A stretch of DNA of 36,912 nucleotides, taken from NCBI GenBank assembly GCA_027038275.1, contig JALVXC010000112.1:1-36912 (forward strand), written 5' to 3'. Position numbers and translations under genes: made by a program. The notes under the pieces were generated by a model. It saw only the letters and a program-made list of their open reading frames with translations. It made no database searches and was not told the DNA's origin. Source of the stretch: Campylobacteraceae bacterium. GTDB taxonomy: Bacteria; Campylobacterota; Campylobacteria; Campylobacterales; Sulfurovaceae. Of this stretch, positions 1 to 36,912 are shown in pieces (the first letter of the stretch is position 1; the number at the start of each line of letters is the position of its first letter).

Positions 1-200
1 GTCAAAAAGTTTTAGCTAAAGCCTCTAGTTACTCTAAAGAGGATATTTTAGAGACGATTAAAAAGAGACCATTGACACTTGAAGATATTGAGGTGTTGTT
101 TGATGAAAAGAGTAAAGAGCGATTGCAAATTTTGGTTAAAAGCAAAGAGATAAAAGTAGAAACCTATAGCGATTATGATTTTTTTGTACGCTATAGCTAA
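1..200 (+). CDS. C-terminal end of an unidentified protein (partial)
   Basis: An open frame enters from the left edge and ends at a TAA at 198-200, giving about 65 residues and ending in YDFFVRYS. The tail is charged and predicted helical, with a pattern (SKEDILETIKKRPLTLEDIE) that resembles a small winged-helix or helical C-terminal domain. Campylobacterota radical SAM proteins can carry such a tail, but no cysteine motif or catalytic residue is present here, so no function is assigned. It is co-directional with the tRNA genes, whose own promoter begins 16 nt after its stop. Confidence 0.6.
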   Translation, partial: QKVLAKASSYSKEDILETIKKRPLTLEDIEVLFDEKSKERLQILVKSKEIKVETYSDYDFFVRYS

Positions 201-216
201 AAAATAGAAAAATCTC

Positions 217-245
217 TTGACATAAAAGGGATTTTTGTCTATAAT
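217..245 (+). promoter_or_regulatory. Perfect sigma-70 promoter for the tRNA-Asn pair
   Basis: TTGACA at 217-222 and TATAAT at 240-245 are separated by exactly 17 nt, a full match to the sigma-70 consensus. The -10 box ends 21 nt before the first tRNA. Most other promoters in this AT-rich window show only a -10 box, so this complete promoter fits a strongly expressed stable RNA. The second tRNA lies 25 nt after the first with no promoter of its own visible, so both are probably cotranscribed. Confidence 0.85.
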
Positions 246-266
246 CGCATTCCAATTTATGACGAT

Positions 267-341
<75 letters not shown>

Positions 342-366
342 TAAATTTTTTCTTCATAATAACTGT

Positions 367-441
<75 letters not shown>

Positions 442-519
442 CTTTTTAAATATTTCCCCTCAAGAGAATTTTCTTTTTCTGTTATCAGTAAGTAGGTGAA
501 TTTATGGCACTTTTATAAT

Positions 520-2208
520 TTATAATTCCAAAAACTCAACCCCATCTTTAGAGCCAATTAAAAGAAAACTTCTAAGCTTAGGAATGCTTTTGACCTTATC
601 TAGCTCTTTATACTCCTCAACCTGTTTTATCCCTTTTTGTTTTATGGTCTCATAGCTATCTTTATCTTTTTTCCATTTAAGCTCAAGCAGATAGTTGTTT
701 GGTACTTTTTCATCTCGACCTATTAGCATAATATCAGGAATTTTTCTGTTTTTTTCAGGTTGAGAATCTATAAAATAGAAATCTGATGAGAAACTAAGAA
801 GTGCAAGAGCAATCATCTGAAAATACTTCTCATCAAAGCCTTGATGGTCTCGGTTTGAGAGTGTTTTTATAACCTCATTTAGTTGCTTTTTAAATGGTTC
901 TACATCTCCTAAAGCCATATCAACCAATAGTCTTCTTGTATCTAAATCTATCTGTAGGTTATTTCTCTTTTTAAGCTCAACAGCAAAGTAGTTAAAGTAG
1001 AGTATCTTTATGACATAATTTGGTATCTCAAACTCCATCTCTTCGCCAAATAGTTCATCTTTTATGGTTATAAATCCCATAGAGTAAATCAGAGTAATAA
1101 AATCGTCTCGACCAAACTCTCTGTTTAGGTCATATCTATCTTTTATCTTTCCTGAAATAGTGTTTTTCTCTATTAGCTCTTTTAGTATCTCGTAGTTTTT
1201 TTCACTATTGCCTATATTAAAGAGTTTCATAATAGCTCTATAGTCACTTGCTACATTACTATCTAGCATCTTTTTAGGCATAGTACAATCATCAGTATCA
1301 TACTCTGAAATAAAGTAGTTTACTAGCGTTGCATTATAGATTCTCTCTTTGGCTTTGATATTAAACAGATAACCATCATACCACACTTTTAACTTCTCTT
1401 CTAGTGCTTTTTTATCTATATCTTTACACTTTTTAAAGATAGATTGCTCTAATGAATAGTTGACTTCTTCTTTGGTAAATCCTGCTAAGGCATTAAACTC
1501 TTTGTTGTAAGTAATATGTTTTACAATATTAAACCCTGAACTCAAACTGTCTAGGGTAATAGGAGTAACCCCTGTTATGAACATCTTTTGAATTACATTT
1601 GAGAGTGTAGCTCTTTTTAGAACTTCATAAAAACTCCGTACAAATCCACCTTTGCCAACTATTTGTAGAAAATCTTGCATACTATGAGCAAGTATTGCAT
1701 TTGCAAATTGGTCATACTCATCTATAAGCACATAGACCTTGTCATCTTCTATAACATCAAAAAAGTATTTTATTAGTCCTGTTGGTGTTGGTATGCTATT
1801 TAGACTATCTCTTGTAATATCATAACCATACTCTCTAAAGTATCTATAGATAGCCGATTTAATATTGTCTTTAAAGCCTTCGTAGATTACTTCTACTCCA
1901 CCATCAGTGTTAATCCCACTAAACTCAAAAAACAAAATACGAAAGCTACTCTTTAGAGGGGTTGGGTTAGCTCCTATGTAGGTATCATGAAACATAGCAT
2001 CAAACTCATCAGCAGAGTTTTCATCATAGTAGTATTGAAGTGTAGATAGAAAAAGAGACTTTCCAAAGCGTCTAGGACGTAGAAAAATAACAAAATCATC
2101 ATTTAGTTTTTCTAGTTTTTCAATAAACTCTGTTTTATCAATATAGAGATAGTCATTGTTTATTTTTACTTTTCTAAAGTTGCTATTGCCATATATTATC
2201 TTTTTCAT
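520..2208 (-). CDS. AAA-ATPase-like / PD-(D/E)XK nuclease-like protein (PF09820/PF08011 type)
   Basis: This 562-residue protein has the hallmarks of the AAA-ATPase-like family common in Campylobacterota and Bacteroidetes. An N-terminal P-loop of the form RPRRFGKS lies at residues 44-51, an acidic segment VYVLIDEYDQF looks like Walker B, and the C-terminal domain carries D492, E509 and K511 in a D-x(n)-E-x-K arrangement typical of PD-(D/E)XK nuclease folds. The ATG start is preceded by AAAGG at good spacing. It stands alone, convergent to the tRNA pair and divergent from the lipoprotein gene. Family members occur in many near-copies per genome, and their cellular role is not established. It is often accessory DNA, and a role in defence or mobile-element biology is only a guess. 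Confidence 0.85.
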   Translation of the reverse strand: MKKIIYGNSNFRKVKINNDYLYIDKTEFIEKLEKLNDDFVIFLRPRRFGKSLFLSTLQYYYDENSADEFDAMFHDTYIGANPTPLKSSFRILFFEFSGINTDGGVEVIYEGFKDNIKSAIYRYFREYGYDITRDSLNSIPTPTGLIKYFFDVIEDDKVYVLIDEYDQFANAILAHSMQDFLQIVGKGGFVRSFYEVLKRATLSNVIQKMFITGVTPITLDSLSSGFNIVKHITYNKEFNALAGFTKEEVNYSLEQSIFKKCKDIDKKALEEKLKVWYDGYLFNIKAKERIYNATLVNYFISEYDTDDCTMPKKMLDSNVASDYRAIMKLFNIGNSEKNYEILKELIEKNTISGKIKDRYDLNREFGRDDFITLIYSMGFITIKDELFGEEMEFEIPNYVIKILYFNYFAVELKKRNNLQIDLDTRRLLVDMALGDVEPFKKQLNEVIKTLSNRDHQGFDEKYFQMIALALLSFSSDFYFIDSQPEKNRKIPDIMLIGRDEKVPNNYLLELKWKKDKDSYETIKQKGIKQVEEYKELDKVKSIPKLRSFLLIGSKDGVEFLEL

Positions 2209-2349
2209 CTTTAGCCTTTAAATTCTCTATGCATATTATAGCATTATCAATTAAAAGCTATAACTATTCACTTTAAAATTAATATATTTAATTAAGTTTA
2301 TTTTAAATAAATAGAAGTAAAATATATTAAACACACTAAAGGATAAAAA

Positions 2350-4107
2350 ATGTTAAGAAATATTAAATTAAGTGTAATTACAGCTATAGCTCTAGTATCT
2401 ATTATTGGTTGTGGAGGAGGAGGTTCTTCTTCTAGTTCTGATGTTAAAACAGGTACAGGATATTATGTAGATAGTGCAGTTGCAGGTGTTGAGTATGTTT
2501 GCGGTAGCAAAACAGGTAAAACAGATGCAGATGGAAAGTTTACTTTTGAAGAGGGTAAAGAGTGTAAATTTACTCTAGCAGGAGTGCCACTTAGAACTAC
2601 AAAAGCAGATGAGTTGGCAGATGGTAAAAAAATAGTTGAAGAGAATCCAAAAGTTGCTAAGCTTTTACAGTCAATAGATGCTGATGGAGACTTAAGTAAT
2701 GGTATTCAGATTACAGATGAAGTAGTTGAAGCATTAACAAAAGCGTTAGAAGAGACACAAAGTAAAGGTAAGTTACCAGAGGGAGATACATTAACTGAAG
2801 TTGTGGCTAGTGTTGGTCATGATGTTAAAGATATAAGTGGTGAAGTTAGAACAGATGAAGAAGTAGAAGCACACTTAGCACAAACTCAAACAGAAGTTAC
2901 TAAAGAGCTTTTGGCTGGTAAAACAGTTTATGTGGTAAATGATAAAGAAGTTAATAATAATGTACTTGACAAGGTAACGTTTTCTAAAGATATGACAAGT
3001 ATTACTTGGTTAGAGTTAGAGGGGTCAGATAAAGGAGAAGGAGGTACTGATAGTTTAAGTTTAAATGGTAAAGTTTTAACCATAACTCCTTCCGACCCAT
3101 CAGATGGAGAAGAGACTATTACCATAACTGAAATAAAAAAAGATTATATTCTTGCAACATATAGAGAAGAAGATGATGGAAAAGTCTATAAGCATGATTT
3201 AAGAGTCTATTTTGACAAAGAGAAAGCAAAAGCATATTCTAATGGAACTGTTTCAAATGATTTAAAAACTCTACTTGCAGGTAAAACACTTTACACTACT
3301 ATCTATGATGAGATGGGGACACTTGAGAGTTGGTCATTTGATGATAAGTTTAGTTCTGTTACATGGAAAGAGATTGTTGGTGGAAATGATACTGAAGTAG
3401 GAACAATTACAGATGTAAAAGGATTGACTTTTATAGTAAGAGAAGATGACGATACTGTTACTATATCTATTAAAGAGAAACATGATGATTATTTGGTTGT
3501 TACTATTTCTGATACTGAAGAAGATGAAACTGAAACAGTAAGACTCTATTTTGATGAAGCAAAAGCTAGAGCTTATTTTGGTGTTGCAAAAGTTCCATTA
3601 GTTCCAACAAAAACAATATCAAGCTCTAGTGATTGGAATAGTGTTTCTCCTATATATACAGATGCTAAAGGAGACACAGCATTAAGTGGTTTAGATATAA
3701 CAGCAATAAAAATGGCTCAAGATAGTGAGAATTTATATATAAATTTAAAACGAGCAGGATTAAACTTTCCCTCATCTGACTACTATTATAACTATTGGAT
3801 ATATTTTAGAGCAGGAGATAAAACATTTAGTTTAGAAAATTTTCATGACAATCAAGGTGGTTATTGGTTTAGAATATATGAAGGCATAGGCTATCAAGGA
3901 GGAACATTAGTTGTAGATAAAATGAAAACAGCAAATACTACAGATGTAAATCTACAACTAGTAGTACCAAAATCTTTAAATCTTATTGGAAAAGATATAT
4001 CATATACGGTTAGTCTATTTACTCATGGATTTAAAGATGAAGATGGAAAGAGAGATAATATACAAGGTGAAAAAGAAGAAGATAGTAAGTTTTCAATTAA
4101 GTTCTAA
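2350..4107 (+). CDS. Predicted lipoprotein with two tandem repeats
   Basis: The 585-residue product begins with a signal peptide and lipobox, with SIIGC placing the lipidated cysteine at residue 21, followed by a Gly/Ser-rich linker. Residues about 36-85 form a small domain with two cysteines (C51, C72) of a kind seen in surface lipoproteins. Residues about 187-297 and 308-410 are two diverged copies of one domain: both start LLAGKT, both have a central T-W segment, and both end in a YFD-x-(E/A)KA(K/R)AY motif. The C-terminal part, from about 420, is a separate beta-rich, Tyr-rich domain. An AAAGGATAAAAA leader precedes the ATG. It is probably cell-envelope anchored. I do not recognise a specific family or substrate. 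Confidence 0.85.
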   Translation: MLRNIKLSVITAIALVSIIGCGGGGSSSSSDVKTGTGYYVDSAVAGVEYVCGSKTGKTDADGKFTFEEGKECKFTLAGVPLRTTKADELADGKKIVEENPKVAKLLQSIDADGDLSNGIQITDEVVEALTKALEETQSKGKLPEGDTLTEVVASVGHDVKDISGEVRTDEEVEAHLAQTQTEVTKELLAGKTVYVVNDKEVNNNVLDKVTFSKDMTSITWLELEGSDKGEGGTDSLSLNGKVLTITPSDPSDGEETITITEIKKDYILATYREEDDGKVYKHDLRVYFDKEKAKAYSNGTVSNDLKTLLAGKTLYTTIYDEMGTLESWSFDDKFSSVTWKEIVGGNDTEVGTITDVKGLTFIVREDDDTVTISIKEKHDDYLVVTISDTEEDETETVRLYFDEAKARAYFGVAKVPLVPTKTISSSSDWNSVSPIYTDAKGDTALSGLDITAIKMAQDSENLYINLKRAGLNFPSSDYYYNYWIYFRAGDKTFSLENFHDNQGGYWFRIYEGIGYQGGTLVVDKMKTANTTDVNLQLVVPKSLNLIGKDISYTVSLFTHGFKDEDGKRDNIQGEKEEDSKFSIKF

Positions 4108-4276
4108 TTCTGAACCTAAGTAAGGATTTGTAATACTTCCAGTTGTACTAAGATTGTTTCTAATTTTTTGTGAATTTGATAGGAGGTATGGAGAAGTTAG
4201 TAAAAGATGGATATAAAGTGACTCCATACCCTAAAGAAGAGGCTATTGTTAAGAGTGTAGAGTTAAACTCTACTAC
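4108..4276. other. Intergenic stretch with possible gene remnants
   Basis: Between the lipoprotein and the small membrane protein gene there is no complete gene. A plus-strand frame from 4164 contains an ATG at 4188 one base after AGGAGG, and ends at 4307, giving 39 residues that start MEKLVKDGYKVTPYPKEE. On the minus strand another frame reads as 44 codons and ends SITNPYLGSELELN at 4093-4095, a pattern reminiscent of an outer-membrane protein C-terminus. Each overlaps the end of a real neighbour, so both may be decayed fragments or chance frames. Confidence 0.25.
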
Positions 4277-4756
4277 TCAAAATCCTCTTAAAGTAACACC
4301 TAAGTAGAGGGCTATTAATCCTAATGAGATATTGACAGGAAGCAGAAGATTTGGAATGAGTTTTAGACTCTCTTTTGCCTCTGCAAACTCTCTTTGTATA
4401 AATAGCTTTTCTGACTGATTATGTTTTATATATATGGCTATAAAGATAATAGTCATTGCTATCCAAATTCCCTCTTTTACTAGTACAATTGGATATAGTT
4501 CAGTCTCTTTTAGACCCTCACCAATTGCTAAAAGAACAGCAGTAATAATAAGAGCAATAATCATAGGTATTACTAGATTTAAAAGTCGTTTCATAATATC
4601 TAACGTCTTCTCTAGTTTTATTTGTGAACTCTCTATCATCTGTAGACTAGGGTGAACAGTAAGCCTAATAGCAATCATTCCTCCTACCCATACAATGGCA
4701 GATAGAACATGAATAAAGACAATAAAAGATGCATATTGGTTAAAAAATTCAATCAT
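4277..4756 (-). CDS. Small CopD-like integral membrane protein
   Basis: The frame starting MIEFFNQYASFIVF gives about 159 residues with four predicted membrane segments. The first carries FIHVLSAIVWVGGM, a His followed by a W-V-G-G pattern found in CopD-like and related small membrane proteins of proteobacteria. The ATG at 4754-4756 is chosen because AAAGGAGAAAATT precedes it. A longer in-frame extension to 4843 lies wholly inside aroE and has no ribosome binding site. The start overlaps the end of aroE by 8 nt, suggesting translational coupling, though the two functions are not obviously linked. Copper or haem handling is possible from the family resemblance but not shown. Confidence 0.75.
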   Translation of the reverse strand: MIEFFNQYASFIVFIHVLSAIVWVGGMIAIRLTVHPSLQMIESSQIKLEKTLDIMKRLLNLVIPMIIALIITAVLLAIGEGLKETELYPIVLVKEGIWIAMTIIFIAIYIKHNQSEKLFIQREFAEAKESLKLIPNLLLPVNISLGLIALYLGVTLRGF

Positions 4757-5558
4757 AATTTTCTCCTTTATAAAATGCTTGTTGCATATATGGTTTAATC
4801 TCATCAAAACTATATTGATGGTCAGTAAAATACTCAAATGCAATTATACCTTGATATAGTAACATATCGCTTCCATCTTTGGTAGGTTTATCTTTCTCTT
4901 TTGCAAATTTTAAAAATGGAGTCTCTTTCCCATAAATGACATCTATACACGCTTTTGAAGAGTAAACAACCTCTTCTAAAATCTCAATAGGGCAGGGAAG
5001 AGAGTCATCTTCTAATCCTGCTGAGGTCATATTGACTACTAAATCAAAGGGGTCACTCATCTTAAACTCACTAAATGTAAAGGTTTTAAAACCCATCTGT
5101 TTATACTTCTCCAATCGAAGAGGGCTACGATTTAAAAGTGTTACATCATAACCTGCATCACGTAGTATTACAGATGTTGCTTGTGCTGTTCCTCCTGCAC
5201 CTAAAAATAAAACTCTTTTAATATCTTTAAACTCTGAGATTGCTTTTAAAAATCCAGGAGCATCGGTATTGTAACCATATAGCTTTCCACCTTTATTAAC
5301 AATGGTGTTAACAGCTCCTACTTTTTTTGCAAATATATCAAGTTCATCACAAGCTTCAAAGGCAGACTCTTTGTGTGGAACTGTAATATTTGCTCCACTT
5401 ATGCTAAGTTCAAAAAATTTTTCTCTAAGTTGTGAGCCATCTTCTAGTTTGTAACGCGTATAGACTCCATCATATCCTAATCCTTGAAATGCTAGATTGT
5501 GCATAAGGGGTGATTTTGAGTGAGAGACGGGATTTCCAAATATAGTAAAGAGTTGCAT
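4749..5558 (-). CDS. aroE: Shikimate dehydrogenase AroE
   Basis: The 269-residue protein catalyses the NADPH-dependent reduction of 3-dehydroshikimate to shikimate in the cytoplasm. The N-terminal substrate site shows FGNPVSHSKSPLMHN, and ANITVPHKE holds the catalytic lysine. The nucleotide-binding loop is FLGAGGTAQA, followed by LLNRS, and the conserved C-terminal region has DMLLYQGIIAFEYFT. The length is normal for AroE. In Campylobacter the gene sits near glyA and a SPOR protein; here trpE and a pair of REP-like hairpins lie between. The first ATG is used as the start, although the sequence just upstream is only weakly Shine-Dalgarno-like. Confidence 0.96.
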   Translation of the reverse strand: MQLFTIFGNPVSHSKSPLMHNLAFQGLGYDGVYTRYKLEDGSQLREKFFELSISGANITVPHKESAFEACDELDIFAKKVGAVNTIVNKGGKLYGYNTDAPGFLKAISEFKDIKRVLFLGAGGTAQATSVILRDAGYDVTLLNRSPLRLEKYKQMGFKTFTFSEFKMSDPFDLVVNMTSAGLEDDSLPCPIEILEEVVYSSKACIDVIYGKETPFLKFAKEKDKPTKDGSDMLLYQGIIAFEYFTDHQYSFDEIKPYMQQAFYKGENYD

Positions 5559-5584
5559 GAGGTTTCCTAAAATTTTTTTATACT

Positions 5585-5610
5585 GGTTACGAAGCTACAG
5601 CTTCGTAACC
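5585..5610. repeat. Perfect 26-nt palindrome, REP-like hairpin
   Basis: GGTTACGAAGCT pairs with AGCTTCGTAACC across a two-base centre, giving a 12-bp perfect inverted repeat. There is no following U-run on either strand. It lies between trpE and aroE together with a second, unrelated hairpin at 5658, in the manner of clustered REP or BIME-type intergenic repeats. It could reduce readthrough or stabilise the trpE mRNA end. Confidence 0.75.
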
Positions 5611-5657
5611 CAATATTTGAATACAAATTTTTAAAAGAGTTATTATTCCAATATTCA

Positions 5658-5679
5658 TTCCCAACGAGGACGTTGGGAA
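5658..5679. repeat. REP-like hairpin, TTCCCA..AGGA..TGGGAA family
   Basis: TTCCCAACG (5658-5666) pairs perfectly with CGTTGGGAA (5671-5679) around an AGGA loop. The flanks CA before and CGAG after are shared with a second copy at 28469-28491, which keeps the same loop. Similar GC-rich hairpins in an AT-rich genome are typical of repetitive extragenic palindromes mobilised by Y1-type transposases. That relationship is inferred from form, not shown here. Confidence 0.75.
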
Positions 5680-5693
5680 CGAGTGAAATTTTT

Positions 5694-7100
5694 TTAAAGC
5701 TTTTCCATATCTTTAATAGTAGCCAACAAAGCCCCGAGCTTATTTTTAACTTCAAGATACTCCAACTCAGGAACAGAGTCAGCAACAACTCCAGCACCAG
5801 CTTGAAGTGTAATAGAGTTAGGTTTAAGAAGTGCAGTTCTAATAGCAATAGAGCTATCCATCTCTCCATTAAAGGCAAAGTAACCAACAGAGCCAGAGTA
5901 GAAGCCACGTTTTAGTTGCTCAAACCGTGCAATAAGCTCCATAGCCATAATCTTAGGAGCTCCTGTCATAGTTCCTGCTGTAAATGTAGCACGAAAGAGG
6001 TCAAACATATCTTTTTTCTCATCAATAGTAGCTTCAACATCGGTTACCATATGCATAACATGACTATAACGCTCAACTCTCATCATGTCGGTAACTTTAA
6101 CTGTTCCTGCTTTTGCTACACGTCCAACATCATTTCGTCCTAAATCAACAAGCATAAGGTGTTCTGCACACTCTTTTGGGTCATTTATCATCTCAAGTTC
6201 AAGCTCTTTGTCTCTTGCTAGACTCTTTCCTCGTTTTCTTGTCCCTGCAATAGGGCGAAGCAGAATCTCACCATTGGTAAGTTTTACCATTACTTCAGGA
6301 GACGAACCACAAATAGAGAACTCTTCATAGTCAAGTAAAAAGAGGTAAGGAGATGGATTTTTAGAGCGTAAAAGTCTGTAGAAACTTAAGGGGTCAATCT
6401 TTCCTTTTTGAGTATAGCGATTAGCAAGAAGAATCTGAAAAATATCTCCTGCACGAATTGACTCTTTAGCTTCTGCTACCATCTCTTTAAAACGCTCCTC
6501 CTCAATAGAGAAAGTTCCCTCTCCGTCTAGTTTTGCTCTTTTTAGCTCTTGTGGTTTTGATGGCTCTTTTAAAATATCCTCTATCTTATCTAAGGTATCA
6601 CTATACTTCTTATCATTTTGAATAATAGTTAGTGTTGAAGATTTATGAGAAAAGGCAAGTAGAACAGAGGGACGAACTAAATCAAGGTCGGGTGTTTGTA
6701 GTGGGTCATAGAGCTTATCCATTGTAGCTTTAAGTGTCGGTTCAAAAACCTTAACCATATCGTAACCAATAAAGCCAATAAACCCATCAGTAAAAGCAAA
6801 GCCAACTTGGTCAGCTCTTTCTTGAAATAGTTTTTTATCAAGTCTGTTGTAGTAGTCTTGAAGAAAACTGAAGGGGTCACTCTCTAGTATAGTAGTTTTA
6901 CCATCTATATTGGTATAGAGTGTTTCATTGTTTTTATAAACAACACGCTCCATAGCTCCAATGGTAATAAAGGAGAAGTTCCCCTCTGGTGTATTTACCA
7001 CGCTTTCAAAAAGCATGGTGACATCCTCTTTGAAAAGCTCTTTTATCTTTCCATACATGGAAACAGGAGTGAGTTGGTCAAAGAGGAGTTGTTTTATCAT
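5694..7100 (-). CDS. trpE: Anthranilate synthase component I (TrpE)
   Basis: The 468-residue chorismate-binding enzyme matches TrpE, which makes anthranilate from chorismate with ammonia or a glutaminase partner. Diagnostic segments are the PYLFLLDY and SSPEVMVKL region, the TRKRG motif, AEHLMLVDLGRNDVGR and GTMTGAPKIMAMELI near the C-terminus, which form the chorismate and Mg2+ site. The N-terminal domain, up to about residue 190, is shorter and more diverged. No glutamine amidotransferase gene (trpG) is adjacent, so the partner must lie elsewhere. PabB is the main alternative, and the overall motif set favours TrpE. It starts 1 nt after the stop of the SPOR protein, so the two are probably cotranscribed. 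Confidence 0.88.
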   Translation of the reverse strand: MIKQLLFDQLTPVSMYGKIKELFKEDVTMLFESVVNTPEGNFSFITIGAMERVVYKNNETLYTNIDGKTTILESDPFSFLQDYYNRLDKKLFQERADQVGFAFTDGFIGFIGYDMVKVFEPTLKATMDKLYDPLQTPDLDLVRPSVLLAFSHKSSTLTIIQNDKKYSDTLDKIEDILKEPSKPQELKRAKLDGEGTFSIEEERFKEMVAEAKESIRAGDIFQILLANRYTQKGKIDPLSFYRLLRSKNPSPYLFLLDYEEFSICGSSPEVMVKLTNGEILLRPIAGTRKRGKSLARDKELELEMINDPKECAEHLMLVDLGRNDVGRVAKAGTVKVTDMMRVERYSHVMHMVTDVEATIDEKKDMFDLFRATFTAGTMTGAPKIMAMELIARFEQLKRGFYSGSVGYFAFNGEMDSSIAIRTALLKPNSITLQAGAGVVADSVPELEYLEVKNKLGALLATIKDMEKL

Positions 7101-7101
7101 T

Positions 7102-7965
7102 TTATGGTGTTACCTTTTTAACATAAGCACTTTTAAGGATATGTGCTTTTACTTTGGAAAGATTTTTTGCTGCTTGTGCAGAACTAGAGAAAGGTCCTAC
7201 AAATACACGAGTTAATTTTTTCCCAGATATATGCTGTAATGCATAGTTGAAATTTTGTCTTTTAACTTTACTAAGAATAGTTTTAGTATTTTGGTAAGAA
7301 CCTACTTGAATATAATAAGCACGTGAAAGTTTTTTCTCTTTTCCTCCAAGATAACTACTTTTAGAAGAGTACTTTTTGCTACTTGTATGTGAAGTAGTTG
7401 AGCTATGCTTAGGTGATTTTTTAATAACAACTTTATCTTCGTATTTTTTCTTAGGAGTAGATGTATGACTTACAACATGCTTTGGCACTTTATGACTTGA
7501 TGATGCAACATGCTTTGGTGCTTTACTGCTATGTTTTGGTGTTTTGTAAGTCTTAGGAGCTTTTGCTATCTCTTTAACAGGTTCATGTGTTCTTAAAGGT
7601 GTTTTTATACTAGAGCTGTTATTTCTTTCAAGAATATTAGAAACAACAGGTACTTTTTTTGCGTTTGAAGCTACTGCGGCAGTTGTTGCTACTGCAGCAG
7701 CTGCCAATGCTGCTTTTGTTCCATTACTAACATTTGCTGCTAGGCTTTCATTCTTATCTGCTTGAACTTCTGCTGTTAATGTTGATGGATTTGCATTCTC
7801 TTCAACCTCTTTACCACTATCTGTACCTAAAATAAGTCTAGTGATAACTACCGATATTACTAAAATAATAAAAAGTAGTGCCAAAAGTGTCAATATGTTT
7901 TTGAGAGGGGTCTTCTTTGGACTGTCTAGTTCATCAATTTTGATGTCATGTAGTTTGTCTGCCAT
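7102..7965 (-). CDS. SPOR-domain inner-membrane protein
   Basis: The protein of about 287 residues has a short cytoplasmic N-terminus, one membrane segment (LTLLALLFIILVISVVI), an Ala-rich stretch, a long low-complexity Lys/Ser/His/Pro-rich linker, and a C-terminal SPOR domain of about 75 residues beginning YYIQVGSYQ and containing RVFVGPF. SPOR domains bind denuded peptidoglycan, so a role at the cell wall or division site is likely. The start MADKLHD at 7965 is chosen because GGAG lies 9 nt upstream; an upstream ATG sits directly on that GGAG. A comparable gene lies beside the DUF1882 gene in Campylobacter. The linker is typical of a periplasm-spanning spacer. Confidence 0.88.
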   Translation of the reverse strand: MADKLHDIKIDELDSPKKTPLKNILTLLALLFIILVISVVITRLILGTDSGKEVEENANPSTLTAEVQADKNESLAANVSNGTKAALAAAAVATTAAVASNAKKVPVVSNILERNNSSSIKTPLRTHEPVKEIAKAPKTYKTPKHSSKAPKHVASSSHKVPKHVVSHTSTPKKKYEDKVVIKKSPKHSSTTSHTSSKKYSSKSSYLGGKEKKLSRAYYIQVGSYQNTKTILSKVKRQNFNYALQHISGKKLTRVFVGPFSSSAQAAKNLSKVKAHILKSAYVKKVTP

Positions 7966-7992
7966 GGTTGTCATCTCCATTTTTTTAAACGA

Positions 7993-7998
7993 ATTATA
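7993..7998 (-). promoter_or_regulatory. -10 box for the SPOR-trpE transcript
   Basis: On the minus strand TATAAT, preceded by TGTGT, lies 27 nt before the SPOR gene start in the 63-nt gap after the DUF1882 gene. A clear -35 box is not visible, which is common in Campylobacterota promoters. Confidence 0.5.
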
Positions 7999-8028
7999 AC
8001 ACAAAAAATAAAATTTAATGCAAAAAAA

Positions 8029-8532
8029 TTATAATTTCTTTGTAGGAAGTGTAATAATGTTATAATTTTTTGGCAAAAATCTATTAGGATAGATTTTATA
8101 ACTCTTTTTTGACTTAAGTTCTAGGTGATGCTTAATGTTTTCAACTTCTCTATATGCTTTTTCAAGAGATATATTATCTCTAGGGATAAAGAGTTGAAAT
8201 AGCATCTTTTTACTATTGAAGTAGCATTTATAGTTATCTATGTTAAGGCTTTTTAGTAGATATTTGAGTAGATAAGAGAATTGACTCCAATCCTCTTGAT
8301 GATACTCAATTACTAAATAGTTTACTCTATCTTGCTCCTCTATAAGTGGAAGAGCCAATGTAATTTCACCTTGAAGATGTTGTTGCAGTAGTGATGGAGT
8401 TATTTTTGTCTTGACCTCTTCAAATTTACTATAAAAAGTTCGATTGTTAAAGATAATCTTTTCAACAATCGAGCTGTTTTGAATATAAAAGTGTTTAGCT
8501 GAGAACTCTAAATCTAAAATAGCTATTTTCAC
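8029..8532 (-). CDS. DUF1882-family protein
   Basis: This 167-residue cytoplasmic protein matches my recollection of the Campylobacterota DUF1882 family found directly after glyA. Typical segments are NRTFYSKFE, LLQQHLQGEITLALPLI, an L-V-I-E-Y strand and the C-terminal KIYPNRFLPKNYNIITLP. The start is GTG at 8530-8532, with only a poor ribosome binding site, 15 nt after glyA, so translation may depend on glyA. There is no signal peptide, membrane segment or catalytic motif, and the function is unknown. The position glyA-DUF1882-SPOR supports the assignment. Confidence 0.72.
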   Translation of the reverse strand: MKIAILDLEFSAKHFYIQNSSIVEKIIFNNRTFYSKFEEVKTKITPSLLQQHLQGEITLALPLIEEQDRVNYLVIEYHQEDWSQFSYLLKYLLKSLNIDNYKCYFNSKKMLFQLFIPRDNISLEKAYREVENIKHHLELKSKKSYKIYPNRFLPKNYNIITLPTKKL

Positions 8533-8547
8533 GGTAGTAGGGCTTAT

Positions 8548-9798
8548 TTAATAGATTGGTTTATCATAAATTACAAAATTAGAAGCTAGTTCTTTCATCT
8601 CTTCTTTAATCTTTGCGTGAAGTTCACTATCTTCAATATTGTCAAGAACATCAGCAATCTTGTTTGCAATAATCTCAAACTCAGCCTCTTTCATTCCACG
8701 ACTTGTTAAAGCAGCTGAACCCACACGAATACCAGAGGTTACAAATGGACTTCTAGTCTCCCCTGGAACAGTGTTTTTGTTTACAGTAATTCCTGCTGCA
8801 CCTAGTGCTGCGTCGGCATCTTTTCCTGAGAACTCTCTACCTACAAATGAGACCAATACAAGGTGGTTATCTGTACCATTACTTACAAGATTATAGCCTC
8901 TTTTAATTAGTACATCAGCTAAGACTTTTGTATTTGCTTTAACCTGTTTTGCATAGGCTTTCCACTCATCTGAAAGGTTATATTTAAATCCAACTGCTTT
9001 AGCTGCAATTACATGAACAAGAGGTCCACCTTGAAGCCCAGGGAAGATGGCAGAGTTTATTTTCTTTGCAATATCTTCATCATTTGTCATAATCATACCA
9101 CCACGAGGACCTGCAAGTGTTTTGTGAGTAGTTGTTGTGACAACATCTGCATAAGGGAATGGACTAGGGTGTTCACCTGCACAGACTAGCCCTGCAATGT
9201 GTGCAATATCTGCAAATAGAATTGCTCCTACTTTATCAGCAATCTCTCTAAATTTTTTAAAGTCAATCTCACGAGCATAAGCAGAAGCACCACAAACAAT
9301 AATCTTTGGTTTTACTGTTTTTGCTATTTCCATGACTTTGTCGTAGTTGATGTACCCATCAAGCTCAACACCATAAGTAAATGATTGGTAGTTTTTCCCT
9401 GAAAAAGATGGCTTTGAACCATGTGTTAAGTGACCACCATGGCTTAAGTCCATTCCTAAGATTTTATCATAAGGCTTAAGTAGAGCAGCGTAAACAGCAC
9501 CATTAGCTTGGCTTCCTGAGTGTGGTTGTACGTTTGCAAATTTACAATCAAAGAGTTTACAAGCTCTATCAATTGCTAGTTGTTCCACGGTATCTGCATT
9601 TTCACACCCACCATAGTAACGTTTATATGGATAACCCTCTGCATATTTGTTAGTAAATATTGAACCCATCGCTTCCATAACAGCAGGAAGTGTAAAGTTC
9701 TCCGATGCAATCATCTCTAAATGATTAGTTTGTCGCTCCAACTCTTTGTTAATCGCTTCAAAAATCTCTGGGTCAAATGTCTCTATGGCATAACTCAT
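8548..9798 (-). CDS. glyA: Serine hydroxymethyltransferase
   Basis: The 416-residue PLP enzyme interconverts serine and glycine, loading one-carbon units onto tetrahydrofolate. It shows the family N-terminus LEMIASENF, the [10 protein letters not shown]-like segment [11 protein letters not shown], the [11 protein letters not shown] region, DIAHIAGLV, and the PLP-lysine loop [15 protein letters not shown]. The length is normal. AAGGACACACTTT precedes the ATG. It is the first gene of the minus-strand series leading to DUF1882, SPOR, trpE and aroE, and is divergent from the APC permease. Confidence 0.97.
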
Positions 9799-9873
9799 AA
9801 AGTGTGTCCTTTTGGGGTAAATGTTTTAATGGTGTAGTTATATCAAATTCTTACTTATTTATAGTTGGTTGGT

Positions 9874-9879
9874 TATAAT
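9874..9879 (+). promoter_or_regulatory. -10 box for the APC permease-mntP operon
   Basis: TATAAT lies 25 nt before the ATG in the 106-nt divergent gap between glyA and the permease, preceded by a T/G-rich stretch. No good -35 box is seen. On the other strand TATAAC (complement of 9837-9842) could serve glyA. Confidence 0.5.
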
Positions 9880-9904
9880 TGCATATTAAAAATTAGGATT
9901 TTTT

Positions 9905-11197
9905 ATGAAAAATAGAACAATAGGACTAATAGGAGCAATATCTATTGGTATTGGAGGTATGGTCGGTGGAGGTATTTTTGCTGTACTTGGAGAGGCAGTA
10001 TCTTTGGCTCATGGAGCTACTTTTGTAGCTTTTTTTACAGCAGGATTAGTAGCCCTTTTGACATCATACTCTTATGCAAAACTTTCAGTATGTTATCAAA
10101 ATAGAGGTGGAACAGTTGTCTTTGTAGATAATGCCTTTAAAAAAAATATTCTCTCTGGTAGTGTCAATTTAATGTTATGGCTTAGTTATTTAGTCACTAT
10201 CTCTCTTTATGCTACTGCATTTGCTTCATATGGAGGAACTTTTTTTAAAAATGGAACAAACCTTTATGTAGAGCAGGGGCTTATTTTTGTAGCTATATTT
10301 TTGCCTACATTTATAAACTTAGTTAGTGCCTCTTTTGTAAGTAAGTCAGAATCAGTTATTGTTTTTATTAAGGTAGTATTGCTTATTCTTATTATTGTTT
10401 CTGGGGCATTATATATAGAGCCTGAACGACTATCTTCTACACATTGGGAGTCACCTTTAGGGATTATTACGGCAGGAATGATTATCTTTGTTGCTTATGA
10501 AGGTTTTGAGCTTATTGCTAACGCTTCAGAAGATATTAAAAATCCTACAGTAAATCTACCTCGTGCTTTTTATGGTTCTGTTATTTTAGTAATTTTACTA
10601 TATGTTCTTATCTCAATTGTTACAGTAGGGGTAGTGCCAGAAGAGCAACTTTTAGATGCAAAAGATTATGCCTTAGCTATTGCTGCTAAACCTTCACTAG
10701 GAGAAGTAGGTTTTATTATAGTTGCAATAGCTGCACTTCTGTCTACATTTTCTGCTATTAATGCAACTATTTATGGTAATGCTCGTTTAGGTTTTTTTCT
10801 TGCTAATACAGGGGAGTTACCTAAGGTATTAAGTCAAGAGAAAAATGGAATTCCTAATGTAGGAGTTTGGGCTACCTCTATTTTGAGTTTCTTTTTAGCT
10901 ATTAGTATCTCTTTAACAGAGATTGCTATTATTGCTAGTGCAGGTTTTTTACTTATATTTACTATTGTTAATACTACAGCATTTAAATTAGCAAAAGAGA
11001 TAAAAGCAAGTAGATTTATTCTCTTTTTTTCTATTTTATTTTCTCTTTTGGCATTAGTAACACTACTATTTCATACCTATAGTAGTAATCCTAAAGCTAT
11101 TGTTATTTTTGTTCTATTTATTATTTTTTCTATCTCTTTTGAGTGGCTATATGGAAAACTAATTAGGGGACACTTTTTAAATAGGGAGTATCTATAA
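9905..11197 (+). CDS. APC-superfamily amino acid permease
   Basis: The 430-residue protein is a hydrophobic polytopic carrier with about 12 predicted membrane segments. The first segment carries the Gly-rich GIGGMVGGGIFAVLG, the unwound substrate-binding helix of APC-family transporters. The conserved VAYEGFELIANASEDIKNP segment fits the sixth helix and the following loop. The substrate cannot be read from the sequence; amino acids or amines are likely. The stop TAA overlaps the ATG of mntP by one base, so the two are translationally coupled, although no functional link is obvious. Confidence 0.88.
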   Translation: MKNRTIGLIGAISIGIGGMVGGGIFAVLGEAVSLAHGATFVAFFTAGLVALLTSYSYAKLSVCYQNRGGTVVFVDNAFKKNILSGSVNLMLWLSYLVTISLYATAFASYGGTFFKNGTNLYVEQGLIFVAIFLPTFINLVSASFVSKSESVIVFIKVVLLILIIVSGALYIEPERLSSTHWESPLGIITAGMIIFVAYEGFELIANASEDIKNPTVNLPRAFYGSVILVILLYVLISIVTVGVVPEEQLLDAKDYALAIAAKPSLGEVGFIIVAIAALLSTFSAINATIYGNARLGFFLANTGELPKVLSQEKNGIPNVGVWATSILSFFLAISISLTEIAIIASAGFLLIFTIVNTTAFKLAKEIKASRFILFFSILFSLLALVTLLFHTYSSNPKAIVIFVLFIIFSISFEWLYGKLIRGHFLNREYL

Positions 11198-11727
11198 TGT
11201 TTTCACTCTTTCTTATTGCCATAGCTTTAGCTATGGACGCATTTGCTGTATCTGTTATTAATGGAAGTCAACATAAAGAGATGAGTTTAGGGGTAGCTGT
11301 TAAAATTGCCTTATTTTTTGGACTCTTTCAGGCTTTTATGCCTCTTGTCGGTTATTTTGTAGGAGCTTATGTTAGTCAATATATTCAGACTTATGCTCCC
11401 TACATTACTTTTGCAATCTTAGTATATCTAGGTATTGAGATGATTAGAGATGCCGAAGAAGAGGAGGGCAATGGACTAGATACTAAAACACTTATTCTCT
11501 TAGCTGTTGCTACAAGTATTGATGCTTTGGCTGTTGGTTTTGCATTCTCTTTACAAAAGGGTGTTGATATTTGGTTCTCTGTTTTAGTGATTGGAGTTGT
11601 TACATTTGTACTATCATTTTTAGGTATTTATTTAGGTCGAAAGCTTGGTAGTTATCTGCAACGTCATGCTGAGTATTTGGGTGGAGGTATTCTTATTTTG
11701 TTGGGGGTTGAGGCACTTTTTAGTTGA
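11197..11727 (+). CDS. mntP: Manganese efflux pump MntP
   Basis: The 176-residue protein has six predicted membrane segments and the two family signatures, ALAMDAFAVS in the first helix and ATSIDALAVG in the fourth. The aspartates in these motifs are required for Mn2+ export in the family. A short acidic loop (RDAEEEEGNG) lies between the two halves. The length is close to the usual 180-190. The gene is coupled to the preceding permease by a TAATG overlap. No Mn-sensing riboswitch was recognised upstream of the operon. Confidence 0.92.
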   Translation: MFSLFLIAIALAMDAFAVSVINGSQHKEMSLGVAVKIALFFGLFQAFMPLVGYFVGAYVSQYIQTYAPYITFAILVYLGIEMIRDAEEEEGNGLDTKTLILLAVATSIDALAVGFAFSLQKGVDIWFSVLVIGVVTFVLSFLGIYLGRKLGSYLQRHAEYLGGGILILLGVEALFS

Positions 11728-11745
11728 TTATTCCATTAGAAGAGG

Positions 11746-11765
11746 GGTTAAAATATTTTTTAACC
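11746..11765. terminator. Hairpin between convergent mntP and the RND operon
   Basis: GGTTAAAA pairs with TTTTAACC around a TATT loop. It sits in the 45-nt gap between two convergent genes, so it can act for both directions. The stem itself supplies the T-rich 3' side. A second stem follows immediately. Confidence 0.6.
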
Positions 11766-11784
11766 GAGGAGATTAACTCTCCTC
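11766..11784 (-). terminator. Second hairpin overlapping the RND stop codon
   Basis: GAGGAGA (11766-11772) pairs with TCTCCTC (11778-11784) with a five-base loop. It overlaps the last codons of the convergent RND gene and adjoins the preceding hairpin, forming a compact double stem at the operon ends. Confidence 0.4.
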
Positions 11785-13464
11785 TTTACCTTTTACTAAG
11801 GCACTTGCATTGTCCATTAAGACAGGAACAAATAGAAGTGAAACAAATACAGCAGCTACTGTACCAGAGATAAGTGCAACTCCTAGACCACCAAAGATAG
11901 GGTCACTAGCAAGTAGGGCAGAACCTAATATAATAGCAACAGCAGTCAAGAAGATAGGTGTAGCTCTAATAGCTGAAGCGTGAGCAATAGCTCTTTTTTT
12001 CTCCATTCCTTCTTCTCTAATTAGACTCATCGCAAAGTCAATAAGTAGTAGAGAGTTTCTTGAACTAATTCCCATAAGAGCAATAAACCCAATAAGTGAT
12101 GTTGCAGTAAGGAAGAAGGTATTCACTGTTACCAAGTCTGCAACCCAGTGTCCAACAATAACCCCAATAAGAGAGAGGAATGAACCACCTAAAATAATAC
12201 CACTTAGTGCAAAGCTCTTATAGTAGATAACTAGTAAGAAGAAGATAAGAACTAGTGCCGCAATAAAGGCAGCACCTAAATCTCTAAAGGTATCTAAAGT
12301 AACTTTCATCTCACCGTCCCAACGAAGTAGGAACTTCTCACCTGTCTTTTTGTCTGTTAAGATAAGGTCAAACATATAAGTTGAAATAGGAGCTGTCTCT
12401 ACCTTATACTCTTTTTCAAAATACTTCATCATCTTCTCTCTGGCATCTAATAGAGGGTAGACTTGTGAAACATTGTCAGTCTCAGCAATAACATTAATTA
12501 CACGCTCTAAATCTTTATGCATAATACCAGGGGTTGAGTCAACTTGAACAATATCTACAACCTCTGTAAGAGGAACCATCATTCCCTTTTGATTCATAAG
12601 ATTGAGTGAAGTAAGTTTTGAGCGAATTGCATCTGCACTTTTATCTTTTAGCTCTTTGGTCTCATCGCTTAATACTAAAAAGATAGGAATCTGAACAGAA
12701 CGATTAGTTGAGTTTTTAGTTGCAATTGCCATTCCCTCGAATGCAAGGTATAAAATATTATTAACCTGCTCAATTCCTAGCCCTGAACGTGCAATCTTTT
12801 CACTGTCTGGAACAAGTTTATATTTTTTGTAAATATCATCAGCCATGACATCAACATCTACCAAATCTTTTGTATCTTTTAAGATATTTGCTACCTCAAT
12901 AGATAGTTTACGTATATGTTCAAGGTTGTCTCCATGTACCTCTAGTACAATAGATGCAAGAGTAGGAGGACCTGCTGGTTGCTCTATCATTTTAATAGTT
13001 GTTCCAGGAACAACAGATTCACAGCTACCTTTTATGATAGGACGAAGACGACTAACCATAAGAAAAGATGGCTCTTCTCTCTCCTCTTTAGGAGTTAGGT
13101 TTACTGCTATCTCTGCAACATTTTCAGTACGTTTCATAGCCGAACCTTTAACCAGTCCTGCATAATCAAGAGGAATACCTTGTCCATAGAAAGTAGATAT
13201 ATTTAGAACCTCTTTCTCTTTTCGTAAAATATCAGATACACATTGGGTTACCTTTTTGGTCTGATAAATGGAACTACCTGTTGGAGTATCTACATATACA
13301 GAGTATGTATTGGCACTCTTTCCAGGAAGCATTCTTGCTAATACAGCTTTTGATGGAAACATAAGTAGAGAAGCAAAAAAAGCTACAATAGTAAGTATGA
13401 TTACCATTGCTTTTCTAAATTTAGATTGTAAAATCCAAAAGACAAAATTTTCAAGTTTTTTCAT
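11773..13464 (-). CDS. RND efflux pump, C-terminal half as a separate protein
   Basis: The 563-residue protein corresponds to the second half of an AcrB-type RND pump: one N-terminal membrane helix, a large periplasmic porter/docking region, then five helices. The helix that in AcrB carries the essential Lys shows MGISSRNSLLLIDF, with Arg469 in the lysine position and Asp476 nearby. The ATG follows directly, and in frame, the TAG of the N-terminal half. A strong ribosome site (GGGGGAGAAG) lies in front of it, so it is most likely translated as its own polypeptide and assembles with the other half. It is the last gene of the operon. Readthrough of TAG into a full-length protein of about 1,125 residues is the alternative. 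Confidence 0.9.
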   Translation of the reverse strand: MKKLENFVFWILQSKFRKAMVIILTIVAFFASLLMFPSKAVLARMLPGKSANTYSVYVDTPTGSSIYQTKKVTQCVSDILRKEKEVLNISTFYGQGIPLDYAGLVKGSAMKRTENVAEIAVNLTPKEEREEPSFLMVSRLRPIIKGSCESVVPGTTIKMIEQPAGPPTLASIVLEVHGDNLEHIRKLSIEVANILKDTKDLVDVDVMADDIYKKYKLVPDSEKIARSGLGIEQVNNILYLAFEGMAIATKNSTNRSVQIPIFLVLSDETKELKDKSADAIRSKLTSLNLMNQKGMMVPLTEVVDIVQVDSTPGIMHKDLERVINVIAETDNVSQVYPLLDAREKMMKYFEKEYKVETAPISTYMFDLILTDKKTGEKFLLRWDGEMKVTLDTFRDLGAAFIAALVLIFFLLVIYYKSFALSGIILGGSFLSLIGVIVGHWVADLVTVNTFFLTATSLIGFIALMGISSRNSLLLIDFAMSLIREEGMEKKRAIAHASAIRATPIFLTAVAIILGSALLASDPIFGGLGVALISGTVAAVFVSLLFVPVLMDNASALVKGKEES

Positions 13465-15153
13465 CTACTTCTCCCCCTTTTTATTAGATTTATTTTCATC
13501 TTCATCATCTAAACATGGTTCACAAATACCATAAGGATTGTTCTCCATATCATGATGCTCTCCAGATTTTGGTTTTTTAAGGAGTTTTAGACTTAAGTAA
13601 GGTGTAAATATATATGCTACAACTAATGAAGCAAAGAGTGCTACAGGTACATTATAAGGAATAGGTTTCATAAATGATCCCATCATTCCCCCAACAAATG
13701 CCATAGGAACCATAGTTAAAATAATTGCTAGTGTAGCAATGTTTGTAGGTGCTCCTACTTCATCAGTAGCCTCTACTAAAATCTCCCCCATCTCTCGCTT
13801 TTCAGCACCAGGGGAGTGTAGATGTCGGTGAATATTCTCAATAACAATAATAGCTGCATCGACCAAGAGACCCAATGAGAGCAAGAAAGCAAAAAGGGTA
13901 ATTCGGTTAATAGTCTGTCCAGTCATAAAGGCTATAAAGAGTGTTATTGAGAGAATAGCAGGGACTGAGAATGTAACAATAAGTGACTCTCTCCAACCTA
14001 AAGCAAATATCAACATAACAGCAATAATAAGAATAGTAATAATCAAATGGTGCATTAACTCATCAACAGCATGGTTTGCTCTTTCACCATAGTTTCTTGT
14101 CTCTACATACTCTATACCAAGTTTTTTAAACTCCTCTTTATGCTCCTCTACCATTTTCATAACATCTTGTGCAACAAAAACAGCATTTGTTCCTGCTAGT
14201 TTAGAGACAGCTAGAGTTACTTGTGGTATTGTCTTTGAGAATGGTTGAGATTTGTCATTGTTGGCTCTAAAGATTAAATCTACATCTTTAAAGTTCTGCT
14301 TGTCTATACCATCTGTCACTTTTGCAACATCTTTAAGATAGATAGGAGAATTCATATAGTTGGCAACCATAACATTTTTTATATCTTCTATACTATTAAT
14401 TGCATTAGATACCCCAAACATAATAATTCTTTTATCTTTTGTCTTTCCTTTAACTTCAGGAACATTTACAGCAAGTTGTTTTATAGACTGCATAATCTGT
14501 CCTAAAGAGAGGTGATATGCAGAGAGTTTTCCCATGTCAACTTCTACATTATACTGCTCTTTATGCTCTCCATATAGGGTAGTCTTTGCTACGTTTGGAA
14601 TCCCATTAATTTTATATCGTAAATCACGAAGTTTTTCATTAAATTGAACAAGAGAGAGTTTTGAGTCTGGTGTTTGATAAAAGGCAAAAGTAAGAATAGG
14701 AACATCAATATCTATATCAAAAGGTTTAATAAGTGGTTGCATAACCCCTTTGGGCATCTCGTCCATATTTTGCATTACTTTATCATAGAGTTTAAGGTTA
14801 GACTTCTCTCTGTCCTCTCCAATATAGTACATAACATTAACAATACCAACATTGTTTTGAGAGATACTATAGACATGCTCAACCCCTTGAACCTCTCTAA
14901 GTTTCTTCTCTAGTGGTTTAGAGATAATATTTTCTATCTCTAAAGGACTAGCTCCTGGCATAGCAACAATTACACCACCACCAGAGATAGCGATTTGAGG
15001 GTCCTCCTCTCTAGGCATAGTGGTAAGAGAAATCCACCCTAATGCTAAGATTACTATCCCTAAAATAGCAGTTAGAGGATTTCTTAAAAATCCTTGACCT
15101 AATTTACCTGCAATGTCTTTTACAACATAAGGTTCATTTCTATTTTGACCCAT
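13465..15153 (-). CDS. RND efflux pump, N-terminal half as a separate protein
   Basis: The 562-residue protein is the first half of an RND (HAE-type) proton-driven exporter. It has a first membrane helix (TAILGIVILALGWISL), the family motif MPREEDPQI, a porter domain, then helices 2-6. The proton-relay helix reads LGLLVDAAIIVIENIHRHL with a single Asp at 432 where AcrB has two. After the sixth helix comes a polar tail with C-E-P-C at 544-547 and a run of acidic residues, ending KKGEK before TAG. Usual family members are about 1,000-1,100 residues in one chain, so this is half-size. AAGGG precedes the start, 2 nt after the adaptor gene. Confidence 0.92.
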   Translation of the reverse strand: MGQNRNEPYVVKDIAGKLGQGFLRNPLTAILGIVILALGWISLTTMPREEDPQIAISGGGVIVAMPGASPLEIENIISKPLEKKLREVQGVEHVYSISQNNVGIVNVMYYIGEDREKSNLKLYDKVMQNMDEMPKGVMQPLIKPFDIDIDVPILTFAFYQTPDSKLSLVQFNEKLRDLRYKINGIPNVAKTTLYGEHKEQYNVEVDMGKLSAYHLSLGQIMQSIKQLAVNVPEVKGKTKDKRIIMFGVSNAINSIEDIKNVMVANYMNSPIYLKDVAKVTDGIDKQNFKDVDLIFRANNDKSQPFSKTIPQVTLAVSKLAGTNAVFVAQDVMKMVEEHKEEFKKLGIEYVETRNYGERANHAVDELMHHLIITILIIAVMLIFALGWRESLIVTFSVPAILSITLFIAFMTGQTINRITLFAFLLSLGLLVDAAIIVIENIHRHLHSPGAEKREMGEILVEATDEVGAPTNIATLAIILTMVPMAFVGGMMGSFMKPIPYNVPVALFASLVVAYIFTPYLSLKLLKKPKSGEHHDMENNPYGICEPCLDDEDENKSNKKGEK

Positions 15154-15155
15154 GA

Positions 15156-15953
15156 TTAGCCCTTAATATGCACTTTTGCATACATTCCTGGGTAGATAGA
15201 TTTACCCTTTTTATTAAATTTAACTTTCATCTTAAATTTGTGTGTCATAGGGTTAGAGCTAGGAATAATAGAAGAGATTGTACCTGTTGATTTAAACCCT
15301 ACAGAGGGAATTTCTATTTGAACTTTCTCTTTAGGATTGACATATTTAATATCACTCTCTGCTATCTCAACAATAATACTTAGCCTAGAGAGGTCTGTTA
15401 AGATAACCCCTGGCATTCCAGGAATTGCCATCTCTCCAACATTAAGTCTTTTAGCAATAATAACCCCATCATTAGGTGCTCTTAGCTTAAGATAGTTGTA
15501 TTGGTTCATTACCTCTTTTTTCATCGCTTTTGCTTGGGCAACTTGTTTAGATGCAATGGAAACCATGTCTCTCATATTTTTAGCATTAAGTTCAAGGTTC
15601 TCTAGCTCATATTTAGAAACCATACCTTTTTTAAAGAGTCTTTTGTAACGTCCAAGGTTTAATAGCACATTTGAGTACTGGTTTTTGTTCATCTGAAGAG
15701 CTAGTTGAGCTTGTGAGATGGCTAAGTTTACCTGCTCTCTTTTTGAGTCTATCTCTTTAGAGTCTATTTGATAGAGAAGTTGACCTTTTTTGACTATATC
15801 TCCCTCAGAGACCAACATCTTTTTTACAATACCCATATATCTACTTGTAATCATCTTTTGGTTATCTGACTGTACTGCTCCACTTAACTCAAGTTCAATA
15901 GCATTTAGTGCACTTATCGCTAGTAGTAGACCGATAGTTAATAGTTTTTTCAT
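15156..15953 (-). CDS. RND periplasmic adaptor (membrane fusion protein)
   Basis: The 265-residue protein has a signal peptide (MKKLLTIGLLLAISALNA) and the HlyD/AcrA adaptor layout. A first lipoyl half contains VSEGDIVKKGQLLYQID, a helical hairpin spans about residues 70-150, the second lipoyl half has APNDGVIIAKRLNVGE, and a beta-barrel domain follows. It is short for the family because the membrane-proximal domain is minimal. It should bridge the inner-membrane RND pump and the TolC channel. The ATG has a strong AAAGGAG and overlaps the TolC stop by 4 nt (ATGA). Confidence 0.92.
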   Translation of the reverse strand: MKKLLTIGLLLAISALNAIELELSGAVQSDNQKMITSRYMGIVKKMLVSEGDIVKKGQLLYQIDSKEIDSKREQVNLAISQAQLALQMNKNQYSNVLLNLGRYKRLFKKGMVSKYELENLELNAKNMRDMVSIASKQVAQAKAMKKEVMNQYNYLKLRAPNDGVIIAKRLNVGEMAIPGMPGVILTDLSRLSIIVEIAESDIKYVNPKEKVQIEIPSVGFKSTGTISSIIPSSNPMTHKFKMKVKFNKKGKSIYPGMYAKVHIKG

Positions 15954-17386
15954 GAATTTTCTCCTTTATTTAAAACACTTGTTAACTCAAATACTTTTGC
16001 ATTTCTGTCATTTTTGGCTGTAAGTAGCTTTAAGAGTACCTCTAGCTCTTTTGACTGTTTAATAAGTACATCTGAAATAGATGCAATACCCTCTTTATAA
16101 CGCCCCTCATAGTTCTCATAAACCTTTTCAGCAAACTGATATTGAGTCTCTAAGCTTTCAATTTCAGCATCTTTACTTTTTATATTGGTCATAAGTTTTT
16201 TGATTTGTAGAGTTATACCAGCTTTTGCTAACTCTACTTGCTCTTGAACTTGCATATTTTTAATTTTTGCTTTTTCAAGGCTATGTTTGTTGATATTTCC
16301 ATCAAATGGAGTCCACTCTAGTTGTACTCCTACAGTATAAAAATCTTTTTGAAAAAATCTATTGAACATAGAGTTGTCAGCAGAGCCATACTCTCCAAAT
16401 GCACCAATAGTTGGTAAAAACTTAGACTCCTCCACTTTAATAGCCATATCGGTAACCTTTAGACCAAGTTGAGCTTTTTGAATGTCAAGATTGTTTTGAA
16501 CAATATCATCTTGATTAAATGTTGGAATAGGTGCTAGGGTATTAATTGTCTGGATAGAATTAACAGTCTGATTTAGAAGAAAAGAGAGATATTGGTAAGC
16601 TAACTCTTTGTTGTATGTCGCTTTAGATAGCATACTTTGTGCTTCTGATTTTCGAGCTTCTACTTCAAGCTTGTCAATATCTTTAGCATAGCCCTCCTCT
16701 TTCATGCTATCAACAATCTCTTCCAATCTATCTATGTTACTTACAATACTACTCAATTTATCAATATACTGTTCAATAAGTGAAATATCGTAAAAGGTCT
16801 TTTTTGTTTGAAATATTTTTTCATTTAAGAGCTTTTCAGTATCTAGTTGACTCATATAAGTAAGAGCTTTAGTAATTTTACTGTATTGGTCTAGTTTTCC
16901 TCCAGTATAGAGAGGGACTTGATAAGTTAGCGTAGTTTGAACATGGTTTCTAGCATCTGGATAGTTTAAGTCTTTAGGTTCTATTCCTAAAATATTTCCC
17001 CCTTGCTGTGATAAACCTTGCGAGAAAGCTCCAAAGTCTCCTTGAGCCTGTTGTGCTCCTTGACCAATTGCTCCCATGAAATCAGAAAAACCAAAATCTC
17101 TAAATGATGCCTCTCTACTCTTTACCTTAAATCCAAAGACATTTCCTGCATCATTTGAACGAAGTGTTTGTAGCTTTAGATTTAATTTCCCATAGTTATA
17201 GCCTTTAGCTATCTCCTCCTCTTGCATCTTTATCTGTTCATTAAATTTTGAGATTCTCAACTCGATATTATTGTTTCTCATAATATCTAATGCTCTATCT
17301 AATGACAAATTAGTAAGCTCCTCAGCCTCTACTAATTGTGTACAGATAACTGATACAAGTAGGGTTGTAATTACTTTCGGTAACAC
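15950..17386 (-). CDS. TolC-family outer-membrane channel of the efflux operon
   Basis: The 478-residue protein has an N-terminal signal peptide ending near VEA-EEL and long amphipathic helical segments in two repeats typical of TolC-like channels, including LSLDRALDIMRNNNIELRI at the start of the mature protein and YEGRYKEGIASISDVL near the end. A Gly/Gln-rich insertion at about residues 105-130 is unusual. The start is GTG at 17384-17386, supported by GGGAG six bases upstream. It is the first gene of the operon TolC-adaptor-RND(N)-RND(C). The cargo cannot be deduced. Confidence 0.9.
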   Translation of the reverse strand: MLPKVITTLLVSVICTQLVEAEELTNLSLDRALDIMRNNNIELRISKFNEQIKMQEEEIAKGYNYGKLNLKLQTLRSNDAGNVFGFKVKSREASFRDFGFSDFMGAIGQGAQQAQGDFGAFSQGLSQQGGNILGIEPKDLNYPDARNHVQTTLTYQVPLYTGGKLDQYSKITKALTYMSQLDTEKLLNEKIFQTKKTFYDISLIEQYIDKLSSIVSNIDRLEEIVDSMKEEGYAKDIDKLEVEARKSEAQSMLSKATYNKELAYQYLSFLLNQTVNSIQTINTLAPIPTFNQDDIVQNNLDIQKAQLGLKVTDMAIKVEESKFLPTIGAFGEYGSADNSMFNRFFQKDFYTVGVQLEWTPFDGNINKHSLEKAKIKNMQVQEQVELAKAGITLQIKKLMTNIKSKDAEIESLETQYQFAEKVYENYEGRYKEGIASISDVLIKQSKELEVLLKLLTAKNDRNAKVFELTSVLNKGENS

Positions 17387-17424
17387 TTGAATCTCCCTTT
17401 GTATAATAAATTGAAACTATGATT

Positions 17425-17430
17425 ATTATA
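17425..17430 (-). promoter_or_regulatory. -10 box for the efflux operon
   Basis: On the minus strand TATAAT, within ACTTATAATAATC, lies 38 nt before the GTG start of the TolC gene. No strong -35 box is visible. The operator-like repeats at 17488-17517 lie about 60-90 nt further upstream. Confidence 0.4.
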
Positions 17431-17487
17431 AGTAAAAGATATTAAAAATAGTTGAATGGATAATAAATTTTGAAGTCTACATAAAAT

Positions 17488-17517
17488 TATTGTGACAACA
17501 TAAAGTATTGTAACAAC
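17488..17517. promoter_or_regulatory. Two direct copies of a TTGTrACAA palindrome, possible operator
   Basis: TATTGTGACAAC (17488-17499) and TATTGTAACAAC (17506-17517) are 12-nt near-identical repeats with an 18-bp period. Each contains the small palindrome TTGT-n-ACAA. They lie about 100 nt upstream of the TolC start and 143 nt before hemN, in the divergent region. Repeated palindromic half-helical sites of this kind are typical regulator-binding sites. The regulator is not encoded nearby. Confidence 0.4.
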
Positions 17518-17592
17518 TTTTTTAAAAAACTACTTGTAAATACCATTTATATTTTTTTATAAAAAGCATTATACCATGATTACTCATCTATA

Positions 17593-17606
17593 TTGATAAA
17601 TATCAC
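17593..17606 (+). promoter_or_regulatory. FNR-like box in front of hemN
   Basis: TTGAT-AAAT-ATCAC matches the FNR/CRP-type consensus TTGAT-N4-ATCAA at nine of ten positions. Its centre (17599.5) lies about 40.5 nt upstream of the start point expected from the TATAAT at 17628-17633, the standard position for class II activation. Anaerobic induction of hemN by FNR-type regulators is well known in other bacteria. The role here is inferred. Confidence 0.55.
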
Positions 17607-17627
17607 TTTTTTTCAAAATCCTTTAGA

Positions 17628-17633
17628 TATAAT
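17628..17633 (+). promoter_or_regulatory. -10 box for hemN
   Basis: TATAAT lies 26 nt before the hemN ATG. There is no consensus -35 box, and the FNR-like site occupies that region, as expected for an activator-dependent promoter. Confidence 0.55.
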
Positions 17634-17659
17634 TACAATAATAATATCCAAGGAAAACA

Positions 17660-19036
17660 ATGCAACCTCTTAGCAATTCAGCCCTTATTCAAAAATATAA
17701 CATTCCAGGTCCTAGATATACCTCTTATCCTACAGTTCCTTTTTGGGATAAAGGGGCATTAGATAGTAATGCATGGTCTAAAACTGTTCAACAAGCATTC
17801 AACGAGAGCAACGAAGAAGAGGGGATTTCTATCTATATTCACCTCCCCTATTGTGAAAGTCTTTGTACCTTTTGTGCTTGTCATAAACATATTACAAAAC
17901 GTCACTCTGTAGAAGATGAGTATATTGATACTCTTCTTAAAGAGTGGAAGCTATATGTAGATATGTTAGACTCAAAACCATCTATTCGTGAGATACATTT
18001 AGGAGGAGGAACTCCAACATTCTTCTCTTCTAAAAATTTAAAACGGATGATAGATGGTATCTTTGAGTTAGCAACACGTTGTGAGGTCTATGAGTTCTCT
18101 TTTGAAGCTCACCCTAATGAGACAACTAAAGAGCAACTTCAAACTCTTTTTGATTTAGGCTTTAAGCGTACAAGTTTTGGTATTCAAGACTATGACCCTA
18201 TTGTTCAACGTGCTATTCACAGAATACAGCCTATAGAGAATGTTCAAAGAGTTAATGACTGGGCAAGAGAGATTGGGTATGAGTCTATCTCTCATGATAT
18301 TATCTTTGGTCTACCACATCAGACAAAAGAGAGCATTATAAACACTATTGAACTAACTGTAAAACAGAGACCAGATAGAATTGCCTACTATAGTTACGCT
18401 CATGTACCTTGGATTAAAGGTGTAGGTCAAAGAGGCTTTGATGAGAATGATTTACCAAAAGATGAGTATAAACGAGAACTCTATGAGTTAGGTAAAAAGC
18501 TCTTTTTTGAAGCAGGATATGTTGAGATAGGAATGGACCACTTCTCTTTACCTACCGATAAACTTTATAAAGCAATGGTAGATAAAAAACTTCATAGAAA
18601 TTTTATGGGTTATACAGCAGGAAAGACAAAGCTTATGATAGGTTTAGGTATGTCATCTATCTCCGACTCATGGTACGCTTTTGCTCAAAATGAGAAGAGG
18701 GTAGAGGATTATGTTGCACGAGTCAATGAGGGTAAACTGCCTGTCTTTAGAGGACATATTTTAACCGATGAAGATTTAGTAGTAAGACAACATATCTTAA
18801 ATATTATGTGTAATCTTGAGACTTCATGGGAAGATGACTCTATGAAGATAGATAGCATAGATGAGGTCATAGATAGACTTCAGGAGATGATAGACGATAA
18901 TCTTGTAGAGATTTATGAGAATAGATTAGTTGTTAAAGAGGAGGCTAGAATGTTTGTTAGAAATGTCTGTATGGCATTTGATTTGAGGTTGGCCGAGAGT
19001 CAACCTGAAGGGAGAATTTTCTCTATGACGATTTAG
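17660..19036 (+). CDS. hemN: Oxygen-independent coproporphyrinogen III oxidase HemN
   Basis: The 458-residue radical SAM enzyme decarboxylates coproporphyrinogen III to protoporphyrinogen IX without oxygen, in haem synthesis. The cluster motif is YCESLCTFCACHK, with C65, C69 and C72 as the [4Fe-4S] ligands and C74 following, as in true HemN. The N-terminal NIPGPRYTSYPT and the GGGTPTFF segment are family hallmarks, and the length equals the E. coli enzyme, which argues against the shorter HemW paralogue. AAGGAAAACA precedes the ATG. The gene is monocistronic and behind an FNR-like site. Confidence 0.95.
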   Translation: MQPLSNSALIQKYNIPGPRYTSYPTVPFWDKGALDSNAWSKTVQQAFNESNEEEGISIYIHLPYCESLCTFCACHKHITKRHSVEDEYIDTLLKEWKLYVDMLDSKPSIREIHLGGGTPTFFSSKNLKRMIDGIFELATRCEVYEFSFEAHPNETTKEQLQTLFDLGFKRTSFGIQDYDPIVQRAIHRIQPIENVQRVNDWAREIGYESISHDIIFGLPHQTKESIINTIELTVKQRPDRIAYYSYAHVPWIKGVGQRGFDENDLPKDEYKRELYELGKKLFFEAGYVEIGMDHFSLPTDKLYKAMVDKKLHRNFMGYTAGKTKLMIGLGMSSISDSWYAFAQNEKRVEDYVARVNEGKLPVFRGHILTDEDLVVRQHILNIMCNLETSWEDDSMKIDSIDEVIDRLQEMIDDNLVEIYENRLVVKEEARMFVRNVCMAFDLRLAESQPEGRIFSMTI

Positions 19037-19044
19037 TCATAGAG
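19021..19044. terminator. Hairpin between convergent hemN and serA
   Basis: CTCTATGAC pairs with GTCATAGAG around a six-base loop, overlapping the hemN stop codon. It lies in the 18-nt gap of a convergent pair. No clean U-run follows on either strand, so its efficiency as an intrinsic terminator is uncertain. Confidence 0.4.
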
Positions 19045-19054
19045 AGAGTAAAAT

Positions 19055-20644
19055 TTAGATAGTTACATGAGTAACACTAAGACAATCCTCTAATGCAGAG
19101 AGTTCATTAAGAACTTTTTTATTAACCTCTCCATCTACTTTAACAACAGCTAGAGCTTGAGAATTCTTGTCTCGTCCAAGTCTAAAGTCTGAGATATTTA
19201 AGTTATTATTAGCCAAGATAGTACCGACAGAGCCAATAACTCCTGGAACATCTGTATTTCTAAATAGAATAAGGCTTCCTTTTGGCTCTAGGTCAAGTTC
19301 ATAACCATCAATATTGATAATACGTTGAGCTTCATCACCAAATACTGTACCAGAGATAGTAAAGTTGCCATTTTCAGTTACAAGTTTAATAGTAACTTTA
19401 TTGTTAAGCCCTGTACGGTTAACATCTTTCTCTTTGAGAATTTTTATATCTCTCTCTTGTGCTACAAACTCTGCATTGACATAGTTTACTGCTGAACCTA
19501 AAGACTCAGTTAAAATTCCAACAGTTGCAAATGTAGTTAATGAGTCAATATAATCAGAGACATCACCTTGTGTTACCACTTTAATACTTTTGATATTACA
19601 TCTTGTTGCTTGAGCAGATAGATTTCCCATTTTTTGAGTTAATTCAAGATAAGGGCGTAAGAAGTCAGGAAGTTCACTCTCTTTAATTGGTAAATTCAAA
19701 GCATTTGGATAGGCAATATTTTTACCTGCTTGAATAGCATTTTCAGCAGCTTGAATAGCAATATTTCGTTGAGACTCTTTTGTATTTGCACCTAAGTGAG
19801 GAGTAACTGTAACATTGTCTAACTCAAGAAGAGGGTGTGAAGTTGCAGGTTCTTTGTTAAATACATCAATCCCTGCCATATGAATTTTACCAGAAGTCAG
19901 ACCCTCTAAGAGAGCCTCTTCATCATAGAGTCCACCTCTAGCACAGTTAATTAAGACTACACCATCTCTCATCTTAGCAATCTCATCTTTACCAATCATA
20001 CCAATAGTCTCTTCTGTTTTTGGTGTATGAATAGTAATAATATCACAAGCAAGAATATCATCAAAATTAGTAGTATAGGCAATGTCACAATCGGTAGCTT
20101 TTCTTGGGTCAATGTATGGGTCGTAAGCTATAACTTCCATCTCAAAAGCTTTAGCTCTCTTTCCTACACGAGAACCAATATTACCAAAACCGATAATTCC
20201 TAGTTTTTTATCTTTGAGCTCAGTTCCATACCAATCTTGTCTTCTCCAAACTCTATCTTGTTTTAAGTTGTTATGAGCATAAGGAAATTGACGTACACAA
20301 GAGAGCATATGAGCCATGGTAAGCTCTACAGCAGCAATGGTATTTGCAGTTGGTACATTCATAACTACAATACCTTTTTTACTACAACCATCAATGTCAA
20401 CATTGTCAACACCAACACCTGCACGAACCACAGCTTTTATCTTCTTGGCACTATCAAGGAAAGCTTGGTCAACATCGGTAGAAGAGCGAGTAATGGCTAC
20501 ATCAGCAAGGGGAATAATATCAGAGATGAGCTTATCTTTAGGCTCATCTGCTGCATTAATTAGGTTTATATCAGCATCGTTTGCAAGAATATCCAACCCT
20601 GTTTGGTGGATATGGTCACAAACTACGATAGTTATTTTAGACAT
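19055..20644 (-). CDS. serA: D-3-phosphoglycerate dehydrogenase
   Basis: The 529-residue enzyme performs the first step of serine synthesis, NAD-dependent oxidation of 3-phosphoglycerate. It has the substrate-binding domain (RSSTDVD, AGVGVDNVD), the NAD loop LGIIGFGNIGSRVG, the catalytic segments NCARGGLYDE and TPHLGANTKE with the active-site His, then the intervening domain and a C-terminal ACT domain (VPGVIGSVGTILANNNLNISD). This is the long, type 1 form. It follows rpsA by 12 nt and matches the Campylobacter order near rpsA. Feedback inhibition by serine through the ACT domain is possible but not visible. Confidence 0.96.
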   Translation of the reverse strand: MSKITIVVCDHIHQTGLDILANDADINLINAADEPKDKLISDIIPLADVAITRSSTDVDQAFLDSAKKIKAVVRAGVGVDNVDIDGCSKKGIVVMNVPTANTIAAVELTMAHMLSCVRQFPYAHNNLKQDRVWRRQDWYGTELKDKKLGIIGFGNIGSRVGKRAKAFEMEVIAYDPYIDPRKATDCDIAYTTNFDDILACDIITIHTPKTEETIGMIGKDEIAKMRDGVVLINCARGGLYDEEALLEGLTSGKIHMAGIDVFNKEPATSHPLLELDNVTVTPHLGANTKESQRNIAIQAAENAIQAGKNIAYPNALNLPIKESELPDFLRPYLELTQKMGNLSAQATRCNIKSIKVVTQGDVSDYIDSLTTFATVGILTESLGSAVNYVNAEFVAQERDIKILKEKDVNRTGLNNKVTIKLVTENGNFTISGTVFGDEAQRIINIDGYELDLEPKGSLILFRNTDVPGVIGSVGTILANNNLNISDFRLGRDKNSQALAVVKVDGEVNKKVLNELSALEDCLSVTHVTI

Positions 20645-20656
20645 ATCTGTCAGTTC

Positions 20657-22324
20657 CTACTTTCTTTTAAAATCTTCAAATGCATCACCAAGAGTCATAC
20701 TGTCATCTTGCTCTGCATTTAGTCTTTCAAGGGCTTCACGCTCCTCTTGACGTTGAAGTCTTCTTACAGAGACTCTAATTCTATCATTTTTAGCATCAAT
20801 GAAAGATATTACAGCTCTAATTGTCTGACCTTTTTCAATCTCATCTTCTTTAAGTGGAGCAAGGTCTTCTAGTCTAAGAAGTGCATCAACACCAGGTTCA
20901 ATAGATATAAAGATACCAAAATCTTTTTTATCTTTAACTGTACCCTCTACAATATCACCATTTTTATGTGTTTTTGCAAAAGTAGCTACAGGTGACTCTT
21001 GCATAGCCTTAATACTTAGAGATACTTTACCTTGGTCTCTGTCTATTTTAATAATTTTAACTTCAACTTCATCACCAACTTTGCAGACATCTTTAGCAGA
21101 TTTACCCTTTTCCCAAGAGATTTCTTGGTTGTGTAGAAGACCCTCAACTGCACCAATTTTAAGGAATGCACCAAAGTCTGTTACTGAAGAGACTGTACCT
21201 TTTATAATGTCCCCAACTTTATTGGCAGAAGCAAATTGGTCAATTGGTTTTGGAAGCAAGGTTTTTCTTGAAACTCGAAGTCTTCTTTGTTGTTTGTCAA
21301 TCTCAATAATCTCAACATCAAGTTTTTGACCAATTTCGATGTGGTCTTTTGGATGTTTTACATTTTTCTCCCAAGAGAGTTCAGATACATGAAGGAAAGC
21401 TTCTAAATCTTCACCTAAATCAACAAAAGCACCATAAGGTTCAATATTAGAGACAGTTACAGAGACGGTATCTCCAGCTCTTAATGTATTGTCAATATCT
21501 TTCCATGGGTCAAGGTTAGCTTCTTTAATAGATAGAGAGAGGTGTCTTTTCTTTTTGTCGTAATCTATAGCAACAACATTAACTTCATCTCCTTCTTTGT
21601 AGTATTTTGAAGGGTTAACAGGTCCTTTGTGAGAGATTTGAGAGTAGTGAACTAAACCATCCATACCACCAACATCTACAAACATACCATATGAAGTTAT
21701 TTTTTTAACTACACCAACAACAACAGCTTTATTCTCTAATAACTTGTCTACAATCTCTTGTGTTTCAGCTTTTTCACGCTCAATAAGCTCTTTTCTTGAG
21801 ACAACTACACTACCTTTCTCTTTGTCAACCTTAACAATAAGTGCTTTAATATTTTTACCAATTGGGTCTGTTTTGTATGAGATGTATGATAGTGTTCTTG
21901 GCATAAAGAATTCTAGTCCTGAAACATCAACAACAAAGCCACCTTTGTTTTTCTTTGTAATTGTACCCTCTACAACATACTCTTGTTCATCATCATACTC
22001 TTCAATAAACTCTGCTAAAGCTGCTCTTTTTTCTGCTAATTCATAAGATACAATAGGTCTTTCACCTCGTTGACCTGTAATAACAACAGGGATTGTATCT
22101 CCCTCTTTAAAGAAAATTTCACCATCTTCATCTCTAATTTGGTCCAATGACATAAATGCCTCATTTTTACGACCAACATCAATAATTACTTGGTTATCTT
22201 CTTCAACTATCTTAACAATAACACCGTCTACTAAATCACTTTTTGTATCTGCTTTCTTAAACGACTCCTCGAGCATTGCTCCAAAATCTACGTCTTCTAT
22301 TTCGATTTCTTCGAACTTCATCAT
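20657..22324 (-). CDS. rpsA: 30S ribosomal protein S1
   Basis: The 555-residue protein has six S1 RNA-binding repeats of about 70-75 residues. Repeat signatures such as GMFVDVGGMDGLVHYSQIS, GAFVDLGEDLEAFLHVSELS and GAFLKIGAVEGLLHNQEIS are clear. The first two repeats are more diverged, as is usual for the ribosome-binding part. AAGGATTAGTAAG precedes the first of two adjacent ATGs. S1 helps mRNA bind the 30S subunit. The gene lies between ispH and serA, as in Campylobacter. A 147-nt gap with its own -10 box suggests independent strong transcription. Confidence 0.97.
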   Translation of the reverse strand: MMKFEEIEIEDVDFGAMLEESFKKADTKSDLVDGVIVKIVEEDNQVIIDVGRKNEAFMSLDQIRDEDGEIFFKEGDTIPVVITGQRGERPIVSYELAEKRAALAEFIEEYDDEQEYVVEGTITKKNKGGFVVDVSGLEFFMPRTLSYISYKTDPIGKNIKALIVKVDKEKGSVVVSRKELIEREKAETQEIVDKLLENKAVVVGVVKKITSYGMFVDVGGMDGLVHYSQISHKGPVNPSKYYKEGDEVNVVAIDYDKKKRHLSLSIKEANLDPWKDIDNTLRAGDTVSVTVSNIEPYGAFVDLGEDLEAFLHVSELSWEKNVKHPKDHIEIGQKLDVEIIEIDKQQRRLRVSRKTLLPKPIDQFASANKVGDIIKGTVSSVTDFGAFLKIGAVEGLLHNQEISWEKGKSAKDVCKVGDEVEVKIIKIDRDQGKVSLSIKAMQESPVATFAKTHKNGDIVEGTVKDKKDFGIFISIEPGVDALLRLEDLAPLKEDEIEKGQTIRAVISFIDAKNDRIRVSVRRLQRQEEREALERLNAEQDDSMTLGDAFEDFKRK

Positions 22325-22359
22325 TCTTACTAATCCTTGCTTGTGCCTAATTTTGCGCT

Positions 22360-22365
22360 ATTATA
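22360..22365 (-). promoter_or_regulatory. -10 box for rpsA
   Basis: On the minus strand TATAAT, within GAGTATAATAGCGC, lies 35 nt before the rpsA start, preceded by an A-rich tract. The -35 region is not well conserved. Confidence 0.5.
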
Positions 22366-22435
22366 CTCTTTTTTATTTAATTCATAATGAAAAAGTAACA
22401 ATATATTAAGAAGAGAGTGCGAAGATAGGGTGCTT

Positions 22436-22464
22436 TACACTTTAAATTAAACTTTTAAAGTGTA
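22436..22464. terminator. Strong AT-rich stem-loop between ispH and rpsA
   Basis: TACACTTTAAA pairs perfectly with TTTAAAGTGTA (11 bp) around a seven-base loop, 7 nt after the ispH stop. No U-run follows on the minus strand, so it may be a partial terminator or an mRNA 3'-end stabiliser separating the pheS-ispH transcript from rpsA. Confidence 0.5.
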
Positions 22465-22471
22465 ATTTGAG

Positions 22472-23305
22472 TTAAATAATTTCTTGAATTTTATCTATAA
22501 CATTTTGAACAATCCAGTCAGGAGTGGAAGCACCTGCTGAAATACCACAAAGGTTTTTATTTTTAAACCAATCAGCTTGTAGCTCTTGTTCATTTTCTAT
22601 TAAGTAGCTATCTGGACAGTAGTTTTGTGCAATGCTATGAAGCATTTTTGTATTGGAGGAGTGTTTTCCCCCAATGATAATCATAATATCTGCTCTTTGG
22701 GCAAGTTCTGCTGCTGCATCTTGATTTTCAAAAGTTGCATTACAGATTGTATTAAAGACACGTACCTCTCGTTTTGTCAAGATAAGTTCATTGACAATTT
22801 TTAAAAAATCTTCAGGTTTTTTAGTTGTTTGAGAGACAACAGCAATTTTACTTTTTAAAGGTAGCTCTTTTAGCTCATTTTCTTCAAGTACAACAAATGC
22901 ATCTTTTGGATTTTGAGCATATGAGACTACACCTTTTATTTCAGGGTGGCTTTTATCTCCAAATATAACAATAGAGTAACCCTCTTTGCTCATTTTAGAG
23001 ACAATGTTTTGAGGAGTAGTTACATAGGGACAGGTAGCATCAATAATCTGATTCTCCTGTTGTTTTAGTTGAGCTAACTCATCTTTTGGAATACCATGTG
23101 TTCTTATGACTACAGCATTATCATTTTCAATATCTTCAAGCTCTTCTATTAATCCAATGTTAAAGTTATCTTTCAGTCTAGCAATCTCATCTTTGTTATG
23201 AATAAGTGGACCATAGGTAAATGAGTTTTTATGCTCCTCTGCAATCTTAATGGCACGTTTAACACCATAACAAAATCCATACTTTGAGGCAAGTTCTATT
23301 TTCAT
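22472..23305 (-). CDS. ispH: 4-hydroxy-3-methylbut-2-enyl diphosphate reductase
   Basis: The 277-residue iron-sulfur enzyme performs the last step of the MEP isoprenoid pathway, giving IPP and DMAPP. The three cluster cysteines are C12 (GFCYGVKRA), C92 (DATCPYV) and C188 (TICNATFENQ). Conserved active-site residues H36 (LIHN), H70 (RTHGIP) and the HPE motif at 120-122 are present. The C-terminal SAGASTPDWIV is also typical. The gene follows aroA by 8 nt in the operon. In Campylobacter, ispH also sits between aroA and rpsA. Confidence 0.96.
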   Translation of the reverse strand: MKIELASKYGFCYGVKRAIKIAEEHKNSFTYGPLIHNKDEIARLKDNFNIGLIEELEDIENDNAVVIRTHGIPKDELAQLKQQENQIIDATCPYVTTPQNIVSKMSKEGYSIVIFGDKSHPEIKGVVSYAQNPKDAFVVLEENELKELPLKSKIAVVSQTTKKPEDFLKIVNELILTKREVRVFNTICNATFENQDAAAELAQRADIMIIIGGKHSSNTKMLHSIAQNYCPDSYLIENEQELQADWFKNKNLCGISAGASTPDWIVQNVIDKIQEII

Positions 23306-23313
23306 ATTATATA

Positions 23314-24603
23314 TTAGTTCCTTATAGAGGTAATTTGCGAAAGTATATCAAAAAAGTTAGGAAAAGAGGTATCAATACACTCTATATCTTCAATCTCCAT
23401 ACCACAAATGACTCCTGCAATGGCAAAACTCATAGCAATTCGGTGGTCACCATGGGAGTTAATAGTAGCAGAGTGTAACTCTTTACCTATAATCTCATAC
23501 CCATCTTCATGCTCAATAGTCTCAATACCACAAGCTTTTAGTCCCGTTAGTACAGTTGAGACTCTATCACTCTCTTTAACACGTAACTCTTTTGCATTCT
23601 TTACAACTGAAGTTCCATTGGCTACAGCCATGGCAATAGCAAGTGCAGGAAGCTCATCTATAAGCCAAGCGATATTTCTCTCTACAGTAATAGCAGATAG
23701 TTTTCCATTGTAACTAATCTCAATATCTCCTATAGGCTCATAGATATTCTCTTTTTCAATATAGTTAACAGTTGCACCCATCTTCTCTAACATCTTATAG
23801 GCTTCAATGCGTGTAGGATTAAGAGTAACATTTTTAATAACAGTTTTAGAGACAGGAGTAATTGCTGCTGCTACAGCAAAGAAAAATCCACTAGATGGGT
23901 CAGCAGGAACAGTAATATCTAAAGGTTTAAGAGGCTCTTTAAGTGGTTCAATCTCTATGTAACCATCTTGATTGGTCTCTACTCTTGCTCCCATTCCTCT
24001 TAACATTCGCTCTGTATGGTCACGTGAGAGTAAATCCTCTTTATAGTAAGATGTCTCATTAGCTTGTAGCCCTGCTAAGATAAGTGCAGATTTTACCTGT
24101 GCAGAGTCAATAGGTGAGTGGTAACGAAAAGCTTTTAACTCTCCACCACGAATGGCAAGTGGAGCAAGGTTTCCATCTTCTCTACCATCTATCTTTGCAC
24201 CAATAGAGCGTAAAGGGTCTGCTACTCTCTTCATAGGGCGTGAACGTAGATACTTGTCTCCTGTTAAGATAAAGTGACCTTTGATTCCCGAAAGAAGCCC
24301 TGCATAGAGACGCATTCCTGTTCCTGCATTACCACAATCTAAAATATCAGAGGGTTCTGTAAGCTTTTTAGGAGGCACAATCTCTATATTGCCTCCCTCT
24401 CTTGTAACTGCTGCCCCAAGTTGCTCTGCAATAGAGAGAGAGGCTAGGGTATCCTCTCCTAAAAGAAAGTTTTTAATAGTTGAGGGTTTATCACTAAGTA
24501 GCGAAAACATCGCACAGCGATGAGAGATAGATTTATCGGGAGCAATATCTAAACATACTAACTCAAAAGCCCCATTAGCTTTTGCAATGGTAGCTTTTAT
24601 CAT
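23314..24603 (-). CDS. aroA: 3-phosphoshikimate 1-carboxyvinyltransferase (EPSP synthase)
   Basis: The 429-residue enzyme joins shikimate-3-phosphate and phosphoenolpyruvate in the shikimate pathway. It shows [11 protein letters not shown] near the N-terminus, [14 protein letters not shown] in the PEP/glyphosate-binding region, LRSRPMKR, and KESDRVS towards the C-terminus. The segments RDHTE, SAQVK and NPTR fit the motif set used to describe class II enzymes. Its ATG overlaps the pheT stop by 4 nt, so translation is coupled. The other shikimate gene in the window, aroE, lies in a separate cluster. Confidence 0.96.
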
Positions 24604-26927
24604 CTAAGAGTTGCTCCATATTCACTGTTGAGCTTTTCAATAATACTGTTTACTGTACTCTCAATAGCCTCATCACTTAGTGTCTCTTCAAATGACTGAA
24701 TAAATAGGCGTATAGTTAAACTCTTTTTATCTCCTAACTCCTCATCTTCATAGACATCTACTGCATAGAATTTTTGAAGTAGAGGTAGCTCAAGTGATTT
24801 AATAGTAATAGAGATTTGGTTATATGGTACATTTTTATCAATTACAAGACTTAAATCTTTGTAGACCCCTTGAAATTTAGAGATAGCATGAGCATTGATA
24901 TGCTTTGGAATAAGTGCTTCAAAGTCAATCTCTGCTACAAATGTCTCTTTTAAATCAAACTCTTCACAAACTGTTGGGTGAACTTTGGTTAAGAATCCAC
25001 AAACGGTATTGTCTATAATAATATCAGCCGATTGATAAGGGTGAATAAGCCCATTGTGCTTCATAGATGCTCTTAACTCAAAATTACCAATAATAGCAGA
25101 GAGTTTTTTTGTGAATGTCTCAAAGTCAATATTGCTTGGTTTCCCTGCATTAGATACATTTTCACTCTCTTTTTGACCTGAAAATATAAGAGTAAAGACC
25201 TCTTTCTCTTCTCTATTTTCATTAAAAATAGGACCAATTTCAAAAAGTGATATTGATTTTTGAGAGTAGTTAACATTTCGTTGTGCTGCTTGAAGTAGAT
25301 TAATAAGAACAGTAGTTCTAAGTGTACTAAAGTCACTGGTAATAGGGTTTAAAATATCTAACTCTTCACTAAGAGTAGGGAAATGGTACTTCTCTAATAG
25401 AGTTTTATCTGCAAAAGCATAGGAGATACTCTCATAAAATCCATTTGCTATAGCACATAGACGTAGTGCTTTTTTGGCATAGTATCTTTTCATAGTTTTA
25501 TTATTATGAGTTGCTTCTACAAATTTTAGTGGTCTAGCTTCAATATTGTTAATTCCAATAATTCGTATAACCTCTTCAGCAATATCTTGTATATTTTCAA
25601 TATCGTGTCTAAAATGAGGTACAGTTACACCAAATTTGTCCTCTATAGAGCTTTGCACTTTAAATCCTAGTGCAACTAGAATATTTATAATATTAACTTT
25701 TTCAATCTCGTTACCAATAAGTGCAGATATTTTTTGGGTTGTAATGGTAATAATCTTATCTTCTTGCTCTTCATCTAAAGAGATTGTTCCATCATAAAGT
25801 CTACACTCTGTATATGTCTCAAGAAGGTATATTAGGTATTGAATACCTAAACATAAATTAGGTTCAGACCCTCGAGAAGTATTGTAGTAGAGTTCATCAG
25901 TTTTAAGTTTTTTTTCAGCAACAATATTAACTAAATCTTCAGGGTGAGCATATGAACTCTCAAATAGAATAATAGAAGAGTCATCTTTTGCCATACTCTT
26001 CTCATCTTGATTAATACCTACTTGAGATACTATTTTATCATTTATAGCTATATTTATAACTCCATCATCATTGGTAACATCAAGCTCTATTTTGTTCTCT
26101 TCATCTGCACCACTGACATCATAAGCACGTAAAATAACACCTGTAGAGTGAGTAATGTATCTTAAAATAGAAGATACACTATCTTTTTGAGGCTCTTCTA
26201 TAAAGGCTAATCGAAGTGTAAATAGTAAAGAGGTGTGTAAATCTTTAATATTAGCCATTGCATATTGTAAAGAGGCAGGAATAATACCTTTTTTAGTCAA
26301 TTTTGCAATACGAGCAATTCCTATTTTTTCAGAGTTTTGACTCTCGTAATCAAATTGATTCATAGGAATATTTAAAGCTGCAGATAAATCTCTTGCAACT
26401 CCATGCACAGATAGACAGTCTCCACGGTTAGCTGTAAGCTCTAGCTCAATAACTGTATCGGCTACCTTCTCATACTCATTTAAATCTTTTCCTACAACAA
26501 GTTTTCCAATACTCTCATCGAGCATCATAATACCATCACCAATATCAGGAAGACCAAGCTCAGAGGCTGAACAGATCATACCCTCAGACTCAACTCCGCG
26601 AAGTTTGGCATGTTTTATTTCAAAGTCATCACTAAGTTTTGCACCAATAGTTGCTACAGCTACATACTGGGCATCTACTACATTTTTAGCACCACAGACA
26701 ATCTGTCGTACACCTGAACCAATATCAACCTGACATACATTTAGTTTGTCTGCATCTGGGTGCTTTTTGCAAGAGATAATCTTACCAATAACTACTTTTT
26801 GAGGTATATTATATTTTTTTATGCTATCAACTTCTAATCCAATAGAGTTTAGTACCTCGTAAAGCTTCTCGTCGCTTACTTTACTAATATCTATAAAGTT
26901 ATTTAACCAAGTTCGTGTAACTATCAT
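24600..26927 (-). CDS. pheT: Phenylalanyl-tRNA synthetase beta subunit
   Basis: The 775-residue subunit pairs with PheS in an alpha2-beta2 enzyme that charges tRNA-Phe. The N-terminus [15 protein letters not shown] and the OB-fold tRNA-binding domain (residues about 40-150, with IVCGAKNV and [12 protein letters not shown]) are clear. B3/B4-like and B5 domains follow, and the C-terminal anticodon-binding domain ends the chain ([18 protein letters not shown]). The length is slightly below the usual about 790. It overlaps pheS by ATGA and aroA by ATGA, so all three are translated together. Confidence 0.96.
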
Positions 26928-27916
26928 CTAAACTGCTCCAATAAACGTCTGTCTCCCTCAAATAGCATTCTAAGGTCAGGAATCTTATGCAACAACATTG
27001 CAAATCTCTCTACACCTAAACCAAAGGCGTAACCACTTACATTTTTGTACTCAACTGCATCAAATACATTTGAGTCAACAATTCCACAACCAAGAACCTC
27101 TAGCCAACCTGTGTGTGAACAGACTCGACACCCTTTACCTTTACAGAATATACAAGAGATGTCAACCTCAGCAGATGGTTCAGTAAAAGGGAAGAAACTA
27201 GGTCTAAACCGTACCTCAACATCACCAAACATATAGTGTAAAAACTCTGACATAAGTGACTTTAGGTTAGCAAAGTTCACTTCACCTTTTTCACCTACAA
27301 CTAATCCCTCTACTTGATGGAACATTGGGGTATGGGTAAGGTCATAATCTTTCCTAAAGACAGCACCAGGGGCTATCATACGAATAGGAGGTTTTTGCTT
27401 TAGCATAGTTCTAATCTGCACAGGAGAGGTGTGGGTTCTTAGTACTGCTCCATCTTTACAAAAGAAGGTGTCCTGCATCTCTCTTGCAGGGTGGTTTTTT
27501 GGTAGGTTTAGTGCTTCAAAGTTATGGAAATCATCTTCTACTTTTGGTCCATCTTCAATAGCAAAGTTCAGGGCAACAAAGTAGTCTATAATCTTATCCA
27601 TAGTTGCCATTACAGGGTGTAGAGCTCCTTTTGCTTCTAAATTTCCATATAGAGAGACATCAAGTGCTTCTTCCTTTAAAAGCTCTTCTATCTTCTCTTT
27701 TTTTAACGTCTCATAACGCTTGTCAAAAAGAGTTTGGAGTTTTGCTTTGGTTTGGTTTAGCCCCTCTGCAAAGGCTTTTTTTTCAGGTCCTGGTATATCT
27801 TTGAGTTTTGCAAACTCTTTAGACAACGCCCCTTTTTTCCCAAAAAGCTCAACACGAACTTTTTCTAGTTCTTCAAGGGAGTCAGCCTCTTCAATCATCT
27901 TTTCTAAGTTTTCCAA
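26924..27916 (-). CDS. pheS: Phenylalanyl-tRNA synthetase alpha subunit
   Basis: The 330-residue catalytic subunit has an N-terminal helical arm (about residues 1-90), then the class II synthetase core. Motif 2 is seen in [39 protein letters not shown] precedes a [12 protein letters not shown] segment, and motif 3 is [10 protein letters not shown]. The start is TTG at 27914-27916, supported by GAGGG five bases upstream. It heads the operon pheS-pheT-aroA-ispH, divergent from the HIT gene. Confidence 0.96.
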
Positions 27917-28002
27917 AATAACCCTCTTATATTTGTAAATTAATTTAATTAATAATTGTGAGATTTTACCTAAACTATACTAAATAATGGGATTGATTGT
28001 GT

Positions 28003-28008
28003 TATAAT
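28003..28008 (+). promoter_or_regulatory. -10 box for the HIT gene
   Basis: TATAAT within GTGTTATAATTTT lies 27 nt before the ATG in the 119-nt divergent gap with pheS. A -35 box is not evident. Confidence 0.5.
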
Positions 28009-28035
28009 TTTTCATAATTTTTTAAAGGATAGTTA

Positions 28036-28389
28036 ATGTGTATTTTTTGTAAATTGGTAGCAGGAGAGATACCTAGCAATAAGATTTTAGAAAATGATGA
28101 GTTTATTGCTTTTCATGATTTGTATCCTAAAGCACCTATTCATGTTTTAGTCATTCCTAAAGAGCATGTAGATTGCTTCCAAGAGGTATCTGGTGAGATG
28201 ATGGCAAAAATGACACCATTTATCCAAGAGGTAGCAAAAATTACAGGGATTGACAAGAGTGGTTATAGGCTTATTACTAACAATGGCGACGATGGAGGGC
28301 AAGAGGTTCATCACCTGCATTTTCATCTTATGGGTGGGGCAAAGCTTCCATTTGGACACTATAAAGATGAGCCTAATAAGAGTTTGTAG
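28036..28389 (+). CDS. Histidine triad (HIT) family protein
   Basis: The 117-residue protein is a HINT-type purine nucleotide hydrolase. The N-terminus MCIFCKLVAGEIPSNKILE has the paired cysteines of the HINT subgroup, the strand HVLVIPKEHV is typical, and the catalytic triad motif appears as HHLHFHLMGG near the C-terminus. AAAGGATAGTTA precedes the ATG. It is divergent from pheS, and a HIT gene occupies the same place in Campylobacter. The physiological substrate of such proteins is usually not known. Confidence 0.95.
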   Translation: MCIFCKLVAGEIPSNKILENDEFIAFHDLYPKAPIHVLVIPKEHVDCFQEVSGEMMAKMTPFIQEVAKITGIDKSGYRLITNNGDDGGQEVHHLHFHLMGGAKLPFGHYKDEPNKSL

Positions 28390-28399
28390 ATTTCCCTTT

Positions 28400-28422
28400 G
28401 TTCCCACCGTCTCGGTGGGAAC
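28400..28422. repeat. REP-like hairpin with a 10-bp perfect stem
   Basis: GTTCCCACCG (28400-28409) pairs perfectly with CGGTGGGAAC (28413-28422) around TCT. It lies 11 nt after the HIT stop. It is the first of three hairpins in the 169-nt gap before argD. It may also act as a transcript end, but no U-run follows. Confidence 0.75.
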
Positions 28423-28468
28423 AGATACTAGAATATGAATAGTAAAAAAGATTAATATTAAGTATGCA

Positions 28469-28491
28469 TTCCCACCGAGGACGGATGGGAA
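28469..28491. repeat. REP-like hairpin, second copy of the TTCCCA..AGGA family
   Basis: TTCCCACCG (28469-28477) pairs with CGG and TGGGAA across an AGGA loop, with one unpaired A at 28485. It shares the flanking CA and CGAG and the AGGA loop with the copy at 5658-5679, so the two are members of one family 23 kb apart. Confidence 0.75.
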
Positions 28492-28510
28492 CGAGCTAAA
28501 GCTGTAATAT

Positions 28511-28530
28511 GGTGCGATAGCAATTGCACC
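28511..28530. repeat. Third hairpin upstream of argD
   Basis: GGTGCGAT pairs with ATTGCACC around AGCA, with one G-T wobble. It is 28 nt before the argD start and may lie inside the argD leader. GC-rich hairpins of this type are unusual for the surrounding AT-rich DNA. Confidence 0.6.
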
Positions 28531-28558
28531 CTACAAAAAGAAATAGGAAAACATATAA

Positions 28559-29743
28559 ATGACACTAGAAGAACTAGACAAAAAGTATGTACTACAAACA
28601 TACAACCGAAACTATACCAACTTTGTAAAAGGAGAGGGTTCAACTCTATATGCCGAAAATGGAGACGACTACATTGACTTTGCATCAGGCATAGCAGTAA
28701 ACTCTGTAGGACACAATAACCCAACTTTGGTAAAAGCTTTGCAGGAGCAGATAGAGAATATTATCCATATCTCAAACCTACAAGTAATTGAGCCACAAGC
28801 TAAACTAGCAGAGAGAATCTGTACTTTAGCCAATTATGACGGAGCTGTCTTTTTTTCAAATTCAGGAGCAGAGGCAAATGAGGGGGCTATTAAGATAGCA
28901 CGTAAATATGGTGAGACCAAGTTTGAAAAGAAGCGTTATAAGGTTATTACACTAGAACACTCCTTTCATGGCAGAACTATTACAACTGTTAAAGCAACAG
29001 GTCAAGAGAGATTTCACTCTTCAAGCTTTTCACCATATCCAGCAGGTTTCTCTTATGTAAATGGATTAGATGCAGTTTATAAAAATATTGATGATGAAAC
29101 AGTAGCTGTGATGATAGAGCTTGTCCAAGGTGAGGGTGGGGTACAACCCTTTGAAAAAGAGGCAATTCAAAAACTAGCCAAACACTTAAAAGAGCAAGAT
29201 GTTCTACTGATTGTAGATGAGGTTCAAACAGGTATCTACCGAACAGGAGCAATGTTGGCTTCAAATATGTATGAGATAGAACCAGACATTATCACCATGG
29301 CAAAAGGTCTTGGTGGAGGTGTGCCAATAGGTGCAGTTATGACTAAACACAAAGATGTCTTAGTAGCAGGTGACCATGGCTCTACTTTTGGAGGAAACTA
29401 CCTAAGTACACGAGCAGGGTTAGCTGTTTTAGAGGTCTTAAGTGATATGTATGAGTCAGGAAAGCTTACTGAAACCTTAGCCTACTTTACAGTAAAACTA
29501 AAAGAGATACAGAAAAAGTACCCACATCTATTTACACAAGAGGTAGGTTTAGGGCTTATGCGTGGGCTTCGTGCTAAAGATAACGACACAATGAAAGCTG
29601 TTCTAACTAAAGCTATGGAGAAAAGAGTTATAGTCCTTTCAGCAGGACGAAACACAGTCCGTTTTCTACCATCTTTAACCATTACAGTCTCAGAGATAGA
29701 TGAAGGGTTTAAGCGTTTTGAAGAAGCTATCACTTCTTTGTAG
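28559..29743 (+). CDS. argD: Acetylornithine aminotransferase
   Basis: The 394-residue class III PLP aminotransferase converts N-acetylglutamate semialdehyde to N-acetylornithine in arginine synthesis. It shows the N-terminal DFASGIAVNSVGHNNP, the FFSNSGAEANEGAIKIARK phosphate-binding region, HSFHGRTI, DEVQTGIYRTG with the pyridine-binding Asp, and the PLP-lysine segment TMAKGLGGGVPIGAV. The length is typical of ArgD, which in some bacteria also acts on succinyl-diaminopimelate. The last 44 nt overlap the next gene in another frame. AGGA lies 10 nt before the ATG. Confidence 0.93.
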   Translation: MTLEELDKKYVLQTYNRNYTNFVKGEGSTLYAENGDDYIDFASGIAVNSVGHNNPTLVKALQEQIENIIHISNLQVIEPQAKLAERICTLANYDGAVFFSNSGAEANEGAIKIARKYGETKFEKKRYKVITLEHSFHGRTITTVKATGQERFHSSSFSPYPAGFSYVNGLDAVYKNIDDETVAVMIELVQGEGGVQPFEKEAIQKLAKHLKEQDVLLIVDEVQTGIYRTGAMLASNMYEIEPDIITMAKGLGGGVPIGAVMTKHKDVLVAGDHGSTFGGNYLSTRAGLAVLEVLSDMYESGKLTETLAYFTVKLKEIQKKYPHLFTQEVGLGLMRGLRAKDNDTMKAVLTKAMEKRVIVLSAGRNTVRFLPSLTITVSEIDEGFKRFEEAITSL

Positions 29744-30911
29744 TCTCTTTTGCTCTGTTGCTATGGCAGAGGGGGAGCTAGTAGATGTACTATCAGCCAA
29801 CAAAGAGGAGTTACTAAAGTATCAAAAAGAGCAGAACCAAGTCCAATCGCATAAGTTAGAGAACTCATGGATAAACCCCATAACACTACAGTACTCTAAA
29901 AACTACTCTACACAATTTGACAATACTCTTCATACTCAACAGTTTGTTATAGCTGTTGACCAACCTATCTTTAAGATGGGTGGAATATGGGCAGGTATTA
30001 AGTATGCTAAAGCTTTAGGTAAGGCAAATAGTTTAGATATAGAGTTGCAAAAGAGAGAGCTTATCTCTAAAGCTTTAATCATCTTATACAATCTTAAAAA
30101 GTCAAAACTACAGTTAGCAAAGCTTAACTACACTATTGAAAATGACAACCTAGATATTCAGATTCAAAAAGAGCAGTATGAGAATGGTCTCAGCAACAGA
30201 ACACTCTATGACAAGGCACTCTTAAAACGCAATGCAGATATGACTTCTAAGTTAGAGTTAGAACTCTCTATTGCAAAACTAGAGAGTGACTTCTCAATTT
30301 TAAGTGACAAAGACCCGTACTCTTTTCAACTACCTAACTTTGTTATGTTAGACAAAGAGCGATATATGAGTAATCAGTTAGAGCTACAGCGAGATACTAT
30401 GCGTGTTGAGGAGAAAAAACAAAACAAATATATGACTCTAACAAAGTATCTACCAGAGCTCTCCATTACAGGTAGATACATAAATGAAGACCGTAACCCA
30501 CTCTTTGCAAATAGTCAAATCAAAGAGAGCTACTACAACTATGGCTTTAAGGTGACTCTGCCTTTGAGCATTAATAGCTTTGATGATATTCAAAATGCTA
30601 AGATTGAGTATTTAAATGCTAAAATAGCACTAGATGAGAAGAGAAAGACAGTTGCCAATAACTATAAATTGGCTCTTAAGCGTTTAGAGATTATTGACAA
30701 AAAGATTGCTCTCTCACAAGAAGATGCCTCATCTTATGCTAGTATGTTAGCTACAGCTAAAGATTTAGAAAAGATTGGCGACCAAACAACTTTAGATACT
30801 CAAATGGTCGAAAACAACGTAAAGATACGAGAGCTAGACCAAGAGATTTATAAAATAGATGCACAGTTAGAGCTTTTAGGGCTTTATATAAATGTAGCAG
30901 ATGCAATTTAA
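29700..30911 (+). CDS. TolC-like outer-membrane protein without adjacent pump
   Basis: The 403-residue product has a signal peptide (leading to SVAMA-EGEL) and long helical, Lys/Glu/Gln-rich segments typical of TolC-family proteins, such as KEQYENGLSNRTLYDKALLKR and a second repeat near EDASSYASMLATAKDLEK. It is shorter than the efflux-operon TolC. The ATG at 29700 lies inside argD, giving a 44-nt overlap, with only a weak ribosome site. A TTG at 29718 preceded by GAAGGG is a plausible alternative start that keeps the signal peptide. No adaptor or pump gene is adjacent. A thioredoxin-like gene follows. Confidence 0.8.
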   Translation: MKGLSVLKKLSLLCSLFCSVAMAEGELVDVLSANKEELLKYQKEQNQVQSHKLENSWINPITLQYSKNYSTQFDNTLHTQQFVIAVDQPIFKMGGIWAGIKYAKALGKANSLDIELQKRELISKALIILYNLKKSKLQLAKLNYTIENDNLDIQIQKEQYENGLSNRTLYDKALLKRNADMTSKLELELSIAKLESDFSILSDKDPYSFQLPNFVMLDKERYMSNQLELQRDTMRVEEKKQNKYMTLTKYLPELSITGRYINEDRNPLFANSQIKESYYNYGFKVTLPLSINSFDDIQNAKIEYLNAKIALDEKRKTVANNYKLALKRLEIIDKKIALSQEDASSYASMLATAKDLEKIGDQTTLDTQMVENNVKIRELDQEIYKIDAQLELLGLYINVADAI

Positions 30912-30921
30912 GGAGTTTAAA

Positions 30922-31317
30922 ATGTTTAAAAAATTATTGTTATTGAGTTTAGTAAGCTTATCACTATTTGCCTATGATTTTGGAGCAGTTCCAAAGGTAA
31001 AAGTTGTAGACATTCCAAAAGGTCAAAGACTTATGATTCAGTTTGGAAAGACAGAGTGTATTTGGTGTGAACAGATGGCTCCCTATTTTAAAGAGATAAA
31101 AGAGAAGTATCCTAAAACACCTATTTACTATGTTAACTTAGATAAAGATGTACTAGGTGGTATTAACTCTAATGTAGTAGTATTGCCAACTTCTATCTTC
31201 TGGGATGAAAACGGAACAGAGATAGGACGACATGTGGGTTATCTGTTGCCTGACCAAATTATAGAGTTGTTGCGTAAATATGGGGTTTTGGTGGAAGATG
31301 AAGAAAAAGGGAAATAG
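30922..31317 (+). CDS. Periplasmic thioredoxin-like protein (CIWC motif)
   Basis: The 131-residue protein has a signal peptide (MFKKLLLLSLVSLSLFA) and a thioredoxin fold with the redox motif ECIWCEQM, a following helix, IYYVNLDKD, and the cis-Pro strand VVVLPTSIFWDENG. The start at 30922 is chosen because AAGGAG lies six bases upstream; an earlier in-frame ATG at 30901 overlaps the TolC-like gene end. It probably reduces or exchanges disulfides in the periplasm, like SoxW- or DsbE-like proteins. Its partner is unknown. Confidence 0.88.
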   Translation: MFKKLLLLSLVSLSLFAYDFGAVPKVKVVDIPKGQRLMIQFGKTECIWCEQMAPYFKEIKEKYPKTPIYYVNLDKDVLGGINSNVVVLPTSIFWDENGTEIGRHVGYLLPDQIIELLRKYGVLVEDEEKGK

Positions 31318-32304
31318 TTGAATTTTAGCACATACATGAACGAATGGCTCTACGGAGAAAATGGTTACTACAAAACCTTTAAAGCCATAGGAAAAGAGGG
31401 AGACTTCTACACAGCAGTAAGTACAAGCTCATTTTTTGGGGCGAGTATTGCAAACCATTTTTATAAGCTTATTCAAAAAGAGGCATTTAAAAGAGATGGG
31501 TGGCTTATTGAGATTGGGGCTCACAAAGGCTACCTGCTTTGCGATATGATACAGTGGCTCTATACACTTGACCCTACATTAGTACAAACACTTAAATTTG
31601 GAATTGTGGAGCGTCAGCCAGAGGTGCAAAAGGCTCAACTTGAATATATTTCTCAGAGGTTTGGAGATGATATTGAGATTACTCACTTTAATGATATTGA
31701 TGAGGTTGAAGTTGAGTATGCTTTTGTAGTTGCCAATGAGATATTTGATGCTTTTCCTTGTGAGCTTATTAAAGATGGAGAGATGGCTTTTGTTCAAAAC
31801 CATAAAGTAGAGTGGAGAGAAGCAGACAAAGAGTTACTAGAGTTTGCTTCAAAACATCGACAAGTAAAAGGTGAAGTGGCAGTTGGTTATGAAGAGTTTG
31901 CAAAAGCTATGGCAAAAGGGATAAAACATTGCGACTTTGTAAGCTTTGACTATGGTGAAAAGTTAGTACGAAATGACTTCTCTATTCGTGTCTATAAAAA
32001 GCATGAGACCTTTCCTCTTTTTGATGAGGAGTTAAAACTTGAAGAGGTCTACCAAAGAGCCGATATTACGTACGATGTTAACTTTGGTCATGTCATAGAG
32101 GCTTTTGAAGAGGCAGGGTTTAGTTTAGATAAGTACGAAACACAGGCTAGAGCATTGGTGCGTTTTGGCATTATTGATATATTAGAGCAGTTCACTAAAC
32201 AGACTACACAAGCCAACTATCTAAGAGAGGCAGACAAGATTAAGACTCTTCTTGCTCCTACTATTATGGGGGATAAGTTTAAGATGGTGCATTTTTGGAA
32301 GTAG
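31318..32304 (+). CDS. MidA/NDUFAF7-type SAM-dependent methyltransferase (DUF185)
   Basis: The 328-residue cytoplasmic protein belongs to the SAM-methyltransferase family that includes human NDUFAF7 and MidA. The N-terminal segment GYYKTFKAIGKEGDFYTAVS is close to the family pattern, followed by IEIGAHKGYLLCDMI (SAM-binding motif) and VVANEIFDAFPCEL, a conserved NE-x-x-D-A-F-P element, and FDYGE. NDUFAF7 methylates an arginine in a complex I subunit; whether the bacterial protein does so is not known. The start TTG at 31318 directly follows the upstream stop and has AAGGG at good distance. An internal ATG at 31336 is the alternative. Confidence 0.9.
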   Translation: MNFSTYMNEWLYGENGYYKTFKAIGKEGDFYTAVSTSSFFGASIANHFYKLIQKEAFKRDGWLIEIGAHKGYLLCDMIQWLYTLDPTLVQTLKFGIVERQPEVQKAQLEYISQRFGDDIEITHFNDIDEVEVEYAFVVANEIFDAFPCELIKDGEMAFVQNHKVEWREADKELLEFASKHRQVKGEVAVGYEEFAKAMAKGIKHCDFVSFDYGEKLVRNDFSIRVYKKHETFPLFDEELKLEEVYQRADITYDVNFGHVIEAFEEAGFSLDKYETQARALVRFGIIDILEQFTKQTTQANYLREADKIKTLLAPTIMGDKFKMVHFWK

Positions 32305-32358
32305 CTTTATTATGCTAAAATACAGTAGAAAAGTTTTGAACAAAATATAATTCGCAAT

Positions 32359-32388
32359 CCTCTTCCATAATCTACGATTTGGGAGAGG
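32359..32388 (+). repeat. Left-end hairpin of the IS (IPL)
   Basis: CCTCTTCCA pairs with TGGGAGAGG (one G-T wobble). T68 of the 323xx block (32368) is unpaired, and AATC/GATT forms an upper stem with a TAC loop. Extrahelical Ts in such hairpins are recognised by TnpA in IS608. Confidence 0.75.
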
Positions 32389-32394
32389 TTAGAA

Positions 32395-32802
32395 TTATCG
32401 AGGCTTGTCTTGATTGCGTATATATTCTTTTATAGTGTCAATTGTAGCTCCACCAACAGATAAAAGACAATAAGATGGAGACCAAAAAAAAGGTTTCCAA
32501 TAAAAAGGCTTTAAATATTCTGCAAACTCTTTCCGTATATATCTACTACTTACAGTTTTAAAATTGTTTATTAGCTTTGATAACTGAATCTGTGGATAAG
32601 CTTCAAATGCAATATGAAGATGGTCTGCTTCTGATTCAATTTCAATAATTTCACACTGCCAACTCTCTTTAAAAATATTGTAGGTAATCTCCTTTAATCG
32701 TATATTCATATACTTATTTATAACTTCATGTCTATATTTTGTTACTACAACTAAATGATACTCTAATCTATAAACAGCATGTCTATTGGTTTTATAATCT
32801 AT
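32395..32802 (-). CDS. tnpA: IS200-like transposase TnpA (Y1), start codon apparently lost
   Basis: The product is a single-domain HUH/Y1 transposase that cuts and joins single-stranded DNA at the IS ends. HLH in ADHLHIAFEA is the HUH pair, and the catalytic Tyr is in IKEYIRNQ near the C-terminus. The family N-terminus, reading DYKTNRHAVYRLEYHLVVVTKYRHEV, is present but opens with ATA at 32800-32802 exactly where ATG is expected, and an in-frame TAA lies four codons upstream. The next ATG, at 32709, would remove the first 31 residues including the first beta strand. The gene is therefore either inactive or starts from a non-standard ATA. Total length from ATA is about 135 residues, normal for TnpA. 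Confidence 0.82.
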   Translation of the reverse strand: MDYKTNRHAVYRLEYHLVVVTKYRHEVINKYMNIRLKEITYNIFKESWQCEIIEIESEADHLHIAFEAYPQIQLSKLINNFKTVSSRYIRKEFAEYLKPFYWKPFFWSPSYCLLSVGGATIDTIKEYIRNQDKPR

Positions 32803-32828
32803 ATTTTTTCTTTACAACTAAGATAAAC

Positions 32829-32848
32829 TATGTTAAAATCATAACATA
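32829..32848. promoter_or_regulatory. Palindrome in the tnpA-tnpB divergent region
   Basis: TATGTTA and TAACATA form a 7-bp inverted repeat around six bases, 24 nt before tnpB. It overlaps a possible -10 box for tnpB (TTAAAAT after TG). It could be an operator or just an AT-rich coincidence. Confidence 0.3.
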
Positions 32849-32871
32849 AAAAAACAATAATCATAAATAAA

Positions 32872-34221
32872 ATGAAAATAGTAAAAACAGCAAAACTAAA
32901 AATCCTAACTCATACTCAAACCTTTGATGAGACAATAAAAATTTATAATCAAGCATTGAGTTTTTACATTATTGTTTGCGAAAAAGAGTATCTTAATCTT
33001 CAAGGCAAAAAATCAAAAGAGCAACTGAAATATATAGAATCAATAACCCATAAAACAGCTAAAAACAGAGATATAAAATATGACTTCGATAAAGATTTTT
33101 ACAAATTTCCCTCATATCTAAGAAGAGCCGTAATTATGGAAGCATTAGGAGTTATAGATAGCCATTTTTCACGACTAGAAAATTGGGAAGAAAAAAAAGA
33201 GAAAGCAGTATCAAAAGGAAAAAGATTTCATGAAAAAGCACCAAAAATAAACTATCAACCAAACTCATTTCCCACTCTCTACAAAGATAATATGTGGAAT
33301 AAAATAGAAGATGGAAAAGCAAAAATAAAAGTTTTTAAAAATAGTGATTGGGTATGGATAGATATAGAGTACTCAACAAAATCTCTAAAATCAGGACAAA
33401 AGTATAGATTTAAAAATTTTAAAGAGTTTAACCCAATGTTGGTTAAAAAAGGAAAAAAGTATTTTCTTCATATTTCATATGAAACAGATGTTAAACTTAA
33501 CTCAACTCCTCTAAAAAAACAGAAAGTTATAGGAGTTGATTTAGGTTTAACAAATAGTGCAGTTTGTAGCTGTATAGATATAGATGGAACTGTCTTGGAT
33601 AGATTGTTTATCAATCAACCCAAAGAAAAAGACCAACTATCTCACAGAGTAAACAAGCTATCCAAAGCTAAACGAAAATCTGGAATATTTAATGAAAAAC
33701 CAAACCATTGGAGAAGAATTAACAATCTACAAAAGTTTATAATCCAAGATACCGTAGATAAGATTGTAGAGTTTGTAATCAAAAATGAAGCAGATATTAT
33801 TGTATTTGAGTATCTTGGAAAGATGAGACTGCCACACAATACATTTGGAGCAAAAAGATTAAGAGCCAAGTTACAATTTTGGGTAAAACTAAAGATTCAA
33901 CAAAAAGTTGGAGAGAAGGCACATGGTTTTGGGATTAGATATTCAAGAGTGATAGCAAGAGGAACTTCTATCTATGCTTATGATGGAAGTGGAGTTCTAA
34001 AGAGAAGTTATAAAAAAGATATTGCTACTTTTGCAAATGGGAAAATCTATCATAGTGATTTATCAGCATCTTATAATATTGCTAGTCGATATTTTACAAG
34101 AGCTATTTTAAAACCCTTGTCTGAAAAGTTAAGGTTGCAAGTTGAGGCAAAAGTTCCTTTGCTTGTAGACAGAACCAGTCATACTTTGTCTTCGTTAATT
34201 AAGTTAAGAGAGGTTGCTTAG
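32872..34221 (+). CDS. tnpB: TnpB-family RNA-guided nuclease (IS605 OrfB), no zinc-ribbon cysteines
   Basis: The 449-residue protein has an N-terminal wedge/REC-like region and a C-terminal RuvC domain. The three catalytic residues are D223 (IGVDLGLTNSA), E313 (IIVFEYLGKM) and D396 (IYHSDLSASYNIA). TnpB proteins act as omega-RNA-guided DNA nucleases that keep the element at its donor site. The usual CxxC...CxxC zinc ribbon between RuvC-II and RuvC-III is missing: no cysteine occurs after residue 234, and the segment reads ARGTSIYAYDGSGVLK instead. This form exists in a TnpB subgroup as far as I recall. The ribosome binding site is weak. The 3' end overlaps a hairpin that may belong to the omega RNA. 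Confidence 0.88.
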   Translation: MKIVKTAKLKILTHTQTFDETIKIYNQALSFYIIVCEKEYLNLQGKKSKEQLKYIESITHKTAKNRDIKYDFDKDFYKFPSYLRRAVIMEALGVIDSHFSRLENWEEKKEKAVSKGKRFHEKAPKINYQPNSFPTLYKDNMWNKIEDGKAKIKVFKNSDWVWIDIEYSTKSLKSGQKYRFKNFKEFNPMLVKKGKKYFLHISYETDVKLNSTPLKKQKVIGVDLGLTNSAVCSCIDIDGTVLDRLFINQPKEKDQLSHRVNKLSKAKRKSGIFNEKPNHWRRINNLQKFIIQDTVDKIVEFVIKNEADIIVFEYLGKMRLPHNTFGAKRLRAKLQFWVKLKIQQKVGEKAHGFGIRYSRVIARGTSIYAYDGSGVLKRSYKKDIATFANGKIYHSDLSASYNIASRYFTRAILKPLSEKLRLQVEAKVPLLVDRTSHTLSSLIKLREVA

Positions 34222-34305
34222 TTTAGCTAAGCATTACTCCTTTTATCTCGTATTCATGACAAAGAAAGCCTTTCCCATAATCTTTGATTTGGGAGAGTGA
34301 GGTTC
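34120..34305 (+). ncRNA. Candidate omega RNA at the tnpB 3' end and IS right end
   Basis: In IS605-type elements the guide RNA of TnpB is encoded across the 3' end of tnpB and the right end, with the guide taken from flanking DNA. Here a 6-bp perfect hairpin (GCTTAG/CTAAGC, 34216-34232) overlaps the tnpB stop, and the right-end hairpin follows at 34270-34297. The placement is by analogy; the 5' boundary is not visible. Confidence 0.35.
34270..34297 (+). repeat. Right-end hairpin of the IS (IPR)
   Basis: CTTTCCCA pairs with TGGGAGAG (one wobble), T34278 is unpaired, and AATC/GATT forms the upper stem with a TTT loop. The architecture equals the left-end hairpin, and 18 of the bases around the apex are nearly identical. 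Confidence 0.75.
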
Positions 34306-34473
34306 ACTTTAATACATAATGGAAGTGAGGCAATGAGTGCTTTTTCGCTTTTGCCTGAGTTGAATGAAAAAGAGAGAGAAGAGATGAGAGAGGCGTTGTT
34401 GGAGTATTGTAAGTTAGATACTTTGGCTATGGTTTGGGTTTTAGATGGGTTGAGGGAAGAGGGGTTAAAATAG
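34303..34473 (+). pseudogene. C-terminal remnant of a DUF2779-family gene
   Basis: The plus-strand frame after the IS right end reads LIHNGSEAMSAFSLLPEL, then EEMREALLEYCKLDTLAMVWVLDGL, and stops at TAG 34471-34473. This is the conserved C-terminus of DUF2779 proteins, nuclease-like, with the Y-C-x-L-D-T-x-A-M motif. The upstream 90 per cent of the gene is absent, also on the other side of the IS, so the gene was truncated by a deletion, perhaps at IS insertion. There is no start codon with a ribosome site; it is not expected to be expressed. Confidence 0.65.
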
Positions 34474-34485
34474 AAAAGTGATTAA

Positions 34486-34536
34486 AATTTAAAAATTCCA
34501 TAGGAAAACAGTAATTATGGTTATAAAATTCCTAAC
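34486..34536 (+). repeat. Duplicated leader sequence, copy 1 (degenerate)
   Basis: This stretch resembles 34567-34618, the leader and first codons of the DUF4143 ATPase gene. Shared parts include AATTTAAAAA-TTCCATAGGAAAAC, an ATG, and AAATTCCTAA/AAATCCTAA. In this copy the ATG (34517) opens only seven codons before TAA, so it is a decayed copy of the gene start or a tiny leader frame. Confidence 0.55.
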
Positions 34537-34566
34537 TTAAACTAGAAAATCTAAAAAATATGCTAC

Positions 34567-34618
34567 AATTTAAAAAATTCCATAGGAAAACTATAATGAT
34601 AGTTAGAAAAATCCTAAG
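34567..34618 (+). repeat. Duplicated leader sequence, copy 2 (functional start of the ATPase gene)
   Basis: The second copy carries the ribosome site AGGA (34584-34587) and the ATG at 34596 of the ATPase gene. The period between copies is 81 nt. A TGCTACAAT extended -10 (34564-34569) lies at its left edge. Confidence 0.55.
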
Positions 34619-35861
34619 TAAAATTTTAAATGAGATTGATTCAGCAGAGATTGTTTTTCTTTTAGGAACACGACAAGTAGGCAAAACAACACTCTCTAAA
34701 CTCATAGCACAAGAGTTTAACTTTGATAATGTCTATTTTTTTGATTTTGAAGATAAAGAGTATAGAGAGCTTTTTAATACTGTTTCTATTAAAAAACTAG
34801 AACAGATTTTTAAACTAGAGGCGATAGATATAGAGCAGAAAAATCTGATTATCTTTGATGAGATTCAACTGCTTGATGACCCTTCTAATATGTTAAAGCT
34901 TATCTACGACCATTTTAAAACTCTAAAAATTATTGCTACAGGTAGTTCTTCTTTGCAGATAAAAGCGAAATTTTCAGACTCTTTGGCAGGTAGAAAAAGA
35001 GTCTATAAGATTGAACCTTTGGATTTTGATGAGTTTTTGCTTTTTAAAAAAGAGGAGAAACTTTTACGATTGAGAAAGATGTTTAAAGAGGAGAGAGATA
35101 AACTCTCTATGATTCCTATTGTAAAGAGTCAAACCACAAGGTTTTTAGAGCTTTTTGAAGAGTATCTTATCTATGGGGGATACCCTGAAGTGGTACTGCT
35201 AGAGAGTAGAGATGAAAAGATAGTAAAGTTAGACTCCATTGCTTCTTCTTATATTCAAAAAGATATTAAGGATTTGGCAAATATAGAGAATATTGATGGA
35301 TATAATAAATTGATTCAATACCTCTCTATTAACATAGGAAATATGATTAATCTCTCTAGTATCTCAACGGCTATTGCTCTTTCACTTCCTACAGTTAAAA
35401 AATATATTAATCTGCTTCAAGATACTTTTATTGTTGATGAGTTAAAGCCATTTTTTAGAAACAAAAACAAAGAGATAAGCAAAAATGGAAAGATATTTTT
35501 TAAAGATATTGGTGTTAGAAACTTACAGATAAAAAACTTCAATACTCTATCTTATCGTACTGATGTTGGAGAGTTGTATGAGAACTATGTCTTTAATCAG
35601 CTTGATAGTCAAGATATACTTTCGTCACTATATATGTATAGAACCCAATCAAAAACAGAGATAGATTTTATAAAAATAAAAGAGTCTATAGCCTCTTTGT
35701 ATGAGGTGAAATCAGGCTCTAACCATAAGATACCAAAAGCGATTGTTGAGTTTGAAAAACGCTATAGTGATGAGTTTTTAAAGATAGATAAATTTGTGGT
35801 CAATAGAGATATTTTAGATTTGAAGCAGGGGATTTTGTTTGTTCCTGCTTTTTTGTTGTAA
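34596..35861 (+). CDS. AAA ATPase with DUF4143 domain
   Basis: The 421-residue protein has an N-terminal AAA_14-type domain with Walker A GTRQVGKT (24-31), Walker B LIIFDEIQ (84-91) and a sensor ATGSSS (114-119). The central part (YGGYPEVVLL, YIQKDIKDLA) and the C-terminal half form DUF4143, with a nuclease-like EIDFI...YEVKSG at the end. The family is widespread and often multi-copy, and its biological role is not established. The ATG at 34596 is chosen for its ribosome site; an earlier ATG at 34560 lies upstream of the likely transcription start. It stands alone downstream of the IS and the gene remnant. Confidence 0.88.
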   Translation: MIVRKILSKILNEIDSAEIVFLLGTRQVGKTTLSKLIAQEFNFDNVYFFDFEDKEYRELFNTVSIKKLEQIFKLEAIDIEQKNLIIFDEIQLLDDPSNMLKLIYDHFKTLKIIATGSSSLQIKAKFSDSLAGRKRVYKIEPLDFDEFLLFKKEEKLLRLRKMFKEERDKLSMIPIVKSQTTRFLELFEEYLIYGGYPEVVLLESRDEKIVKLDSIASSYIQKDIKDLANIENIDGYNKLIQYLSINIGNMINLSSISTAIALSLPTVKKYINLLQDTFIVDELKPFFRNKNKEISKNGKIFFKDIGVRNLQIKNFNTLSYRTDVGELYENYVFNQLDSQDILSSLYMYRTQSKTEIDFIKIKESIASLYEVKSGSNHKIPKAIVEFEKRYSDEFLKIDKFVVNRDILDLKQGILFVPAFLL

Positions 35862-35887
35862 TAAATATAAAAAATAAGAGAAAAAGT

Positions 35888-36912
35888 ATGAATAGTAAAA
35901 TATTAAAAATAAAAAAACTAACCCTAACTGTAAACAACAAACCACTTCTAAAACAAGTAAGCCTCAACATAAAAAGAGGCGAAATCTTCGCCCTAGTAGG
36001 TGAGTCAGGCTCTGGAAAATCTCTTACCTCTTTAGCCATTATGCGACTTTTGCCTGAAACATTAAAGGTTGTTGCTGGAGATATACTTTTAAATAACAAT
36101 TCACTCTTTGCTCTAAGTGAGATGGAGATGCAAAAGGTTCGTGGGCGTAAGATAGCTATGATATTTCAAGAGCCTATGACAGCACTTAACCCTGTAATGA
36201 CTATTGGAGAGCAGGTGGCAGAGGTGCTTAGGCTTCATTTAGATTTAAGTGAGCAAGAGATAAAACAGAGAGTAGTAGAGCTTTTTGAAGAGGTGGCATT
36301 GCCAAATAGTAAAGAGCGTTATGGGTGGTATCCTCATCAACTCTCTGGAGGACAAAAGCAAAGAGTCATGATAGCTATGGCTTTGGCTTGTGAGCCTGAA
36401 CTATTGATTGCAGATGAGCCTACTACTGCGTTAGATGTGACTATTCAGGCACAAGTTTTAGCACTGCTTAAAAAGATACAAAAGAGGCGTGAACTCTCTA
36501 TTTTATTTATTACTCATGATATGGGAGTAGTAGCACAGATGGCAGATACTATTGCTGTTATGAGGTATGGTGAGGTTTTAGAGGTTGCTCCTCGTGATGA
36601 GTTTTTTAAAAATTCACAACATGAGTATACAAAGAGACTTTTAAGAGATGCTATACCAAGTCGTGAGACTAAAGAGAATACATCTTTAAATAAAGCTCTT
36701 TTGGAAGTTAAAGATTTAAAAGTCTACTTCCCTATTAAAAAGGGATTTTTTAAAAGAACGGTAGGACATACAAAGGCTGTTGATGGAGTCTCTTTTTCAA
36801 TTCCAAAAGGGAAGACTTTAGCATTAGTAGGTGAGTCAGGAAGTGGTAAAAGTACGATTGGTAAAGCTGTTTTACGATTGATAGATGCTACTGATGGGAG
36901 TATATTTTTTAA
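35888..36912 (+). CDS. Double-domain oligopeptide/microcin C-type ABC transporter ATPase (partial)
   Basis: The frame begins at ATG 35888 and is still open at the window end (over 340 residues). The first nucleotide-binding domain is complete: Walker A GESGSGKS at residues 38-45, Q-loop IFQEPMTALNP, signature LSGGQKQRV, Walker B LLIADEPTTALD and switch His in FITHDMG. The C-terminal peptide-transporter extension follows, and a second domain starts with its own Walker A GESGSGKST near residue 325. This two-in-one layout is found in YejF and Dpp/Opp-like ATPases that energise peptide uptake. The ribosome site is weak. No permease or binding protein is within view. Confidence 0.92.
   Translation, partial: MNSKILKIKKLTLTVNNKPLLKQVSLNIKRGEIFALVGESGSGKSLTSLAIMRLLPETLKVVAGDILLNNNSLFALSEMEMQKVRGRKIAMIFQEPMTALNPVMTIGEQVAEVLRLHLDLSEQEIKQRVVELFEEVALPNSKERYGWYPHQLSGGQKQRVMIAMALACEPELLIADEPTTALDVTIQAQVLALLKKIQKRRELSILFITHDMGVVAQMADTIAVMRYGEVLEVAPRDEFFKNSQHEYTKRLLRDAIPSRETKENTSLNKALLEVKDLKVYFPIKKGFFKRTVGHTKAVDGVSFSIPKGKTLALVGESGSGKSTIGKAVLRLIDATDGSIFF

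Follow-up and report, generated by a model that had tools for sequence, protein, structure and literature searches.

RND permeases are known from textbooks as single-chain, internally duplicated transporters, in whose known structures the linker between transmembrane helices TM6 and TM7 is cytoplasmic. In known pumps such as AcrB, the aspartate of TM4 and a basic residue of TM10 form one relay that spans both halves of the chain. Two other arrangements are familiar: SecD/SecF, an RND-superfamily protein, is found either unsplit or as two halves of six helices each, and in MdtB/MdtC and other two-permease RND pumps one operon carries two RND genes for one pump. Here we describe a locus of a Campylobacteraceae bacterium (Sulfurovaceae; GenBank assembly GCA_027038275.1, contig JALVXC010000112.1) in which an efflux permease is encoded by two half-size genes; the whole stretch of 36,912 nucleotides that was analysed is called the window. 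We hold it highly probable that the locus is a tripartite efflux operon whose permease consists of two coupled half-polypeptides that reassociate into a pump, and that this state goes back to one gene fission that has since been kept.

A tripartite efflux operon with a permease in two genes

The features of the window that bear on the pump are:

15950..17386, minus strand: TolC-family outer membrane channel, 478 aa, GTG start, first gene of the operon (Pfam OEP, 9.4e-42)
15156..15953, minus strand: periplasmic adaptor (membrane fusion protein), 265 aa (Pfam HlyD_D23, 4.2e-26; TIGR01730 RND_mfp above cut-off)
13465..15153, minus strand: RND-N, N-terminal permease half, 562 aa, TAG stop at 13467-13465 (ACR_tran profile 8-499; TM4 Asp kept; dN/dS 0.04-0.11)
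11773..13464, minus strand: RND-C, C-terminal permease half, 563 aa, ATG start at 13464-13462 (ACR_tran profile 519-1016; TM10 Arg invariant; dN/dS 0.06-0.12)
13471..13477, minus strand: Shine-Dalgarno site GGGGGAG of RND-C, within the 3' end of RND-N (from the sequence; SD core in 130/138 relatives)
13462..13467, minus strand: junction, the RND-N TAG abutting the RND-C ATG (from the sequence)
19055..20644, minus strand: serA (phosphoglycerate dehydrogenase), upstream of the operon and outside the pump, a neighbour kept in several families (77% identity to Sulfurovum mangrovi serA; synteny)

The TolC gene overlaps the start of the adaptor gene by 4 nt, only 2 nt separate the adaptor from RND-N, and the two permease halves abut, so that TolC, adaptor, RND-N and RND-C are closely packed into a single operon. 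As in tripartite RND efflux operons, the adaptor and the TolC-family channel are encoded beside the permease, and the arrangement is conserved. Both permease ORFs match the ACR_tran profile (PF00873, 1021 positions) far above cut-off, RND-N over positions 8-499 and RND-C over 519-1016, which places the break in the linker between the halves and bears out an earlier note on this DNA that had put it between the two RND pseudo-repeats. Six helices are predicted in each half, and each has a periplasmic part of its own. The usual, although not strictly defining, RND length of about 1000-1100 aa in a single chain is not found here, the permease being made of 562 + 563 aa in two ORFs, and the best scores of the halves against the curated NCBIfam permease model NF033617 (223 and 115 bits) stay below its cut-off of 1250 because full-length thresholds are out of reach for a lone half. 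Three further RND permeases of the same genome are single chains of 1039-1066 aa, indicating that the split is peculiar to the subfamily described here. The statement of the earlier note that most RND pumps are single chains accordingly holds in general, these three included, but not within this Campylobacterota subfamily, where the split is the rule.

Additionally, the same genome carries what looks like a real RND remnant (G000, contig C21, about 14964-16318; L005 1233-2676), with C-terminal parts only, in two frames and with no N half, adjoining an ORF of the PD-(D/E)XK transposase family.

Selection, proton-relay residues and proposed assembly of the halves

Nei-Gojobori dN/dS values against five relatives were 0.04-0.11 for RND-N and 0.06-0.12 for RND-C, so both halves are under purifying selection. 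In addition, all of 130 split and 13 single-chain rows have an invariant Asp at the position of AcrB Asp407, a Glu shortly beyond it and, for Lys940, an Arg; the AcrB numbers rest on motifs rather than on structural superposition. The first TM4 Asp and the basic TM10 residue (Arg) of the relay are therefore always present, while the second TM4 Asp and the TM11 Arg are usually replaced: among the 130 split pumps, 118 have Ala in place of Asp408 and 114 have Lys in place of Arg971, for which the window has Thr. With these replacements (Asp408 to Ala, Arg971 to Lys or Thr), the proton relay of most split pumps departs from the textbook one. The pump nevertheless looks like a functional one whose relay is modified.

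By homology, the halves most likely insert as six-helix units, which would come together in the membrane as a normal RND protomer, three N+C pairs then giving the pump, (N+C)3. AlphaFold2, run on the read-through protomer with 20 sequences, gave a model of low confidence (mean pLDDT 55.5, pTM 0.42) that shows no predicted structure around the junction. A more ambitious proposal, that the split is functional and not merely tolerated, permitting regulated or exchangeable assembly (for example by mixing with halves of paralogous split pumps) together with a clade-specific modified relay, seems to us unlikely. It is very unlikely that the two proteins are independent half-transporters, each homo-oligomeric, instead of parts of one pump; six predicted helices and a periplasmic part per half would suit such a role, but the halves are always adjacent and coupled, accompanied by one adaptor and one channel, and the TM4 Asp lies in RND-N and the TM10 basic residue in RND-C, which in known pumps make one cross-half relay.

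The junction in the window and in relatives

The ORF coordinates agree exactly with the earlier description of halves of 562 and 563 aa in one continuous frame, joined as TAG-ATG at 13467-13462 of the minus strand. The GGGGGAG that was noted ahead of the second ATG is also there, as AAAGGGGGAGAAGTAGATG, the motif ending 6 nt from the ATG. At 138 distinct junctions, the spacing counted from the last base of the first stop codon to the second start codon was -14 (2 junctions), -11 (3), -4 (30), -1 (53), 0 (30), +2 (3), +3 (3), +8 (1), +9 (10), +12 (1), +13 (1) or +20 (1), and each possible frame as well as each of the three stop codons was represented. An SD core was found 5-16 nt ahead of the second start in 130/138 relatives, compared with 5, 1 and 4 of 138 in control windows of equal size lying 30, 60 and 90 nt farther upstream. 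The RND-N tail is variable in length, and TM6 immediately ahead of it is well conserved.

Since the junctions fall in all three frames, amber read-through cannot be the general mechanism; the in-frame TAG-ATG of the window is one geometry of many, and read-through is neither required nor generally possible. A narrower version, in which programmed amber read-through or re-coding yields a full-length fused permease, mainly or additionally, in the window's genus, could draw on the in-frame TAG or TAA that directly precedes the ATG in about 30 of the 138 junctions, mostly from that genus. It is nevertheless highly improbable, because most relatives have out-of-frame overlaps of -1 or -4, where fusion of the chains is impossible, because the strong SD of the second ORF is conserved, and because TAG-ATG and TAATG junctions are both present within this one genus. 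Translation of the halves as two coupled polypeptides is instead most likely, backed by the junction statistics: RND-C would start at the abutting ATG, either by the ribosome that has just finished RND-N at the TAG or by a new one recruited via GGGGGAG, and the halves, we propose, would in this way be produced together and in similar amounts.

Conservation of the split among Campylobacterota

In the genus, 33 of 34 genomes have a close relative of the pair, either as two distinct ORFs or with a stop where the halves meet, and in the family homologous split pairs were present in 163 of 175 genomes. In a class-wide sample of 397 genomes, the C half was matched in 163 genomes (42 of 68 genera), and nearly all these matches were half-size open frames of about 550-680 aa, a half-size RND-C occurring in about 155 of the 397 genomes (about 40 genera). 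Named relatives are Sulfurovum, Nitratifractor and other Campylobacterota, mostly as metagenome assemblies; in RefSeq, Sulfurovum mangrovi (NZ_CP087125.1) and Sulfuricurvum kujiense DSM 16994 (NC_014754.1) are each recorded with a pair of distinct genes named 'efflux RND transporter permease subunit'. The few single-chain exceptions in the phylum were the matching genomes of family f4, one genome of f13 (G375), which has a split pump as well, and one of f10 (G526).

The earlier note had suggested searching homologous operons for the same split and ribosome site, and both were found across relatives. It had also reasoned that single-chain pumps in all close relatives would speak against an adapted split; the opposite was seen, the closest relatives (82-97% identity, independent assemblies) having the stop at the same place and more distant ones having two genes in other frames. 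Kept as it is across most Campylobacterota families, the stop between the halves is no defect. A recent nonsense mutation or a sequencing error in a single-chain pump, which would make the gene a decaying one or the TAG unreal and which the note had left standing as a caveat, would account for the one continuous frame of both ORFs, as after a point mutation, but its probability is close to nil given the same stop in those independent assemblies, the frames of other relatives that no point mutation explains, the purifying selection on the halves, the two-gene state in finished isolate records and the quite different look of the real RND remnant of the same genome. The conserved split, the conserved SD and the purifying selection support instead the view, already put forward in that note, of an adapted split whose second half is probably translated independently.

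A second paralogue, also split and about 54-60% identical, was observed in several genomes of the window's family and of f7 (loci L243, L245, L247, L249 and L199), and no TolC gene was matched beside it in these loci. Adaptor-RND-N fusions had been suspected in a small number of genomes, from open frames of about 810-830 aa; this was rejected, the adaptor and RND-N being separate adjacent ORFs there.

Origin of the two-gene permease

Three trees were built, the last one leaving out outgroup row L258 (a wrong-frame ORF) with unchanged outcome. All split pumps formed one clade in the three trees (SH-aLRT 99-100), with single-chain Campylobacterota pumps as its sister (SH-aLRT 91-99) and single-chain pumps of other phyla as the outgroup. 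Furthermore, the nearest relatives from outside the phylum in a plasmid collection are single genes of about 1060-1120 aa. A topology constrained to group the earliest-branching split pumps with the single-chain ones was rejected (p-AU 5.6e-11), which argues against re-fusion. The simplest reading, well supported by these trees, is thus one old fission of a single-chain ancestor within Campylobacterota; the break would have been placed in the cytoplasmic TM6-TM7 linker and then retained. Because the split clade sits on a long branch (about 1.1-1.3), long-branch effects may bear on the single origin. The single-chain pump of f4 (L073 1435-4953, minus strand) begins with about 70 additional residues, which are rich in Lys and Glu and coiled-coil-like, ahead of its RND part.

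The gene order serA - TolC - adaptor - RND-N - RND-C - efp is common to many families; in the window, serA lies upstream with a radical-SAM gene in between, and efp is not beside the operon. The single-chain, sister-clade pump of G526 (L242) adjoins efp, as does the split pump of G363 (L226) from the same genus. Different pump types next to efp in one genus suggest that one pump has replaced the other at this site.

Meaning and comparison with known systems

As its parts are known and both genes are already in RefSeq, this is not a new system. The two-gene form of the permease is itself undescribed in the literature searched: no description of a conserved two-gene, half-size RND efflux permease was found in open-access sources (most subscription journals lying outside that scope), and the Arcobacter and Nitratiruptor literature that we checked makes no mention of a split permease. 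A natural two-gene version with such wide conservation would mean that the repeats can do without a covalent link, and its native half-proteins offer material to study the role of each half. The locus also provides a polarised case of a large membrane protein whose gene was split long ago and which can be set against single-chain sisters from its own phylum, and a warning for annotation, since such genes should not be labelled broken.

Among described systems, the AcrB/MexB/MdtBC-type HAE permeases (ACR_tran) are alike in that each half fits the matching half of the family, the operon holds an adaptor and a TolC gene and the first TM4 Asp is kept; the solved structures nearest by sequence are also single-chain HAE pumps. 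They differ in being single chains of about 1000-1070 aa, whereas two subunits are found here, and in the AcrB-type relay, compared with which the split pumps have mostly Ala for the second TM4 Asp, Arg at the Lys940 position and mostly Lys at the Arg971 position. Closer still are the single-chain sister pumps (f4, G375, G526), of the same subfamily, 41-46% identical within the phylum and with an adjacent adaptor gene, and the plasmid pumps of Polaromonas, Flammeovirga, Pseudanabaena and Sphingopyxis, also of this subfamily and next to an adaptor gene, with 29-36% identity in the C half. Unlike the split clade, all these pumps are one gene, and their cytoplasmic linker runs on uninterrupted at the place of the stop and start of the split clade. 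SecD/SecF differs in function, being an accessory of protein export without an adaptor/TolC operon and not a tripartite efflux system. Lastly, the subunits of MdtB/MdtC are full-length RND proteins, whereas here each subunit is half of one.
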